Below, piece by piece: positions 1 to 64,000 of a stretch of 64,000 nt of DNA. Source of the stretch: Pseudoxanthomonas sp. JBR18 (GTDB taxonomy: Bacteria; Pseudomonadota; Gammaproteobacteria; Xanthomonadales; Xanthomonadaceae); NCBI RefSeq assembly GCF_028198165.1, contig NZ_CP116339.1:3851001-3915000 (forward strand), in the 5' to 3' direction. Under the pieces are notes generated by a model, which was not told where the DNA came from, searched no databases, and saw only the letters and a list, made by a program, of their open reading frames with translations. The position numbers were made by a program, and so were the translations under genes. Positions within the stretch are counted from its first letter, which is position 1; every line of letters starts with the position of its first letter.

Positions 1-1043
1 TGCTTCAGGTACTCCGGATCAATGCTGCGTAGTTCGAAGGCACGATCGCGCGCCTCTTGAGCCTGCCTCTTCTCGGTGGTTGCACGTTTCAGGTCCAGCC
101 CGGCTTTTTCCAGCTGGCGCGCCACTTCTGCGGCCTTCTCCTGCTGTTCGCTCAGCGCTTCACCGATGCGCTCCGTTTCGTATGCCGCACGCAATGCATC
201 CAGGTTGGTGTGGATGGTGCGTTCGCGCTTCACCTGTACGTATTTGTCGACCACCACACCGGCCCGCTCAATGCGATCGATCAGGCGACGGATCATCTCG
301 CGCACTTCGCGGAACTGTTCCAGCCGCGTTCGGAACGCCTTCACGTTGGTCAGGCGCTGCTCGATCAAATGCTGGCGCAAGGTCTCGTTGAGATCGTCCA
401 CGTCCTTGTTGAGCTTGAGCGAGCGTGCGAAAGCCGAGCGAATGGCGCGCGTGTTGGGACGCTCGCCGGGCGAAGCCAGATGGCCAACGAAAAGCTGGCG
501 CAGAAAGTCTTCACGGTTCTGGGTGAAAACCGGCGTGGTGCCGACCAGCGTGCAGGCGTCCTTGGCAACATGCTGGAACTTACGCCAAGGCAGGATGGTT
601 TCCCGGTCGGCCTCGGGATCCATATGGTCCCGGGTGGCCAGCGCCACACCCGGCAGGATGTAGAGACTGTTGAAGGTGTGATCCGGGTCGCCGACGCTGG
701 CCGAGAGCGATACCCCCGCCGTGACCGGCACGCCCGTTTCCGGATCGCGGAATACCAAGTTGATGTATGTGTTGGCCGAGGGGCGGCAGCGTTCGGCATC
801 GCTTTGCCCGTACACACCCAGGCAATACTCGCGCAAGCTGCGGGCGCGCTTCTTGCTCTCACCGGAGGCGTTGAAGTGGGTCCTGTTGCTGTCGGCAGCC
901 AGCAGCACGATCTGGAAGGCATCCAGCAACGCGGTCTTGCCGGTGCCGTTCGGTCCGAGAAAGGCGGTATTGCCGCCCAGCTGCAGATCCTCTCGCTCGT
1001 ACAGGAAGTACTGCACCAACCCCAGCGACTCAAGCTGTTTCAT
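1..1043 (-). CDS. jetC: Wadjet SMC-like ATPase JetC, N-terminal part
   Basis: This is the N-terminal 347 codons of a MukB/SMC-type ATPase; the gene runs off the left edge. It begins MKQLESLGLVQYFLYE and has a Walker A motif GPNGTGKT at about residues 30-37, as in JetC proteins of Wadjet systems. A coiled-coil stretch rich in charged residues appears toward the window edge. In Wadjet, JetA, JetB and JetC form an SMC complex that extrudes plasmid DNA, which JetD then cuts. The ATG at 1043 overlaps the end of jetB by 14 bases, so the genes are co-translated. The ATPase C-terminal half and jetD cannot be seen here. Family assignment rests on gene order and the Walker motif. Confidence 0.85.
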   Translation of the reverse strand, partial: MKQLESLGLVQYFLYEREDLQLGGNTAFLGPNGTGKTALLDAFQIVLLAADSNRTHFNASGESKKRARSLREYCLGVYGQSDAERCRPSANTYINLVFRDPETGVPVTAGVSLSASVGDPDHTFNSLYILPGVALATRDHMDPEADRETILPWRKFQHVAKDACTLVGTTPVFTQNREDFLRQLFVGHLASPGERPNTRAIRSAFARSLKLNKDVDDLNETLRQHLIEQRLTNVKAFRTRLEQFREVREMIRRLIDRIERAGVVVDKYVQVKRERTIHTNLDALRAAYETERIGEALSEQQEKAAEVARQLEKAGLDLKRATTEKRQAQEARDRAFELRSIDPEYLK

Positions 1044-1629
1044 CGGATGCGTCCTCTTCCGGTGCATTGGCATGTGCGGCCAGTTGCAGCAGGGCGGCTT
1101 CGCCCAACACGTCGACGATGCCGGGGCGGATCACCACCTGCTGACGCTGCTCGTCATGCGTGTCCTCCAGGCGGGCGATGCCGTAACGCTTCATCGCCTG
1201 CAATTGCTCGTTGAGCGCAGAACTGGCTGGCAGTTCGCGGTTGAGGAGATCCTTGTAGGCGCGCTCCAGCTCGATCATGTCGACGAAGGCCTCACCACCG
1301 ACGATCTCGGCAACATGCATCTTGTCGTCGTACAGGCGGCGCAACACCAGCGCCAGTCGTGTTTCAGAGAGGCGCATCTTGTCGGCAACATACTGGCTGG
1401 GTGTGGCCACCACGTAACCCATATGCGGGTTGTGGGTGATAGTCATGCCGAGCTGGGCGAGCAGGGCGTCGTAGTCCTTGCGGTGCCGGACGATCAACTC
1501 GTACGCGGTGCGGCTGCGCGAATCGCCGGCATAAAGCACGTGCTCCATGACCAGCCGGTAGCCGGCTTTCTGGTAGTCGCTTTCAGCATGGATCTGGCTT
1601 TGGGTGGCCAACCGCTCCCAATGGCTCAT
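1030..1629 (-). CDS. jetB: Wadjet JetB (DUF4194, MukE-like)
   Basis: A 199-aa protein of the DUF4194 family, the MukE-like kleisin-associated winged-helix subunit of Wadjet. It begins MSHWERLATQSQIHAES and has the family features: a segment about an intermediate 'RHRKDYDALLAQLGM' followed by a winged-helix-like core and an acidic tail. Its ATG sits in an ATGA overlap with the stop of jetA, and its end overlaps jetC, so the three genes form one leftward operon. Length matches the family. It would act in the cytoplasm with JetA and JetC in recognising and processing plasmid DNA. Assignment is from sequence character and operon order. Confidence 0.85.
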   Translation of the reverse strand: MSHWERLATQSQIHAESDYQKAGYRLVMEHVLYAGDSRSRTAYELIVRHRKDYDALLAQLGMTITHNPHMGYVVATPSQYVADKMRLSETRLALVLRRLYDDKMHVAEIVGGEAFVDMIELERAYKDLLNRELPASSALNEQLQAMKRYGIARLEDTHDEQRQQVVIRPGIVDVLGEAALLQLAAHANAPEEDASDETA

Positions 1630-3062
1630 CGGACAAGCTCACGCTGGATGTGGAACCGGGGATGTTCGAGATAGGGGTTGGACGTCGTGCCATTGGGCAT
1701 GAACTCGATGCGTACGCTCCTGAGCATTTGTAGTTGCGGATCAGATCGCCGCTGCGATGGCGGACACGCATCATGCGCGGCGATCAGCAGCAGGCGCTGA
1801 TAGCAGCACAGGTCGTTGATTGACTCGATGCCCAGTTCGTCGGAGGTCACCGAGATGCGATCACGCAGGTGACGGCCGACGTAGTTGGCCAGCTTCACTC
1901 TGTCGACCAGGCGGTTGTCAGCCATGCGCTTGCGCAACTGCTCCATGGCCAGTTCCCGCAATGTGGGTGGGCGCTTCTCCACGGCGGTGGCCACCGCTGG
2001 CCTGGTTGCGGTACGGGGCTTCGCCAGCAGCTCCGGCCCCGCGTGCCGGAATCCGGAGGCTGCGGGCAATGCCACGTGGCCTTCATCGAGCTGGTTGGTG
2101 GCCTGCATGGCGCGCGCAAGCAGCTTGTCCAGTTGCTTGGGCGCGCGCATCTTGTATTCGATGAAGGCAATGGCTCGCTGGTTGGCATCGCGGATCTCCT
2201 CATCCAACCGCTGCAACTGTTCGTCCACGTCCTTCAGACGCATCAGCAGGCGGGTGTCGCGCTCGTACAGATACTCCGCGCGGTTACGGTCACCGCCGGC
2301 TTTCTTCTCCTGGTACCAGGCGAGCAAGGCCTCGTGCTGTTTCGCGTCATGCTGGAGCTGCAAGGTCATGGCCACGATCTGCGAACGATGCTGCAGTGGA
2401 TGATCCTTGGTGCGCAGCTCGCTGTAATCGGCAATGAAGATCTTTTCGACGTATTCCTCGAAGAAGCCGCGCACGAACTCGCCTGGCGATGCGAGCTTCA
2501 TCAACGCATCCATCAGATCCTGTACCCGGCAGCCGGTATTGGCAATGTAGGCCATGCACTGCTTGGCCTGCTTGGCAGCTTCGGCATATTGGTCTTGGTC
2601 ACCGCTGAACGCGGCGCGCAGATTCAGGAAAATCGAGCGCACCTTGCTGCCGAGAAATTCGGGCTCGTGTTGCGCGAATTCGCACAACACGGTGTGGAAC
2701 TGGGCGATGACCGGACGCACAGTAACCATCTCTGCCACACCCCGGCGGCGCAGGCTCAGCCAACCCGAATCGACGAGAAAGCGGGCAATGTCATGCGCGC
2801 GGATGGTGATGGGCGTTTCGAGTTCTTCGTCCCATGGGTCGTCGGCGGCCAACAGGGTTTCGATCTGGCGTATGACCACCGGCTTCGGCGCTTCCTCGCC
2901 CGGCGAACGGCCACCATCGCCCCACATCTCGCCGATCAGGCGGCACAGCATGATCCAGTAGCGACGCCCGTTGCTGGCAGCCAACGGACGGAAGAGCTCC
3001 AATGGCAGGCGATCGAACAGTGGGGGGACATCATCTAGTCCTGCCTGAGTGAACGAATTCAT
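1626..3062 (-). CDS. jetA: Wadjet JetA (MukF-like kleisin)
   Basis: A 478-aa protein resembling JetA, the MukF-like kleisin of Wadjet. It has an N-terminal winged-helix-like part ('PLFDRLPLELFRPLA'), a middle 'FFEEYVEKIFIADYSEL' segment typical of the family and a helical C-terminal half. The first possible start is TTG at 3077; I chose the ATG at 3062 because an AAGGA ribosome site lies five bases upstream of it and the protein then begins MNSFTQAGLDD. It is the first gene of the leftward jetABC operon. No obvious damage is seen, so the visible part of the system looks intact. Confidence 0.85.
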   Translation of the reverse strand: MNSFTQAGLDDVPPLFDRLPLELFRPLAASNGRRYWIMLCRLIGEMWGDGGRSPGEEAPKPVVIRQIETLLAADDPWDEELETPITIRAHDIARFLVDSGWLSLRRRGVAEMVTVRPVIAQFHTVLCEFAQHEPEFLGSKVRSIFLNLRAAFSGDQDQYAEAAKQAKQCMAYIANTGCRVQDLMDALMKLASPGEFVRGFFEEYVEKIFIADYSELRTKDHPLQHRSQIVAMTLQLQHDAKQHEALLAWYQEKKAGGDRNRAEYLYERDTRLLMRLKDVDEQLQRLDEEIRDANQRAIAFIEYKMRAPKQLDKLLARAMQATNQLDEGHVALPAASGFRHAGPELLAKPRTATRPAVATAVEKRPPTLRELAMEQLRKRMADNRLVDRVKLANYVGRHLRDRISVTSDELGIESINDLCCYQRLLLIAAHDACPPSQRRSDPQLQMLRSVRIEFMPNGTTSNPYLEHPRFHIQRELVR

Positions 3063-3520
3063 CGCGATCCTTGGCAATCTCCCTTCGCCTCATTCTATAC
3101 GGCCCAGTCTTGAGAACTGAGATTTGCCTCGGTCAAGAGCGGGTGTGGCGGAGCGGGTGGTAAGAAGGGGCAGGGAGGGATAGGGCTGTGGTATCTGGAT
3201 CAGCGACTAGGCTGTGTTATGAAGGGTAGGGAAGGGAAAGATTCAGACCGCGGATTACGCGACCCTTTGCCAATGACCGTAGGGCAGCCTACCACTGTGA
3301 CCAATCCGGTATTCAAGTTAGACCTCCGAATGCCGATGAGAAGCACTTAGCCCTTGGCTTGCGTCGCCTGATGGACTTGGCGCACTACGTGAATCTTGCC
3401 GCGTTCATGGTGTAGAAAATTCCTTGGTGTGAGATGATTCAGTCTGTATAGCCCCGCGGAAAGATTACTGGTTCGTCTGGAAAAAGACCTTTCGGCATCG
3501 GATACATACAAGGAAAGTAA
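3063..3520. other. Intergenic region between jetA and a small gene
   Basis: About 460 bases with no convincing gene. It must hold the jetA promoter on the minus strand and the promoter of the small gene at 3521 on the plus strand. Base composition is visibly lower in GC than the core genes. A short reading stretch just before 3415 ends in a stop and could be the tail of a lost gene, but nothing supports this further. Confidence 0.5.
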
Positions 3521-3742
3521 ATGGCAACGACTAGGAATATCCTCAGCAGCTTCCGCTATGAAGTAGCCAAGGCCGCGCGAACTTGTGACGTCAGTTCAAA
3601 ACACAAAATCGTGGCGGACGAAAAGCACTTTGCTTACGAACCAGTTCCGGGACAGCGCAAAAACATTTGCATGGCATGTGCGCCTGCCATCATTAAAAAA
3701 GCACAAGATTATCTTGCCAAGATTGCCAGCGAGCTCTCTTGA
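3521..3742 (+). CDS. Small Cys-containing hypothetical protein
   Basis: A 73-aa protein with a strong AAGGAAAG ribosome site just upstream of the ATG, so it is probably real. It has a lone Cys near residue 23 and a CMAC pair near residues 50-53 followed by a helical tail; with His or a further ligand this could be a small zinc-binding fold, but that is inference. It lies about 130 bases upstream of a broken ATPase gene in the same direction and may have been its partner. Codon use and the lower GC content differ from the surrounding core genes, which fits transferred DNA. I do not recognise the family. Confidence 0.6.
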   Translation: MATTRNILSSFRYEVAKAARTCDVSSKHKIVADEKHFAYEPVPGQRKNICMACAPAIIKKAQDYLAKIASELS

Positions 3743-3871
3743 GGCGCGAGCGGCCAGGCCCCGCTTCAGTTCCGCCAACGCAATTAGCGCCGACTTTAGC
3801 TCTGACGGCTTGAGAGTCAGTCGACACGACAACCTAAGCCACATGCTTATTGAATTCGTAAGGCAGGGACG

Positions 3872-4561
3872 ATGATTAGATCAATCAGCATAGAGAACGT
3901 CAGGGGGATTAAGAATCAAACGTTTTCCCTTGACATCATCCCCAACAAGCCGTCACTGCTCGTCGCCCCTAACGGGTTTGGCAAAAGCTCACTTGCCGCA
4001 GCTTTTTCGGCGCTCAGAACCAAGCGAATGGAGCTGCCGAAGGAGTAGCATCACCTTGGAGATGAATCGTTAGCTCCCAAGCTAGCCGTGACCGTCAAGC
4101 AAGGTGATCAGACCTTTACCGTGACCACAGATGGCAATAGCAATGCCATTGCCGGCACTTTTGATGTCCACGTGGTTACAAGCAGGCTTCGTGCAAAAGC
4201 AACTAAGCACAATATGGGCAAGTTTACGACCGCAACGGCATCGCTTGAGATCAGCGAGCTCGTATTGGTCCAGACCGTCCCTCTGAAAGTACAACACGTC
4301 TATGATGTGACAGCGATGCGGGGCCGCTTTGGGGTGTCCGGCAAGGCCTTTCGGAATCTCGACAAAGCGCTCGGGAATCCAACATTGGCAGACGGACTGA
4401 TTGATCTCTTTGGCCTGATGGACAAGGTAGAGGGCGTACGGATTCAAAATGACATCCGTGCGATGACCGAAAGAAGAGGTGTGGCGCTAAGCGTTGCACG
4501 GTACAAGATTGCGGAAACTGGGGATACCAGAGCGCGTACGTTGCAGATTGGGGTGCCTTGA
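3872..4561 (+). pseudogene. Broken AAA/SMC-like ATPase gene
   Basis: From the ATG at 3872 the reading gives an RecF/OLD-type ATPase start, MIRSISIENVRGIKNQ, with a Walker A-like APNGFGKSS about 33 residues in. An in-frame TAG at 4046-4048 interrupts it after residue 58; reading continues in the same frame to 4561 for 171 more codons of plausible protein. The TAG may derive from CAG (Gln). The protein then ends without signature, Walker B or H-loop regions, so it is also truncated at its 3' end, where the final 20 or so residues look unrelated. Its intact relatives are likely larger defence-type ATPases. Gene remnant in a defence island; product probably inactive unless the amber codon is suppressed. 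Confidence 0.7.
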
Positions 4562-4740
4562 GTGCAGGCATTGAGGAGGGTTAGCGCGGCCGCTGGGGAC
4601 TGAAGGATGCGGTCAACACATAGCCGCAATTTCAGTGCCAGCCACTCCTTGAGCAGCGCCCATACGAAACTTCGCATAATGTATATTATGTTCAAGCGCT
4701 GGCTGAGGCGACGTGCCCAAATGATGTCGGCATTCCTAAT

Positions 4741-4816
4741 TCGTGTCATTTGGTCCTAGTTCGCGCCCCTCGTTGAATTTAAAGCCTTTTCTAGCTCTCT
4801 ATTGACACGAACTAGG
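4741..4816. repeat. Pair of nested inverted repeats
   Basis: TCGTGTCA at 4741-4748 is the reverse complement of TGACACGA at 4803-4810, and CCTAGTTCG at 4755-4763 is the reverse complement of CGAACTAGG at 4808-4816. On the right the two arms are fused into one 14-mer, while on the left they are separate and in swapped order. It could be a recombination or binding site at the edge of the broken ATPase segment, or chance. No gene is placed here. Confidence 0.3.
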
Positions 4817-4937
4817 CCCTGACCATATCCGCGAATGCCCCGAATCGCTGTCCCGTCAAGCCCATCGGCTACGACATGTGTCTTCGCACAGGGCTGCGCC
4901 CTTGCGTGCGGGCTCGGCTATGACAAAGAATTGCGCT

Positions 4938-5261
4938 ATGAACCGCAATCAAGCTCTCGCAGACGGAATCGAGTTCGATTTGACGCACTTCCACCGTCAC
5001 CGTATGGCTCGCCGCGCTGGGCTGCAGATGCAGCTGCTGCGGGATGCACGAAATGCCCAGACCATTGATGAAGACCGCGTCGCGATGCTCAGGAAAGCTC
5101 TTAGCGAAACTGGTCGGAACAGATTTAATACGGTGCTAACTGTTGAGGAGGTAATCCAACCTCTACGCTGCGGCGTTGAGATCTCCGCAATTGCACTGGC
5201 AGATGCTTACATGGCTGACCCTGTAAACCAACGCCCATGTCAGCCATCTCGAGCCGTGTGA
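4938..5261 (+). CDS. Hypothetical protein, uncertain
   Basis: A possible 107-aa protein beginning MNRNQALADG, with protein-like composition in its middle (helical, charged, few odd residues) and a Pro/Arg tail. No clear ribosome site precedes it; an upstream in-frame ATG at 4920 is an alternative. It stands alone between the broken ATPase and the integrase module and I do not recognise a family. It may be a remnant of a longer gene. About 160 bases after its end (5262-5421) hold nothing I can identify. Confidence 0.3.
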   Translation: MNRNQALADGIEFDLTHFHRHRMARRAGLQMQLLRDARNAQTIDEDRVAMLRKALSETGRNRFNTVLTVEEVIQPLRCGVEISAIALADAYMADPVNQRPCQPSRAV

Positions 5262-5421
5262 CCACACACAAAATGGGGAGGTCACGATAATTTGCCACGC
5301 TTGAGCGCGCGTGCGGCCGTCTTCTTTGCGCCTCCGGTAGTTTATTTCCGCGCTTTCGCCGTACCCGCTGCGGTGTTGCGTGCGGCGCTCATCGAATTTA
5401 ATGAAGAGGAATAGCCAAGAG

Positions 5422-5613
5422 CTATTCGGAGCGTGAGCGCAGGCGGCGCCGGATGATCGCCCTCTGCTTGGGAGTGAACGCGTCAACATGCTGCTGAAGG
5501 AGCTCCAGGATCCGAGCGTGTGCAGCTGCAGTGCGGCGCTCGAGCTCTAACTTCGCTGCGCGCTCAATCGCGCACCAGTCCGGCTGGGCGCCTTGGCCAG
5601 GCTTAATGTTCAC
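5422..5613 (-). CDS. Small protein coupled to the KfrA-like gene
   Basis: A 63-aa basic, helical protein that begins with GTG in a GTGA overlap with the stop of the KfrA-like gene upstream, so the two are translationally coupled. The sequence has a Glu/Arg/Ala-rich amphipathic helix and an Arg-rich C-terminus (RAIIRRRLRSRSE), which would suit nucleic acid or KfrA contact. Its coupling points to a role in the same integrase/KfrA mobility module. No family recognised. Confidence 0.55.
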   Translation of the reverse strand: MNIKPGQGAQPDWCAIERAAKLELERRTAAAHARILELLQQHVDAFTPKQRAIIRRRLRSRSE

Positions 5614-6590
5614 GTGGAGGTCCCCTGCTTTAGACTGCCTTTCTTACGTGCACTTCCTGCTGTCCCACGTGTACTTCGGGGGCGTACCGGCTTAGGGTCC
5701 TCGGCGCGATCTTGGTCGGCACGCTGACGCCATGCAGCTTCCAATGCCGCGGGCAGGTCCCGCAAATTGCCCAGTTGGGCTTCCAGTGCGTCTGCCCTGG
5801 TCTGTTGAACCGTCAATTCCTGACGCATGCTGGCAGCACTGGCCTGGGTGCGCTCAAGGAGTTCGTGATGGTGGCGCTCTGCCCGCGCCGCCTCCTTCTG
5901 GAGTGCCGCCAGCTGCTGCTGCATCTCTCTGGACTCCTGGCGGGCTCGGTCAACCTCGGTATGTGCACGGTCTTCCGTGGCGCGCACATACTGGATCAAC
6001 GTGTCACGTTCAGCTCGCGCGGCGTCCTGTACCTGCCGCAGCTGCACTTGAAGGGAGTCGCGAGCGCCTTCCGCCTCCGAGGCCCGCGCTGCTGCTGCGT
6101 TGCGCTGCTGGCCGAGTTCATCCAGTTGGTGCTGGAGGTGCGCAACGAGCCGTTCGAGTTCGGCGCCACGCGCAGTCGCGAGGCGCTCAGCTTGGAGAGC
6201 CGCTTGAAGGTCGCCTTCCTTCTGGGTCAGCGCTTCACGCATGCCGCGTCGATCATGTTCCAGGTCATGCTGCGCATCGAGCAGGGTGGCGCGATCAGTG
6301 GCGACGGCGTCCTCAGCAAGGGTGCGCGCTTGGTCCAAGGCTAGCGTCCACCACTGCCCTGCCAGGGCAGCGACGGCCTCAGGCACGTTGGCGGTGGCAA
6401 TGCGGGCCTCGCGATTGCTGGCGATGCGATCCCCGAGGCCTTGCCACCAGGTTTCGAGCCACCGCACCACCGTATTTGGAGAGCCGGTGCCCAGATGGGC
6501 TCGGATACGCTCCACCGTGGGGCGTTCCCCGGCGGCAACAAGGGCGTCGGCCGCGCCGTGCACGTCCGCTTCGGTGATGCCTCTAGCCAT
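5610..6590 (-). CDS. KfrA-type DNA-binding coiled-coil protein
   Basis: A 326-aa protein. Residues 1-110 match the KfrA_N DNA-binding domain (plasmid replication region DNA-binding N-terminal domain), seen in 'MARGITEADVHGAADAL' and 'IRAHLGTGSPNTVVRWLE'. Residues about 110-290 are a long Ala/Glu/Arg/Gln heptad coiled coil, and the tail is Lys/Arg-rich. KfrA of plasmids RK2 and R751 is an autoregulated repressor that forms filament-like assemblies. Here the gene is chromosomal and diverges from a tyrosine recombinase, with a perfect-armed palindrome between them that may be its operator. It likely controls the integrase or bridges recombination sites; this is inference. Confidence 0.8.
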   Translation of the reverse strand: MARGITEADVHGAADALVAAGERPTVERIRAHLGTGSPNTVVRWLETWWQGLGDRIASNREARIATANVPEAVAALAGQWWTLALDQARTLAEDAVATDRATLLDAQHDLEHDRRGMREALTQKEGDLQAALQAERLATARGAELERLVAHLQHQLDELGQQRNAAAARASEAEGARDSLQVQLRQVQDAARAERDTLIQYVRATEDRAHTEVDRARQESREMQQQLAALQKEAARAERHHHELLERTQASAASMRQELTVQQTRADALEAQLGNLRDLPAALEAAWRQRADQDRAEDPKPVRPRSTRGTAGSARKKGSLKQGTST

Positions 6591-6630
6591 GGAATTGCCT
6601 CCTGTGTCGGCGCCCTGCCCTGCAATTGAA

Positions 6631-6663
6631 GTACTCGCGATAAGTGATGATTATCGTCAGTAC
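6631..6663. promoter_or_regulatory. Palindrome between kfrA-like and integrase genes
   Basis: A 33-base inverted repeat with outer arms GTACT/AGTAC and inner arms CGATAA/TTATCG around a seven-base centre. It lies in the 104-base gap between two divergent starts, so it is well placed as an operator for the KfrA-like protein or as a binding or core site for the recombinase. AT-rich sequence just to its right would suit the integrase promoter. Confidence 0.55.
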
Positions 6664-6694
6664 ATGCCTTATTTCATAACGCGTATTACATAGT

Positions 6695-7774
6695 ATGAAG
6701 AAAAATAGCACATTGTCCTCCCTGCCGGCGACGGCCACCCATCTGGTACTGCCGGAGCAGCTGGCCCAGCAGGCTGCCGAGGCGGTGCGCGAACTACTCG
6801 CCGAAGCGGCCGCCGCCAACACCACTCGCAGCTACGCCACCGCTCTGCGTTACTGGGCCGGCTGGCACCAGGCCCGTTACGGCGTCGAACTGACCTTGCC
6901 GACGGGCGAGGCCATGGTCATCCAGTTCCTGGTCGACCACATTCAGCGCAAGAACACGACCGGCCTAGTCAGTGAGCTGCCGCCGGCGATTGATCAGGCG
7001 TTGGTGGCCGCCGGCCTCAAGGCCAAAGTCGGGCCGTTGAAGCTGTCGACCGTGGTCCAGCGCGTGGCGGTGCTGTCTACGGCGCACAAGCTCAAGCGCC
7101 TGGCCAACCCGTGCGAGTTGCCCAGTGTCAGGACGCTGCTGAGCCGCGCCCGCCGAGCCTCAGTCAAGCGCGGTGAGCGGCCGACCAAGAAGACCGCCAT
7201 CACACGCCCTGAGCTCGAGGCCATGCTGGCGACCTGTGACGACAGTTTGGAAGGGCTGCGTGATCGTGCCCTACTCTGCTTTGGCTTTGCCAGTGGCGGG
7301 CGGCGGCGCAGCGAGATCGCCGCCGCAGATATGCGGGACCTGCGTAAGGTCGGCGAGGACGGCTACATCTACCGGCTGGAGTATTCCAAGACACAGCAGG
7401 CTGGGGTGAAGGCGGATTCGACGCCGGACAAACCGATCCTGGGGCGCAGTGCTAGGGTGCTCTCCGCCTGGCTCGAAGCTGGGGGGATAACCGAGGGGGC
7501 GATTTTCCGGCGAATCTGGAAGGATCGGGTGGGCCCTGCCCTGCTCCCCGGCTCGGTGGCTGCGATCGTGAAGCGCCGGGCGGCCATGGCGGGGCTGGAG
7601 GGGGACTTTGGTGCTCATAGCTTACGCTCGGGCTTCGTCACGGAGGCGGGCAAGCAAGGCGTGCCATTGCCAGCGGTGATGGCGATGACCGAACATCGCT
7701 CGGTGGCGAGCGTGATTGGGTACTTTCAAGCAGGTGCGGTAGAAGACAATCCAGCGGCTCGCCTGCTGAAGTAG
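6695..7774 (+). CDS. Tyrosine recombinase/integrase
   Basis: A 359-aa site-specific recombinase. An N-terminal SAM-like core-binding domain spans roughly residues 25-160 ('NTTRSYATALRYWAGWH'). The catalytic domain has the full set: Arg at about 205 in GGRRRSE, Lys 232 in YSKTQ, HxxR at 308-311 in AHSLR, His 334 in EHRS and Tyr 343 in IGYFQ. All six conserved positions look intact, so it should be active. It would cut and join DNA at an attachment site, probably moving the adjacent genes. It diverges from the KfrA-like gene and sits just upstream of the four-gene defence-like block. No attachment site duplication could be identified by eye. Confidence 0.9.
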   Translation: MKKNSTLSSLPATATHLVLPEQLAQQAAEAVRELLAEAAAANTTRSYATALRYWAGWHQARYGVELTLPTGEAMVIQFLVDHIQRKNTTGLVSELPPAIDQALVAAGLKAKVGPLKLSTVVQRVAVLSTAHKLKRLANPCELPSVRTLLSRARRASVKRGERPTKKTAITRPELEAMLATCDDSLEGLRDRALLCFGFASGGRRRSEIAAADMRDLRKVGEDGYIYRLEYSKTQQAGVKADSTPDKPILGRSARVLSAWLEAGGITEGAIFRRIWKDRVGPALLPGSVAAIVKRRAAMAGLEGDFGAHSLRSGFVTEAGKQGVPLPAVMAMTEHRSVASVIGYFQAGAVEDNPAARLLK

Positions 7775-7911
7775 TCAAGCACCAATGGCGTCATCGAAGG
7801 AAACACCGTGAAGCTGTTCGTCTCGGGCGTCGACTTCCCGGCTGAGCTGCCGCTTTCTGCGGCAAACGGGGCTCAGTAAGACAACCAGAAGGAAGAAATC
7901 CAGGGGGATGT

Positions 7912-10875
7912 ATGATCAATCGCGGTTCCGAATGGCATCGATGGGAGCCGCATATCCATGCGCCCGGCACCCTGTTCAACAACCAGTTCAAAGGCCCGAA
8001 CGCCTGGGGCGACTATCTCACCAGCCTCGAGCAGGCGACCCCCGTTATCCGCGCGATCGCGCTGACCGACTATTACTGCACCGACACCTATCAGCACGTT
8101 GTGCGCGAGATGAAGGAAAACGGCCGCCTGCCGGAGGTCGCGCTCGTCCTCCCCAATGTCGAGCTACGGCTCGATGTAGCGACTGTGAAAGAACGCTGGA
8201 CCAACATCCACCTTCTCGTCTGCCCCGACGACCCGAACCATGTGGCGGAGGTAGAGCGTTTTCTCAGCCGGCTGAGATTTGAAGCCTTCGGCGATAACTT
8301 TGCCTGCTCGCGAGAAGACCTCATCAAGCTTGGACGAAAATCCAAGCCTGAGCTGAGCGATGAGCGGTCCGCGTTCCGCCACGGCGCTTCGCAGTTCAAG
8401 GTCAACTTCGGAAAATTGCGCGAGGAGTTCGGCAAAAGCGATTGGGCCAAGGAGAACATCCTGGTCGCAGTCGCCGGCGCCGAAACCGATGGCACGTCCG
8501 GCATTCGCGATGCCAATGACGCGACGTTGCGACAGGAAATCGAGAAGTTCGCGCACGTCATTTTTGCCAGCAGTCCAGCGCAGCGCGATTTCTGGCTGGG
8601 GCGGAAAAGCGGCGTCGGAGAGGACGTGCTTCGCGAGCGTTACGACGGCTGCAAGCCCTGCCTACACGGCAGCGACGCTCATGAGCAAGCGACCGTCGCC
8701 AAACCCGATGGCGACCGCTATTCATGGATCAAGGGCGCGTTGGAATTCGATGCGCTGCGCCAAGCCTATATCGATCCCGCCGGCCGGGCCTATGTCGGCT
8801 CCCATCCCCCGTTTCGGGCCACCCCCGCACGTGTCATTGCGGAGCTAGAATTGACGGGAGCGGACTGGGCGCAGACGCCGAAGCTCGCCCTCAATCCTGG
8901 TCTGGTCGCCATCATTGGCGCGCGGGGCTCGGGCAAGACCGCGCTCGCGGATGCGATCGCGGCAGGCTGCGACGCCACGAAAGGCCGCTTGAGCAATGCA
9001 TCGTTCATCGTGCGGGCGCGTGAGCATCTCGACGGCGTCGGTGTCCGGCTGACCTGGGAGACCGGGGCCCCATCTGTGCGCCCTTTGCTCGACGATGCCT
9101 TCGATCCGTCGCTCTATCCGCGGGCGCGCTATCTCTCACAGAAATTCGTCGAAGAGCTGTGCTCGGCCGATGGGCTCAATGACGAATTGCTGAGCGAGAT
9201 CGAGCGGGTCATCTTTGAAGCCCACAGCACGCTGGAACGCGACGGCGCGACAGATTTCGGGGAATTGCTGGAACTTCGGACGACGGTGTTTCGCGACAAC
9301 CGCAGCCGCGACGAGGACGCCATCGCCACCCTCTCCGATCAGATCGGGCTCGAACGCGAGAAGCAAAGCCAGATCACCGGCCTCAAGTCGCAAATCACTC
9401 ACAAGGAAGCGCTGATCGCCGGCTACATCAAAAGCCGAGACAAATTGGTGACGACAGGCGGCGCGGAGCGAATCGCGCGGCTGAACGCGCTGACCGAAGC
9501 AGCCGATCACGCCCGGACCCAAATACGGTTGTGTTCGCAGGAAAGCCAAGCCCTGCGGTCTTTACAGAACGACGTGTCTGATTTCCGGACCAATCGCGCG
9601 CCGATGGCGCTGCGGACGACCAAACAGAACTTTGTCGGCGCGCACCTGGATGACAAGGCGTGGGAGGTATTCCGGCAAACCTACGCAGGCAATGTCGATG
9701 GGACGTTGACCGACCGACTGGCCAAGGCCGAGCAGGAAACGGCCGGGTGGCGGGGTAAGGAGCTGCCACGTAAAGTGAGCGACCAGGAGCCCTATGTGGC
9801 GGACGACGCTGACCTTAAGCGATTGTCGCTGGGCGAACTTGAGGCCGAGATCGGCCGCATTCAGCGCCTCATCAACATCGATACCGACACGGCCAATCGC
9901 CTCCGAGCGATCACCACCAAGATCGGGGACGAAAACGCTGCGCTCAAGCGCCTGAAGGAAGCGCTGGCGGATTGCGAAGGCGCGGCGGCGCGGACCGCTC
10001 AACTCCAAACAGATCGAGAGCAGGCTTATTTACGGGTCTTCGAGTCCATCGTCGCGGAAGAGCAAGTGCTGCATGCGCTGTATCGCCCGCTCATGGATCG
10101 GCTGGCGCAGGCGTCCGGTACGCTGCACAAGTTATCGTTCTCGGTGTCTCGACATGCGAACGTGCATCGCTGGGCGACTGAGGGCGAAGGCTTGTTCGAC
10201 AAGCGGCGCACCGGCCCTTTCAAAGGCGTGGGCACGTTGGAGACCTGGGCAGACGCGCTGCTGAAGCCCGCGTGGGAATCGGGTGATCCGATCGCCGTCG
10301 CCGAGGCGATGGCTGAATTTCGTCAGGCCCACCAAGCCGAGCTTCTCAATCTATCCGAGGTGCCGCGATCACAGCAAGCTGATTATCGCTCCTGGCTGAG
10401 ACGGTTCGCCAAGTGGCTCTATGGCACCAGCCATATCGAGATCAGCTACAGCATCGACTATGAATCCGTCGACATCCGCAAGCTCTCTCCGGGCACGCGC
10501 GGCATCGTCCTGCTATTGCTCTATCTCGCCTTGGACGATAGCGATGACCGCCCGCTGATCATCGACCAGCCGGAAGAGAACCTGGATCCGAAGTCAATCT
10601 TCGACGAGCTGGTCGAGCTGTTCATCGCCGCGAAGAATGTGCGCCAGGTCATTATGGTGACGCATAACGCAAACCTAGTGGTGAACACCGACGCCGATCA
10701 GATCATCGTTGCGTTTCCCGGGACTCATACGCCCGGCAAGCTGCCGCCCATCCGCTACCTGTCGGGTGGGCTCGAAAGCGCGGAGATGCGCAAGCATGTC
10801 TGCGACATCCTCGAAGGCGGCGACCGCGCCTTCAAGGAGCGCGCACGGCGACTTCGCGTCCATCTCGATCGATGA
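7912..10875 (+). CDS. PHP-domain/ABC-type ATPase, TrlF-like
   Basis: A 987-aa two-part protein. Residues 1-300 form a PHP (polymerase/histidinol phosphatase) metal-dependent domain: HIH at 14-16, TDY at 52-54, Glu in PNVELR at about 84, and GSDAH at 253-257. Residues about 310-987 form an SMC/Rad50-like ATPase: Walker A GARGSGKT at 336-343, a coiled-coil middle, signature LSPGTRG at about 858, Walker B LIIDQPEENLD at about 882 and H-loop MVTHN near 916. This resembles the TrlF family of AAA-like ATPases. The PHP domain could be a nuclease or phosphoesterase gated by ATP. Its stop overlaps the start of the next gene (ATGA), and a GGGGG-type ribosome site precedes the ATG. Motifs look intact. 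Confidence 0.8.
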   Translation: MINRGSEWHRWEPHIHAPGTLFNNQFKGPNAWGDYLTSLEQATPVIRAIALTDYYCTDTYQHVVREMKENGRLPEVALVLPNVELRLDVATVKERWTNIHLLVCPDDPNHVAEVERFLSRLRFEAFGDNFACSREDLIKLGRKSKPELSDERSAFRHGASQFKVNFGKLREEFGKSDWAKENILVAVAGAETDGTSGIRDANDATLRQEIEKFAHVIFASSPAQRDFWLGRKSGVGEDVLRERYDGCKPCLHGSDAHEQATVAKPDGDRYSWIKGALEFDALRQAYIDPAGRAYVGSHPPFRATPARVIAELELTGADWAQTPKLALNPGLVAIIGARGSGKTALADAIAAGCDATKGRLSNASFIVRAREHLDGVGVRLTWETGAPSVRPLLDDAFDPSLYPRARYLSQKFVEELCSADGLNDELLSEIERVIFEAHSTLERDGATDFGELLELRTTVFRDNRSRDEDAIATLSDQIGLEREKQSQITGLKSQITHKEALIAGYIKSRDKLVTTGGAERIARLNALTEAADHARTQIRLCSQESQALRSLQNDVSDFRTNRAPMALRTTKQNFVGAHLDDKAWEVFRQTYAGNVDGTLTDRLAKAEQETAGWRGKELPRKVSDQEPYVADDADLKRLSLGELEAEIGRIQRLINIDTDTANRLRAITTKIGDENAALKRLKEALADCEGAAARTAQLQTDREQAYLRVFESIVAEEQVLHALYRPLMDRLAQASGTLHKLSFSVSRHANVHRWATEGEGLFDKRRTGPFKGVGTLETWADALLKPAWESGDPIAVAEAMAEFRQAHQAELLNLSEVPRSQQADYRSWLRRFAKWLYGTSHIEISYSIDYESVDIRKLSPGTRGIVLLLLYLALDDSDDRPLIIDQPEENLDPKSIFDELVELFIAAKNVRQVIMVTHNANLVVNTDADQIIVAFPGTHTPGKLPPIRYLSGGLESAEMRKHVCDILEGGDRAFKERARRLRVHLDR

Positions 10876-12473
10876 GGACGGACGACAACATGGACAGCGA
10901 ATTAGATCCCGATCGCATTGGCCGCATCGGTGAACGGCAGTTCAAAGTGCTCTGCGAGCGCGCAGGCCTCTACTGCAACAAGAGCGTCGTCGACGTAATG
11001 GGGTGGGATTTCATTGTGGAGTTCCCGATGGTGCCGGCCGGCCAGGCGCTACCTCTCGATCAACGCCCCACCAACGCCGCTCGCGTTCAGTTGAAGTCGA
11101 CACTCGGCCGCGCCGGCAATCGTATCCGCCTCAGCCTGTCTGCCATCGATCGCTTGGCCAAGGACCCTCGGCCGGCGCTCATCGTCGTGTTTCGGCTGCG
11201 AGCCGATGGCGAACTCCAATCCGGTTATCTTGTCCACCTTATCGGCAATGAGCTCGCGCGCGTTCTCAGGCGATTGAGACGGGCGGAGGCCCGCAAGGCC
11301 CACGACATCAACCACACCGATATCAGTTACGATTATGAGAAATTGGGGGTGCGCTTCGAGCCGAATCCCGCCGACTTATTAGCAGCCTTGAGTGCAGCCT
11401 GCGGACAAAATCCTGGCGCCTACACAATCGACAAGCAACGGCAACTCGCCGAGCTTGGCTATGAGAACGGCCAGTTCGAGGCCGAGGCACTTATCCAGAT
11501 CGAGGGTCCGGAGCATTTCAGCAGTCTATTGCTCGGCCTCGCGCCCTTGAAGCCGCTCCGAATCCGCGTGTTCGACAACCGGTTCGGCATACGCCTTCCT
11601 TATCAAGGAACCTTGTTCGACGACATAGAAGAGCTAAGGCTTACGCCTCCCACTCTGGGTTTCTGCGAGATTTCGATCCGCGGACCCGGCTTCGGACAAG
11701 CGACGCGGTTCGACGGCGAAATGTTCATCGGGCCGCCGATGGCCGAGCCGCATGGAGCAGAGCTCCTCATCCGCACTTCAGACTTCCTCATTCGGCTGAC
11801 ACCACCGGCGCTCAAGTTCGAGAGCGTCGGCTCGATCGATGACATGGAGCATTCCCTGGAGGAGTGGGCGGAGCTGCTTCGCGCGTTCACGCTCATGGCG
11901 ATAGGGCGAGCGACCCTGACGATTGCCGGAAATGACCGCATCCCATCGATTACCTTCCCGGTCGATCAACCCATCACTGGACCGTACCTCGAAGAGATTC
12001 CGCTGATCTCCGGATTCTTGGACGGGTGGCTTCAGCTTCTCACAAATGCAGGCCTTCGCTCCACGGCTAGGTTCAAGTTCGATGCGTTCTGGGAGGCAAA
12101 CGGAGCCCGTATGGCGGTGGACATCCTGCTCAATCCGAAATCGCAGACTCGCTTCGAGTTCCAGACCCTCGAGATTGAAGAACGGTCGTGGCCGCCCGAA
12201 GGCCTGTATTTCAACAACTCGGTATTTGCCGACACCAGTATAACCTTCAGCGCGAAGGTTTTTTTTGAGAAGTCCGATGATCCGGAATGGCAGTATCGGT
12301 CGACCCACTTCGAAGCTCTCGATGTACGACCGAAGGTCGACGACCTTGAAGAATACGGAATGGACCAGGCGACCGCCTGCGATTTGAAGCTCCTCATCGA
12401 CCCGAGGAACATGACATTGGGGTCTCCGAGGGACACCACCGAACCGCCCGCTAAATCCCAACACCGAGAGTGA
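10872..12473 (+). CDS. PD-(D/E)XK nuclease-like protein, DUF4365-like
   Basis: A 533-aa protein, translationally coupled to the PHP-ATPase by an ATGA overlap (an internal ATG at 10890 is an alternative start). The N-terminal ~170 residues look like a DUF4365-type restriction-endonuclease fold: Glu 21 in GERQF, Asp 46 in GWDFIVEF and Gln-x-Lys at 73-75 in VQLKST. The remaining ~360 residues are a beta-rich region I do not recognise. Pairing an ATPase sensor with such a nuclease is common in defence systems, so this pair is likely a two-gene antiviral or anti-plasmid system. The nuclease call is from motif spacing only. Confidence 0.6.
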   Translation: MRTDDNMDSELDPDRIGRIGERQFKVLCERAGLYCNKSVVDVMGWDFIVEFPMVPAGQALPLDQRPTNAARVQLKSTLGRAGNRIRLSLSAIDRLAKDPRPALIVVFRLRADGELQSGYLVHLIGNELARVLRRLRRAEARKAHDINHTDISYDYEKLGVRFEPNPADLLAALSAACGQNPGAYTIDKQRQLAELGYENGQFEAEALIQIEGPEHFSSLLLGLAPLKPLRIRVFDNRFGIRLPYQGTLFDDIEELRLTPPTLGFCEISIRGPGFGQATRFDGEMFIGPPMAEPHGAELLIRTSDFLIRLTPPALKFESVGSIDDMEHSLEEWAELLRAFTLMAIGRATLTIAGNDRIPSITFPVDQPITGPYLEEIPLISGFLDGWLQLLTNAGLRSTARFKFDAFWEANGARMAVDILLNPKSQTRFEFQTLEIEERSWPPEGLYFNNSVFADTSITFSAKVFFEKSDDPEWQYRSTHFEALDVRPKVDDLEEYGMDQATACDLKLLIDPRNMTLGSPRDTTEPPAKSQHRE

Positions 12474-12509
12474 AAGACGGCGACGGCCGGCTAAGGAACG
12501 AGCACCAAA

Positions 12510-12572
12510 TGAGCATGCAATGGTTATTGGAAAAAGCGCCCGGATCTCAGGCGCTAAGCGACCTGGGCTAGC
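12510..12572 (+). pseudogene. Possible start of a lost gene
   Basis: A 20-codon reading (MSMQWLLEKAPGSQALSDLG) then TAG, preceded by an AAGGA-like site. From memory, defence-associated HEPN-type (pEK499_p136-like) proteins often begin with a similar WLLEKAPGF segment, so this may be the surviving N-terminus of such a gene. It could equally be a short leader peptide or chance. Confidence 0.25.
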
Positions 12573-12590
12573 CCTCGTGGAGAGATGTGT

Positions 12591-13496
12591 ATGAGAGATC
12601 CCGAACTACTAGAAATCTATCTGAAACTGGCCGGCGACACCCGCAATGCCGCGGATGATGCTGTCCTGCTAGCTCGCTTGGCTGAGCTTGCCCGCGAGAT
12701 GCCTACCGAACCGGGATCGGACCACCTGAATTGTGGCCCAATGGCCGATGCCCTGCATGCGATCGCTCACTCCCCGGTCCTATTCCCAATCGCTATTTCT
12801 GCATGGCTTTCGAGCGAGGAAGACGTCCCGCTTGGCAAGGCGCTGCTGCATCAGGTAAGCGTAGCCCATCTTAGCCAAATCTATCCCCAGCCGTATGACC
12901 TGGCAGGGGTCGATGAGCAGCAGGCGGTGATAGCCGCCCGGCGTCTGTGCGCACTCGCGGCTGCACCAGCAGTTTCGCTGGGTTGGGCGCTGAGTTTGGC
13001 GCACCAGTTCTCGCAGAGCGCCCTCGTCGCAGGGGCTCTGCCCGACTTACTCGACTATCACGTCTTCGAACTGCCCAGCAGCACGCATAAGCTTTTGGCG
13101 TCAAATGAGTCGGTATTCCAGGAGCTTGACGCCTCTATCACAACCTTGGATCGCTTGGATCAGCAAGATGCAGATTTGAACGCGCTTCCTCATCTTCAAG
13201 AGTTCGAGATGACAGCGGACATGCGGTTGATCTTCTCCACGTTGAAGCGAAGCGAGCACCGTGAAATACATCGAAAAGCCGATGATCGATCCATACTTGG
13301 TCTGATCGCTCGCCGCATCAATCTCAAATACGGCGGACACCCCGTCGTGGAAGTCAGAGGAAAGGCAGGCAGCACCGAAACGACAATGGAGATGTTCTCG
13401 CATGAGCTCTCAATTGAGCTCCCGCTCTCGGAGGGCACCGACCCGGTGCTGGGCAACATGAAGCGCAATCGCCTGTGGAAAGGGGGAGGCGCATGA
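12591..13496 (+). CDS. Unrecognised protein, first gene of a coupled pair
   Basis: A 301-aa mainly helical protein of unknown family. I chose the ATG at 12591 because GTGGAGAG lies at proper distance; an ATG six bases earlier is in the same frame. The body has Leu-rich helices, a charged central part and a beta-rich end. I see no catalytic motif. Its stop overlaps the next start (ATGA), so it works with the following nuclease-like gene. The pair sits after the PHP-ATPase pair in the same direction and probably belongs to a separate system. Confidence 0.55.
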   Translation: MRDPELLEIYLKLAGDTRNAADDAVLLARLAELAREMPTEPGSDHLNCGPMADALHAIAHSPVLFPIAISAWLSSEEDVPLGKALLHQVSVAHLSQIYPQPYDLAGVDEQQAVIAARRLCALAAAPAVSLGWALSLAHQFSQSALVAGALPDLLDYHVFELPSSTHKLLASNESVFQELDASITTLDRLDQQDADLNALPHLQEFEMTADMRLIFSTLKRSEHREIHRKADDRSILGLIARRINLKYGGHPVVEVRGKAGSTETTMEMFSHELSIELPLSEGTDPVLGNMKRNRLWKGGGA

Positions 13497-15241
13497 GCTT
13501 GCAACTGGTCCTGCAGAACTATCTAGCTAGTCTCAAAGAACGCGATGAGCTCGATGCGCTACTGCCGGAACTGCTCATCGCGATGGGACATTCCGTGCTG
13601 AGCCGTCCGCAAGTGGGCGTGGTACAGGCGGGCGTAGACATCCTTTCCAGCTATACCGATGCCGACGGGAACGAAGAGCTCTACCTGTTCATCATCAAGT
13701 TTGGCGATATTGGGAGGGAGGACCTGTTCACCGGGAAGCAGGCAATCCTGCCTTCAGCACGTGAGGCCTACACCGACTTTGCCAGGCATCGGCTTACCGA
13801 AGCTCAAAAGGCGCTGCCCAAGCGGGTGGTGATTGTGTCCAGCGGCGTTGTAAAGCAGGAAGCCACATCCGGCTTTGCTGGAATGGCAGATGAAGTGAAC
13901 GCACAACCAGGTTTTACCTTCGACTTCTGGGGCATAGACCAGCTGACACCACTGATTGAAAAGTATGTCTTTGACGAGTCTTTGCTCTTGGCCAATGGCA
14001 AATCAGACCTGCGTGCAGCCCTGGCCGGTTTGGAGGATTCGCAATCTTCAATTCACCGATTTTTCCGCTTTATCGAGACGTCCGTGGCTACTCCTGAGAG
14101 CGAAGCCAATGACAGTGCCCCCACGCGCCGACGCAAGTTCTTGCGGCGGTGCGCAGCGGCCGCCATGGGACACGGCGTGCTCGTGGTGTGGGGCAAGTCA
14201 GAGAACAACTTGAAGCCGGCCGTGGTGGGTGGTGAGTATCTTGCGCTACGCTTGTGGGCCAAGGCTGTGGATCTGGGCCTCACCGAGGATGAAGAGTTCC
14301 AGGAACGTCTGGCGGCAACGCTCGGAGTCCATCTGCAGGCCCTGTTTGACTACTTCGAGAAAGTGCTTGCTGTCCTTAAGAATCAACGGGCCTTGGTCCA
14401 GCACCGGCCCAACCCTGTTTTCTATGCTCAGCTGGTTTTCGAAGAGCTGGGACGCTTGGCGACCCTGCTACTTCTCATTCAGCATGACCCGGCCAGTCAA
14501 GAGATGCGTAAGGTCGTCCTGGATGAGCTGATCGAGGTGATCAATGCGAACTCTATTTCCCTTCGACCTTTGCTAGATGGTCAAGGTATCGACTTGTCGC
14601 TAGTCTTCTCGGCCCTAATGGGAGAAGGCGCCATAGACGCAGCGCGCAGTTTGTTGAGGGGCGTGTTAATCCAACTGCGAAACGCCTTGGTGCGCAATGA
14701 GCGCCTGCCGGTGGATACCGACTTGATGGAGGATGCCATTGCCGTGCATTTTACCGGCGATGCCGAAGGACGCGACTTCTTCCAAAACTCTACCTTGATC
14801 CCCATGCTGGCCAGCGTGGCGGCGGTCCTTAACGATGACGAAGACCTGAACTTCCTGAGGGGACTCGGCCCCCAACTTGAAGGGGTAACGTTGGAGCGCT
14901 GGTATCCCACCAACGAAATCGAACGCTTCACCGGCGCCAACCGCAGTCTTAACGAGATAAGTGTCTCGCGCGTAGTGGATGGCTTCCAACAGGATGCAGC
15001 CGCCGAAGTGCAAGCTTCTCTTCGTATCCCCGCCAACGCCGGCGAGCCTGCCGGCCTCAAGTGGTCTGGGAATCCGTGGGAGGTCCTGACCGCGCTCTCA
15101 GCTCGGCTGCACAGGCACCCTCTGCCGACTTGGTATCTGGCGAGTTCGCTTGAACGTGTTGCGACATCGCAAGAGCCCGAGTCCGTCCCACCAGCCGAAG
15201 GCAGTTCAACCGCACCACAAGCCGGACCAGGAACCGGTTGA
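13493..15241 (+). CDS. Nuclease-like protein, second gene of a coupled pair
   Basis: A 582-aa protein. The start ATG at 13493 overlaps the previous stop (ATGA) and has a GGGGAGG ribosome site. The N-terminal ~150 residues resemble a restriction-endonuclease fold: Asp 49 in GVDILSS followed by LYLFIIKFGDIG with Lys 69, then beta-strands (VVIVSSG) and a FWGIDQLTPLIEKY segment seen in similar predicted nuclease domains. The C-terminal 400 residues are helical and unrecognised, ending in a Pro/Ser/Thr-rich tail. A hairpin follows. A two-gene defence system is likely; function unproven. Confidence 0.55.
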   Translation: MSLQLVLQNYLASLKERDELDALLPELLIAMGHSVLSRPQVGVVQAGVDILSSYTDADGNEELYLFIIKFGDIGREDLFTGKQAILPSAREAYTDFARHRLTEAQKALPKRVVIVSSGVVKQEATSGFAGMADEVNAQPGFTFDFWGIDQLTPLIEKYVFDESLLLANGKSDLRAALAGLEDSQSSIHRFFRFIETSVATPESEANDSAPTRRRKFLRRCAAAAMGHGVLVVWGKSENNLKPAVVGGEYLALRLWAKAVDLGLTEDEEFQERLAATLGVHLQALFDYFEKVLAVLKNQRALVQHRPNPVFYAQLVFEELGRLATLLLLIQHDPASQEMRKVVLDELIEVINANSISLRPLLDGQGIDLSLVFSALMGEGAIDAARSLLRGVLIQLRNALVRNERLPVDTDLMEDAIAVHFTGDAEGRDFFQNSTLIPMLASVAAVLNDDEDLNFLRGLGPQLEGVTLERWYPTNEIERFTGANRSLNEISVSRVVDGFQQDAAAEVQASLRIPANAGEPAGLKWSGNPWEVLTALSARLHRHPLPTWYLASSLERVATSQEPESVPPAEGSSTAPQAGPGTG

Positions 15242-15324
15242 AAGCAACAAAGCTCCTGTTTAGTTTCTTGCAGCTTCGGCCAAGTCAGTCAGGACCACTT
15301 CGGGGCGTGGCCGGGGGGTTCAGT

Positions 15325-15348
15325 GGCGGCTCTGGGTCGAAAGCCGCC
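15325..15348 (+). terminator. Hairpin after the nuclease-like gene
   Basis: GGCGGCT (15325-15331) and AGCCGCC (15342-15348) form a seven-base stem with a ten-base loop. It lies between converging genes and has no T-tract, so termination is only suggested. Confidence 0.4.
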
Positions 15349-15440
15349 CCTCCTTACCCTCGATAAATCAATCTAATCTCCCTCCGACACTGGTCCGCCA
15401 CAAGCCAGTGGCAGCTATGCAGGGAAAGATAATCAAGGGA

Positions 15441-16056
15441 CTACACACGCGCCTTCTGCTTGCGCTCAAGGGAGATTTCAGGCTCGCCAATGACTTGGCG
15501 CGGTATCCACACCAGCACCGCCGGAAAAGCAGCGAGCACGAAGAACGCCCACCCCCCCATGTGTTCGGATAGCAGCGGAAAAATCAGCGGCATGGCCAGA
15601 ATAGAGATCGCATAGCCGACTACGTAGCCGCTTTGCACCGACGCGGCACTGCGCCTCCGCAAGCACGCGCTCACGTACTCGCTGACCAGGACCGCGCCGA
15701 TCGCAGCCCCAATCCCCTGCAGCACTCCGGTGATCAAGAGGTGCCAGCACGCGGAACACAGTCCCACCAGCAGGGTCGAAGCCGCCACCCACACTACCGT
15801 GATCTGCAGGACGTGCACTCGCCCCGAAACGGTCAGCCAGCAACTCGGCCATCTAGCCGCCCAAGCCGGCACCGATCAGCGAGACCGAGCCCAGCACCCC
15901 GGCCTGCGCCTTGGTGATGCCCAGGATCGTGATCAGCACCGGCATCACCAGCGCGTAGATCGTGATGTCCATCGAGTCCAGCCCCAGGCCGCCGAAGCAG
16001 GCCCAGAAGGTCCGTCGCTCGTTCTTCTGGAGTTGTGAGTACCAGCCCAGTCGCAT
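15441..16056 (-). pseudogene. Truncated, frameshifted MFS transporter
   Basis: This is the first half (about six membrane helices) of a major facilitator carrier of the aromatic acid/H+ symporter type, starting at the ATG at 16056 with a GGAGGAAG site. The reading has a TAG at 15853-15855 where homologues would have Trp (TGG) in 'LGGWMAELLADR', then an extra G in a GGGG run after 'DRFG' that shifts the frame. The gene ends at 15441 after the central loop, so helices 7-12 are lost. It is the last gene of the leftward ligI/ligJ operon and was likely its uptake carrier. Three independent lesions show it is dead. Confidence 0.85.
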
Positions 16057-16088
16057 GCTTCCTCCGTTCGCGATCCGGCGGCTTGGAC

Positions 16089-16982
16089 TCAGCCTTGCGG
16101 CCAATACAAGCGCATGGGGTTGTCCACGAGCAGCCTGTGCTGGAGGTCGGCCGTGGTTGCGATTCTCGGGATGAAATCGACCAGCTTGCCGTCATCAGGG
16201 GCATGGGTGGTCATGTTGGGATGCGGCCAGTCGGTGCCCCACAACACGCGGTCGGGGAACCGGTCGACCAGATACTTTGCATACGGAACGACGTCGTCGT
16301 AGCCATCCGGGCCCACCTTGGACAGGCGCTCCGGGCAGCTGACCTTGGTCCATACGTGCTCGTGTTCGGCCATCAATCGCACGAACCGCTGGAACTCCGG
16401 GCCATCCACCGGCTTGGTCACGTCCGGTCGCCCCATGTGGTCGACCACCACGGTGGTCGGCAGCGAGGTGAAGAAGTCCCAGCGCTCTTCCAGATCCGCC
16501 GCCTCGAAATAGATCACCACCTGCCAGCCCAGCGGCGCGATGCGCTCGATGATCGCGTGGTAGTACGCGTCCGGCTTTGGATCGACCAGCCGGCGCACGA
16601 AGTTGAAGCGCACGCCGCGCACCCCTGCGGCATGCAGCTCCTGCAGCTCCGTATCGGTCACGGTATCGCGCACCGTGGCGATGCCGCGCGCGCGACCCTG
16701 GCTGGCCCGCAGCGCGTCGACCAGCGCGCGGTTGTCGGCGCCATGGCAGGTCGCCTGGACGATCACGTTGCGCTCGACACCGAGGAAATCGCGCAGCGCG
16801 AACAACTGCTCCTTGCCGGCATCGCAGGGCGTGTACTTACGCTCCGGCGCATACGGGAAGACATCGCCCGGCCCGAACACGTGGCAATGCGCGTCCACCG
16901 CGCCCGGCGGCGGCACGAACGCTGGCTTGCTCGGATTCGGATGGAAATCGATCCAGCTCGCGTCCTTCTCAAACGTTGCCAT
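16089..16982 (-). CDS. ligI: 2-Pyrone-4,6-dicarboxylate hydrolase
   Basis: A 297-aa amidohydrolase that opens 2-pyrone-4,6-dicarboxylate to 4-oxalomesaconate (4-carboxy-2-hydroxymuconate) in the protocatechuate 4,5-cleavage/gallate routes. Visible motifs are DAHCHVFGP (metal site), VIYFEAADLEE, VVDHMGRPD and LWGTDWPHPN, in the correct order and spacing. Length fits the family. It shares bases with the preceding ligJ (TAATG), so the two are co-translated. Cytoplasmic. Confidence 0.93.
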   Translation of the reverse strand: MATFEKDASWIDFHPNPSKPAFVPPPGAVDAHCHVFGPGDVFPYAPERKYTPCDAGKEQLFALRDFLGVERNVIVQATCHGADNRALVDALRASQGRARGIATVRDTVTDTELQELHAAGVRGVRFNFVRRLVDPKPDAYYHAIIERIAPLGWQVVIYFEAADLEERWDFFTSLPTTVVVDHMGRPDVTKPVDGPEFQRFVRLMAEHEHVWTKVSCPERLSKVGPDGYDDVVPYAKYLVDRFPDRVLWGTDWPHPNMTTHAPDDGKLVDFIPRIATTADLQHRLLVDNPMRLYWPQG

Positions 16983-18004
16983 TACAGATCCCTCGCCTTC
17001 AGCTGCGCATCCAGCCGTGGATAGACCCGGCGTGCATTGCCGGAGAACACCTTCTGCCTGTCAGCCTCTGAGATGGCCAGCGCGTCGATGTAGCGCTTGG
17101 TGTCATCGAAGTACTGGCCGGTCTGCGGGTCGATGCCGCGCACCGCGCCGACCATCTCCGAGCCGAACAGGATGTTGTCGATGTCGATCACCTCGAACAG
17201 AAGGTCGATGCCCGGCTGGTGGTAGACGCAGGTGTCGAAGAACACGTTCTGCATCACGTGCTCGGCCAGCGACGGCTTGCCCAGCATGTCGGCCAGCCCG
17301 CGGAAGCGGCCCCAGTGATACGGCACCGCGCCGCCGCCGTGCGGGATGATGAAACGCAGCTGCGGGAAGTCCTTGAACAGGTCGCCCTGCAGGAACTGCA
17401 TGAAGGCGGTGGTGTCGGCGTTGAGGTAGTGCGCGCCGGTGGCGTGGAAGTTGTGGTTGCAGCTGCCCGAGACATGCACCATCGCCGGCACGTCCAGCTC
17501 AACCATCTTCTCGAAGAACGGATACCAGGCCTTGTCGGTCAGCGGCACGCCGGTCCAGTGGCCGCCGGACGGATCCGGATTGAGGTTGCAGCCCACGAAG
17601 CCCAGCTCGTTGACGCAGCGCTCCAGCTCGGCGATGGAATGGTCGATCGGCACGCCCCGGGACTGCGGCAGCTGGCACACGCCGATGAAGGTCTCCGGAT
17701 ACAGGCCGACCACCCGCGCGATCAGGTCGTTGCAGTGGCGCGTCCATTCCTGGCTCACCGCCTCGTCACCGACGTGGTGGGCCATGGTGCTGGCGCGCGG
17801 GGAGAAGATGGTCATGTCCGCGCCGCGCTCGCGCAGCAGGCGCAGCTGGTTGGATTCCACGCTCTCGCGCAGCTCGTCATCGGAGATGACCGGGTAATGC
17901 GCCGCGGGCAGCGACGGATCCTTGAAATGCGCGACCTGCGCCTTGCGGAAGGCGTCGTGGCCGGCGGGGGCGGTCGTGTAGTGACCGTGGCAGTCGATGA
18001 TCAT
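16982..18004 (-). CDS. ligJ: 4-Oxalomesaconate hydratase
   Basis: A 340-aa LigJ-type zinc amidohydrolase-fold hydratase that adds water to 4-oxalomesaconate to give 4-carboxy-4-hydroxy-2-oxoadipate, the aldolase substrate. It begins MIIDCHGHYTTAP; other signposts are CNLNPDPSGGHWTG, VHVSGSCNHNFH, IPHGGGAVPYHWGR and FFDTCVYH. The end overlaps the ligI start. Length and motif order are normal, so it looks functional. Confidence 0.93.
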   Translation of the reverse strand: MIIDCHGHYTTAPAGHDAFRKAQVAHFKDPSLPAAHYPVISDDELRESVESNQLRLLRERGADMTIFSPRASTMAHHVGDEAVSQEWTRHCNDLIARVVGLYPETFIGVCQLPQSRGVPIDHSIAELERCVNELGFVGCNLNPDPSGGHWTGVPLTDKAWYPFFEKMVELDVPAMVHVSGSCNHNFHATGAHYLNADTTAFMQFLQGDLFKDFPQLRFIIPHGGGAVPYHWGRFRGLADMLGKPSLAEHVMQNVFFDTCVYHQPGIDLLFEVIDIDNILFGSEMVGAVRGIDPQTGQYFDDTKRYIDALAISEADRQKVFSGNARRVYPRLDAQLKARDL

Positions 18005-18035
18005 GCAGCGTCTCTCGTGGGGAGGGAGAAGAGGT

Positions 18036-19349
18036 TCACCAGCCCATCAGCTTGGCGAACTGCACGTCGACCCGGACGCCGACGATGAGCGCATCGGGAA
18101 TGTCGGTCGTGCGGGTCGGTGCGTAGATGGGATCCGGGTTGATGACGTATTGGAGGTTGGGCAACAGTCGCAGGCCCGGCCGCAACTGCCAGCCATAGTT
18201 GATCTCGCCAACGACTTCATCGTTGTGCGGCGTTCCGGTCCCGCCGTGGCGGATGCGGCGGTCGCGCAGGTAGGCCATCTCCAGGTCATCGAAGTGCGTG
18301 TTGGACACGAACATCGAGAAGGTGTCCTTGTCGCGCCCGGCGAAAGTCCCGGTCTTGACGAAGCCGGTGGAGGCGAACCACTTGATGGCGGCCGCGTTGC
18401 CGGTGTTGACGAAGTACCGACCAAACACGGCCAGGTTGCGCTGCCCCTCGCCGCGCAGCACGGTCTGGTCGCCCATGACATACCAGCCCATGCGTGCGCC
18501 ATCCTGGGTGGCGGTGGCCTTGCCTGTCAGCGCGGCTGAATTGCTATTGGCGTCGTAATAGGGGCTCTTGCCGCCGTCATCGTTGCGGTAGAACCCCAAG
18601 CGGAAGCGGCGCGGCAGGCGGGCATCGGCGAAGCTGGTCTCGTAACCGACCTCACCCGGCACCACCGTGCCGGTCCCCTCGTTCCAGGAGAAGTCGATGC
18701 CGTTCTTGCCCGCCACATTGAGCTTGTTGTTGTAGTCGAATGCGCCGGTCTGCACGTACCAGTGATTCTTGAAATCAAATCGCACCAGCCCCGCCCAGGA
18801 GGAGTTGGGATAGGCGGTGATGCCGATGTCGGCGATGGGACCGTACGTGGTCAGGCACATCGCGTTGCTCATGAACACGCAGTTGAGCGGCGAGTTGTTG
18901 AAGTAGCTGTTGACCGGTGCGCGCCCGGCCATGATTGTCAGGCCGTTGTCGAATTTGTGGGTCAGGGTCAAGCGGGTCAGCCGGCCGCCGTCCACCGGCC
19001 GCCAAGTCTGCTGGGCGCTGATCGAGCTGCCGACTTTCTCCCGTACCAGGTTGCGCCCGGCGAACCAGGCGGCCTGTGTATCCAGCGTGGTGCCGGTCCA
19101 GCCCCAGAGCTTGCCCAGGTCGAACTTGCCCTGAGCCATGAACCAGTAGGAGCCCTCGGTCCCGTGCTCCACGCCGCCTACCGGGTTGCTGGCGACGTTG
19201 CCAACGAAATCCAGGCTCAGGTCGACGCCGTTAGGCAGCTTGTGTTCGGTCGACGGGACCGATGCCGGAGCAGCCGCCTGCACGGCCAGTGCGGGCGAGG
19301 TGGTGAACGCGGCCAGGACGGCCAACGTCAGCTTGCTTGAACGATGCAT
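18036..19349 (-). CDS. OprB-family outer-membrane porin
   Basis: A 437-aa predicted 16-strand porin of the carbohydrate/aromatic-selective OprB family. I set the start at the ATG at 19349 (MHRSSKLTLAVLAAF), which gives a clear signal peptide with an AGGAG site, ending near ALA-VQAAA. The body alternates aromatic-ended beta-strands and finishes VDVQFAKLMGW. Its place between the dicarboxylate carrier and ligJ suggests it admits the aromatic acid or its dicarboxylate products across the outer membrane. Confidence 0.8.
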   Translation of the reverse strand: MHRSSKLTLAVLAAFTTSPALAVQAAAPASVPSTEHKLPNGVDLSLDFVGNVASNPVGGVEHGTEGSYWFMAQGKFDLGKLWGWTGTTLDTQAAWFAGRNLVREKVGSSISAQQTWRPVDGGRLTRLTLTHKFDNGLTIMAGRAPVNSYFNNSPLNCVFMSNAMCLTTYGPIADIGITAYPNSSWAGLVRFDFKNHWYVQTGAFDYNNKLNVAGKNGIDFSWNEGTGTVVPGEVGYETSFADARLPRRFRLGFYRNDDGGKSPYYDANSNSAALTGKATATQDGARMGWYVMGDQTVLRGEGQRNLAVFGRYFVNTGNAAAIKWFASTGFVKTGTFAGRDKDTFSMFVSNTHFDDLEMAYLRDRRIRHGGTGTPHNDEVVGEINYGWQLRPGLRLLPNLQYVINPDPIYAPTRTTDIPDALIVGVRVDVQFAKLMGW

Positions 19350-19447
19350 GGCGATACGCTCCTGTGCCCGGCGCACGGCGCCTGGGCAATTGAGAAGATG
19401 GCGTGGGCCGCGCGTGCCGGCTGGCGCGACGCGGCATCGGGCTCGGA

Positions 19448-20758
19448 TCAGGCCTTGGTGCTGGCCAACTGGTGTCGGCGCTGCTGGGCGCGGCTGCCGA
19501 TGGTCTGGGCGAGCAAAGCCTGGTCGAGCTTGCCTTCCCATTTGGCGATGACCACCGTGGCCAGCGCATTGCCCACCAGGTTTACGAAGGTCAGACCTTC
19601 GGCGAGGATGCGGTGGATGCCCAGGATGAGCGCGATGCTGGCGACCGGGATGGTGCCGGTCGTCGACAGCGTCGCGGCCAGCACGACAAACGCCGCACCG
19701 GCAACCCCAGCCGCCCCCTTGGAGGTCAGCAGCAGTACCGCGATCAGGCCCAGCTCATGCCAAAAGGTCAGGTGCGTATTGGTTGCCTGCGCCAGGAACA
19801 CCGCCACAGTGGTCAGGTACAGACACGTGCCGTCCAGGTTGAACGAGTACCCCGCCGGGATGACGAAGCCCACCACGCTTTCCTCGCAGCCGACCTTTTC
19901 CAGTTTCTGGATCAGGCGGGGCAGCACGGTCTCGGTGGAGGTGGTGGCAGCCACCACCACGATCTCATCGCGGATGTAGTAGAGCAGACGCCACAGGCTG
20001 ACCCCGCACCACCAGGCCACCGTGCCCAGCACGACGATGGTGAATACCGCACACACCACGAAGAACTCCAGGATCAACTCACCCAAGGAGGCCAGCGAGC
20101 CGGCGCCGAACTTGCCGACGGTGAAGGCGATCGCACCAAATGCACCGATGGGTGCGAAATACATGATGTAGCCGATGATCTTGAAGAGCGCCTGCGAGGC
20201 ACCTTCGATCACCACCATCACCGACTTGCCCTTCTCGCCGATGGCGGCCAGGGCCACGCCGAACAGGACCGAAACGAACAGCACCTGCAGCACATGCGGC
20301 TCGGTAAGTGCGCTGACCAGCGTGGTCGGGATGATGTTCATCAGGTAGCCGGTGACCGACTGGTCATGCGCGGTATGCACGTAGCTCTGGATCGAACCGG
20401 TGTCGATGGTGGACGCATCGATGTTCATGCCCACGCCCGGCTGCCACAGGTCCACGCCAACCAAACCGATCACCAGGGCCAGGATGGTGATGGCCTCGAA
20501 GTAGATCAGCGACTTGAGCGCCACGCGCCCGACGCTCTTCATGTCGTTCATGCCGGCGATGCCGTGGACGACGGTGACGAAGATGATTGGCCCGATCATC
20601 ATGCGGATCAACTTGATGAACGCATCGCCCAGTGGCTTCATCGCCGCACCAGCGTCGGGCGCGAGCCAGCCAACCAGGATGCCGATTGCCGTGCCGGCCA
20701 GCACCTGGAACCACAGTTGTCCCAGCACGCCGAAGCGGCTGCGTGTCGAAGTACCCAT
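19448..20758 (-). CDS. dctA: C4-dicarboxylate:cation symporter, DctA type
   Basis: A 436-aa glutamate/dicarboxylate symporter (DAACS family). It starts MGTSTRSRFGVLGQLWF after a GGGAGGG site; an earlier in-frame ATG at 20794 is weaker. Family marks are the re-entrant AATTSTETVLPRLIQKLE loop, GYSFNLDGTCLYLT and the NALATVVIAKWEGKL end, and eight hydrophobic stretches are visible. It would import succinate/malate-like acids or pathway intermediates and sits inside the gal/lig operon between tautomerase and porin. Confidence 0.88.
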   Translation of the reverse strand: MGTSTRSRFGVLGQLWFQVLAGTAIGILVGWLAPDAGAAMKPLGDAFIKLIRMMIGPIIFVTVVHGIAGMNDMKSVGRVALKSLIYFEAITILALVIGLVGVDLWQPGVGMNIDASTIDTGSIQSYVHTAHDQSVTGYLMNIIPTTLVSALTEPHVLQVLFVSVLFGVALAAIGEKGKSVMVVIEGASQALFKIIGYIMYFAPIGAFGAIAFTVGKFGAGSLASLGELILEFFVVCAVFTIVVLGTVAWWCGVSLWRLLYYIRDEIVVVAATTSTETVLPRLIQKLEKVGCEESVVGFVIPAGYSFNLDGTCLYLTTVAVFLAQATNTHLTFWHELGLIAVLLLTSKGAAGVAGAAFVVLAATLSTTGTIPVASIALILGIHRILAEGLTFVNLVGNALATVVIAKWEGKLDQALLAQTIGSRAQQRRHQLASTKA

Positions 20759-20819
20759 GTTGCAATTCCCTCCCGGAAATCGAGTGTGCGCCACGCCGAA
20801 TGGCGGGGCGGTCTGTGTC

Positions 20820-21875
20820 TCAGCCGAACAGCGTCCCGTCGAACAGCTTGCGGGCCGTGCGGACGGTGGCGGCGCTGACCACGGCGCCGCTCTGATCGAG
20901 CGCGATCACGCAGGTCGCCGCGCCGCTGGGATGTTCAATATCGAGCGTCTTGCGGTGCCCCTTCGACACCTGGGCCAGCGCCGCTGCGGGCGAACCTTCG
21001 AGCAGGCAGGCCGTGGCCACGGTGACCGCCGCCAGCACGCCGATGGAGGCGTGGCAGCGATGCGGGATGAAAGAGCGGGTACTGATCGCACCACCGTCGC
21101 GTGGTGCGGACACCAGCGTCATTTTCGGTACCGACTGTTCGCTGACATCGCCCAGGCGCATCAACGGGCCGGCCTGCAGGCGTATCTGTTCCAGGCGCGC
21201 TTTCAGCGAGGGGTCCGCATCGAGCGTGTCGCGGTCCTCGGTACCATCCAGGCCGAAGTCTGACGCACGCAGGATCACGCACGGCATGCCGTTGTCGATC
21301 AGGGTCACCTGGAGACCATCTATCTGATCAACCGCATTGCCAGTCGGCAGCAGGGCCCCGCAGGTGGAGCCAGCGATATCGGCGAACGCCAGCGGCACCG
21401 GCGCGGACGTGCCCGGCACGCCATCGATGCGCGCCTTTCCGTCGTAGGACACGGCGCCGTCCGGGGTGCACACCGTGGCGGTGGCCAGCTTGCCGGTGTT
21501 GACCATGAAGATGCGCACCGGTGTTTCCTCACCGGCCACCTGCACCAGCCCGCGCTCGATCGCGAACGGTCCCACGCCGGCCAGCATGTTGCCGCAGTTC
21601 TGGGCGTCGCTGACCAGCGCCTGGTCGACGAAGACCTGCAGGAACAGGTAATCCACGTCCGCGTCATCACGCGCCGAAGGCGACACGACGGCGACCTTGG
21701 AGGTCAGCGGGTCAGCACCGCCCATGCCGTCGATCTGGCGCGCGTCCGGCGAGCCGAACGCACGCAACAAGAAGGCATCGCGTGCGGTCGCGTCGGCCGG
21801 CAGGTCCGAGGCGAGGAAGAAGCCGCCCTTGGACGTGCCTCCGCGCATCCACATCGCACGCACGCCCTCAGACAT
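20820..21875 (-). CDS. galD: 4-Oxalomesaconate tautomerase, PrpF family
   Basis: A 351-aa PrpF-fold isomerase related to GalD, which interconverts keto and enol 4-oxalomesaconate. It has the family signatures [13 protein letters not shown] at the N-terminus, [14 protein letters not shown] (catalytic Cys) and later [17 protein letters not shown] chose the ATG at 21875, overlapping the previous gene's end by eight bases; longer upstream reading is out-of-context. It lies with the aldolase, LigJ and LigI, which places it in the gallate branch. Confidence 0.88.
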
Positions 21876-22539
21876 ACTGCAGGCCCTTGGCCGCCAGGCG
21901 CTCGCGCATGGCGTAGATGTCCAGGCCGAGCTCGCCCTTGGCCAGGCGCTCGCGCTTTTCCGCTTCCCCGGCCTCGCGGGCCTGCGCTTTGGCCAGCACG
22001 CGTGCCGCGTCAAGGCGCGGCACGACGCACACCCCGTCGTCATCGGCGATGACCACATCGCCCGGGTTCACCAATGCCGCGCCGCAGACCACCGGCACGT
22101 TCACCGAACCCAGGGTTTCCTTGACCGTGCCCTGCGCATGGATCGCCCGGCTCCACACCGGGAAGTTCATCTGGGTCAGGTCGCGCACGTCGCGCACGCC
22201 GGCGTCGATCACCAGCCCGCGGCAGCCGCGCGCCTGGGCCGAGGTGGCCAGCAGGTCGCCGAAGTAGCCATCGGTGCATTCGCTGGTCGGGGCCACGATA
22301 AGGAGGTCGCCGGCCTGCAGCTGCTCGATGGCCACGTGCATCATCCAGTTGTCGCCCGGCGGCACCGAGACGGTCACGGCCGACCCGGCAATTCGTGCAC
22401 CGGCGTAGATCGGGCGCAAGCGCGGATGCAGCAGGCCGCCTCTGCCCTGGGCCTCATGTACCGTGGCCACGCCGGCTTGTGCAAGCTGGTTAATGACCAT
22501 GGCATTGGCGCGTTCTAATTGGGTAATGACCTTGGCCAT
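21868..22539 (-). CDS. galC: 4-Carboxy-4-hydroxy-2-oxoadipate aldolase
   Basis: A 223-aa RraA-fold class II aldolase (GalC/LigK) that splits 4-carboxy-4-hydroxy-2-oxoadipate to pyruvate and oxaloacetate. Visible markers are [34 protein letters not shown] (metal-binding Asp and catalytic Arg region) and [11 protein letters not shown]. It is the promoter-proximal gene of the leftward operon and has a GGAGG ribosome site. Length is normal. The divergent LysR gene upstream probably controls it. Confidence 0.92.
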
Positions 22540-22661
22540 CCATCATCCTCCGCTATGGGTGGCGCAGTCTGTTCAACATGGGCACAGACGCCAAGATGGA
22601 TTTGCGACACGCCAATTCGGTTTGGTTATAGTTAGAAAATATAGAACTTAGACTTTAGTCG
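22540..22661. promoter_or_regulatory. Divergent promoter region of galC operon and LysR gene
   Basis: The 122 bases between divergent starts include an AT-rich patch, TATAGTTAGAAAATATAGAA near 22627-22646, framed by TATA repeats. LysR-type regulators bind T-N11-A boxes at such positions, so this is the likely regulator-binding and promoter area. No exact box was proven. Confidence 0.5.
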
Positions 22662-23903
22662 ATGACCGCACTGTCCGAACTGAACCTGCGGCACCTGCAG
22701 GCGCTGACCGCAATTGCCCGCCAAGGAAGCATTGCGGCTGCTACGCACGAGGTCAGCCTCTCGCAACCGGCCCTGACGCAGGCCGTGGCGCGCCTGGAGC
22801 GCACACTGGATCACACCCTGTTCGAGCGCCATCCCGGCGGAATGAACGCCACGCCAGCAATGGCGCTGCTGCTGCCGCGCATCGATCGCGCCACAGGCTA
22901 TCTGGCCCGCGGCGTGCAGGCCGCGCGGCGCACGCAGCGGCTGCCGACCCTACCGGCTCTCGCGCGACGCCTGACCCTGTCCCAGCTGCGTGCGTTGATC
23001 GCGGTCGAAGAGGCCGGCAGCCATTCGCTGGCCGCCACGCGCAGCGGTGTGTCGCAGCCGGCGATCCATCGCGCCATCCAGGAGCTGGCTACATTGATCG
23101 ACGTGCCCCTGCTGTCGCGTCACGGTAAGACCGTGCAACCCACGCTGGCAGCCACGCGCCTGCTGCGTTTCGCGCGCTTAGCGATGTCCGAGCTGTCTGC
23201 CGGGATGGACGAGCTGGCCGCGCTCAAATCCGAGGGCGCCGGCCACCTTCGGATCGGCACACTGCCGCTGGCGCGCGCGATTCTGCTGCCTCAGGTCCTG
23301 TCGCGCTTCTCAACGCGCTTTCCGCACGCGGTCGTACAAGTCGTCGAAAGCCCCTACGCCGAACTGCTCGCCCATCTGCGCGAAGGAAGCCTAGATCTAC
23401 TTGTCGGCGCGATGCGGCATCCAGCGCCGGTGCGCGATGTTATAGAGGAGCCGCTGTTCGACGATGATCCGGTGATCGTCGCGCGCAGCGGTCATCCGCT
23501 GGCCGGCCAAGCGCTGCAGTTCCAGCGGCTGCTGGAATATCCCTGGGTCATTGCTGCATCTGGCGCACCTGTGCGGTCGCGCTGGGAGCAGATGTTCCGC
23601 GACCAGCATCTGGAGCCGCCACTGCTGCGGATCGAATGCGGCTCGGTCCTAGTCGTGCGCGGCCTGATGCTGGAGGACGACTGGCTGACGCTAATGTCGC
23701 GGGACCAGTTCCTGTTCGAGCGTCGCTCCGGGTTGCTGTGCGAACTGGGCACTGCCGGGCAAGCAGTTCGGCGTGAGATCGGGCTGACCACCCGCAACGA
23801 TTGGCGTCCTACTGAGCTACAGCGACAGCTCGTCAAGCTCTTCCGAGAAGTCAGTCGCGAGCGCGGCAGTGCCGCGCCCGCTTGGCCGTTCCGCTATGGC
23901 TGA
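22662..23903 (+). CDS. LysR-type regulator with two HTH domains, GalR-like
   Basis: A 413-aa regulator. Besides the usual N-terminal winged HTH (LNLRHLQALTAIARQGSI...SLSQPALTQAVARLE, about residues 8-65) a second LysR-type HTH follows at about residues 105-160 (LTLSQLRALIAVEEAGSH...GVSQPAIHRAI). Residues ~200-390 form the periplasmic-binding-like effector domain. GalR of Pseudomonas putida and GbpR are regulators known with such tandem HTH arrangement. Its divergent placement points to activation of the galC-galD-dctA-porin-ligJ-ligI operon in response to gallate or a downstream metabolite. Confidence 0.85.
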   Translation: MTALSELNLRHLQALTAIARQGSIAAATHEVSLSQPALTQAVARLERTLDHTLFERHPGGMNATPAMALLLPRIDRATGYLARGVQAARRTQRLPTLPALARRLTLSQLRALIAVEEAGSHSLAATRSGVSQPAIHRAIQELATLIDVPLLSRHGKTVQPTLAATRLLRFARLAMSELSAGMDELAALKSEGAGHLRIGTLPLARAILLPQVLSRFSTRFPHAVVQVVESPYAELLAHLREGSLDLLVGAMRHPAPVRDVIEEPLFDDDPVIVARSGHPLAGQALQFQRLLEYPWVIAASGAPVRSRWEQMFRDQHLEPPLLRIECGSVLVVRGLMLEDDWLTLMSRDQFLFERRSGLLCELGTAGQAVRREIGLTTRNDWRPTELQRQLVKLFREVSRERGSAAPAWPFRYG

Positions 23904-24409
23904 TTGCTGGGATTAACGAGACTGCCTTGGTTCTGCAGGGATGCAGAGTTATAACTCTGCCCACATTCATCGCGTCCTCGTTTGCCTAGGGCATGCCCCG
24001 ATATGCCAATAGCCGACTTCCCCACCCCTGATAACGCCTCCTAAACCCCCGCGCCATTGATGTCAGTGACCCACCCGGCTAAATCTCCCTAATCGCTCGT
24101 GCACGCCTATGAGACAAGGCCAAGAAGGAGAGGAAACGATCGGTAGACAATTCGGAATAGCGCTACGGGACGAGTTACAAGAACGGGCGGTTCAGGCCAA
24201 AACATAATACAGTGGCGCGCTACGAGATCCGTGCGGATCAGCTGGTAGACGAGGTCGATACGGGCCTGAACCCGGTCATGGTCCATCGCTAGAAAGCTCC
24301 CCGCAACGCGATCTCGAGCAAGTCGAGCTCCGTCGCGGGGGCCTTATCAAATTGGGCCACATCACCACTTCGCAGATCTATTTCGTCTCCACTACTCCGC
24401 TAACTACGA
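23904..24409. other. Intergenic region with a remnant and hairpin
   Basis: About 500 bases without a whole gene. A short reading at 24212-24292 (VARYEIRADQLVDEVDTGL...) could be the tail of a lost gene. CCCCGC at about 24300 and GCGGGG at about 24337 could pair in an imperfect hairpin. A segment near 24027-24052 resembles one at about 48124-48150. It holds the end of the regulator and the convergent end of the catalase gene. Confidence 0.35.
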
Positions 24410-25312
24410 TCAGGGTTCAGCTGGCGCCTTCTTGGTCGCTCCTGCGCCTGGACCGGCTCCGAGATCTGCACCGGTGGTTGGATCTCCTTCAGGATCGGAG
24501 GCCGTCCGCTTGCTGAAGGCTTCAAGCGCAGCCTGCTGGGAGGGCTTCAATGCAACCGAAGCGGAACCGTCGCCACCGTCCACGGCAGACTGGGCGTCAC
24601 GATCTTCGACGACCTCCCACTGGGCCCCCTGGTTCCAGGGACCGCGCTCGTTGCCAGCCCCTTGAGACATGTCGAAATAGAGGTCGGTAAATGCGGGATC
24701 GCCTGGCGCCTTCCCCGGCGGAAAATTGTCCTTAATCGCGTACAACGCTTTCTCGAACGACTTCTGGTGAGCGATTTCGCGGGTCATCAGGAACGTCAAG
24801 GCATCTTTGATTCCTGGATCATCAGTGACTGAGATCAGACGCTCATACACCATCTTCGCGCGCGCCTCTGCGGCGATATTTGAACGCAGATCCGCGGTTG
24901 GTTCGCCGATTGTGTCGACGTACGCTGCCGACCACGGCACGCCGCTGGAGTTCACCAGAGCCGGTCCATTGCCATAGAGGATCGCTTCGGTCTGACTCGT
25001 ACTGCCACCGGTCAGGAATCGCATATCGGCTGTCTCAACCATTCCCTCTGAAAGTTCGGCCTTCGCGCCCTTGTTGAGCATGGTCACGATCGATCCGATG
25101 ATTTCGAGATGACTCAGCTCTTCGGTCGAGATGTCGAACAGCATGTCCTTGCGTCCCGGATCGTCTTCAGCAAGGGCCTGTGTGAAATAGCGCATGGCAG
25201 CCGCCAGTTCACCTTGAGGCCCGCCGAATTGCTCGAGCAGCAAGGTGGCCAGTTGTGGGTTCGGCTCCGACACGCGCACCGTGTATTGCAATCGCTTGTT
25301 ATGCATGAACAT
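24410..25312 (-). CDS. Manganese catalase
   Basis: A 300-aa di-manganese catalase that decomposes hydrogen peroxide in the cytoplasm. Metal ligands lie in the expected ferritin-like helices: Glu in GGPQGELAAAMRY, Glu and His in STEELSHLEII, Glu in AEARAKMVYERL and Glu/His in REIAHQKSF. I set the start at ATG 25312 (MFMHNKRLQYTVRV) with AGGAG upstream. The C-terminal ~60 residues are Gly/Pro/Ala-rich and low-complexity. It lies downstream of the bd oxidase genes, in a stress cluster. Confidence 0.92.
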   Translation of the reverse strand: MFMHNKRLQYTVRVSEPNPQLATLLLEQFGGPQGELAAAMRYFTQALAEDDPGRKDMLFDISTEELSHLEIIGSIVTMLNKGAKAELSEGMVETADMRFLTGGSTSQTEAILYGNGPALVNSSGVPWSAAYVDTIGEPTADLRSNIAAEARAKMVYERLISVTDDPGIKDALTFLMTREIAHQKSFEKALYAIKDNFPPGKAPGDPAFTDLYFDMSQGAGNERGPWNQGAQWEVVEDRDAQSAVDGGDGSASVALKPSQQAALEAFSKRTASDPEGDPTTGADLGAGPGAGATKKAPAEP

Positions 25313-25492
25313 TGCGCTTCTCCTGCCTTGGGCATGAGCCTCCATCCTAGGCATTCGCGGTTAGGCGGCGATCAGTGCATGCCCGCATCACCTTCATCAA
25401 TCTTTTCGGCCTGGCCCTGGTCATGCGGAAGATGCGGACACGCGCTCGCGGACACTTGTCGGGGTTGTGATCAGCGGCGTCGCAGATGTCCG

Positions 25493-25609
25493 CTAGAGCC
25501 TCAGCCAGAAGCGCAGGAAGGCGGCGACCAACCCCAGCGTGAGCCCACTGGCCAGCCAGATTCCTGCCATCCAGGCCAGGCGTCGCCATCGCCCGGCGTG
25601 CGCACGCAT
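25493..25609 (-). CDS. DUF2474 small membrane protein of bd oxidase
   Basis: A 38-aa single-span protein, MRAHAGRWRRLAWMAGIW..., two bases after the cydB stop. The Arg-rich N-terminus, Trp residues and one hydrophobic helix fit DUF2474, the CydX-like small protein that follows CioAB-type oxidases in many proteobacteria. It probably stabilises or completes the oxidase. Too short to be found by default gene callers. Confidence 0.75.
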   Translation of the reverse strand: MRAHAGRWRRLAWMAGIWLASGLTLGLVAAFLRFWLRL

Positions 25610-25611
25610 GA

Positions 25612-26616
25612 TCAGTGATACCCCTGAGCGCTGACCTTGCCCCGAAAAACCCAGTAAGACCAGCCGGTGTAGGCGATGATGAGCGGAACGATGATCACGG
25701 TCCCCATCAGCATGAACGTCTGGCTCTCCGGCGGTGCTGCAGCCTGCCAGATGCTGACCGAGCCGGGGACCACGTATGGGTAGACGCTGATCAAGAGGCC
25801 GGTAAATCCCAGCAGAAAAAGCGTCAATGCCATTAAGAACGGTACACGCGGTTGGCGCTTCCTCAAACCCCGCATGAGTAGCAACACGGCGATCACGGTC
25901 ATTAGCGGCACCTGGGCGGTCAGCAGCACGTTTGGCATTTCCAGCCAGCGTCTGGCGTATTCAAGATTGAGAAAGGGCGTGACCACGCTGATCACGGCCA
26001 AGGCCAGCAGGACGACCCACGCCAGTCGTTTCGCCAGTCGACTGGCGTGGGCGAGCCCAGACCCTTCCGTCTTGCCGACCAACCAAGTGGACCCGAGCAA
26101 AGCGTAGCCGGCCACTAGGGCGACACCGGTCAACAGGGAGAACGGACTCAGCCAGTCCAGCAAGCCGCCCGCGTAGGCCCCACCTTCGACGTGAATGCCC
26201 TGGAGGATGGCGCCGAGCATGACGCCTTGGGCGAGCGTCGCGGCCGCCGAGCCGATACAGAACGCCCAGTCCCAGAAGGCACGATGAGCAGGGTCGCGCC
26301 AGCGGAACTCAAACGCCACCCCTCGAAACACCAAGCCAAGAAGCATGGCGATGACCAACGGGTACGTCGCCGGCAGGATGATCGCGTAGGCCATAGGGAA
26401 GGCAGCCATCAGCCCGCCACCCCCCATGACCAGCCAGGTCTCGTTACCGTCCCAGACCGGAGCGATGGAATTCATGGCCTGATCGCGCTCCTCTCCTACC
26501 GCAAAGGTTGGGAACAGGATACCGATGCCGAGGTCGAAGCCGTCCATGATCACATAGGCGAACACGGCGAAGGCAATGATCGCGGCCCATACGTTTGTCA
26601 GGTCCAGGTGGGCCAT
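25612..26616 (-). CDS. cioB: bd-type ubiquinol oxidase subunit II, CioB-like
   Basis: A 334-aa polytopic membrane protein, subunit II of cytochrome bd. Family marks are YVIMDGFDLGIGILFP near the start, WDGNETWLVMGGGG and FRGVAFEFRWR. About eight hydrophobic helices are visible. With subunit I it transfers electrons from ubiquinol to oxygen at the inner membrane with high affinity. It follows cioA after one base or so and precedes the DUF2474 gene. Confidence 0.9.
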   Translation of the reverse strand: MAHLDLTNVWAAIIAFAVFAYVIMDGFDLGIGILFPTFAVGEERDQAMNSIAPVWDGNETWLVMGGGGLMAAFPMAYAIILPATYPLVIAMLLGLVFRGVAFEFRWRDPAHRAFWDWAFCIGSAAATLAQGVMLGAILQGIHVEGGAYAGGLLDWLSPFSLLTGVALVAGYALLGSTWLVGKTEGSGLAHASRLAKRLAWVVLLALAVISVVTPFLNLEYARRWLEMPNVLLTAQVPLMTVIAVLLLMRGLRKRQPRVPFLMALTLFLLGFTGLLISVYPYVVPGSVSIWQAAAPPESQTFMLMGTVIIVPLIIAYTGWSYWVFRGKVSAQGYH

Positions 26617-26617
26617 C

Positions 26618-28018
26618 TCAGCGCTCCTTTGGAGGTCCGTCGACCGCGGCGGCTGGAGTGATGCCGGCCGCCCGATGCGGAACGTGCGGCGGTTCGCTTT
26701 CGTGCGGCTGTGGGGGCCTGCCCATCATGCGCAGGATGTAGTACGTCCCGGCGCCAAAGGAGAAAAAGTAAACGATTATGAATCCAGCCAACGAGGCCGC
26801 AGGAGCTGACGCGTGCAGCGGAGACGCTGACTCCGCAGTCCTCAGCAGGCCGTAGACCGTGAAAGGTTGCCTTCCTACCTCAGTCGTCACCCAGCCGGCG
26901 ATGACGGCCACGAAGCCAGCAGGGCCCATTGCGACCGCGGCACGATGCAGCCAGCGGCACTCGTATATATTTTTCCGAAATCTAGCCAACAGGCCGAAGG
27001 CTCCCAGCGCGAGCATTGCAAGGCCAAGCGCCACCATGATGCGAAATGACCAGAAGACCACAGGAGCTGGCGGCCACAAATCGTGCGGGAAGTCGGTGAG
27101 ACCGGGCAGTGGCGCATTCGGGTCGTGTTTCAAGATCAATGAACCCGCCTTCGGAATCGCTACTTCATAGCGAACTTTCGCCAGATCGTTGTCCGGCAAG
27201 CCGAACAGGATCAGCGGAGCACCGTCGGGGCTCGGATGATAGTCGCCCTCCATCGCAAGGACCTTAGCGGGCTGATGCTCCAGCGTATTGAGCCCGTGGG
27301 CGTCGCCGACGAGGATCTGAACGGGCGCCGCGACGGCGAGCATCCACATGGCCATGGAAAACATCTTGCGAGCGCCAGGGTTGGTGCGGTCCTTGAGCAG
27401 ATGCCATGCGCCCACGGCACCGACGACTAGGGACGTCGTCAAAAACGCGGCGATCACCGTATGGATCAGGCGGAAGGGAAAACTGGGATTAAAGATGATG
27501 GACAGCCACGAACCCGCCGGGACGAACTGTCCGGACTCGCTGATCGCGTAGCCGGCTGGCGTCTGCATCCAGCTGTTCACGCTGATGATCCACGTTGCCG
27601 AAATGAGCGTCCCGAGCGCCACCATGCAGGTGGCGAGGAAATGAAGCCGGGGGCCGACCTTGGAGATGCCGAAGAGCATGACCCCGAGAAAACCAGCTTC
27701 AAGAAAGAACGCGGTCATGACTTCATAGGCCATGAGCGGGCCAATGATGGGTCCGGCTTTCGCGGAGAACACCGACCAGTTGGTGCCGAATTGGTAGGAC
27801 ATGACGATGCCCGATACCACCCCCATGCCGAAGACCACGGCAAAGATCTTGACCCAGTAGCGATACAGGTTGGCGTAAAGCCCGCTACCCGTGCGCAGCC
27901 ACATGCCCTCAAGCACCATGAGATAGCTTGCCAGGCCAATCGAAAATGCAGGGAAGATGAAATGAAACGAGACGGTAAACGCAAACTGCGCCCGAGCCAG
28001 CAACAACGCGTCCATCAT
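26618..28018 (-). CDS. cioA: bd-type ubiquinol oxidase subunit I, CioA-like
   Basis: A 466-aa subunit I carrying the haem ligands and quinol site. It begins ARAQFAFTVSFHFIFPAF with the conserved haem-ligand His, then GRQPFTVYGLLRT (Q-loop end) and a short Q-loop, which marks the cyanide-insensitive CioA subclass rather than long Q-loop CydA. Such oxidases support respiration under low oxygen, sulfide, cyanide or peroxide stress. Transcribed with cioB and the DUF2474 gene. A His/Pro-rich tail follows the last helix. Confidence 0.9.
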   Translation of the reverse strand: MMDALLLARAQFAFTVSFHFIFPAFSIGLASYLMVLEGMWLRTGSGLYANLYRYWVKIFAVVFGMGVVSGIVMSYQFGTNWSVFSAKAGPIIGPLMAYEVMTAFFLEAGFLGVMLFGISKVGPRLHFLATCMVALGTLISATWIISVNSWMQTPAGYAISESGQFVPAGSWLSIIFNPSFPFRLIHTVIAAFLTTSLVVGAVGAWHLLKDRTNPGARKMFSMAMWMLAVAAPVQILVGDAHGLNTLEHQPAKVLAMEGDYHPSPDGAPLILFGLPDNDLAKVRYEVAIPKAGSLILKHDPNAPLPGLTDFPHDLWPPAPVVFWSFRIMVALGLAMLALGAFGLLARFRKNIYECRWLHRAAVAMGPAGFVAVIAGWVTTEVGRQPFTVYGLLRTAESASPLHASAPAASLAGFIIVYFFSFGAGTYYILRMMGRPPQPHESEPPHVPHRAAGITPAAAVDGPPKER

Positions 28019-28117
28019 GTTGAGTCCTCTTCAATAAACTTCACCCGGCTCGCCGTGGGGGAACGCGTGCGGATCAGTCCAGGGGCGGTGGTGCGCCCTG
28101 CCCGGCCCGATGCGGGA

Positions 28118-28519
28118 TCACAGGCTGGTGTTGCCCTTGCTGGTGACAGAAGGCAAATGCAGGCCGAACTCAGGAAACCGACGCCTAGCCAGCAAGCCAG
28201 TGGGGAATGGAACGCCCCTTCGGATCTTTAGAAGCCGCCCCCATATCAACGCAAACATTTCGCGCATTTCCTCTTCACTCAAGATCCGATCATGTTCGGC
28301 TGCAAGGGGTGCATACAGCTCAAGCGCCTCCTGCGAGGTCGCACGCGGACGAGAGATGAACAGGTAGTACACCGCCTCGATCAGCGGCCAGCACTCCACG
28401 AACGTGTCACCGACGCGCGCGCACGGCAACGTGTGGAACTTATCCTCCCAATGTGCACGTTCGGCATCAAGGTCCAGCCACTGAGGGACTTGCCCTGTCG
28501 TAACTGTTGACTGACGCAT
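28118..28519 (-). CDS. Conserved hypothetical protein
   Basis: A 133-aa protein starting at ATG 28519 after GGAGAGGAG; the longer reading to 28555 has no better site. It contains 'WEDKFHTLPCARVGDTFVE' and a helical middle 'SQEALELYAPLAAEHDRILSEEEM'. I do not recognise the family. It lies 99 bases upstream of cioA in the same direction and may belong to the same operon. Confidence 0.6.
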   Translation of the reverse strand: MRQSTVTTGQVPQWLDLDAERAHWEDKFHTLPCARVGDTFVECWPLIEAVYYLFISRPRATSQEALELYAPLAAEHDRILSEEEMREMFALIWGRLLKIRRGVPFPTGLLARRRFPEFGLHLPSVTSKGNTSL

Positions 28520-28850
28520 CTGGCTCCTCTCCGGTTGTCCGAAAGCGACGGGCACCGCGCCATTGCTGGTTGAAGATCACCATGAATGGCCGCCACGGCC
28601 CCAGCGTGACCACGCGCCACGGCACCCTTGTGAGCAGCACGCTCGCGCGCGCTTCTGCGGCAGGCCTGATGATATCCATGCCGCCTAGGGGCAAGGCCGC
28701 CGACGCTCCGTTGTGTCCCTAAACCAAGGCAGCCCTTGGACGAGACAGGCGCCTTGGTGGCTTAGGTGCTGTCATCGCGGTTGTCCGCTCTCTTTCCATG
28801 GAGAATGCGATGCGGCCGGCTTCAGGCACTGTAGCGAATCATGCTAGTTC
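28520..28850. other. Intergenic region, nothing certain
   Basis: About 330 bases upstream of the 133-aa gene and downstream of the SDR gene. Contains promoter sequence for the leftward gene presumably; I see no convincing gene or repeat. Confidence 0.45.
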
Positions 28851-29717
28851 CTAGAGGACGGCCTGCGCGCCAGCGATCGTGATCAAAGCGCCCGAGGTGT
28901 AGCTCGAGCTGTCCGCGGCCAGCATGACGTAGGCCGATGCAAGTTCTGCGGGCTGGCCCGGGCGACCGAACGGAGTCTGCGAGCCGAAGCTCTCCACCTT
29001 ATCCTTGGCCATGCCCGCGGGGATAAACGGCGTCCAGATCGGCCCCGGAAGCACCGCATTCACCCTGATGCCCTTATCCGCCAGAAGGCTGGCCAAGCCG
29101 ACGGTCATATTGGCCACGGCGCCCTTGGTGGTCGAGTAAGGCAGGATGTTCGGCGTGGGATCCTTTGAGTTCACCGATGCGGTGTTGATGATCGAGCTGC
29201 CCGGGCCCAGGTGGGCGACCGCACGCTGCACCATGTGGAAGGTGGCATGGACGTTGGTGTCGAAAGTCTTGGTCCACTCCTCCAGCGTGATCTCTTCAAA
29301 CGAATCGAAGTAGCGCTGATAGGCGGCATTGTTGACCAGAACATCCAGGCCTCCGAGGCCATCGACGGCCTCCTTGATCAAGCGCTTCACCTCACGGGGC
29401 TGGCTGATGTCGCAAGGGATGGAAATCGGCTTGCGGCCCGCCTGTTCGATCAGAGCCACGACCTGCGCTGCATCGTCGGCTTCCTCCGGAAGATAGGCAA
29501 TGGCAACGTCGGCGCCTTCGCGCGCATATGCAAGGGCTACGGCAGCGCCGATACCGCTGTCGCCGCCGGTTACCAGAGCTCGCTTTCCCTTCAATTGACC
29601 ATGCCCCACATAGCTTGATTCGCCGATATCGGGCCTGGGCTCCATTTGGCCGGTCTTGCCGGGGAAGTCCTGCTGCTGCGCTTTGAATGGAGGGGTCGGG
29701 TAATTGGGGATGGGCAT
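28851..29717 (-). CDS. Stress-type short-chain dehydrogenase (GsiB/YghA-like)
   Basis: A 288-aa Rossmann-fold oxidoreductase with a ~45-residue N-terminal extension typical of 'general stress protein 39'/YghA SDRs. It has TGGDSGIG (cofactor), NNAAY, Ser in TASVNS, YSTTK (catalytic Tyr-Lys) and the PGPIWTPF end. Likely reduces an aldehyde or ketone with NAD(P)H. Such genes are commonly induced by osmotic or general stress, fitting its neighbours. Confidence 0.88.
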   Translation of the reverse strand: MPIPNYPTPPFKAQQQDFPGKTGQMEPRPDIGESSYVGHGQLKGKRALVTGGDSGIGAAVALAYAREGADVAIAYLPEEADDAAQVVALIEQAGRKPISIPCDISQPREVKRLIKEAVDGLGGLDVLVNNAAYQRYFDSFEEITLEEWTKTFDTNVHATFHMVQRAVAHLGPGSSIINTASVNSKDPTPNILPYSTTKGAVANMTVGLASLLADKGIRVNAVLPGPIWTPFIPAGMAKDKVESFGSQTPFGRPGQPAELASAYVMLAADSSSYTSGALITIAGAQAVL

Positions 29718-30112
29718 CGTGGGCTCCGTATTTGTATGGACATAACCGCGGCAGGGACCAACGACTGCTCGATCAACTCCAGCCCTAAGCCGCGCCCTTC
29801 GTGTTCGCGTTGGCTATGCATTGCAAGCCATGTCGGCGACAGGTCAAGTGAAATCTGGACCGGACATGGCATCACCCGAACTTGATATGCGCTGGGCATC
29901 GGGTGCTGTCGCGATCGGTGACGCGCACGTGCCTCGAGGCCTGGCGTGCGGGTCGTGAGGCGCCGCGGGCAGGACGCACGCGACGCCGGTTGCGTCTTGA
30001 CATGCTTGCCCGAAGGAATTGGCTGAGTCCTGCACACCAGCATCCATGCCGCCTCAATCAACCGGCCGCGTCTTAGACCTTTGCTCTGCGCGCCCTGATT
30101 GGCGGAGCGAGC
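29718..30112. other. Intergenic region without identified feature
   Basis: Roughly 395 bases between the SDR gene and the small gene downstream of the aldehyde oxidoreductase. Sequence shows no convincing gene; it presumably holds the SDR promoter on the minus strand. Confidence 0.45.
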
Positions 30113-30397
30113 TCAGCTGCGCATGGTGCGTTGGACCGACAGGCTGGAGTAACCTCGCTTCGAGAGCCATCCGTCGACGACCACTTCGAAGCGTGCGCGC
30201 AGATCGGGAGCCAGCTGGCAGCGGAGCGTGTCATACAGCTCCAGCACGAAATCCCACCATGCTGCGTCGCTCTCGGCCTTCCCGAGCCGATGTTCAATCT
30301 CGACTTCGAATGCCGAAAGCGCGGCGTCGATGGTCATGGTCTGATGGGAGGCGCCGGCGCCGTGCATGGCGCGCCTAGCAGACGATGTCCCGGTCAC
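30113..30397 (-). CDS. Small hypothetical after the aldehyde oxidoreductase
   Basis: A 94-aa protein whose GTG start overlaps the stop of the preceding large subunit gene (GTGA), suggesting coupling. An internal ATG (30337, MTIDAALSAF) is an alternative start. The body is a helical, acidic/aromatic domain, EIEHRLGKAESDAAWWDFVL..., with no recognised motif. It may be an accessory protein for the molybdoenzyme. Confidence 0.5.
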   Translation of the reverse strand: MTGTSSARRAMHGAGASHQTMTIDAALSAFEVEIEHRLGKAESDAAWWDFVLELYDTLRCQLAPDLRARFEVVVDGWLSKRGYSSLSVQRTMRS

Positions 30398-32700
30398 GGC
30401 GCCTCGCTCGCTTGGTCACTGCTCGCCATGACCTTGTCTGGCGTGATCGGCGTGCTGCGGATGCGGTTTCCCGTGGCGTGGAAGATGGCGTTGCAGACTG
30501 CGGCCGACACACCAACCATGCCGATCTCGCCAACACCCTTAGCGCCCAACGCGCTGACAACCTCATCGTGTTCGTCTGCGAAGAGCACGTCGATCTGGTG
30601 GATATCGGCGTTTGCGGAGATGTGGTACTGGGCGAAGTCATGGTTCATGAACCTGCCGAAGCGGTGATCGGCTTCGGTGTGCTCATGCAGGGCCGCGCCG
30701 ATGCCCCACACCACCCCGCCGATGATCTGGCTGCGCGCGGTCAGAGGGTTGAGGATGCGGCCGGCTGCGATCGCGCTGACGACCCGGGTCACCCGCACGG
30801 TTCCCAGTTCCTCGTCGACACGCACTTCGGCGAACACCGCGCCGTGGGTGGCCCGCGTGAACTTGCGCTGCTTGGCCATGTTGGGAAGCAGCAGGTAGCG
30901 GGCTTCCACCTGCGGGCTGTCGGTGCGTTGGAGCAGTTCGACCAGGCTGATGCCGCGGCTGCGGTCGGCCGCCAGGCGCAGCATGCCCTCTTCGAAGACC
31001 ACCTGATCGGCTTTCAGCGACTTGAACGGGCTTTCGGGCAGCGACTGTGCTTTTGACAGCAAGGCCTTGCGGAGTTTGAGGCAGGCGCCGTGTACCGCCG
31101 AACCCACGGTGGCCACATGTGAGGAGCCGCCCTCGATGGGGGCCACCGGCAAAGTGGAGTCACCCAGCTCGAAGCAGACACGCTCCATCGGCAATCCCAG
31201 TGCTTCGGCTGCGATCTGGGTCATGACCGTATAGGTGCCAGTGCCGATGTCGCTGGCGGCGCTGCTCACGACCAGGCGGCCGTCGGCGTGCAACACGGCT
31301 TGCGCCCGCGCGAACATCTGCATGGCGTCCCACTGGCCGGTGGCCATGCCCCACCCGACCCACTCGCGTCCCTCCTTGCGTGACCTTGGGGCAAGCGGGC
31401 GTTGCGACCACCCGAAGCGCTCCGCGCCCAGCCGATAGCACTCGCGCAGCGCCTTGGAAGAAAAAGGCTTGTCGTCGGCCGGATTGACCTCGGCATAGTT
31501 GCGCAGCCGCAGCGCCAGCGGATCGATGCCGACCGTATAGGACAGCTCGTCCATGGCCACTTCCAGCGCGTGCACGCCGTGTGCGGCTCCGGGCGCGCGC
31601 ATGTCCAGCGGCGTGTAATGGTCCAGCGGTACGAGGTGATACCCCAGATGCACGTTGTCGCAGGCATACAGTTGCCCGCTCCAGTTCACCACCACCTCGA
31701 CATAATCCTCGATGCGGGAAGTCTCGGCCCACGCCTCGTGCAGCACTGCCTGCAGCCGCCCTTCCGCGTCAGCGGCCAGTCGCACGTGCTGCCAGGTTTC
31801 GGGGCGATGGCCGAAGGTGAACATCTGTTGCCGGGTCATCACCACGCGCACGGAGCGCTCCAGGGCGATCGCGCCCATGACCGCTAGCGGCAGCTGGTAC
31901 TGCGGACGCAGCCCGGAGCCGAAGGCACCCCCGACATAGGGATTGCGCACCGTGACCATGCGCTTTGGCAACCCCAGCACGTGCGAGACATACCAACGGC
32001 TGTTCTGCGAACCTTGCGTCTTGTCGTAGACCGTCAGGTGGCCATCCTGGGCGCGGACCACGGTGGTGGCGAACAGCTCCATGGGATTGTGATGCTCGGT
32101 TCCGCTGTAATAGTGCGCATCGGTCCGGAACCGGGCATTCCGCCAAGCCGCGTCCGGCTCGCCCTTGTCCTTGGGCGGTGCCGAAAAGCCGGCCTTGAGT
32201 GGCTTGGGCTTCCTCGCCCTTTCCAGGTTGTCCATCAGATTGGTCTGGTGGGGCGATACCTCATAGTCCACCTGCACCAGCGTGGCGGCATGGCGCGCGG
32301 CCTCGAAGGTCTCGGCGATGACCAAGGCCACCGGCTGTCCGCTGTAGATCACTTCGCCGTCGTAGAGCGGCCGGAACGGCTTGCCCGCCGGAGCGATCAT
32401 GTCCTTGTAGAACAGTCCCGTGCCTCGCATCTTCGGCCTGTTCTCGTGGGTCATGACCATTAGCACGCCCGGCACGGCCTCGGCAGCGGACGTCCTCAAT
32501 GCGGTGATCCGCCCGCGCGCGATCGTGCTGTTGACCACCACCCCGAAGGCCAGGTCCGCGGCCGGCCACTCGGCGGCGTAGCGCGCCTGGCCGGTGACCT
32601 TGTCGACGCCGTCCACGCGATGCGCCGGCGTTCCGGTCGGTCGGGCACCGGTGCCCTCCGGTGCACGCGGTGGGACCAGGGGCGCGAGTGCGTCTTTCAT
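30394..32700 (-). CDS. paoC: Aldehyde oxidoreductase molybdenum subunit, PaoC type
   Basis: A 768-aa xanthine-dehydrogenase-family large subunit binding the molybdenum cofactor. Visible are the N-terminal substrate-channel domain, 'GGAFGSGLRPQYQLPLAVMG' at the Moco region, RMRAPG-like 'LDMRAPGAAHGVHALEVAM', EGGSSH in the core and GAKGVGEIGM with the catalytic Glu near the end. It oxidises aldehydes to acids. It follows paoB and paoA with ATGA overlaps, forming the usual PaoABC order. The full enzyme may be periplasmic, but no TAT signal is evident here. Confidence 0.9.
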   Translation of the reverse strand: MKDALAPLVPPRAPEGTGARPTGTPAHRVDGVDKVTGQARYAAEWPAADLAFGVVVNSTIARGRITALRTSAAEAVPGVLMVMTHENRPKMRGTGLFYKDMIAPAGKPFRPLYDGEVIYSGQPVALVIAETFEAARHAATLVQVDYEVSPHQTNLMDNLERARKPKPLKAGFSAPPKDKGEPDAAWRNARFRTDAHYYSGTEHHNPMELFATTVVRAQDGHLTVYDKTQGSQNSRWYVSHVLGLPKRMVTVRNPYVGGAFGSGLRPQYQLPLAVMGAIALERSVRVVMTRQQMFTFGHRPETWQHVRLAADAEGRLQAVLHEAWAETSRIEDYVEVVVNWSGQLYACDNVHLGYHLVPLDHYTPLDMRAPGAAHGVHALEVAMDELSYTVGIDPLALRLRNYAEVNPADDKPFSSKALRECYRLGAERFGWSQRPLAPRSRKEGREWVGWGMATGQWDAMQMFARAQAVLHADGRLVVSSAASDIGTGTYTVMTQIAAEALGLPMERVCFELGDSTLPVAPIEGGSSHVATVGSAVHGACLKLRKALLSKAQSLPESPFKSLKADQVVFEEGMLRLAADRSRGISLVELLQRTDSPQVEARYLLLPNMAKQRKFTRATHGAVFAEVRVDEELGTVRVTRVVSAIAAGRILNPLTARSQIIGGVVWGIGAALHEHTEADHRFGRFMNHDFAQYHISANADIHQIDVLFADEHDEVVSALGAKGVGEIGMVGVSAAVCNAIFHATGNRIRSTPITPDKVMASSDQASEAP

Positions 32701-33740
32701 GCCGGTTCCTCCACGGTCGAGCGATTTCGTACAGTGCCGGCATGCGCCAGTTCCAGGGCGCGGACCACTGCACGGCGTGCCATTGTGAGCTTGAAGTCGT
32801 TCTGGCCCTGGCCCCGGGCGCCGTCCAACACCGCTTCGGCCAGGCCTTCGAAGGCCGTGGCGGACGGTGCGCCGCCGATCAACGCCTGCTCCGCTTCGCG
32901 GACGCGCCAGGGCTTGTGGGCCACGCCTCCCAGCGCCACCCGCACGTCACGGATTTCACCAGCGGGCCCCAGGTCCAATGCGGCGGCCACCGAGACCAGC
33001 GCGAATGCGTAGGACAGGCGCTCGCGGATTTTCAGGTAGCTGCTGTGTCCGGCCAAGGCGTCGGCCTGCGGCAGGTCGATCCGGGTGATCACCTCATCCG
33101 GCGCCAGGTGCGTATCGAATTGCGGGGTTTCGCCCGGCAGACGATGGAAATCCTCGAAGGCGATGCTGCGCTCTCCTTCCGGCCCCACCACCTGCACCAC
33201 CGCGTCCAGGGCGCGCAGGGCCACGCACATGTCCGAAGGGTGGGTCGCAATGCAGGCGTCGCTGACCCCAAGGATGGCGTGATACTTGGTCAGTCCGCCG
33301 ATCGCCGAGCAGCCGGTTCCTGGCTCACGCTTGTTGCAGGGGGTGGCGCGATCGTAGAAATAGGTGCAGCGTGTGCGCTGGAGCAGGTTGCCCCCATTGG
33401 AGGCCATGTTGCGGATCTGCGGCGAGGCACCCGCCAGAATCGCCGCGGCGAGCAGCGGATAACGACGTTCCACCTCAGGGTGGTAGGCGGTCGCGGCATT
33501 GCGGGCCAGGGCACCGAGGGACAGACCTCCGTCTTTCCGGAGTGAGATGCCGGACATCGGCAGCCCATTGAGGTCGGCCAGCATGCGGGGGCGCATGATG
33601 CCGAGCTTCATCAGGTCCAGCAGATTGGTTCCACCGGCAATGGGCCTGGCCTGGTCCGCCTGCGCATCGCCGCCACCGCGCAACAGCAGGGTGACCGCTT
33701 GCGCGATGGTGTCGGGGCGCTGATAGGTAAAGGGGTTCAT
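32697..33740 (-). CDS. paoB: Aldehyde oxidoreductase FAD subunit, PaoB type
   Basis: A 347-aa FAD-binding subunit. The start ATG at 33740 overlaps the paoA stop (ATGA), beginning MNPFTYQRPDTIAQ. FAD signature regions are ARPIAGGTNLLDLMK and ASNGGNLLQRTRC; several Cys around 'RCTYFYDRATPCNKREPGTGC' suit a 4Fe-4S cluster as in PaoB. It passes electrons from the Mo and FeS centres to FAD. Confidence 0.88.
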   Translation of the reverse strand: MNPFTYQRPDTIAQAVTLLLRGGGDAQADQARPIAGGTNLLDLMKLGIMRPRMLADLNGLPMSGISLRKDGGLSLGALARNAATAYHPEVERRYPLLAAAILAGASPQIRNMASNGGNLLQRTRCTYFYDRATPCNKREPGTGCSAIGGLTKYHAILGVSDACIATHPSDMCVALRALDAVVQVVGPEGERSIAFEDFHRLPGETPQFDTHLAPDEVITRIDLPQADALAGHSSYLKIRERLSYAFALVSVAAALDLGPAGEIRDVRVALGGVAHKPWRVREAEQALIGGAPSATAFEGLAEAVLDGARGQGQNDFKLTMARRAVVRALELAHAGTVRNRSTVEEPA

Positions 33741-34282
33741 GCCGGCACGGTCCCGGGTTCCCACGCGTTTGGATCGGCATCGCCGCGGTCTTCCATCGGC
33801 AGTTGGGCGACCGACATGAGGGCGTCGGTGATCTGGGGATAGGCGCCGCAGCGGCAGAGGTTTCCGCTCATCAACTCGCGTACTTCCGCACGGGTGCGCG
33901 CCTTGCCTTCGCCGATCAGGCCCACCCCCGAACACAACTGGCCAGGCGTGCAGTACCCGCACTGGAAGGCGTCGTGCTCGATGAAGGCCTGTTGCAGCGG
34001 ATGCAGGGCATCGGGCTGGCCCAGGCCCTCCACCGTGGTCACCTCCTTCCCCGCGTGCATCACCGCCAGCGTCAGGCAGCTATTGATGCGCACACCGTCG
34101 ACCAACACGGTACAGGCCCCGCATTGACCGTGGTCGCAGCCCTTCTTGGTGCCGGTCAGTTGCAGGCGGTCCCGCAGCAGGTCCAGCAATGACACCCAGG
34201 GCGCGACCTCCAACGTGTGCGCCTGATCATTGACCCGCAGCCGAAGCGCGACGCGGTCCGTTTCAGGTTCGGCGTTCTTCAT
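33737..34282 (-). CDS. paoA: Aldehyde oxidoreductase 2Fe-2S subunit, PaoA type
   Basis: A 181-aa two-cluster iron-sulfur subunit. First cluster: GCDHGQCGACTVLVDG with a downstream Cys in INSCLTLAV; second cluster: CGYCTPGQLC and LCRCGAY. I set the start at 34282 (MKNAEPETDRVAL); a longer reading from 34423 exists but lacks a clear site. No TAT signal is present in the chosen form, unlike the E. coli homologue. The promoter lies in the gap to the divergent acyl-CoA dehydrogenase-like gene. Confidence 0.87.
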   Translation of the reverse strand: MKNAEPETDRVALRLRVNDQAHTLEVAPWVSLLDLLRDRLQLTGTKKGCDHGQCGACTVLVDGVRINSCLTLAVMHAGKEVTTVEGLGQPDALHPLQQAFIEHDAFQCGYCTPGQLCSGVGLIGEGKARTRAEVRELMSGNLCRCGAYPQITDALMSVAQLPMEDRGDADPNAWEPGTVPA

Positions 34283-34423
34283 TATTCCAAGGCTTCCTCG
34301 CGGGATGGCCTGAAACATCACGCACGCTGGGTTCACGTCGGGTGATAGCGCATCGAACCTGTCCACACGTTGTGGAAACCTGCTTGTACCGAACCCGGGC
34401 CCCGTAAGGCGCCCGACCTTCAT

Positions 34424-35497
34424 ATGGCGTCAACGGACGCGCGGATCGATGAACACGCCATTCACGGCGGCGCCCCTAGCGTGCGCGTCATGCCCCCCTC
34501 TCAACAGTACGCCGCGAGCAGGAGTGCCGGCCCGCAAGGCGTGCCGGTCGCCGCGTCGCTCACCGACAAGGCGAATGCCTGGCTCGGGCGTCATCCCGCG
34601 CTCCCCTATCCCGGACGAGGCCAGACACTCGCCCGCTGGCAGGTGCTGGCAGCCATTGCAGCGGACGACCTGTGCGTGGCCAAGTTGCTCGAAGCCCACT
34701 ACGACGCTCAGGCCATCCTGCATGAACTTCATGCCCCGGCGACGCAGCCCGGCCAGCTGTGGGCGGTGTGGGCGGCCGAGCCACCGGGCCTGGCGCTGCG
34801 CTTCGATCCGGTCACCGCCACGCTCAGTGGGACCAAGGCCTGGTGCTCGGGCGCGCGCCTGGTGAGCCACGCCTTGATCACGGCCACGCATGCACAGGAA
34901 GACGCACAGGGCCTGTACGCCGTGGCATTGGACAGCGCCGGCATCGAGATCGACGACAGTGGCTGGGTCGGCCTGGGAATGCAGGACATCGCCACCGGCA
35001 CCCTCACCTTGAGCACCGTGCCCGCCAGACAATTGGCCGATGCCGGCGCTTATGTGGAACGGCCAGGCTTCTGGCATGGCGGCGCGGGCATCGCGGCATG
35101 CTGGTATGGCGCGGCGACCGCGATCGCCGAAAGGCTGCGGCGCGACGCGAGGGCGATGCGCGACCCGCATGCCGCGGCGCATCTGGGCGCCATCGATGTG
35201 CAGCTGGCGGGTGCGGGTGCCCTGCTGCGTCAGCTCGCCTCTCGCATCGACGCCGCGCCGGACGATCCGCATCAGCGCGCGGTACAGCAGGTTCGCCAGC
35301 TGCTCGACGATGTCTGCCGGGACATCATCGATCGCGTAGGTCGTGCCCTGGGCCCGGGCCCGCTCTGCGGGGATCGCGCACATGCCCGGCGGGTGGCGGA
35401 CCTGGAGGTCTTCACGCGCCAGAGCCATGCCGAACGCGAGCTCGAGGGCGTCGGTCGGCATTGCGCCGGGCTGGAGGGCGATGCATGGACGCTCTGA
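34424..35497 (+). CDS. Acyl-CoA dehydrogenase-like protein
   Basis: A 357-aa protein of the acyl-CoA dehydrogenase fold. The middle beta-domain shows 'LSGTKAWCSGARLVSHALIT' and the helical C-terminal part has 'GGAGIAACWYGAATAIA'. The start is uncertain: ATG at 34424 was chosen, with 34490 also possible. Only ~350 residues and an incomplete set of CoA motifs make the true substrate unclear. It heads a rightward operon with PIG-L, methyltransferase and glycosyltransferase genes. Confidence 0.7.
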   Translation: MASTDARIDEHAIHGGAPSVRVMPPSQQYAASRSAGPQGVPVAASLTDKANAWLGRHPALPYPGRGQTLARWQVLAAIAADDLCVAKLLEAHYDAQAILHELHAPATQPGQLWAVWAAEPPGLALRFDPVTATLSGTKAWCSGARLVSHALITATHAQEDAQGLYAVALDSAGIEIDDSGWVGLGMQDIATGTLTLSTVPARQLADAGAYVERPGFWHGGAGIAACWYGAATAIAERLRRDARAMRDPHAAAHLGAIDVQLAGAGALLRQLASRIDAAPDDPHQRAVQQVRQLLDDVCRDIIDRVGRALGPGPLCGDRAHARRVADLEVFTRQSHAERELEGVGRHCAGLEGDAWTL

Positions 35498-36237
35498 GGG
35501 GACAGGAGATCCACGGCGAGGGAACCCCGGAATCGGCTTGGCTGGGCGCGCCAGCCATCGCTGCGATGCCGACCGTGACCGTGGAAGCGCTCCTGGGCGC
35601 CAGCCAACGTCTGGTGGTCGTGGCACCGCACCCGGACGACGAGATCCTGGGGTGCGGCGGCCTGCTCGCGGCGGCGTGCGAGATGGGGCATGAAGTCCTG
35701 CTGATCTCGCTGACCGATGGGGAAGGCGCCTATCCCACCGATCCGGCATGGCCGCCAGCGCGCCTGGCACCGGCGCGTCGTCAGGAGCTTGTTTCAGCTG
35801 CCGGTCGGCTGGGCGCCACCCCGCGGAACGTGGTCCATGCCGGTTTCGACGATGGCAGGCTGCGCGATCACGAGCGACAGGTGCAGGACTGGCTGCACGC
35901 GCGGCTGCGCCCGGGCGATCTGGTCTGCGTCACCTGGCATCGCGATGGGCATCCCGACCACGAAGCCGCCGCCGAGGCGGCCCTGGCCGCCGCTGGCGCG
36001 CGCGGTCTGCCGGTCCTGCAATATCCGATCTGGGCCTGGCACTGGGGCGATCCCGATGTATTCCAGGGCCGGGCGACACGGCTGGAGCTGGCGCCTTCCT
36101 GGCAGGCGCGTAAGCGCGCGGCGATCGATTGTTTCGCCACCCAGCTGGGAACCAGCACACCGCCGCCGGCCGCGCCCATCCTGCCGCCCCACGTGACTGC
36201 GCGCTTCCAGCGCACCTTCGAGGTTTTCCTCCCATGA
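35485..36237 (+). CDS. PIG-L family deacetylase
   Basis: A 250-aa LmbE/PIG-L zinc-dependent deacetylase. It has the metal motif APHPDDEILGCGG and the second ligand site TWHRDGHPDHEAAAE. The start overlaps the previous gene by 13 bases and has a GGAGG site. These enzymes remove acetyl groups from N-acetylglucosamine-type substrates. Its partners suggest modification of a sugar-linked compound. Confidence 0.85.
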   Translation: MDALRGQEIHGEGTPESAWLGAPAIAAMPTVTVEALLGASQRLVVVAPHPDDEILGCGGLLAAACEMGHEVLLISLTDGEGAYPTDPAWPPARLAPARRQELVSAAGRLGATPRNVVHAGFDDGRLRDHERQVQDWLHARLRPGDLVCVTWHRDGHPDHEAAAEAALAAAGARGLPVLQYPIWAWHWGDPDVFQGRATRLELAPSWQARKRAAIDCFATQLGTSTPPPAAPILPPHVTARFQRTFEVFLP

Positions 36238-36839
36238 GCCAGCCCTCGCAGGTTGCCGAGCGCTTCGATGCCATTCACGCCCAGCTGGATCCTTTTGGCT
36301 ACAGGACCCGCTGGTACGAGCGCCGCAAGCGCGACCTGGTGTTGGCGTGCCTGCCGCAGCCGAGCTTTTCAAGAGGATGGGAAATCGGCTGTTCAATGGG
36401 CGAACTGTCGGCCGCGCTGGCTGCGCGTTGCGACGCCCTGCTCGCCACCGATGCCTCGTCCAATGCGCTGTTTCAGGCCCGCGCCCGCCACGGCGCGCTG
36501 GCGAACGTCCGCTTCGAACAGGCGATCCATCCAGGTGACTGGCCCACTGGCGCGTTCGACCTCATCGTCCTGAGCGAGATTGGCTATTACCTGGCGCCGT
36601 CCCTCCTGGTGGAGACGATCGAGCGGATCGGAGCGTCACTAACCCCGGACGGCGTCCTGGTCGCGTGTCACTGGAAGCCGGCGTTCGAAGGCGCCTACCA
36701 GGACGGCGCGCAGGTACACCAGGAGATTGGCCGCACGCTCGCATTGCCCGCCGGATTTCGCTACGAGGACAGCGACTTCCTGTTGGAAGGCTGGAGCCAG
36801 GTTTCCACCTCGGTGGCGCAGCGCGAGGGCCTGCGATGA
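36234..36839 (+). CDS. SAM-dependent methyltransferase, NodS-like
   Basis: A 201-aa class I methyltransferase. Motif I is WEIGCSMGELSAALAARC, then TDASSNAL and FDLIVLSEIGYYL, similar to NodS-type N-methyltransferases. The ATG overlaps the PIG-L stop (ATGA), so they are coupled. A deacetylase followed by an amine methyltransferase is logical: deacetylation exposes an amine to be methylated. Confidence 0.82.
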   Translation: MSQPSQVAERFDAIHAQLDPFGYRTRWYERRKRDLVLACLPQPSFSRGWEIGCSMGELSAALAARCDALLATDASSNALFQARARHGALANVRFEQAIHPGDWPTGAFDLIVLSEIGYYLAPSLLVETIERIGASLTPDGVLVACHWKPAFEGAYQDGAQVHQEIGRTLALPAGFRYEDSDFLLEGWSQVSTSVAQREGLR

Positions 36840-37558
36840 TTGGGGTGATCGTGCCGGCGCGCGATGAGGCCCAGAGCATCGCAAGATGCGTGGCTTCGAT
36901 CATGACTGCGGCTTCGCACTTGGACCTCGATGGCGAGCAGGTCGTCGTCATCGTGGTGGCCGACCATTGCCAGGACCAGACCGCCGACATCGCACGGCGC
37001 TGTGGCGCGCAGGTCCTGCAGGCGCCATCGCCTGGCGGCGTAGGCGTTGCCCGGGCGACGGGCGCGCAGCATGCGCTGCAAGCGGGCGCGCGATGGCTTG
37101 CAACGACCGATGCCGACACGTGCGTCCCCCCGGACTGGCTCGCCAGGCAGCTGGCGACCGGGGCCGAGGTGGTCTGCGGGACGGTGGAAGTCGAGGACTG
37201 GAGTGGTTACCCGCCCGAAATGGCGCAGGCCTTCATGCAGCACGAACAAGGCGTTCGAGCCCATCGACACGTGCACGGCGCCAACATGGGCATCTGCGCC
37301 CGCCGCTATGTCCTGAGTGGCGGATTCGGCACCCTGGCGTGTGGCGAGGACGTGGCCCTGGTGGAGGCTGCCGTGCGGAGCGGCGCGAGGGTCGCCTGGC
37401 CGGTCGATCTGGTGGTGACGACCAGTAGTCGAAAGCAGGCGCGCGCGCCAGGCGGCTTTTCGAGCTTTCTGATCGCACTGGAATCGCGTTTGAGCGACGT
37501 GCTGGTGGCACCGGTGGCTGGTGAGCCAGACCACGACCGCGTGGCGTCGGTGCCTTGA
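36836..37558 (+). CDS. Glycosyltransferase family 2
   Basis: A 240-aa GT-A glycosyltransferase, start ATG 36836 overlapping the methyltransferase stop. It begins MIGVIVPARDEAQSIARC, then VVVADHCQDQTADIA, ATTDADTCVPPDWL (metal DxD) and 'GGFGTLACGEDVALVEAA'. It likely adds a sugar to an acceptor made or modified by the neighbours. Confidence 0.85.
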   Translation: MIGVIVPARDEAQSIARCVASIMTAASHLDLDGEQVVVIVVADHCQDQTADIARRCGAQVLQAPSPGGVGVARATGAQHALQAGARWLATTDADTCVPPDWLARQLATGAEVVCGTVEVEDWSGYPPEMAQAFMQHEQGVRAHRHVHGANMGICARRYVLSGGFGTLACGEDVALVEAAVRSGARVAWPVDLVVTTSSRKQARAPGGFSSFLIALESRLSDVLVAPVAGEPDHDRVASVP

Positions 37559-37687
37559 AGCCCAGCCGCCCTGGATCGCGGGACGTGGAATGGCGCGACG
37601 GAAGCCAGGCAGATGCCAGTATCTGCCGCTCCGTTGTTCCTGACATGCGTCACGCGGGGTCGGACTCAGGGCCTGGACTGAAGCCTG

Positions 37688-38248
37688 CTAGGAAGGGTTT
37701 GCGCGTTCTAACGTGTCTTCCAGCGACCTGGCGGCTTTGAGATGGTTCTGGACGCTGGTCCGGGTATTCATGAGATGGGCTTTGACCCCTTCGGCCTCGG
37801 CCTGCGGCAGCAGCGTGTTCTGAAGCAGGTCCAACGCCTTGACGTGCTCCTTGACCATCGCTTCCATGTACGCCCGCGAGTAGTCCGCGTCGTGCGCTGC
37901 AAGCGCGGACTCAAGCGCCTGGCCCTCGGCAAGTCCGGCCTGGCTCCGCTCGCTTGCCACCGGTGTTCCCAGCCGTTCGATCTCCTTCTGATTGGCCGAA
38001 TGGTCCTGAATCATCATCGATGCATAGTTGCCCACGCCGGCCGCGAGCTTGCGTGACCGTGCCTGTTGCGCAATGGCGATCTCGTTGTGATTGATCGCGC
38101 TGACCACGGACAGGATCTGGGCATCGGACCTGGAGACCGCCTGCGCAGCGTGGGGACCAACGGTCGAGTGTGACCGGCCGTCCTTGGATGGTGAGGTGCA
38201 TCCGGTCGCGAGCATGAGCACGACCGTACAGCTGAGCAGCGTTCGCAT
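37688..38248 (-). CDS. DUF4142 lipoprotein
   Basis: A 186-aa protein starting MRTLLSCTVVLMLATGCTSPS: a lipobox (LATGC) puts it on a lipid anchor. The mature part has the DUF4142 helical ferritin-like segment (INHNEIAIAQQA...). Found widely as a stress-induced envelope protein; function unknown. A second DUF4142 protein lies about 2.4 kb away. Confidence 0.82.
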   Translation of the reverse strand: MRTLLSCTVVLMLATGCTSPSKDGRSHSTVGPHAAQAVSRSDAQILSVVSAINHNEIAIAQQARSRKLAAGVGNYASMMIQDHSANQKEIERLGTPVASERSQAGLAEGQALESALAAHDADYSRAYMEAMVKEHVKALDLLQNTLLPQAEAEGVKAHLMNTRTSVQNHLKAARSLEDTLERANPS

Positions 38249-38527
38249 GGGGTATTTCCGCGCGTGGGGGCAGACATTCGATCCTAGGCCGGCGGCGTTA
38301 AACATGGATGCGTTCCTCCTCGCGTGCGCCTTCAGCAAAATTAACGTTCCGGCGCGCTGGAAGGCCATCACGTCGTTGCGTGCGTAAGGTCATGTCAACA
38401 CCGCGCGGCCCGCGCTGCACGTCATGGATACCCGCCCACGCACTAGGGTAAGGATGGGCTCCGCGATCGCATGCAGGCGATTGCGGACATCTCTCATCTC
38501 TCCCGTTTCTCGCCGCGTGAGGCACAC

Positions 38528-40321
38528 ATGACCACAACCGTTGCCGATTTCCTCGTCGAAAGGCTGCATGCCTGGGGAATCCGACGCATCTTCGGCTACC
38601 CCGGCGATGGCATCAATGGCGTCTTCGGCGCCCTCGCCCGCGCTGGCAATATCGAGTTTGTCCAGGCCCGTCACGAAGAGATGGCCGCGTTCATGGCCTC
38701 GGCGCACGCCAAGTTCACCGGTGAGCTTGGTGTGTGCATCGCCACTTCCGGCCCGGGGGCGGCGCATCTGCTCACCGGGCTCTACGACGCGCGGCTGGAT
38801 CATCAACCGGTGCTGGCCATCGTCGGACAGCAGGCACGCTCGGCGCTCGGTGGCCATTATCAGCAGGAACTCGATCTGGTCTCGATGTTCAAGGATGTCG
38901 CCGGCTCGTTCGTGGAGCAGGCCAGCGTGCCCGCGCAGGTGCGACACCTGGTCGACCGGGGCATCCGGACCGCGTTGGGCGAGCGTCGCGTCGCCGCGCT
39001 CATCCTTCCGAACGACCTGCAGGACGAGGCCTATGCGCCGCCAGCGCGCAAGCATGGAACCCTGCACTCGGGCGTGGGATTCCTTCCGTCCCGCCTGATC
39101 CCCTACCAGGATGATCTGCAGCACGCCGCCGATGTGCTCAATGCAGGCAAGAAAGTCGCGCTACTCGTCGGCGCCGGCGCGCTCGATGCCATGGACGAGG
39201 TCATCGCCGTGGCGGGTCGGCTCGGCGCAGGTGCCGCCAAGGCGCTGCTGGGCAAGGCCGCGCTGCCGGATGACCTGCCCTGGGTAACGGGATCCATCGG
39301 ACTGTTGGGCACCGAGCCCAGCGACCGGCTCATGGCCGAGTGCGACACCCTGCTGATGATCGGATCCGGGTTTCCTTATGCGGAATTCCTCCCCAAGGAG
39401 GGCGCAGCGCGCGGAGTCCAGATCGATATCAAGCCCGACATGCTGGGCCTTCGCTATCCGATGGAGGTCAACCTGCTTGGCGACGCCGGCGAAACGTTGC
39501 GCGCCTTGCTCCCGCTATTGCGACCTGCGCAGGACGAGCAGTGGCGTAAGCAGATTGCCGGCTGGACGTCGGCATGGTGGAAGACGCTGGACGCGCGGGC
39601 AAAGATGTCGGCAGTCGATGGCACCAATCCCCAGCGCAGTGTGTCCGAGCTGTCGTCGCGGATTCCTGCCGACGCCATCGTCACCTCAGACTCCGGCTCC
39701 TGCGCCAACTGGTATGCCCGCGACCTCAAGGTCCAGCGCGGCATGATGTGCTCGCTCTCCGGCGGGTTGGCGTCCATGGGTGCAGCGGTGCCCTACGCCA
39801 TCGCCGCAAAGTTCGCGCATCCGGATCGTCCGGTGATCGCTCTGGTCGGCGATGGCGCCATGCAGATGAACAACATGGCCGAGCTGATCACGGTCGCCAA
39901 GTACTGGCGGCAATGGTCCGACGCCCGCTGGATCTGCATGGTCCTGAACAACTCGGATCTCAACCAGGTGACCTGGGAGCAACGGGTCATGGAAGGCGAT
40001 CCGAAGTTCGAGGCTTCGCAGACGATTCCGTCTGTTCCGTACCACCGGTTTGCCGAGATGATCGGCCTTCGCGGCGTCTACGTCGATGACGACGAGGCGC
40101 TCGGGAATGCGTGGGACATCGCACTGCAGTCGGACCGGCCGACCGTGATCGAGGTCAAGGCGGATCCGGATGTGCCGCCGCTGCCCCCGCACCTGACGCT
40201 CGCGCAGGTCAAGGCCTTCGCACAAAGCGTTCTCAGGGATCCGGACAGGACCAACATCCTGCGCAATACCGCGCGGCAGGTATTTGCGGGAATACGTCCG
40301 CCTACCCGAGGGGGCCAATAG
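38528..40321 (+). CDS. Thiamine-diphosphate enzyme, acetolactate synthase/PoxB-like
   Basis: A 597-aa TPP-dependent enzyme with three domains. Catalytic Glu region QARHEEMAAFMA; TPP motif VGDGAMQMNNMAEL followed ~26 residues later by MVLNNSDLNQ. The N-terminal PGDGINGVFGALARA and central 'VALLVGAGALDAMDEVI' fit the family. Closest in style to stationary-phase pyruvate oxidase/acetolactate synthase-like proteins; the actual substrate is unknown. A GTGAGG site precedes the chosen ATG. Confidence 0.85.
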   Translation: MTTTVADFLVERLHAWGIRRIFGYPGDGINGVFGALARAGNIEFVQARHEEMAAFMASAHAKFTGELGVCIATSGPGAAHLLTGLYDARLDHQPVLAIVGQQARSALGGHYQQELDLVSMFKDVAGSFVEQASVPAQVRHLVDRGIRTALGERRVAALILPNDLQDEAYAPPARKHGTLHSGVGFLPSRLIPYQDDLQHAADVLNAGKKVALLVGAGALDAMDEVIAVAGRLGAGAAKALLGKAALPDDLPWVTGSIGLLGTEPSDRLMAECDTLLMIGSGFPYAEFLPKEGAARGVQIDIKPDMLGLRYPMEVNLLGDAGETLRALLPLLRPAQDEQWRKQIAGWTSAWWKTLDARAKMSAVDGTNPQRSVSELSSRIPADAIVTSDSGSCANWYARDLKVQRGMMCSLSGGLASMGAAVPYAIAAKFAHPDRPVIALVGDGAMQMNNMAELITVAKYWRQWSDARWICMVLNNSDLNQVTWEQRVMEGDPKFEASQTIPSVPYHRFAEMIGLRGVYVDDDEALGNAWDIALQSDRPTVIEVKADPDVPPLPPHLTLAQVKAFAQSVLRDPDRTNILRNTARQVFAGIRPPTRGGQ

Positions 40322-40405
40322 CCGCATCGAGCGTGGAAATCGCAGGCCAGGTCCCAGGCCATTTCTTCAGCAGGAAAAAATCCCCACAGCCCAGGAGTCA
40401 GTCCA

Positions 40406-40582
40406 ATGAATCCCAGCTCCCAAGAGCAACGCGACATCCTCGAAGCGATCAAGGCGGGCAAGCATGTCACCGGTGACCAGGCCAACTGGGCCGTGTTCAA
40501 CGGTCTCGCGACCCAAGGGGAAGACGGCAATACCGACCTGACCTCGCGCGGCGCGGAAGCGCTAGGCGGTGGCAAGGCGTGA
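40406..40582 (+). CDS. Small hypothetical protein, 58 aa
   Basis: A 58-aa acidic protein, MNPSSQEQRDILEAIKAGKH..., with an AGGAG site 7 bases upstream. Too short for many callers. It lies between the TPP enzyme and the DUF4142 gene in the same direction. Family not recognised; similar short, soluble proteins occur in stress clusters. Confidence 0.65.
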   Translation: MNPSSQEQRDILEAIKAGKHVTGDQANWAVFNGLATQGEDGNTDLTSRGAEALGGGKA

Positions 40583-40623
40583 ACGGCGCGATTCCCCCTT
40601 CCCGGCCTGAACGACGAGGACAC

Positions 40624-41169
40624 ATGATGATCCGCACTGCGACATCCATCGCCCTTCTAGCGTTGGTCTTTGCTCTGCCGCCTGCGGCCTACTCGGCACC
40701 GTCCGGTGCGGATGCGCATGACGCGTCCCGTCCGGCGGACGAAGCAAGCCTGGCAGACGTGCACGCCTTCAATCTGCAGCAGATCAAGCTGTCCGAGCTG
40801 GTTCTGCGTCGCCCTGCATCCCGGGACGTCCAGGCCATTGCCGACAGGCTCAAGCGCGAGCACCTTCAGAACGAGCAGCGGTTGGCTGCGCTCGGCATCA
40901 AGACAAAATCCTCAGATGCGGACCGCCAATTCACGTCGTCACTCGATGACGAATACCAGAAACTCGAACAAATGCCCCCGGGTGATTTCGAGGCCGCATA
41001 TCTGGGTAAGCTGACCGACCGCTATGCGCGTTTCCAGGAAGAGCTCACCCATCGCGCTCCCATCGCGCATTCTGGTGCGGTGCGCACTTATCTGTCCCAG
41101 ACTGCACGGGAGCTTCATGACCAGTACTCAGCGCTGCGATCACTTCAAAAAGCAGCCATAGGCCAGTAG
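40624..41169 (+). CDS. DUF4142 periplasmic protein
   Basis: A 181-aa protein with a Sec signal peptide (MMIRTATSIALLALVFALP...AYSA) and DUF4142 helices. Start at ATG 40624 with GAGGA site; a second ATG follows directly. Paralogue of the lipoprotein at 37688-38248. Role unknown, stress-linked by family and context. Confidence 0.8.
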   Translation: MMIRTATSIALLALVFALPPAAYSAPSGADAHDASRPADEASLADVHAFNLQQIKLSELVLRRPASRDVQAIADRLKREHLQNEQRLAALGIKTKSSDADRQFTSSLDDEYQKLEQMPPGDFEAAYLGKLTDRYARFQEELTHRAPIAHSGAVRTYLSQTARELHDQYSALRSLQKAAIGQ

Positions 41170-41359
41170 GGCAACCGAACTAAGGGAGCTGGCGTGTCCC
41201 AAGGGTCAGCCGCGGGGGTGAGGTTGATCGAGGACGATCGATGGCCCGGTGACCGGAATCGCGTGCGAGCCGCTTGCCCAGCGTTCCGACCCACTCGGCT
41301 CGCCCCTCTCCTGCGCCTCCGACGGTCCGTCTCGTCGCAAAACGGGGATCGCGGCGTCT

Positions 41360-41857
41360 TCAGCTGAGCGCCGAGGGCTGTTCATAGGGCAGCAACTTGG
41401 CGCCCGCCGACTGCACCGCGGCATCGGCCACCTGCAGCAGCGGCGGCTCGGCATCCACGATCACCAGCACGCGTCCGCTTTCGATCTCCTCCTCGAAAGT
41501 ACGGCGCACAGGGTCGGGAACCGAAGCCCCGACCAGCGCGGCCGACCACGAGCCGACCGCGGCGCCTGCCAAGGCCATCGCGCCTGCGCCCGCCAGTGTG
41601 AGACCCAGGGGCGGAACGGCCACGCCGATCAGGCCGGCAACCAGTCCTGCAGCCCCGCCCCCGACAGCGCCGCGGATCGCCCCGTGCTTGAGGTCGGTGT
41701 CGGCATCGATCATCGAGTCGGGGAACTGTTCCACTTCGAGCTCGCCGTTGGCAATCAGCGCAACATCGTCACGCGGAACGCCCGCCCCCAGGGCGGCCTG
41801 AATGCAGGCCTTGGCGTCCTGTACGTCGCGCGTGGAGTAGACATGCCGGCTTTTCAT
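41360..41857 (-). CDS. DUF1269-like membrane protein
   Basis: A 165-aa protein with a soluble N-terminal domain, a Gly/Ala-rich double membrane segment at about residues 60-115 (GAVGGGAAGLVAGLIGVAV) and a soluble C-terminal tail. A GGAGG site precedes the ATG. Resembles small membrane proteins of DUF1269 type; function unknown. Confidence 0.7.
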   Translation of the reverse strand: MKSRHVYSTRDVQDAKACIQAALGAGVPRDDVALIANGELEVEQFPDSMIDADTDLKHGAIRGAVGGGAAGLVAGLIGVAVPPLGLTLAGAGAMALAGAAVGSWSAALVGASVPDPVRRTFEEEIESGRVLVIVDAEPPLLQVADAAVQSAGAKLLPYEQPSALS

Positions 41858-42015
41858 CGAGGCCTCCAGGAGGACAGACGAGTTGTGAGCCTGGGAGGTC
41901 CTTCGTTATCCGTAGGTGATCGCGAGCGCGCGCTTGCAGTGATCGGCAGCTCCCAGCCGGCCCGCGTTCGGCAACGGCCCTCGCCAATCAGCGCCGGACG
42001 GAATTTCCCGGGGTT

Positions 42016-43701
42016 TCAGGCGTCGGCATCTGCTCCATCGGTCGCGGCAGCGGCGGCGCGCGCACGCTCCAGGAACGCCCAGCCAAAGCCGGGAAGTTCC
42101 AGGGTGTGCTCCTCGCGACGCGCGGCGGCCCTGGCGGTCTCGGCGATGCGCCACCCATGCGATAGCGGCAGCTGGGCAGCAGCCGGGGAAAGATTGAAGA
42201 CGCACAGGAGGGCGTGGTGCCCATGCCCGCGGACGAAAGCCAGTACGGGTTCGCTCGTCTCCCACAGTTCCACGCCGCGTTCGCCCAACGCGGGCTGCGT
42301 ACGGCGCCAGGCAATGACTTCGCGGTAGGCGTTGAGCAGCGAATCCTTGTCGTCCCACTGTCGGTCCACCGCCAGGGGGAGATGCTCGGCTGGCACCGGC
42401 AGCCAGGGTGTGCCGAGGGTGAAGCCGCCGTTCGGCGCGTCGGCCTGCCAGGGCATCGGCGTGCGGCAGCCATCGCGACTCTGGACCACCCCCCAATTGG
42501 CGATTCCGAACGGATCGCGCAGCTGCTCCAGGGTCAACTGTGCTTGCGGCAGGCCCAGTTCGTCGCCCTGATAAAGGCAGCAGCTTCCTGGAAGCGCGAT
42601 CAAAAGGGAAAGCAGCAGCTGATCCAGACGCTGCTCCAGCTCGGGCGTGTGCTGGCCGTGCCGCGACCAGCGACCCTTGAGCCTTGGAAAATCGTGGGTG
42701 CCTAGTGTCCAGCAACAGTGACCGTCCACGAACCGGGTCCGCACCGTCTCGATCAGTCCACGCAGATGCGAAGCGGTGAACGGCGCATCGCTCACCAGCG
42801 CCGAATTGTATGCGGTATGCAATCTGCCGTTGCCAGCGACGTAATCGGATGCGGTGACGAGTGCATCCTCTGCGCTGGAGATTTCGCCAAGGGTCATCGT
42901 ACCAGGGTAAGTGTCCATCAGTTCCCTGATGTGACCCAGCATCTGCAAGGTCGCATCACGACTGACGGTGCCGGCGTTGATGTGTTCGAAGTATGGATCG
43001 TGTACAGAGGCACCTGCCGGGCGCGCCCGTTCGGGCGGTCTGGCTGGATTGTCGGCAAGGCTCCGGTCGTGGCAGTAGAAATTCACGACGTCCAGGCGGA
43101 AACCATCCACGCCGCGTTCCAGCCAGAACCGGCCAGCCTCGAGCAGGGCGGCGCGCACATCCGGGTTGTACCAGTTCAGGTCCGGCTGCTGCTCGAGGAA
43201 ATTGTGCAGGTAATACTGGCGGCGGGCCGGGTCGAAACTCCATGCACTCCCGCCGAACGTGGCCCGCCAGTTGTTGGGCGGGCCCCCATCGGGCGCCGGA
43301 TCGGCCCACACGTACCAGTCGGCCTTGGGGTTGTCGCGGTCGGCACGGCTTTCGAGGAACCATGGATGCTGGTCGGAGGTATGGTTCCACACCTGATCCA
43401 TCAGCACCCGCAGTCCAAGGGCGTGGGCCTTGGTCACCACTGCATCGAAATCCTCGAGCGTTCCGAACATCGGTTCGACCGCACAATAGTCGGAGACGTC
43501 ATAACCGAAGTCGCGCATGGGCGAGCGCACGAACGGGCAGATCCAGATCGCGTCGGCACCCAGGTCACGCACATACGGCAAGCGCTGCGTGAGGCCACGC
43601 AGGTCGCCAACGCCGTCGCCATCGCTATCGGCGAAGCTGCGGATGTAGATCTGGTAAATGATCGCGTTATGCCACCAGTCGCTTTGAGGGAGTAAGGCCA
43701 C
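42016..43701 (-). CDS. GH13 alpha-glucosidase
   Basis: A 561-aa family 13 glycoside hydrolase. (beta/alpha)8 motifs are visible: DQVWNHTS, nucleophile Asp 204 in GVDGFRLDVVN, acid/base Glu 273 in TLGEISS, and Asp 337 in GTHDFPR, where the usual Asn-His-Asp is Thr-His-Asp. It hydrolyses alpha-1,4 glucosides such as maltose. No signal peptide, so probably cytoplasmic. It follows a second GH13 gene in the same direction. Confidence 0.9.
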   Translation of the reverse strand: MALLPQSDWWHNAIIYQIYIRSFADSDGDGVGDLRGLTQRLPYVRDLGADAIWICPFVRSPMRDFGYDVSDYCAVEPMFGTLEDFDAVVTKAHALGLRVLMDQVWNHTSDQHPWFLESRADRDNPKADWYVWADPAPDGGPPNNWRATFGGSAWSFDPARRQYYLHNFLEQQPDLNWYNPDVRAALLEAGRFWLERGVDGFRLDVVNFYCHDRSLADNPARPPERARPAGASVHDPYFEHINAGTVSRDATLQMLGHIRELMDTYPGTMTLGEISSAEDALVTASDYVAGNGRLHTAYNSALVSDAPFTASHLRGLIETVRTRFVDGHCCWTLGTHDFPRLKGRWSRHGQHTPELEQRLDQLLLSLLIALPGSCCLYQGDELGLPQAQLTLEQLRDPFGIANWGVVQSRDGCRTPMPWQADAPNGGFTLGTPWLPVPAEHLPLAVDRQWDDKDSLLNAYREVIAWRRTQPALGERGVELWETSEPVLAFVRGHGHHALLCVFNLSPAAAQLPLSHGWRIAETARAAARREEHTLELPGFGWAFLERARAAAAATDGADADA

Positions 43702-43724
43702 AATCTGCTCCTTTGGATGGGAGT

Positions 43725-45431
43725 TCAGGCGTCGAGTTGGGCGAAGAACGCGCCCCAGGCCGGCAGCGTCAGGTGCTTACCATCCCAGGTCGACCCTTCC
43801 ACCAGCCCGCTGACTTGGGAGGCGACCGACAGCCCGGGCAGGGTCGAGCGCGCTAGCCTGTCTGACAGGTTGAACACGCACAGCAGGCGCTGGCCGGAGG
43901 CCCGCCGCACGAGCCCCACCAGCGGGGCGCGGAGGCTGATCAGCTCGGTCGCGCCGTGGAGCAGGGCCGGCTGGCCCCGCCGCCAATGCAGCAACTGGCG
44001 CCAATGGTTGAGCAAAGACTCCGGATCGAGCGACTGCCGGCGTACAGACCGCTCCAGATGCCGGGCGGGAACAGGCAACCAGGGCGTGCCCGTGGTAAAG
44101 CCGGCCGCATGCACGCGCTCGTCCCACGGTATTGGCGTGCGCGCGCCGTCACGACCTTTCAGCCGTGGATAGAGCAACTTCCCAAACGGATCCTTGATCT
44201 CGCGCTTGGGGATTTCGGCAGGAATCCGGGCCTCGGGCAGCCCAAGCTCGTCTCCCTGCCACAAAACAAGCGCGCCCGGCAGGCACACCAGCAGCATGGC
44301 CACCAGACGATAGAAGTCCTCACCAAGGTCACGCTTCTTTCCGCCCCACTGCGTGCGCAGCCGACCGTAGTCATGATTGCCGACGATCCAGCAGGCGCCG
44401 CTGTCGCCGAACTCGTCCAGCACCCTCTTCATCAATCCCCGTAAGAGAGGGGCGCGCAGCGGCGCGTCGGACAGCAGGCCGCTGTGGTAAGCGAGGTGCA
44501 AACGCTTGCCGCGCGTATACGTGGCCGCCAGTTTGATCGAGTCTTCGCACAGCGTCACCTCGCCTAGCAGCACAGTTCCTGGATACTGGTTGGCCAGGTC
44601 ACGCATCGGGCCCAGATATTCCAGGGTCTCCGGACGGTTGAAGCTGTTGATCATGCGTTGTCCTGCCAGCGGGTTGATCACGTCGATCCCGTCAGGACGC
44701 CGATCGTTGCGGCGTCGCCGCGGGTTATCGCGTAACCGAGAATCCTGCGCGAAGAAGTTCACCGCATCCACGCGGAATCCGTCGATTCCGAGATCCAGCC
44801 AAAAGCGCATGCTGCGCAACACTGCATCGCGCACTTCGGGATTTTTCCAGTTCAGGTCCGGCTGGCATGGCAGGAAGCTAGCCCAGTAGTACTGCCCCCG
44901 CGGATGGTCCAAGTGCCACCCGGATTCGCCACTGAACGCCGACCGCCAGTTACTGGGTGCCCCGCCATCCGGCGCTGGATCAGCCCAGACGTACCAGTCG
45001 GACTTCGGATTGCTGCGACTTCCGCGGCTTTCGACAAACCACTCATGCTGTTCCGAAGTGTGATTCCAGACGCCGTCCAACAAAACCCGCAAGCCCCTCC
45101 GGTGCGCCAGATCCAACAGCAGACGAAGATCTTCCATGCTGCCAAAGGCGCTACCGACGCGGCGCAGATCGGTGATGTCGTAGCCGAGATCTCCCATCGG
45201 CGATGGGTTGATCGGCGTCAGCCAGATCGCGTCCACTCCGAGCGAGGAAATGTAATCGAGCCGCGCGATGATCCCTTGAAGATCCCCGGTTCCGCTCCCA
45301 GTCGTATCCTGAAAGCTCCATGGGCAGATCTGATAGATCACCGCTTCGCGCCACCACTGCGAGTCATTCCGACAGCTAATGGGACGCATCTTTAGGTCAT
45401 CGCGCCACCAAGGGCGCTCGCCTTCCTCCAT
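43725..45431 (-). CDS. GH13 alpha-glucosidase, second copy
   Basis: A 568-aa paralogue of the downstream gene. Catalytic residues are Asp 222 in IDGFRVDAVNFF, Glu 291 in LLGEVTL and Asp 354 in GNHDYGR, with the normal NHD triad. A GGAGG site precedes the ATG at 45431. The two genes run tandem with a 23-base gap, so they share an operon. Substrate differences cannot be read from sequence. Confidence 0.9.
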   Translation of the reverse strand: MEEGERPWWRDDLKMRPISCRNDSQWWREAVIYQICPWSFQDTTGSGTGDLQGIIARLDYISSLGVDAIWLTPINPSPMGDLGYDITDLRRVGSAFGSMEDLRLLLDLAHRRGLRVLLDGVWNHTSEQHEWFVESRGSRSNPKSDWYVWADPAPDGGAPSNWRSAFSGESGWHLDHPRGQYYWASFLPCQPDLNWKNPEVRDAVLRSMRFWLDLGIDGFRVDAVNFFAQDSRLRDNPRRRRNDRRPDGIDVINPLAGQRMINSFNRPETLEYLGPMRDLANQYPGTVLLGEVTLCEDSIKLAATYTRGKRLHLAYHSGLLSDAPLRAPLLRGLMKRVLDEFGDSGACWIVGNHDYGRLRTQWGGKKRDLGEDFYRLVAMLLVCLPGALVLWQGDELGLPEARIPAEIPKREIKDPFGKLLYPRLKGRDGARTPIPWDERVHAAGFTTGTPWLPVPARHLERSVRRQSLDPESLLNHWRQLLHWRRGQPALLHGATELISLRAPLVGLVRRASGQRLLCVFNLSDRLARSTLPGLSVASQVSGLVEGSTWDGKHLTLPAWGAFFAQLDA

Positions 45432-45672
45432 TCAATGCCTCCATGAGCGCACGTAGCCTGAAGCGCGTTCGTTGCACCAAGCATGCTATTTGAACTCACG
45501 TAAGCACTCTGTCTAAGGCACGGTTCAAATTTTTCCTGAGTGGACCGTCCTCGGGTGTTAGGAAGGCTACCGTGCGTACTGTCTTTGAGACTCGATTGGT
45601 TGACATGGGGAAAAAAATTCCCAAACCTAAGGCCACAGGGGGCAATAGCAGCGTTCTTTTGATGGTGCTGGG

Positions 45673-45933
45673 ATGACAAAGAACTTTGTCTTTCGCCCGC
45701 TTCCGGGTACGCACGTGGAGAGCTCAGAACAGCTCTTTGAAAGAGTCGTGGAGATGAGCACGGAACTGCTTCTCGACGAGCATATTGAGGATTTTAATCC
45801 CATGGTGGGAAGCCGATGGTGTGATCAAGGTGGCCCCGCGGTCGTGATGCCGATCCATGGCCCACCGGGATGGCATTTCCATCGAGAAACAGCACTGAAG
45901 CGCCATGGATTGGCATGCATGCCCTATCCGTAG
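45673..45933 (+). CDS. Hypothetical protein, uncertain
   Basis: A possible 86-aa protein, MTKNFVFRPLPGTHVESSEQ..., no clear ribosome site. Composition is plausible for a small soluble protein, but it stands alone in a 1.1-kb low-content region. Could be a fragment or chance. Confidence 0.3.
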   Translation: MTKNFVFRPLPGTHVESSEQLFERVVEMSTELLLDEHIEDFNPMVGSRWCDQGGPAVVMPIHGPPGWHFHRETALKRHGLACMPYP

Positions 45934-46511
45934 AACACGTTGCACCGCCTGGCCGCAGGGTCTTTTCGGATTCCAAAACGATGACGCAATGGACCGAGCA
46001 CACGCCCCAAGCGTAGAGACGGCTCTATTGTGCTCCCGTAGACGGCCATCCAGCCGTGGGGTTCAACCCTACGGTGTGCAGACTCAATGCCCTGCTGAGC
46101 ACTGCTAGCCAAGGGGGCGTCACTTCCTCCCCGGGTGCGGATTAATCAGGTGACTGGCCCGAATTCTCGTGCGCGCTCTATCGTGGCGCCCTGCCGGCAG
46201 CACATGATGGAGGCAGACACCGGTCATCGATAGCGGCCTGACACGTGGATCGTCAGCCTGCGCTCGCCAATTCCGTGCTTACCGGCTTTGGGACGTGGGT
46301 GGCTGTCTGTGCCAGGCGTACATCCTTAGCCCATGCCGTGGATAGTCAGGCTGGAGGCTTCCAGCGAGACGAATGACGTGCATAAGGGGACTTGTCCAGG
46401 TCCTCTGCCATCGTTCTGACGGCTGGGGCTAGTCTGCGAACCGCTCATGCTCAGAGCGGCATTTAAGCCAGCGGGTCATTCTACGGTGAGGTCTAAAACT
46501 CTGTCTTCAGT
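45934..46511. other. Intergenic region, no gene seen
   Basis: About 580 bases between the hypothetical and the mgtC-like pseudogene, with no convincing gene. Also nothing solid in 45432-45672, which must hold the GH13 operon promoter. Confidence 0.45.
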
Positions 46512-46975
46512 CTAGTTTTCGACTCCGACGAGCCATCCAAGAAGACCCATGACAAAGACGCATAGCAGCGTGACCCCTGCCGCCAAGATATATTGGTCCA
46601 AGCCTACGGCGATACCGATGGCAGCTGACATGATCAAGCCAGCCGAGGTCGTAAGCCCTTGATCTTGTCACGCGCGTGACTTCGGAAGATATTGCCCGCC
46701 GCCAGAAAGCCCACGGCCGATACAGTGGCTTCGATTAGGCGAACCGGGTCCACCCGGAGCATGGCGCGATAGTCTTCGGAGCTGAATCGCTGCGCGAGCA
46801 CGTCGCCCAGCCCAACGATCAGTGCAGCGGCGCCGGCTACGAGCATGTTGGTCCGGAGGCCGGCGGAGCGGTTCGAGGCTTCACGCTCTAGGCCCAACAT
46901 TGCTCCCAACACCATCGCGGTGGCCACGCGCCCGAGCAAGGCAAAATTTTGAATGACATCGTTGTCGACTGACAT
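46512..46975 (-). pseudogene. MgtC/SapB-like gene with frameshift
   Basis: The first ~108 residues (VATAMVLGAMLGLEREASNR...TVSAVGFLAAGNIF) match MgtC/SapB inner-membrane proteins. The frame breaks in 'KIKGL' near 46655 and the frame resumes one base off, giving a normal C-terminus 'TTSAGLIMSAAIGIAVGLD...' to a stop at 46512. The region totals 464 bases, one short of a whole number of codons, consistent with a single-base deletion (or sequencing error). MgtC proteins aid growth under Mg or acid stress. Confidence 0.8.
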
Positions 46976-47195
46976 CTACACCTCCGGCCCTCGCTGGTTC
47001 TGACTCCGGGCATGTAGATCCCAACGTGCCCGGGGACTGCCTCGCTTTTGGCCAGTGCCCCGCCTAGCTGCGCCTCTCAGCCCCAATGAACTCGAGACCC
47101 CTTGCGCCTACCGTGTCGCAGACTTATTTTCAAAGATCCATCGACGCCCATGGCCTCAGCGGTCACCAACCCAGACCAGAAACGCGACAGTGCAG

Positions 47196-47423
47196 TCAAC
47201 GGCGATGCCACCTGCCATCTTCGCCCTTTTGGTAGCTCTTCTTTACCGCCGCCCATGCGACACGATGCGAGGCCTCTTCGCGGGATTCATCGCCGCGCCG
47301 CTCAGAAGAGTTTTCGTACTGTTCCCAAGCGCTATTGAACGCATCCTTATAGATCACCTGGGCGTGGCTAGGCGTATGGCTCTTGACTGACTCTGGCAGT
47401 TCTTCTCTGGTCTTATAAGGCAT
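47196..47423 (-). CDS. chaB: ChaB family protein
   Basis: A 75-aa protein with the ChaB-type pattern: MPYKTREELPESVKSHTPSHAQ, then FNSAWEQY and 'REEASHRVAWAAVKKSYQKG' ending GRWHR. AAGGAG site upstream. ChaB is a putative regulator of the Na+/Ca2+-H+ antiporter ChaA; its role is not settled. Confidence 0.85.
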   Translation of the reverse strand: MPYKTREELPESVKSHTPSHAQVIYKDAFNSAWEQYENSSERRGDESREEASHRVAWAAVKKSYQKGEDGRWHRR

Positions 47424-48088
47424 TGCAGAGACTCCTTGATACGGATGCTAGAAGAACGGGCAGCGATGCAGCATCGCCCAGTGGCTACCACATAAGGAAG
47501 CGCACTGGACGTGTTACGGGAATGAAAGTTCAGCGTCCGCGTCGTACACACCGCGTTTAGGTCTGCGCGTTCAGGCGCGGCCAGGACAACGTCACGTAAG
47601 GCGGTCATCTGCACCACCCGGATCACCCTCCGCCAGGCTTGGTAGCGCTGCATCGACCAGCCCACCACGCACTGCGAAGAGATTCGGAACTATGCAAAGA
47701 TAGACCTGGATCGGGTTCGACGCCTCCTCGGGAGGCGGAGCGCGAACCGGACTGCTCGGGAGAAGGCCGGCGAAGCTTGGGGGATGAAGCAGAGCGCTTG
47801 CTGGCGCCGATGGAGCGGGATTTGATCGGCGCCATCCGCCGGCAATGATCATCCGCTCCTGGACAAATGCCTAGAGGCATCAAGAATCGGATACGGCCAA
47901 GGTGACGCTTCGACTACTTCACGGCTACGCAACGTGGCGGTGACGCCGAGACCTTCAGACCGTCAGTCTTATCACGCTATCGGCGATGCATAGGGTTCCA
48001 GCCTCGATGGCAAGCGCGGAGTCTGGTGCTTTGAAGGCACCGGAAGCCATTTGAACTGAGGTGCAGTGCTTTCCGTGATCCCTTTCAA
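47424..48088. other. Gene-poor region before the transposon end
   Basis: About 665 bases. Only short, shadow-like readings are present. It includes the boundary between the chaB area and the transposition module, with no clear target-site duplication seen. Confidence 0.4.
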
Positions 48089-48114
48089 TGTCCGCTTTCG
48101 GGCAGATGCGGACA
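48089..48114. repeat. Short inverted repeat TGTCCGC / GCGGACA
   Basis: Perfect 7-base arms with a 12-base spacer. Similar TGTCCGC-type repeats recur between genes in Gammaproteobacteria. It is about 65 bases outside the transposon-like repeats and its role is unclear. Confidence 0.35.
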
Positions 48115-48178
48115 GCCGCCCTACCCTCGATAACGCCCCCTAATCGCGCCATCAGCTCCAGAAAATGATGAAGCAGGT

Positions 48179-48224
48179 GGGGGGATAGCGGTCGCGCTTC
48201 CGGATGGGGGGATGGCGGTCGCGC
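48179..48224. repeat. Two 19-base direct repeats at a transposon end
   Basis: GGGGGGATAGCGGTCGCGC (48179-48197) and GGGGGGATGGCGGTCGCGC (48206-48224), 27 bases apart, 18 of 19 identical. They lie directly against the tniQ stop. Tn7- and Tn5053-type elements carry repeated transposase-binding sites at their ends, so this likely marks the left end. The matching sites at the other end were not found. Confidence 0.6.
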
Positions 48225-48227
48225 CTC

Positions 48228-49115
48228 TCAGCGTTCCAGCTTTCGCAATCGAGCCGAGCGAGCTTGCCAGCGTGCACTGGATATCGTCGCGGTAATTCCG
48301 GCGATCTTCGAGGCACAATCGTCGTATCCGCGTAATCGCCAGCGCCTCTGCAGCCAGAGCCATGCTTCGGGCGGCCACTGTGGGAGCGCGGTGGCCACGC
48401 CTTTTCGTATGGCGAGCCAAGCCTGCCATGCGGCGTACAAAGCTGACAAACGATCTGCCGGGGCTAACATTCCAATCCTGCTCGGAGTTCCAGATTTGTA
48501 AGAGTGTCTCAGACCCGTCCTAATCCATCCCTTCTCTGCAAGAACCCATTCATAACCAGCACTGGCAGTTGGACCCCACTCAACTCCCCAGTTCCGCCCA
48601 GCTGCCAGAGCCAAGTCCCTGCGCAGCAAGCGTTCAATGAAGCCGAGTCGACTGCTATCGCGCCATTCTTCTAGCCATTCGTTCCAGCATGACAGTTCGG
48701 TGTCCCTGGCGATGCTGATCTGTTCTGTGGGAGCACGATGGCAAAGAAGCAGCCCATGCTCCATGCAGCAGATGGTCCTCACATCGATCCAATGCGCGAG
48801 CACAGGGTGCCGAACACCGGATTGCGCCTCTGCTACACACAGAGGGCAGCAGATTTTCCGCCATTCAGGGGCGATTCGACAATCAACGGATATGTCGAGC
48901 ACGCGTCCCAATCCCACAGGCAAGCCCGACCAGGCCTTTTTACGCATTGGCCGCTCAGGCTCTCCGGGATCGCAGCCACACCACGACCACCACTCAGTCT
49001 CTTCAAGTGCGAGGCGAAGTCGAGTAGCGTCAAGCCAGGAGTGTACGCTCTCCCCCTTATAGACACTTGCAAATACTGGAAGGTCCGATATCTCCATATC
49101 AGTATTCTCCGCCAA
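48228..49115 (-). CDS. tniQ: TniQ-family target-site protein
   Basis: A 295-aa TniQ protein. It carries Cys-rich zinc motifs CCPLCVAE and CCMEHGLLLCHR and HTH-like C-terminal segments. In Tn7- and Tn5053-like elements TniQ (TnsD-related) helps choose the target site. Its start overlaps the end of the TniB gene. Confidence 0.82.
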   Translation of the reverse strand: MAENTDMEISDLPVFASVYKGESVHSWLDATRLRLALEETEWWSWCGCDPGEPERPMRKKAWSGLPVGLGRVLDISVDCRIAPEWRKICCPLCVAEAQSGVRHPVLAHWIDVRTICCMEHGLLLCHRAPTEQISIARDTELSCWNEWLEEWRDSSRLGFIERLLRRDLALAAGRNWGVEWGPTASAGYEWVLAEKGWIRTGLRHSYKSGTPSRIGMLAPADRLSALYAAWQAWLAIRKGVATALPQWPPEAWLWLQRRWRLRGYDDCASKIAGITATISSARWQARSARLRKLER

Positions 49116-49968
49116 GATGTCCGTGATTTAGTGAGATCTCGAGTAGATCAAGATCAATTCGCGGCAGCTTTTTTCTTACCGCTATCCTCTTGGCTCCAGA
49201 AATCACCTCTAAAATCTTCGCCGTGGAGCAGCAGCCATGCGCCATCAGCCACCTAACGGTGGCCTGGTCATCTAGTCCTGACGATTGAGGTAGACCTAGT
49301 TCTTTGTCGACGCTGATTAGAAACGATCGAAGTGCCTGGGACTCTACCCATATCGGAATTTCAATGCGCATGAAACGAGAATGCAATTGCTCGTCAGCGG
49401 CCAGTACGTTGACTAGGTTCATGGTGGAGGCGATAGAGATCGTCACTCCGCGATTAGATATTGCCTTAATTAAAGCTAAGGTTTGCTGCTGCGTCGACCT
49501 GCCTGCATTAAGGAGGTTACCCGCCTCATCTATCAATACTTGCTTGACTCCCGACGATGTGAGCAAGTTCAGGGCTGTTTCGCAAAGCGCGGATGGTCTT
49601 CTAACCACATATCCACCTGGCAGACACGCGTCTATGAGCGAACGCGCCAGTTTGCTATGGTGCCCGTCGAAAGGAGCTTCAACGTAGATGACCTCCTTTT
49701 GCCTAGCTCCAGGTTCGTCCGATGGTGGGGCCACTTGCTCCAGATAGTGCATCTGTATACGCGTCTTCCCGCAGCCTGGCGCTGCAGCGAGATGAACGCA
49801 CTTTGGGCGATCCCGCCCAGCTTCAGACCTTCGTAGGTGGCTGGCGATCTTGAGATAGGTGACCGCCGCAGGGTGTGGAATGAAGCGAAACATGTGTTCG
49901 AGATTGCTCGTTGTTCCGCATGATGGACCGCCTGGATCGGTCGAAACCTCCCGTTTGCTTCGCATCAT
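49099..49968 (-). CDS. tniB: TniB-type AAA ATPase transposition protein
   Basis: A 289-aa AAA+ ATPase: Walker A AAPGCGKT at about residues 62-69, Walker B-like VLIDEAGNL near 144 and sensor region 'ISIASTMNL'. TniB/TnsC assembles on target DNA and activates the TniA transposase. The start overlaps the transposase stop (ATGA). Confidence 0.85.
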   Translation of the reverse strand: MMRSKREVSTDPGGPSCGTTSNLEHMFRFIPHPAAVTYLKIASHLRRSEAGRDRPKCVHLAAAPGCGKTRIQMHYLEQVAPPSDEPGARQKEVIYVEAPFDGHHSKLARSLIDACLPGGYVVRRPSALCETALNLLTSSGVKQVLIDEAGNLLNAGRSTQQQTLALIKAISNRGVTISIASTMNLVNVLAADEQLHSRFMRIEIPIWVESQALRSFLISVDKELGLPQSSGLDDQATVRWLMAHGCCSTAKILEVISGAKRIAVRKKLPRIDLDLLEISLNHGHLGGEY

Positions 49969-51797
49969 TTGACCAACCCATCATTCCAGTCAAACGCGGT
50001 GACTACTTTGGTGTAGTCGACCTCTGGAACGGATGATTCCGACTCCAGCGCGGGGGTTCTAGCGATCTTTCTCCTGGCCGCTTTAGATGTCGATTCCGCC
50101 TGGAGCTGAATTCCCCTCTGTCTACGAATGGATTCAAAAAGCTCACTCTCTTCGGATGCGAGCTTTCCCTTCGCTTTCAATTCAGCCCTGGCCTCCCGCA
50201 ACTCCCAGAGCGAGAACGCTCCTTGCGATCTGTCTAATAGCGGAACATCTAGAAATCCATTGCCCTGCTGCAAGTAAATCTTGGTGAGGTCTCGTTGACT
50301 GAAGTGAATTCGATGATCTTTATGATCGTTGATGAGGGGCGTTAAGCAAGGGTCCCAGTACTGGAGCCCATGAATCATTATTCCTGCCCGACTGACTTTT
50401 CGGAGGGCGGAGGGTAGAAACCCGGTCACAAATGATCGGGCATCACCGATCATGGCAGGAATAATCGGATGGCCATCAGCGCTGCGCCACGCCGCATCCC
50501 ATGCCGCAGCTGGCGTCAGCCCGCCCAGCCCCTTATGTGGCCGATTATGATATTTTCCGGCGACCTCCTCCGCAAGCCATCGCTCAAGATCGCGGAACGA
50601 CATCGTCGCTCGCTTTTCAGACTGATAGCTTCCCCTCGCCTTTACGTTAGAGAAAGTCGTTCCCGGCAAAAGATGGACTGCCCCCATCATTGTGCCAATC
50701 ACACGTTCGACATACGCACCGTAATGAGGACTCTTTACCGGGCGCTCTTGGATGCGGATTCCATAGCGCTCGCACTGGGCCTTTACATCCTTCGCCTGAA
50801 ACGTCTTTGCATTGTCCCAATGAATGCATTCAATCTTCCCGAACATCGGGTAGGTGACATCAAGCCCAAGCCGCTTAAGCCACGATTGCTTCGGAAAAGA
50901 CGCATGCTCTAATGCATGCGCGACAGACGTCTGATTAGGCACATCAAAGCTTAAATAGTATCCGAGAATGCAACGGGTATAGACATCGATCGCTACAGTT
51001 ATCCAGGGCCTGCCGATTGGCTTCCTAGTCACTGCCGAAACGACGATAAGATCAATCAAGGCATGGTCGATCTGTACCGCCTCCAGTGATCTTGAAACCT
51101 TTAATCCCGAGATTGACGGCGCCTGCAATGCATGAGCATCGTGTCTTCCCAGACGCGCTTTCGCGATATGCATCGGTTCCTGGCTGGCGATTCGCACACG
51201 CACAGCCTTCCTGCTAGGTGCACGGACCCCCGCCTCGCGCGCCAGTTCTTCCGCGCGGCGGACGACAGACATGAAGCTACGCCGCTCCCGGGCCAAATAG
51301 ACTTCATTGATTGCGCTATCGATCAAGCTCTCAACGATCGGTGCTAACCGTCGACTCCCCGGAGTTGGTCCTGGAGTTGATGCGAGCTGCGACGCTGGCA
51401 TTGGGTTCTCACGATGAGCCCTCAACCGGCGTCGGACGGTGCGCGGATGCACGCCCATTTGGCTAGCAACTTCAACGCAATCTGCCAGTTTGACAGTACC
51501 GGTACTTTTCTCTAACAAGCTCACAAGCGCCTCATACCACTTGGTTGCCTCACGTTCCTTCTCTGGGTCTGAATCACTTGGGGCTCTGATGCTCTTTTGC
51601 GGGGTAGGTGAGCGGAAGGGCTCGATCATGCTGACATCCGCCCAGATGAACTCGGACGTGCCTTCGACCCTTAGATGGACGCGCCCTTTGGCATGAACGC
51701 CCACTACCACTACCGCCCGACCTCCACATACAGCGAGCAGGCCTTTCTTGATCCGCAAATCTGGAGCAACTCTGGCAACTCGATTTGGTCTCACCAT
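49965..51797 (-). CDS. tniA: DDE transposase, TniA/TnsB type
   Basis: A 610-aa Mu/Tn7-type integrase-fold transposase. HTH segments (about residues 105-130, GVHPRTVRRRLR) precede a rve core with Asp 244 in VQIDHALID, Asp 328 in IHWDNAK and Glu 364 in AYVERVIG; the Mu C-terminal beta-barrel follows. The order is tniA-tniB-tniQ in one leftward operon. No TniR resolvase gene is seen in this window. Confidence 0.87.
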   Translation of the reverse strand: MVRPNRVARVAPDLRIKKGLLAVCGGRAVVVVGVHAKGRVHLRVEGTSEFIWADVSMIEPFRSPTPQKSIRAPSDSDPEKEREATKWYEALVSLLEKSTGTVKLADCVEVASQMGVHPRTVRRRLRAHRENPMPASQLASTPGPTPGSRRLAPIVESLIDSAINEVYLARERRSFMSVVRRAEELAREAGVRAPSRKAVRVRIASQEPMHIAKARLGRHDAHALQAPSISGLKVSRSLEAVQIDHALIDLIVVSAVTRKPIGRPWITVAIDVYTRCILGYYLSFDVPNQTSVAHALEHASFPKQSWLKRLGLDVTYPMFGKIECIHWDNAKTFQAKDVKAQCERYGIRIQERPVKSPHYGAYVERVIGTMMGAVHLLPGTTFSNVKARGSYQSEKRATMSFRDLERWLAEEVAGKYHNRPHKGLGGLTPAAAWDAAWRSADGHPIIPAMIGDARSFVTGFLPSALRKVSRAGIMIHGLQYWDPCLTPLINDHKDHRIHFSQRDLTKIYLQQGNGFLDVPLLDRSQGAFSLWELREARAELKAKGKLASEESELFESIRRQRGIQLQAESTSKAARRKIARTPALESESSVPEVDYTKVVTAFDWNDGLVK

Positions 51798-52237
51798 CGT
51801 TCAGCCCTCAGGCCGAAGACAGAAACCGCCCAGCCCTCTTGACGACGGGAGACTAAAGTGGGAGGCTGAAATCAATCGGGCAACGAACCGATGTTTTTCT
51901 GAATGGCTCGGGCGGCAACCCGGGCCATTTTTCATTTCAGCCGGGACGGCTGCTGAATTAGGCCACGCTAATGACTCCCGACGCTTTGGTTTCGGGCGTG
52001 ATAGCACATGGCAGGCGCGCGATCAAATACAAGCCGTTGAAACGCATGTATTTTTTGCCAAGTTTTGCTGAAAAAGTGAATGCTTTTTCCAATATCGATA
52101 TCTGGGCGATATCACTTACGGCGACAGGCCCATCACGTTCCAAGATCGCGTCCTTGTTCGCAGATTCGCGCTAAGTTGCCGCCCCTGCCTTTTAGATGCA
52201 CGAAGTCAGTTGGTCCGTCATGGAGCAATAGCGATTC
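51798..52237. other. Region upstream of tniA, possible transposon end
   Basis: About 440 bases. It must hold the tniA promoter. I searched by eye for the reverse complement of the 19-base repeats and did not find it, so the far end of the element may lie elsewhere. A 67-codon plus-strand reading at 51971-52174 (MTPDALVSGVIAHGR...) looks like a possible protein fragment but has no site. Confidence 0.4.
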
Positions 52238-52259
52238 TAACTTACTGTTTTATAAGTTA
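52238..52259. promoter_or_regulatory. TAACTTA/TAAGTTA inverted repeat before copA
   Basis: TAACTTA (52238-52244) and TAAGTTA (52253-52259), eight-base spacer, about 120 bases upstream of the copA start. It may be a regulator site for copAB or a promoter element; uncertain. Confidence 0.35.
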
Positions 52260-52379
52260 AATTTCGCCAGTGACAGAGATTAGGAACAGCGACAGTTTGC
52301 GTGCGCTTGCCGGATTGACTGGACCAGACTCCAGACTTCGCATACTTGATGTCCTTCCTTGCTCACGTGTGCTGTGCCC

Positions 52380-54236
52380 ATGGATGCTCCGCGCCATCCC
52401 GTCTCTGTTGGTCGACGACGCTTTGTCACGGGCGCTGGTGGCTTGCTCGCCGTCGGTCCGTCCTTGCTGCCCGGGCTGGCGCGAGCCAAGGCGCCAATTT
52501 CGCCGTCCGCGCCGGAAGTTCCTGTTCTGTCTGGCACCGAGTTCAAACTGTCCATCGGCGCATTGCCGGTCAACATCACCGGCAAGCCTGCCCATGCGGT
52601 GGCCATCAATGGCTCCTTGCCAGGTCCGACGCTGCACTGGCGCCAAGGCGACCAGGTCACCTTGCAGGTCTCCAACCAGCTTGGGGTCGACACCTCGCTG
52701 CATTGGCACGGCATCATCCTGCCGGCGACGATGGATGGCGTCCCGGGCCTGAGCTTCCGTGGAATATCCCCTTCAGAATCATATCTTTATCGCTTCAACT
52801 TGAACCAATCCGGGACGTACTGGTACCACGCCCATTCCAGCCTGCAGGAGGCCAAGGGCGCCTACGGCGCGATCGTGGTCAAGCCTGATGGTCCGGACCC
52901 GGATGGGGCCACGCACGACCACGTACTGCTCCTATCGGACTGGAGCGACGAGGATCCGCACGCCATCGTGCGCAAGCTCAAGCTGCAGGCCGATTACTAC
53001 AACCGCCACAAGTGCACCGTCGGTGATTTCATCCACGACGCGCGCGCCGGGGGCCTCAAGGCGGCGCTGGATGACCGTCTGATGTGGGGCTCGATGCGCA
53101 TGAGCCCGACTGATCTGGCCGACGTCACCGGCCTCACCTATACCTACCTGGTCAACGGGGCCAGCCCGGATGCGAACTGGAGCGGTCTGTTCCAGCGCGG
53201 CGAGCGGGTCCGCCTGCGCTTCATCAATGGCGCGGCGATGACTTTCTTCGATGTGCGCATTCCCGGCTTGAAGATGACGGTGGTCGCCGCCGACGGGCAG
53301 CCCGTGCATCCGGTGAGCGTGGACGAGTTCCGCATCGCGGTCGCACAAACCGTCGATGTCATCGTCCAGCCGGACCAGGACCAGCCCTATACGGTTTTCT
53401 GCCAGTCGATGGACCGCAGTGGTTATGCACGCGCCACGCTCACGCCCCGCCCCGGCCTGCAGGCGCCGATCCCGCCCATGGATCCGCGTCCGATCCTGAC
53501 CATGGCCGACATGGGCATGGGGGGAATGGGCCACATGGGCATGGGCGGCATGTCGATGCCTGCCACGTCTGCGCCCTCCTCGTCCGCAAGCCCGCACCAG
53601 ATGGCGATGGGACATGGCCAGAAGGGGCACCACGACATGGCGGGGATGGACCACGGCAACATGCAACACGGCGCCATGGCCGGGATGGATCACGGCAACA
53701 TGCAGCAAGACGGAATGATCCAGCACCCGGCCAGCGAGTCCAACAATCCGGCGGTGGACATGCAGACCATGACCCCGACGCGGGCCCTGGACCAACCCGG
53801 CATCGGCCTGCGCGACAACGGCCGCCGGGTGTTGACCGATGCCGACCTGCACAGCCGCTTCGACGATCCCGATCCGCGCGAACCGGGCCGCGAGATCCAG
53901 TTGCACCTGACCGGCAACATGGAGCGCTACGTGTGGGGTTTCGACGGCATCCCGTTCTCCAAGGCCGCCCCGATCCGGCTGAACTACGGCGAACGCGTGC
54001 GCATCGTGCTGGTGAACGACACGATGATGGAACATCCCATCCACCTGCACGGGATGTGGAGCGACCAGGAAAGTGCCGATGGCCAGTTCCAGGTCCGCCG
54101 GCACACCGTCAGCGTGCCGCCTGGCAGCATCCGCAGCTATCGGGTCAGTGCCGACGCGCTCGGGCGCTGGGCGTATCACTGTCATATGCTTCTGCACATG
54201 GAACTGGGCATGTTCCGCGAGGTGCACGTCGCATGA
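52380..54236 (+). CDS. copA: Copper-resistance multicopper oxidase CopA
   Basis: A 618-aa multicopper oxidase (PcoA/CopA type). A twin-arginine signal GRRRFVTGAGGLLAV sends it to the periplasm. Copper motifs: SLHWHGIILP, GTYWYHAHSS, MEHPIHLHGMWS and WAYHCHMLLHMELGMF (type 1 ligands). A Met-rich stretch near residues 370-460 (MGMGGMGHMGMGG) binds Cu. It oxidises Cu(I). An upstream TTG gives a longer form, but ATG 52380 suits the TAT signal. Coupled to copB. Confidence 0.92.
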   Translation: MDAPRHPVSVGRRRFVTGAGGLLAVGPSLLPGLARAKAPISPSAPEVPVLSGTEFKLSIGALPVNITGKPAHAVAINGSLPGPTLHWRQGDQVTLQVSNQLGVDTSLHWHGIILPATMDGVPGLSFRGISPSESYLYRFNLNQSGTYWYHAHSSLQEAKGAYGAIVVKPDGPDPDGATHDHVLLLSDWSDEDPHAIVRKLKLQADYYNRHKCTVGDFIHDARAGGLKAALDDRLMWGSMRMSPTDLADVTGLTYTYLVNGASPDANWSGLFQRGERVRLRFINGAAMTFFDVRIPGLKMTVVAADGQPVHPVSVDEFRIAVAQTVDVIVQPDQDQPYTVFCQSMDRSGYARATLTPRPGLQAPIPPMDPRPILTMADMGMGGMGHMGMGGMSMPATSAPSSSASPHQMAMGHGQKGHHDMAGMDHGNMQHGAMAGMDHGNMQQDGMIQHPASESNNPAVDMQTMTPTRALDQPGIGLRDNGRRVLTDADLHSRFDDPDPREPGREIQLHLTGNMERYVWGFDGIPFSKAAPIRLNYGERVRIVLVNDTMMEHPIHLHGMWSDQESADGQFQVRRHTVSVPPGSIRSYRVSADALGRWAYHCHMLLHMELGMFREVHVA

Positions 54237-55255
54237 GCCGCCTCCCGACTCGTTCCTTGCTCGCCGCTACGTTGGCGCTTTTCGCAGGTGAAGCCCTGGC
54301 GCAGCAGCACGATCATGCCGCCATGCACATGCAGGATGTGACGCCGCAGGATGACGCATCCACGGCATCGGTCGATGCCGATCAGGCGTCATCCACCTCC
54401 GCCCATTCGCATCACGCTGGCATGCCGATGCCGATGCCGATGCCGATGCAGCATGATGACCAGCCGCAGGCAGCACAGACACCGCCGCCCATGCCGGCAG
54501 AACACGCCATGCACGAGGGCATGGACATGCACGACATGCATGCCGTTCCCGCCGCCCTGCCCCGGCCCACACCTGAGGAACTGGCCGCGGCGTTCCCGGA
54601 TGTGGGCGACGCCCACATGGCCACGCACATGGATGACGACCCCACCGTGGCCGTGTTCCGGGGCGATCGCCTGGAGCGAATGGACGGCGGCATCGCGGCC
54701 TGGGACGCACGCGTCGGCATTGGCGGCAGCTTCGACAGGTTCTGGCTGCGCGCCGAAGGCGAGCGCCCGCGCGGCGGCCCTGGCGAGGGCGATGTCGAAT
54801 TGCAATGGACCCACGCCACCGGCCCGTGGTGGGACCGCGCGGTGTCGCTGCGCCACGATTTCGGTCCCGGCCCTTCACGGCAATGGCTGGGCGTGGGCGT
54901 GATCGGGCTGGCGCCGTACAAGTTCGAGCTCGAGGCACACGTCTATGTCGGCAGCCATGGGCTGGCTGCGCGCACCGAAGCCGAGTACGAGGTGCTGCTG
55001 ACCAACCGGCTCGTCCTGACCCCGCGCGTGGAACTCAACGCCTTTGGTCGCGACGACCGGGCCAATGGCATCGGCAAGGGCCTGAGCAACGGTGAAGCGG
55101 GTCTGCGCTTGCGCTACGAATTCACCCGTGAATTCGCGCCCTACGTGGGCTACAGCTGGACGCGCAAGGTCGGCAACACTGCCGATCTTGCGCGCGAGAC
55201 CGGCGAGCCGGTGCTCGACCATGGCTGGGTCGCGGGCGTGCGTCTCTGGTTCTAA
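54233..55255 (+). CDS. copB: Copper-resistance outer-membrane protein CopB
   Basis: A 340-aa CopB/PcoB protein. The ATG overlaps the copA stop (ATGA). Signal peptide (MSRLPTRSLLAATLALF...ALA), then a His/Met-rich linker (SHHAGMPMPMPMPMQ), then a C-terminal beta-barrel ('AWDARVGIGGSFDRFWLR', ending WVAGVRLWF). Exports or sequesters copper at the outer membrane with CopA. A GGCGGC/GCCGCC hairpin lies just after its stop. Confidence 0.9.
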   Translation: MSRLPTRSLLAATLALFAGEALAQQHDHAAMHMQDVTPQDDASTASVDADQASSTSAHSHHAGMPMPMPMPMQHDDQPQAAQTPPPMPAEHAMHEGMDMHDMHAVPAALPRPTPEELAAAFPDVGDAHMATHMDDDPTVAVFRGDRLERMDGGIAAWDARVGIGGSFDRFWLRAEGERPRGGPGEGDVELQWTHATGPWWDRAVSLRHDFGPGPSRQWLGVGVIGLAPYKFELEAHVYVGSHGLAARTEAEYEVLLTNRLVLTPRVELNAFGRDDRANGIGKGLSNGEAGLRLRYEFTREFAPYVGYSWTRKVGNTADLARETGEPVLDHGWVAGVRLWF

Positions 55256-55415
55256 CGCGTCACCACCGGCGGCAGAAGCCGCCTGTTCCTTGAAGTTCGT
55301 TCGCTGCCATCGCGCTGCCGCTCCGCAGCCCTGCCACAGGTAGTGCAGGCGCCGGCCATCCCCACGCGTCGCCCGCCTCACGTTCGACGCTGAACGCGCG
55401 AAGGCCAAACTCTTG

Positions 55416-55437
55416 ACTCTTGACCAGACTCAAGGGT
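55416..55437 (+). promoter_or_regulatory. MerR-type operator and promoter
   Basis: ACTCTTGA-N6-TCAAGGGT (one mismatch in the arms) lies just downstream of a -35-like CTTGAC. This is the classic layout in which a MerR regulator sits in an over-long spacer between -35 and -10. It precedes the MerR gene by about 33 bases and likely serves the MerR gene and the ATPase behind it. Confidence 0.6.
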
Positions 55438-55470
55438 GAGACTACGTGTCTACCCTTGGAGGAGCCGCGC

Positions 55471-55863
55471 ATGAACATCGGCCAGCTTTCGCGCCAGACC
55501 CAGGTGCCAATCGACACGATCCGCTACTACGAGCGCCAGCGCCTGCTGCCCGAACCACCGCGCTCGCCCGGCGGCTACCGTCGCTATGCCGACGACGACG
55601 TCGCCCGCCTGAACTTCATCCGCCGCGCCAAGACCCTGGGCTTCACCCTGGAGGAAATCGGCGAGCTGCTGGCCATCAGCCACGGGCGCGGTGACGTGGC
55701 GGCGATCAAGCAGGCGGCCAGCCGCAAACTGGAGCAGGTCCAGCAGCGCATGGATGAACTGGCCCGCGTGCGCGATGCGCTGGAGGTCATGGTCGAGGCC
55801 TGTCCGGGCCATGGCGCACTGCGCGACTGCCCGATCGTCTCCGCACTGACCCGGGACAGCTGA
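55471..55863 (+). CDS. MerR-family metal regulator, CueR-like
   Basis: A 130-aa MerR protein. HTH-type N-terminus [27 protein letters not shown], dimerisation helix and a metal loop [12 protein letters not shown] with two Cys eight residues apart. The Cys that divalent-metal sensors (ZntR, MerR) have near residue 79 is missing, which favours Cu(I)/Ag(I) sensing. The chosen ATG has GGAGGAG upstream; an extended form to 55420 is unlikely. The ATPase follows after two bases. Confidence 0.85.
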
Positions 55864-55864
55864 G

Positions 55865-58666
<2,802 letters not shown>

Positions 58667-58736
58667 AGCGCAAGGCCGCGCAAAATGCTTGCGGAACCAC
58701 ATTCCGGTCATTAGAATGCCGTGCTCCCAAGACACC

Positions 58737-58812
58737 GGGGCCATAGCTCAGCTGGGAGAGCGCCTGCATGGCATGCAGGAGGTCGGCGGTTCGATCCCGC
58801 CTGGCTCCACCA
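58737..58812 (+). tRNA. tRNA-Ala (GGC)
   Basis: 76 nt including encoded CCA. Anticodon loop ATGGCAT gives GGC. Acceptor GGGGCCA pairs with TGGCTCC, with one G-U pair. Confidence 0.95.
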
Positions 58813-58870
58813 CGTTTCAAAGGGTTGCAAGCACTAGGCCTGTTTGCAATTGCTGCATCGGTTAGACAGC

Positions 58871-58946
58871 GTCCCCATCGTCTAGAGGCCTAGGACACCA
58901 CCCTTTCACGGTGGCGACCGGGGTTCGAATCCCCGTGGGGACGCCA
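58871..58946 (+). tRNA. tRNA-Glu (TTC)
   Basis: 76 nt including encoded CCA. Anticodon loop CTTTCAC gives TTC. D-loop contains GAGGCC, one base longer than in the second copy. Confidence 0.95.
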
Positions 58947-58961
58947 GCTTCAAACAAGAAG

Positions 58962-58987
58962 CGCAGCGCGCAACCGCTGCGTTTTTT
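58962..58987 (+). terminator. Intrinsic terminator after first Ala-Glu pair
   Basis: CGCAGCG and CGCTGCG arms followed by a run of six T. It lies between the first and second tRNA pairs. Confidence 0.75.
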
Positions 58988-58999
58988 CTTGGCAACATC

Positions 59000-59075
59000 G
59001 GGGCCATAGCTCAGCTGGGAGAGCGCCTGCATGGCATGCAGGAGGTCGGCGGTTCGATCCCGCCTGGCTCCACCA
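59000..59075 (+). tRNA. tRNA-Ala (GGC), second copy
   Basis: 76 nt, identical in sequence to the first tRNA-Ala as far as I can read, including CCA. Confidence 0.95.
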
Positions 59076-59123
59076 ATCCAAGGTCCAGCGCCACGCGCGG
59101 ACCATGCGACGGATACCAGATCC

Positions 59124-59198
59124 GTCCCCATCGTCTAGCGGTTAGGACACCACCCTTTCACGGTGGCGACCGGGGTTCGATCCCCCGTGGGGACGCCA
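59124..59198 (+). tRNA. tRNA-Glu (TTC), second copy
   Basis: 75 nt including encoded CCA; anticodon TTC. The D-loop differs from the first copy (CGGTTAG in place of AGGCCTAG) and the T-arm has one changed base. Confidence 0.95.
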
Positions 59199-59213
59199 AC
59201 TTGCATCATGCAG

Positions 59214-59242
59214 ACGCAGCGGATCTCCGCTGCGTTTTTTTT
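59214..59242 (+). terminator. Intrinsic terminator after the tRNA array
   Basis: ACGCAGCGG/CCGCTGCGT stem with a four-base loop and eight T. A strong terminator, similar to the one after the first pair. Confidence 0.85.
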
Positions 59243-59357
59243 CGCCTCGAAATCGGTGTGGCATGAAGACCGCGTGCACAGACCTTCATCGGATCAACAT
59301 CGCTGCTTCAGGAAACTAAACAGGCCCGCCCATCTATCGCCTGCCTGAGGAGCATTG

Positions 59358-59834
59358 ATGTCCAGATCGTCCCGGAACCCGGCTTCACGCCATGAGTCCG
59401 CTTTCGCAAGTTGGATCCGCCGCAACGGGTATTCGCCCAGCGAGGCGATCGAACACTTCCTGGAGCGGTCCGACTATTTTCGCAGTGAACTCCAGCAACT
59501 CGGCGACGAGGCGCGCAGGTCCTTGACCGAAGAAGCCCGCGAGTTCCTGCGCCAGCGCAGTGAGGAAGACAGCTTCGCGATGCAGTTCCCCACCGTCTAC
59601 ATGTGCAAGGACAAGCACAGCAGGCAGCTGCGCTACACCGTCACGATCACCATCGGCGAAGACCATGCCGAGTGGATCGGGCGAGTCTGGGCGGACAATG
59701 ACTATCTCGGTGAGGTGACCGGCTCGGGCGGAGGCCCGAAGGCGAACTATCTGGCCCTGGCGCGCATGCACATCGAATCCCAGGTGGACTGCCACGACGC
59801 CATCGTCAAGCGACCGCTGCCCGATTCCTGGTAA
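59358..59834 (+). CDS. Hypothetical protein
   Basis: A 158-aa soluble protein beginning MSRSSRNPASRHESAF; the GAGGAG site fits the ATG at 59358. The C-terminal half carries 'YTVTITIGEDHAEWIGRVWAD' and 'PKANYLALARMHIESQ'. No family recognised. It lies just right of the tRNA array. Confidence 0.65.
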   Translation: MSRSSRNPASRHESAFASWIRRNGYSPSEAIEHFLERSDYFRSELQQLGDEARRSLTEEAREFLRQRSEEDSFAMQFPTVYMCKDKHSRQLRYTVTITIGEDHAEWIGRVWADNDYLGEVTGSGGGPKANYLALARMHIESQVDCHDAIVKRPLPDSW

Positions 59835-59867
59835 ATCTTGGGCGCAAGCCGCCCGCCAAAGCTCCGC

Positions 59868-60365
59868 TCAAACCAGCGGCGTGACCGGTTGCGGTGCCGA
59901 TTCGGCGACACGATGCAAGGTCGCCACGCCGTGGCCGCGTTCGGCCAGGTATTCCAGCCACTTGCCCAGGAAGGTGTTCATCCGCATGCGGTGGCTGATG
60001 AGCTCGGCCGGTGGAGGGAACATGCCGATGACATCCTGCCAGCGGCGCCCGACGTAGCAATGTGTTGCCTCCGCCTGGCGGGCATCACGATACACGCGTA
60101 CGAACGCCGAAGGATCAGGCTCGCCGCTGACCGGGTCGATGATGCCGTAGGTCAGTCGCAGCTCGACGGTGTAGCGATGGGTTTCGATGACATCCACGCG
60201 CAGGTCCAGCCCATCGCCGATGCTGGACACATAGTGCCCTGGCTCCAGGTCGGTCGGCACGAACAACCGGTCCAGCCGCGCGTAGTTCTCCGCATAGAGC
60301 GCCATCAGCCAGCCGAAGCGGCCAAGCTTGGGTAAGTGCGCGGTGCGGGTGGCGGTCGTGTGCAT
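59868..60365 (-). CDS. DUF1249 protein
   Basis: A 165-aa protein of DUF1249 (YqiB-like). Residues 'LYAENYARLDRLF', 'YTVELRLTYGI' and 'MRMNTFLGKWLEYL' match the family. Function unknown; widely conserved in Gammaproteobacteria. Start at ATG 60365. Confidence 0.85.
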   Translation of the reverse strand: MHTTATRTAHLPKLGRFGWLMALYAENYARLDRLFVPTDLEPGHYVSSIGDGLDLRVDVIETHRYTVELRLTYGIIDPVSGEPDPSAFVRVYRDARQAEATHCYVGRRWQDVIGMFPPPAELISHRMRMNTFLGKWLEYLAERGHGVATLHRVAESAPQPVTPLV

Positions 60366-60461
60366 GACCCGATGCTACACGTCTTCCAGCGCTGACGTCA
60401 GCATTGACGGGGAGCCGCACAAGCCTCTAATTTGGGGATCGGCCTGCCCCGCCCCCGCGGC

Positions 60462-61283
60462 TCAGAACATCTCCCGCTGCAGGCCCAGGGTGGACATCAC
60501 CTTGCTGGCGATCTCTTCGATCGAAGTATGGGTGGTGCTCAACGTCGGCAGGCGCTCGTGGGCGAACATGCCTTCTGCGGCGACCACCTCGCGCCGGCAC
60601 GTCTCGGGCTTGGCGTAGCGGGAGTTGGGCCTGCGTTCCTGCCGGATCTGGCACAGACGCTCGGGATCGATGGTCAGGCCGAACAGCTTCTTGCGGTACG
60701 GACGCAGGCGTGGCGGCAGCCGGTCGGTCTCCAGATCTTCGTCGGTTAGCGGGTAGTTCGCCGCCTTGACCCCGTAATGCAGCGCCAGATAGACGCACGT
60801 TGGCGTCTTGCCCGCGCGCGAGACCGCGACCAGGATCAGGTCGGCCTCGTCGTAATTGATCGCGATGCCGTCGTCGTGGCTCAGCGCGAAGTTCATCGCG
60901 TTGATGCGCCGGTGGTAGGCCTCGAAATTGACGATGCCATGGGCCTGCCCCACTCGCGACTGTCGGACCGCCCCCAACTCCAGCTCCATCGGATTGATGA
61001 ACGGAGCGAAGACATCGAGCATCAATGCGCCGCTCGAGGCCAGCAGCTCGGCGATCGCCGGGTCGACGATCGAATGGATGACGATGGGCCGCGCATCGTG
61101 GCGGACGCCCGATTCGCGGATCCGCTCGGCCGCCTCGACCGCCTTGTCCAGCTCGTCCACGAACGGAATGCGGTCGGTGATGAAGGAAAAGCCCGAGAAC
61201 TGGGTCAGCAGGCTGTGCCCGATGGTTTCAACCGTGATCCCGGTTCCATCCGAAACATAGAAGACCGGCCGGACACTCGACAT
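60462..61283 (-). CDS. ppsR: PEP synthase regulatory kinase/phosphorylase
   Basis: A 273-aa DUF299 protein that inactivates and reactivates PEP synthase by ADP-dependent phosphorylation and Pi-dependent dephosphorylation. Marks: [20 protein letters not shown] at the start, the P-loop-like [21 protein letters not shown] and the end '[17 protein letters not shown]'. I chose the ATG at 61283, preceded by AAGGAT; a longer start at 61292 is possible. Diverges from ppsA. Confidence 0.93.
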
Positions 61284-61447
61284 CGTTTTCATCCTTTTGG
61301 GGTGACACTGACAAGACCAATATCGCACCATTGCTTGTGAAGCGCGATATGGCCCTGCATCATAAGTACAACCTCCCCCCTCTTTGCGGACGGCGATCGA
61401 CGGCCTCCGCGAGCGAAAAAACCCACGTCCTTCAAGGAGCACAGCGC

Positions 61448-63823
<2,376 letters not shown>

Positions 63824-63867
63824 TCTCCGCCACACGCGGGGACGGCTAACGTCTCCCGGTGCCCGGG

Positions 63868-63895
63868 CCCCGCTTCGGCGGGGTTCGGCGTTTTT
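63868..63895 (+). terminator. Intrinsic terminator after ppsA
   Basis: CCCCGC-TTCG-GCGGGG hairpin followed within 12 bases by a T run. Confidence 0.8.
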
Positions 63896-63924
63896 GAAGA
63901 CATCACATGAGAGGAGATCACGCC

Positions 63925-64000
63925 GTGGAATGGTTTTCTGCCGCCAGGCAAGCAGGTTGGGAAGCGCTGGCGATTGCCGTCGGCATCCGCGTCGGATTGG
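63925..64000 (+). CDS. Start of an unidentified membrane protein
   Basis: GTG at 63925 with AGAGGAG upstream begins VEWFSAARQAGWEALAIAVG, cut by the window edge after about 25 codons. A second, in-frame ATG lies at 63907. The hydrophobic run suggests a membrane protein (a small mechanosensitive channel is one option), but too little is visible. Confidence 0.5.
   Translation, partial: MEWFSAARQAGWEALAIAVGIRVGL

Follow-up and report, generated by a model that had tools for sequence, protein, structure and literature searches.

TrlF takes its name from the temperature restriction locus of Photorhabdus, where, according to the excerpted text of the source, no trlF mutants were present among temperature-tolerant clones and the role of the protein was left open (PMC7554251). 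A point of reference for nucleases of the DUF4365 type is TmuRE, a DNase for which Q62 and K64 are the predicted active-site residues and of which Q62A/K64A was made as an inactive form; in the excerpts of that study used here, the TmuRE-Ago complex degrades DNA non-specifically after the pAgo has found its target (PMC10810196). PD-(D/E)XK and HEPN nucleases are also described, in the section of the source that we draw on, as common auxiliary or backup add-ons around BREX (PMC12839542).

The locus considered here lies in a stretch of 64,000 nucleotides, called the window throughout, from Pseudoxanthomonas sp. JBR18, and contains a trlF gene followed by a second gene, which we call the partner. 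The original prediction regarded the two as a dedicated TrlF and DUF4365-like nuclease system. Our comparison shows that the partner belongs to a family with a catalytic signature, under purifying selection, that is shuffled between operons and also occurs alone.

The locus and its breakpoints

The predicted PHP-SMC ATPase with complete metal and ATPase motifs is borne out: the window TrlF scores 671.5 bits against the NCBIfam profile NF045780 (TrlF_fam_ATP; cut-off 350) over residues 4-981. It contains H14, H16, D53, E84, H100 and HGSDAH (252-257), as well as residues 336-343 (Walker A), Q410, S859/G861, D885/E888 and H918, which are the PHP and ABC-ATPase motifs, respectively. Across 25 aligned TrlF sequences, the invariant residues include the Walker A lysine, Q410, S859, G861, D885 and H918, together with E84 and D255 of the PHP region; the HxH motif, complete in the window protein, is not conserved in all relatives (H14 in 16 of 25, H16 in 18 of 25). 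The dN/dS of TrlF is 0.06-0.09 in four comparisons. The partner has a dN/dS of 0.13-0.19 in seven comparisons, indicating purifying selection; an eighth, with L005, was left out because the frame there contains an in-frame stop near the start.

Table 1. Features of the window around trlF and the partner (positions within the window).
Feature	Position	Strand	Basis
Wadjet JetA and JetB	1030..3077	-	PADLOC JetA1 1.2e-206, JetB1 4.2e-76
KfrA_N DNA-binding protein, divergent from recombinase	5610..6590	-	PF11740 2.4e-22
Tyrosine recombinase	6695..7774	+	PF00589 1.1e-11
Stub, 3' end of c45	7791..7911	+	blastn boundary at 7791 vs L003, L004, L008
TrlF family PHP + ABC/SMC-type ATPase, 987 aa	7912..10875	+	NF045780
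Partner, 533 aa: predicted DUF4365-type PD-(D/E)XK domain (~residues 7-115) + C-terminal part without known relatives	10872..12473	+
c40 stub	12470..12562	+	tblastn 68% over 31 aa
OloA-like (Olokun), 303 aa	12585..13496	+	PADLOC OloA 4.3e-18, profile 340-589 of 596
OloB (Olokun)	13475..15241	+	PADLOC OloB 4.4e-86

The two open reading frames overlap by ATGA, as originally stated, but this overlap may not mark the real start of the partner, because an ATG in 11 of the 13 relatives compared aligns with an internal ATG of the window gene at 10890; on this alignment, the conserved start is probably at 10890. The recombinase directly upstream and the Wadjet genes JetA and JetB were both found as predicted, and the setting is that of a defence island, with the OloA-like gene and OloB directly downstream of the partner. 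The latter pair, Olokun, had not appeared in the original prediction; OloA-like homologs of 300 aa are present on two Klebsiella plasmids that we examined. The host genome is a single contig of 4.6 Mb.

Comparison with related loci shows how the pair came to be bounded as it is. In L004 and L008 the gene order is c2, c45, trlF, partner, c40, and in L003 it is c45, trlF, partner. The c45 gene encodes 350 aa and lies directly upstream of trlF in all three, while c40, a HEPN-like gene of 166-179 aa, follows the partner in L002, L004 and L008 (split by an insertion in L008). The window shares its DNA with L008 from 7791 to 12556 at 91.7%. This segment begins inside the 3' end of c45, whose stub is interrupted by a stop (read by eye), about 17 bp past the recombinase stop codon, so that the proximity of the recombinase marks a breakpoint; it ends within the first codons of c40, just ahead of OloA, and blastn homology to L002, L004 and L008 likewise ends at 12555-12556. 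Judged from these alignments, the window locus is a truncated five-gene locus in which TrlF and the partner have been kept, with stubs on both sides. The recombinase has counterparts in three congeners with 90-92% protein identity, DNA similarity that stops within ~10 bp of the gene, and different cargo beyond: CBASS-type genes in L120 (scanned) and L122 (by likeness to L120), and a PDC-S37/Mokosh-like gene with SbcCD-like genes in L121 (the latter by eye).

Since both outer neighbours are stubs, and since other loci also have partners that are broken or reduced to remnants (L032, L038-L040, and the interrupted frame of L005), the window pair might itself be a decaying remnant that has no function in its host genome, which would be compatible with the family as a whole being an exchangeable module, as argued below. 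We consider this improbable, as TrlF and the partner are both full length with all motifs and their dN/dS values are well below 1.

The partner protein and its family

The window partner has no match in Pfam, PADLOC or NCBIfam, and its relatives give weak signals. Nine of 24 divergent members match Pfam DUF4365 (PF14280) at E <= 1, with 2.8e-4 as the best value; among ten relatives scanned singly the match is N-terminal in three, all of them below the gathering score (best 18.6 vs 24.3 bits); and the PADLOC candidate family PDC-M02A is weakly matched by 4 of 13 members (best 2.3e-4). A profile comparison of the N-terminal domain with 25 diverse DUF4365 domains by hhalign gives 96.2% with an E-value of 2.5e-9; E, GxD and QxK line up with those of the target consensus, and five control families reach at most 0.4%. 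A narrow DUF4365-DUF1817 alignment had given no profile match with the partner; following that negative result we exchanged the targets and shortened the query to the N-terminal domain, running the controls in both cases. Included in the diverse set are 22 of 28 search matches and three sequences from other searches, L155 and L158-L162 (mostly short or weak) having been left out beforehand. A weak Mrr_cat set of eight sequences gave no hhalign match to the partner; Mrr belongs to the same superfamily as the nuclease domain, so that this result can be read equally as an overlooked relative and as a control. In the PDB, the partner profile found no sequence relative and the single window sequence gave chance-level matches only.

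The proposed E-D-QxK nuclease spacing holds up well across the family. D46, Q73 and K75 are invariant in partner alignments of 51 and 24 rows, and E21 differs in one row of these (L041); for the 24 divergent members, the invariant positions include D41, G44, D46, Q73 and K75, and position 21 has E in 22 rows, Q in one row and a gap in the remaining one. Among 133 listed homologs (own copy included), E21 is found in 121 and D46, Q73 and K75 in 123 each, the remainder being gaps. The assignment to a DUF4365-like nuclease is thus upheld; the expected endonuclease fold was assessed by profile comparison, and we predict that the N-terminus of the partner is a DUF4365-type PD-(D/E)XK nuclease domain.

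The C-terminal two thirds of the protein match neither APAZ-type DUF4365 proteins nor the PDB. We also considered an APAZ-like C-terminus and found no match: for the C-terminal part, hhalign gave 0.2% against six L133-type DUF4365 proteins, which we regard as APAZ-bearing because of their size and neighbour. Compared over its full length with proteins of this type, the partner matches at residues ~11-124 only, and no Aga model was among the matches of 13 partner members.

A search of 5.8 billion proteins returned 148 homologs at E <= 0.001, own copy included. Among the best 120, identities of 80-92% are seen repeatedly in genera as distant from one another as Xanthomonas, Sinorhizobium, Bradyrhizobium, Azospirillum and Janthinobacterium, a pattern that a mobile gene would be expected to show. 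Those with a source name, among the matches listed, are all called hypothetical protein, and scans of 24 members against Pfam, of 13 against PADLOC and of the window protein against NCBIfam gave the family no name. When one genome per species was scanned by pattern for 84,980 species, 40 partner loci were found, counting remnants; within the phylum, 5 of 398 genomes match the partner profile, namely our own and four distant relatives. Of 72,556 plasmid records, 12 contain the partner (E <= 1e-5); the 50,697 phage records contain no match, and no partner was confirmed in viral contigs by the pattern scan. One of the plasmid copies, in Janthinobacterium, stands alone beside an imuA-imuB-dnaE2 cassette.

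Genomic companions of the partner

In a dedicated two-gene system, TrlF would sense invasion and license the nuclease. The overlapping genes with purifying selection on both, the same gene order in L003, L004, L005 and L008, and a Methylosinus plasmid (pOB3b2) in which another DUF4365 protein follows TrlF after 315 bp all speak for such a pairing, of which we found no description among the open-licence PMC papers listed. The wider distribution of the two genes argues against it. In the 41 partner loci (the 40 from the pattern scan and the window), TrlF is directly upstream in five, namely the window, L003 (where TrlF is frame-broken), L004, L005 and L008. TrlF is above the cut-off in 20 of 369 genomes of the class, and the partner profile found nothing around the 19 other TrlF loci, in flanking DNA that extended to at most 1.5 kb on each side and was shorter at contig ends. 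At E <= 1e-20, TrlF occurs in 242 plasmid records, and the seven loci that we examined from these, chosen by TrlF match, are all without the partner. The Paracoccus plasmid pAMI8 has a TrlF that is 93% identical to that of the window and lacks the partner; its DNA match is confined to the gene, from 32 bp before to 4 bp after. A Sphingomonas plasmid, found by partner match, has a divergent TrlF ~4 kb from the partner. Toxin-antitoxin genes (AbiE, VapC-type) are annotated beside TrlF in three of the seven plasmid loci.

The partner tree points in the same direction. In a tree of 29 rows, from which near-copies, fragments and many distant loci were omitted (L020, L022, L026, L028-L030, L032-L034, L036-L040, L044, L079-L082), the TrlF label requires three changes, at least two of which are forced by well-supported branches; TrlF-linked partners intermix with copies that stand alone or are linked to Tiamat or AddAB and that share 81-91% identity with the window partner. 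As few changes as observed were needed in 15 of 500 label shuffles, meaning that the TrlF label is clustered, yet does not form one clade. An obligate TrlF-nuclease pair is rejected by the TrlF loci without a partner, the partner loci without TrlF and the tree, and the original claim of a dedicated two-gene system now seems to us quite improbable.

In other loci, the partner is accompanied by different genes. In L009, L010, L011 and L013 it occurs with c2, with c1, which is of the PD-Lambda-3_B type, and with a DUF2326-type ATPase that is just 34% alike in L010; a CTD10 (ABC-3C) gene comes before these in all but L010. L012 and L017 combine c2 and c1 with an SMC-like ATPase. L002 has TmtA (Tiamat) with NERD-UvrD, and a pAgo-type SIR2 protein upstream; L006 and L018 have a PDDEXK_1 and UvrD pair (AddAB-like helicase-nuclease); and L023 has a type IIG-like enzyme with c2. 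Gabija lies ~3 kb away on the opposite strand in L025, AbiE adjoins the partner divergently in L007, and a BrxHI/DrmD-like helicase is found 5 kb away in L027. One representative of each group (L011, L012, L018) was scanned for families, and the assignments were extended to the others by similarity. These neighbours differ among loci whose partners are 75-91% identical, and DNA homology has its limits near the ends of the partner gene, at 10890-12426 in L006, L007 and L018 and at 10874-12556 in L002.

Raw counts point in the direction of the expected enrichment near defence genes. Neighbours of 14 partner loci, picked by eye according to size and nearness, were given to PADLOC. A specific defence family lies within ~7 kb in five of these (L002, L004, L007, L011, L025); three more (L006, L023, L027) have a broader defence-type ATPase, methyltransferase or helicase that is shared between systems; and the other six (L008, L012, L014, L018, L019, L035) have none, or weak or only generic helicase/ATPase matches. 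HAD/PfkB genes in L014 and parAB-like genes beside the partner in L031 (by eye) are among the non-defence neighbours. Of the companions that recur, c1 matches the Aga_HEPN model at 6.6e-13, and c40 contains a HEPN-type R-N-N-L-F-H stretch; judging from these motifs, the frequent companions of the partner may be RNases.

Other neighbours could be taken to mean that the partner functions in DNA processing or repair on mobile elements rather than in defence: imuB-dnaE2 lies within ~6 kb of seven partner loci (L006, L010, L011, L013, L016, L018, L042), a relaxase is found in L019 and its near-copies L020/L026, and there are the plasmid-borne copies. We searched ten partner loci for LexA-type boxes. 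In six alpha-proteobacterial loci (L006, L010, L011, L013, L016, L018) the sole box sits just before the imu cassette and not at the partner, and SOS control of the partner was rejected on this basis; L002, L004, L008 and L042 have such boxes elsewhere. As most close relatives moreover follow defence-type operons, we regard a role in processing or repair as very improbable.

A variant of the exchangeable-module explanation deserves more weight, namely that the partner is an effector switched on by the upstream ATPase or helicase through a shared signal, e.g. DNA ends, and does no sensing of its own. Of 15 relatives with at least 75% identity, 13 lie behind a co-directional operon that encodes a large ATPase or helicase (TrlF, DUF2326/ABC-3C, SMC-like, UvrD or NERD-UvrD), the exceptions being L007 and L042, and the DUF4365 protein of short-pAgo systems is, in the excerpted text, triggered by its partner (PMC10810196). 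The lone or divergently placed copies in L007, L016, L021, L042 and L047 fit poorly with such dependence, and we find it unlikely, if worth keeping in mind. These alternatives overlap, and the likelihoods that we attach to them are not meant to sum to one.

A probable exchangeable nuclease compared with known systems

We thus suggest, as the probable explanation, that the partner is a DUF4365-type PD-(D/E)XK DNase that serves as an exchangeable module of anti-phage or anti-plasmid operons. Its C-terminal part would recognise an infection-linked signal, be it foreign DNA or a neighbouring sensor, which would let the N-terminal domain degrade DNA, and the partner would then act as a second layer beside whichever system is co-expressed. 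TrlF would most likely be a DNA- or damage-sensing effector in its own right, with a PHP phosphoesterase/nuclease-like domain on an SMC/ABC-type ATPase. As for the window, the partner and TrlF would have been carried out of a five-gene locus (c2, c45, TrlF, partner, c40) and both outer sides cut away, leaving these two intact between the recombinase and Olokun. With a triggered DUF4365 DNase in TmuRE-Ago and nuclease add-ons around BREX as precedents, a triggered DNase is the most economical reading.

We speculate further, and rather tentatively, that the partner family works as a plug-in nuclease. It would be transferred as one gene whose edges lie near its own start and stop, and a common trigger, sensed by the C-terminal domain, would let it serve five or more unrelated defence cores: TrlF, ABC-3C/PD-Lambda-3, Tiamat with NERD-UvrD, an AddAB-like helicase-nuclease and a type IIG-like methyltransferase. 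If this is true, a single mobile nuclease gene would provide a way into the question of how defence islands are put together, and would bear on whether different sensors share one trigger. The window pair, being part of a truncated longer locus, also calls for caution in naming two-gene systems from a single locus.

The window TrlF resembles that of the Photorhabdus locus in its whole-length NF045780 match, with PHP and ATPase parts, and differs in its company: in the portion of the source considered, TrlF is found there with TrlG (AlbA_2/HATPase) and TrlR (PMC7554251), whereas in the window it adjoins a DUF4365-type protein, and no AlbA_2/HATPase (trlG) domain was found in the nine window proteins given to Pfam, both TrlF flanks included. 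The C-terminal ATPase part of TrlF also matches the Ppl and Spaf_1101 families, at 110 bits (cut-off 1000) and 107 bits (cut-off 475), respectively. With the DUF4365-APAZ/short pAgo systems (TmuRE-Ago, SPARDA-like) the partner has in common, as far as the excerpts of that study go, a DUF4365-type N-terminal domain with Q-x-K (PMC10810196); SPARDA-like systems have an adjacent short pAgo, whereas none is beside the window partner, which adjoins TrlF and OloA/OloB. Auxiliary nucleases of defence operons are already known, and we found no description of this family and its range of contexts among the open-licence PMC papers listed; of these, the Photorhabdus study is the one relevant to TrlF, and those linking DUF4365 to defence concern pAgo. 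A further likeness is to the auxiliary nucleases described around BREX, where, in the part of the source used, different defence cores are supplemented with PD-(D/E)XK and HEPN nucleases (PMC12839542); unlike these, the partner is one sequence family found across several unrelated systems, and also alone.

Partner remnants and a recurring companion family

Remnants of the 5' end of the partner, the protein with an N-terminal DUF4365-type nuclease domain, lie 3' of the PD-Lambda-3_B-type gene c1 in four genomes (loci L032, L038, L039 and L040); these are decayed copies. Either the partner or such a remnant is accompanied in 12 loci (L004, L008-L013, L017, L023 and L038-L040), across different systems, by members of gene family c2 (271-274 aa), for which scans gave no Pfam match (L011 copy) and no PADLOC match (L008 copy).

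Separately, imuB-dnaE2-type genes, named from their Pfam domains and the L042 annotation, were found within about 6 kb of the partner in seven loci (L006, L010, L011, L013, L016, L018 and L042), and both relative orientations occur among them; the proximity may mark either a hotspot or a link in function.

Genes flanking the pair in the window

Features discussed, with coordinates
Feature	Location	Remark
Tyrosine recombinase and adjoining KfrA_N gene	window 5610-7774	
OloA/OloB	window 12585-15241	immediately 3' of the stub of c40, a HEPN-like gene
DUF4365 protein (~444 aa) and unannotated 481-aa gene, 3' of TrlF	L133 8268-11044	Methylosinus pOB3b2

The recombinase (90-92% protein identity) and its KfrA_N neighbour recur in congeners L120, L121 and L122, where the defence-type cargo past the recombinase differs, including a CBASS cyclase and a PDC-S37/Mokosh-like gene. 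The OloA of the window has about half the PADLOC model length; the presence of 300-aa homologs on two Klebsiella plasmids suggests, however, that this is a normal short form.

Neighbours of TrlF elsewhere

Toxin-antitoxin genes of AbiE or VapC type are located immediately 5' of TrlF in L043 (divergently oriented), L132 and L134, and by eye also in L045 and L008. On pOB3b2, the DUF4365 protein and the 481-aa gene are possibly a short-pAgo system.
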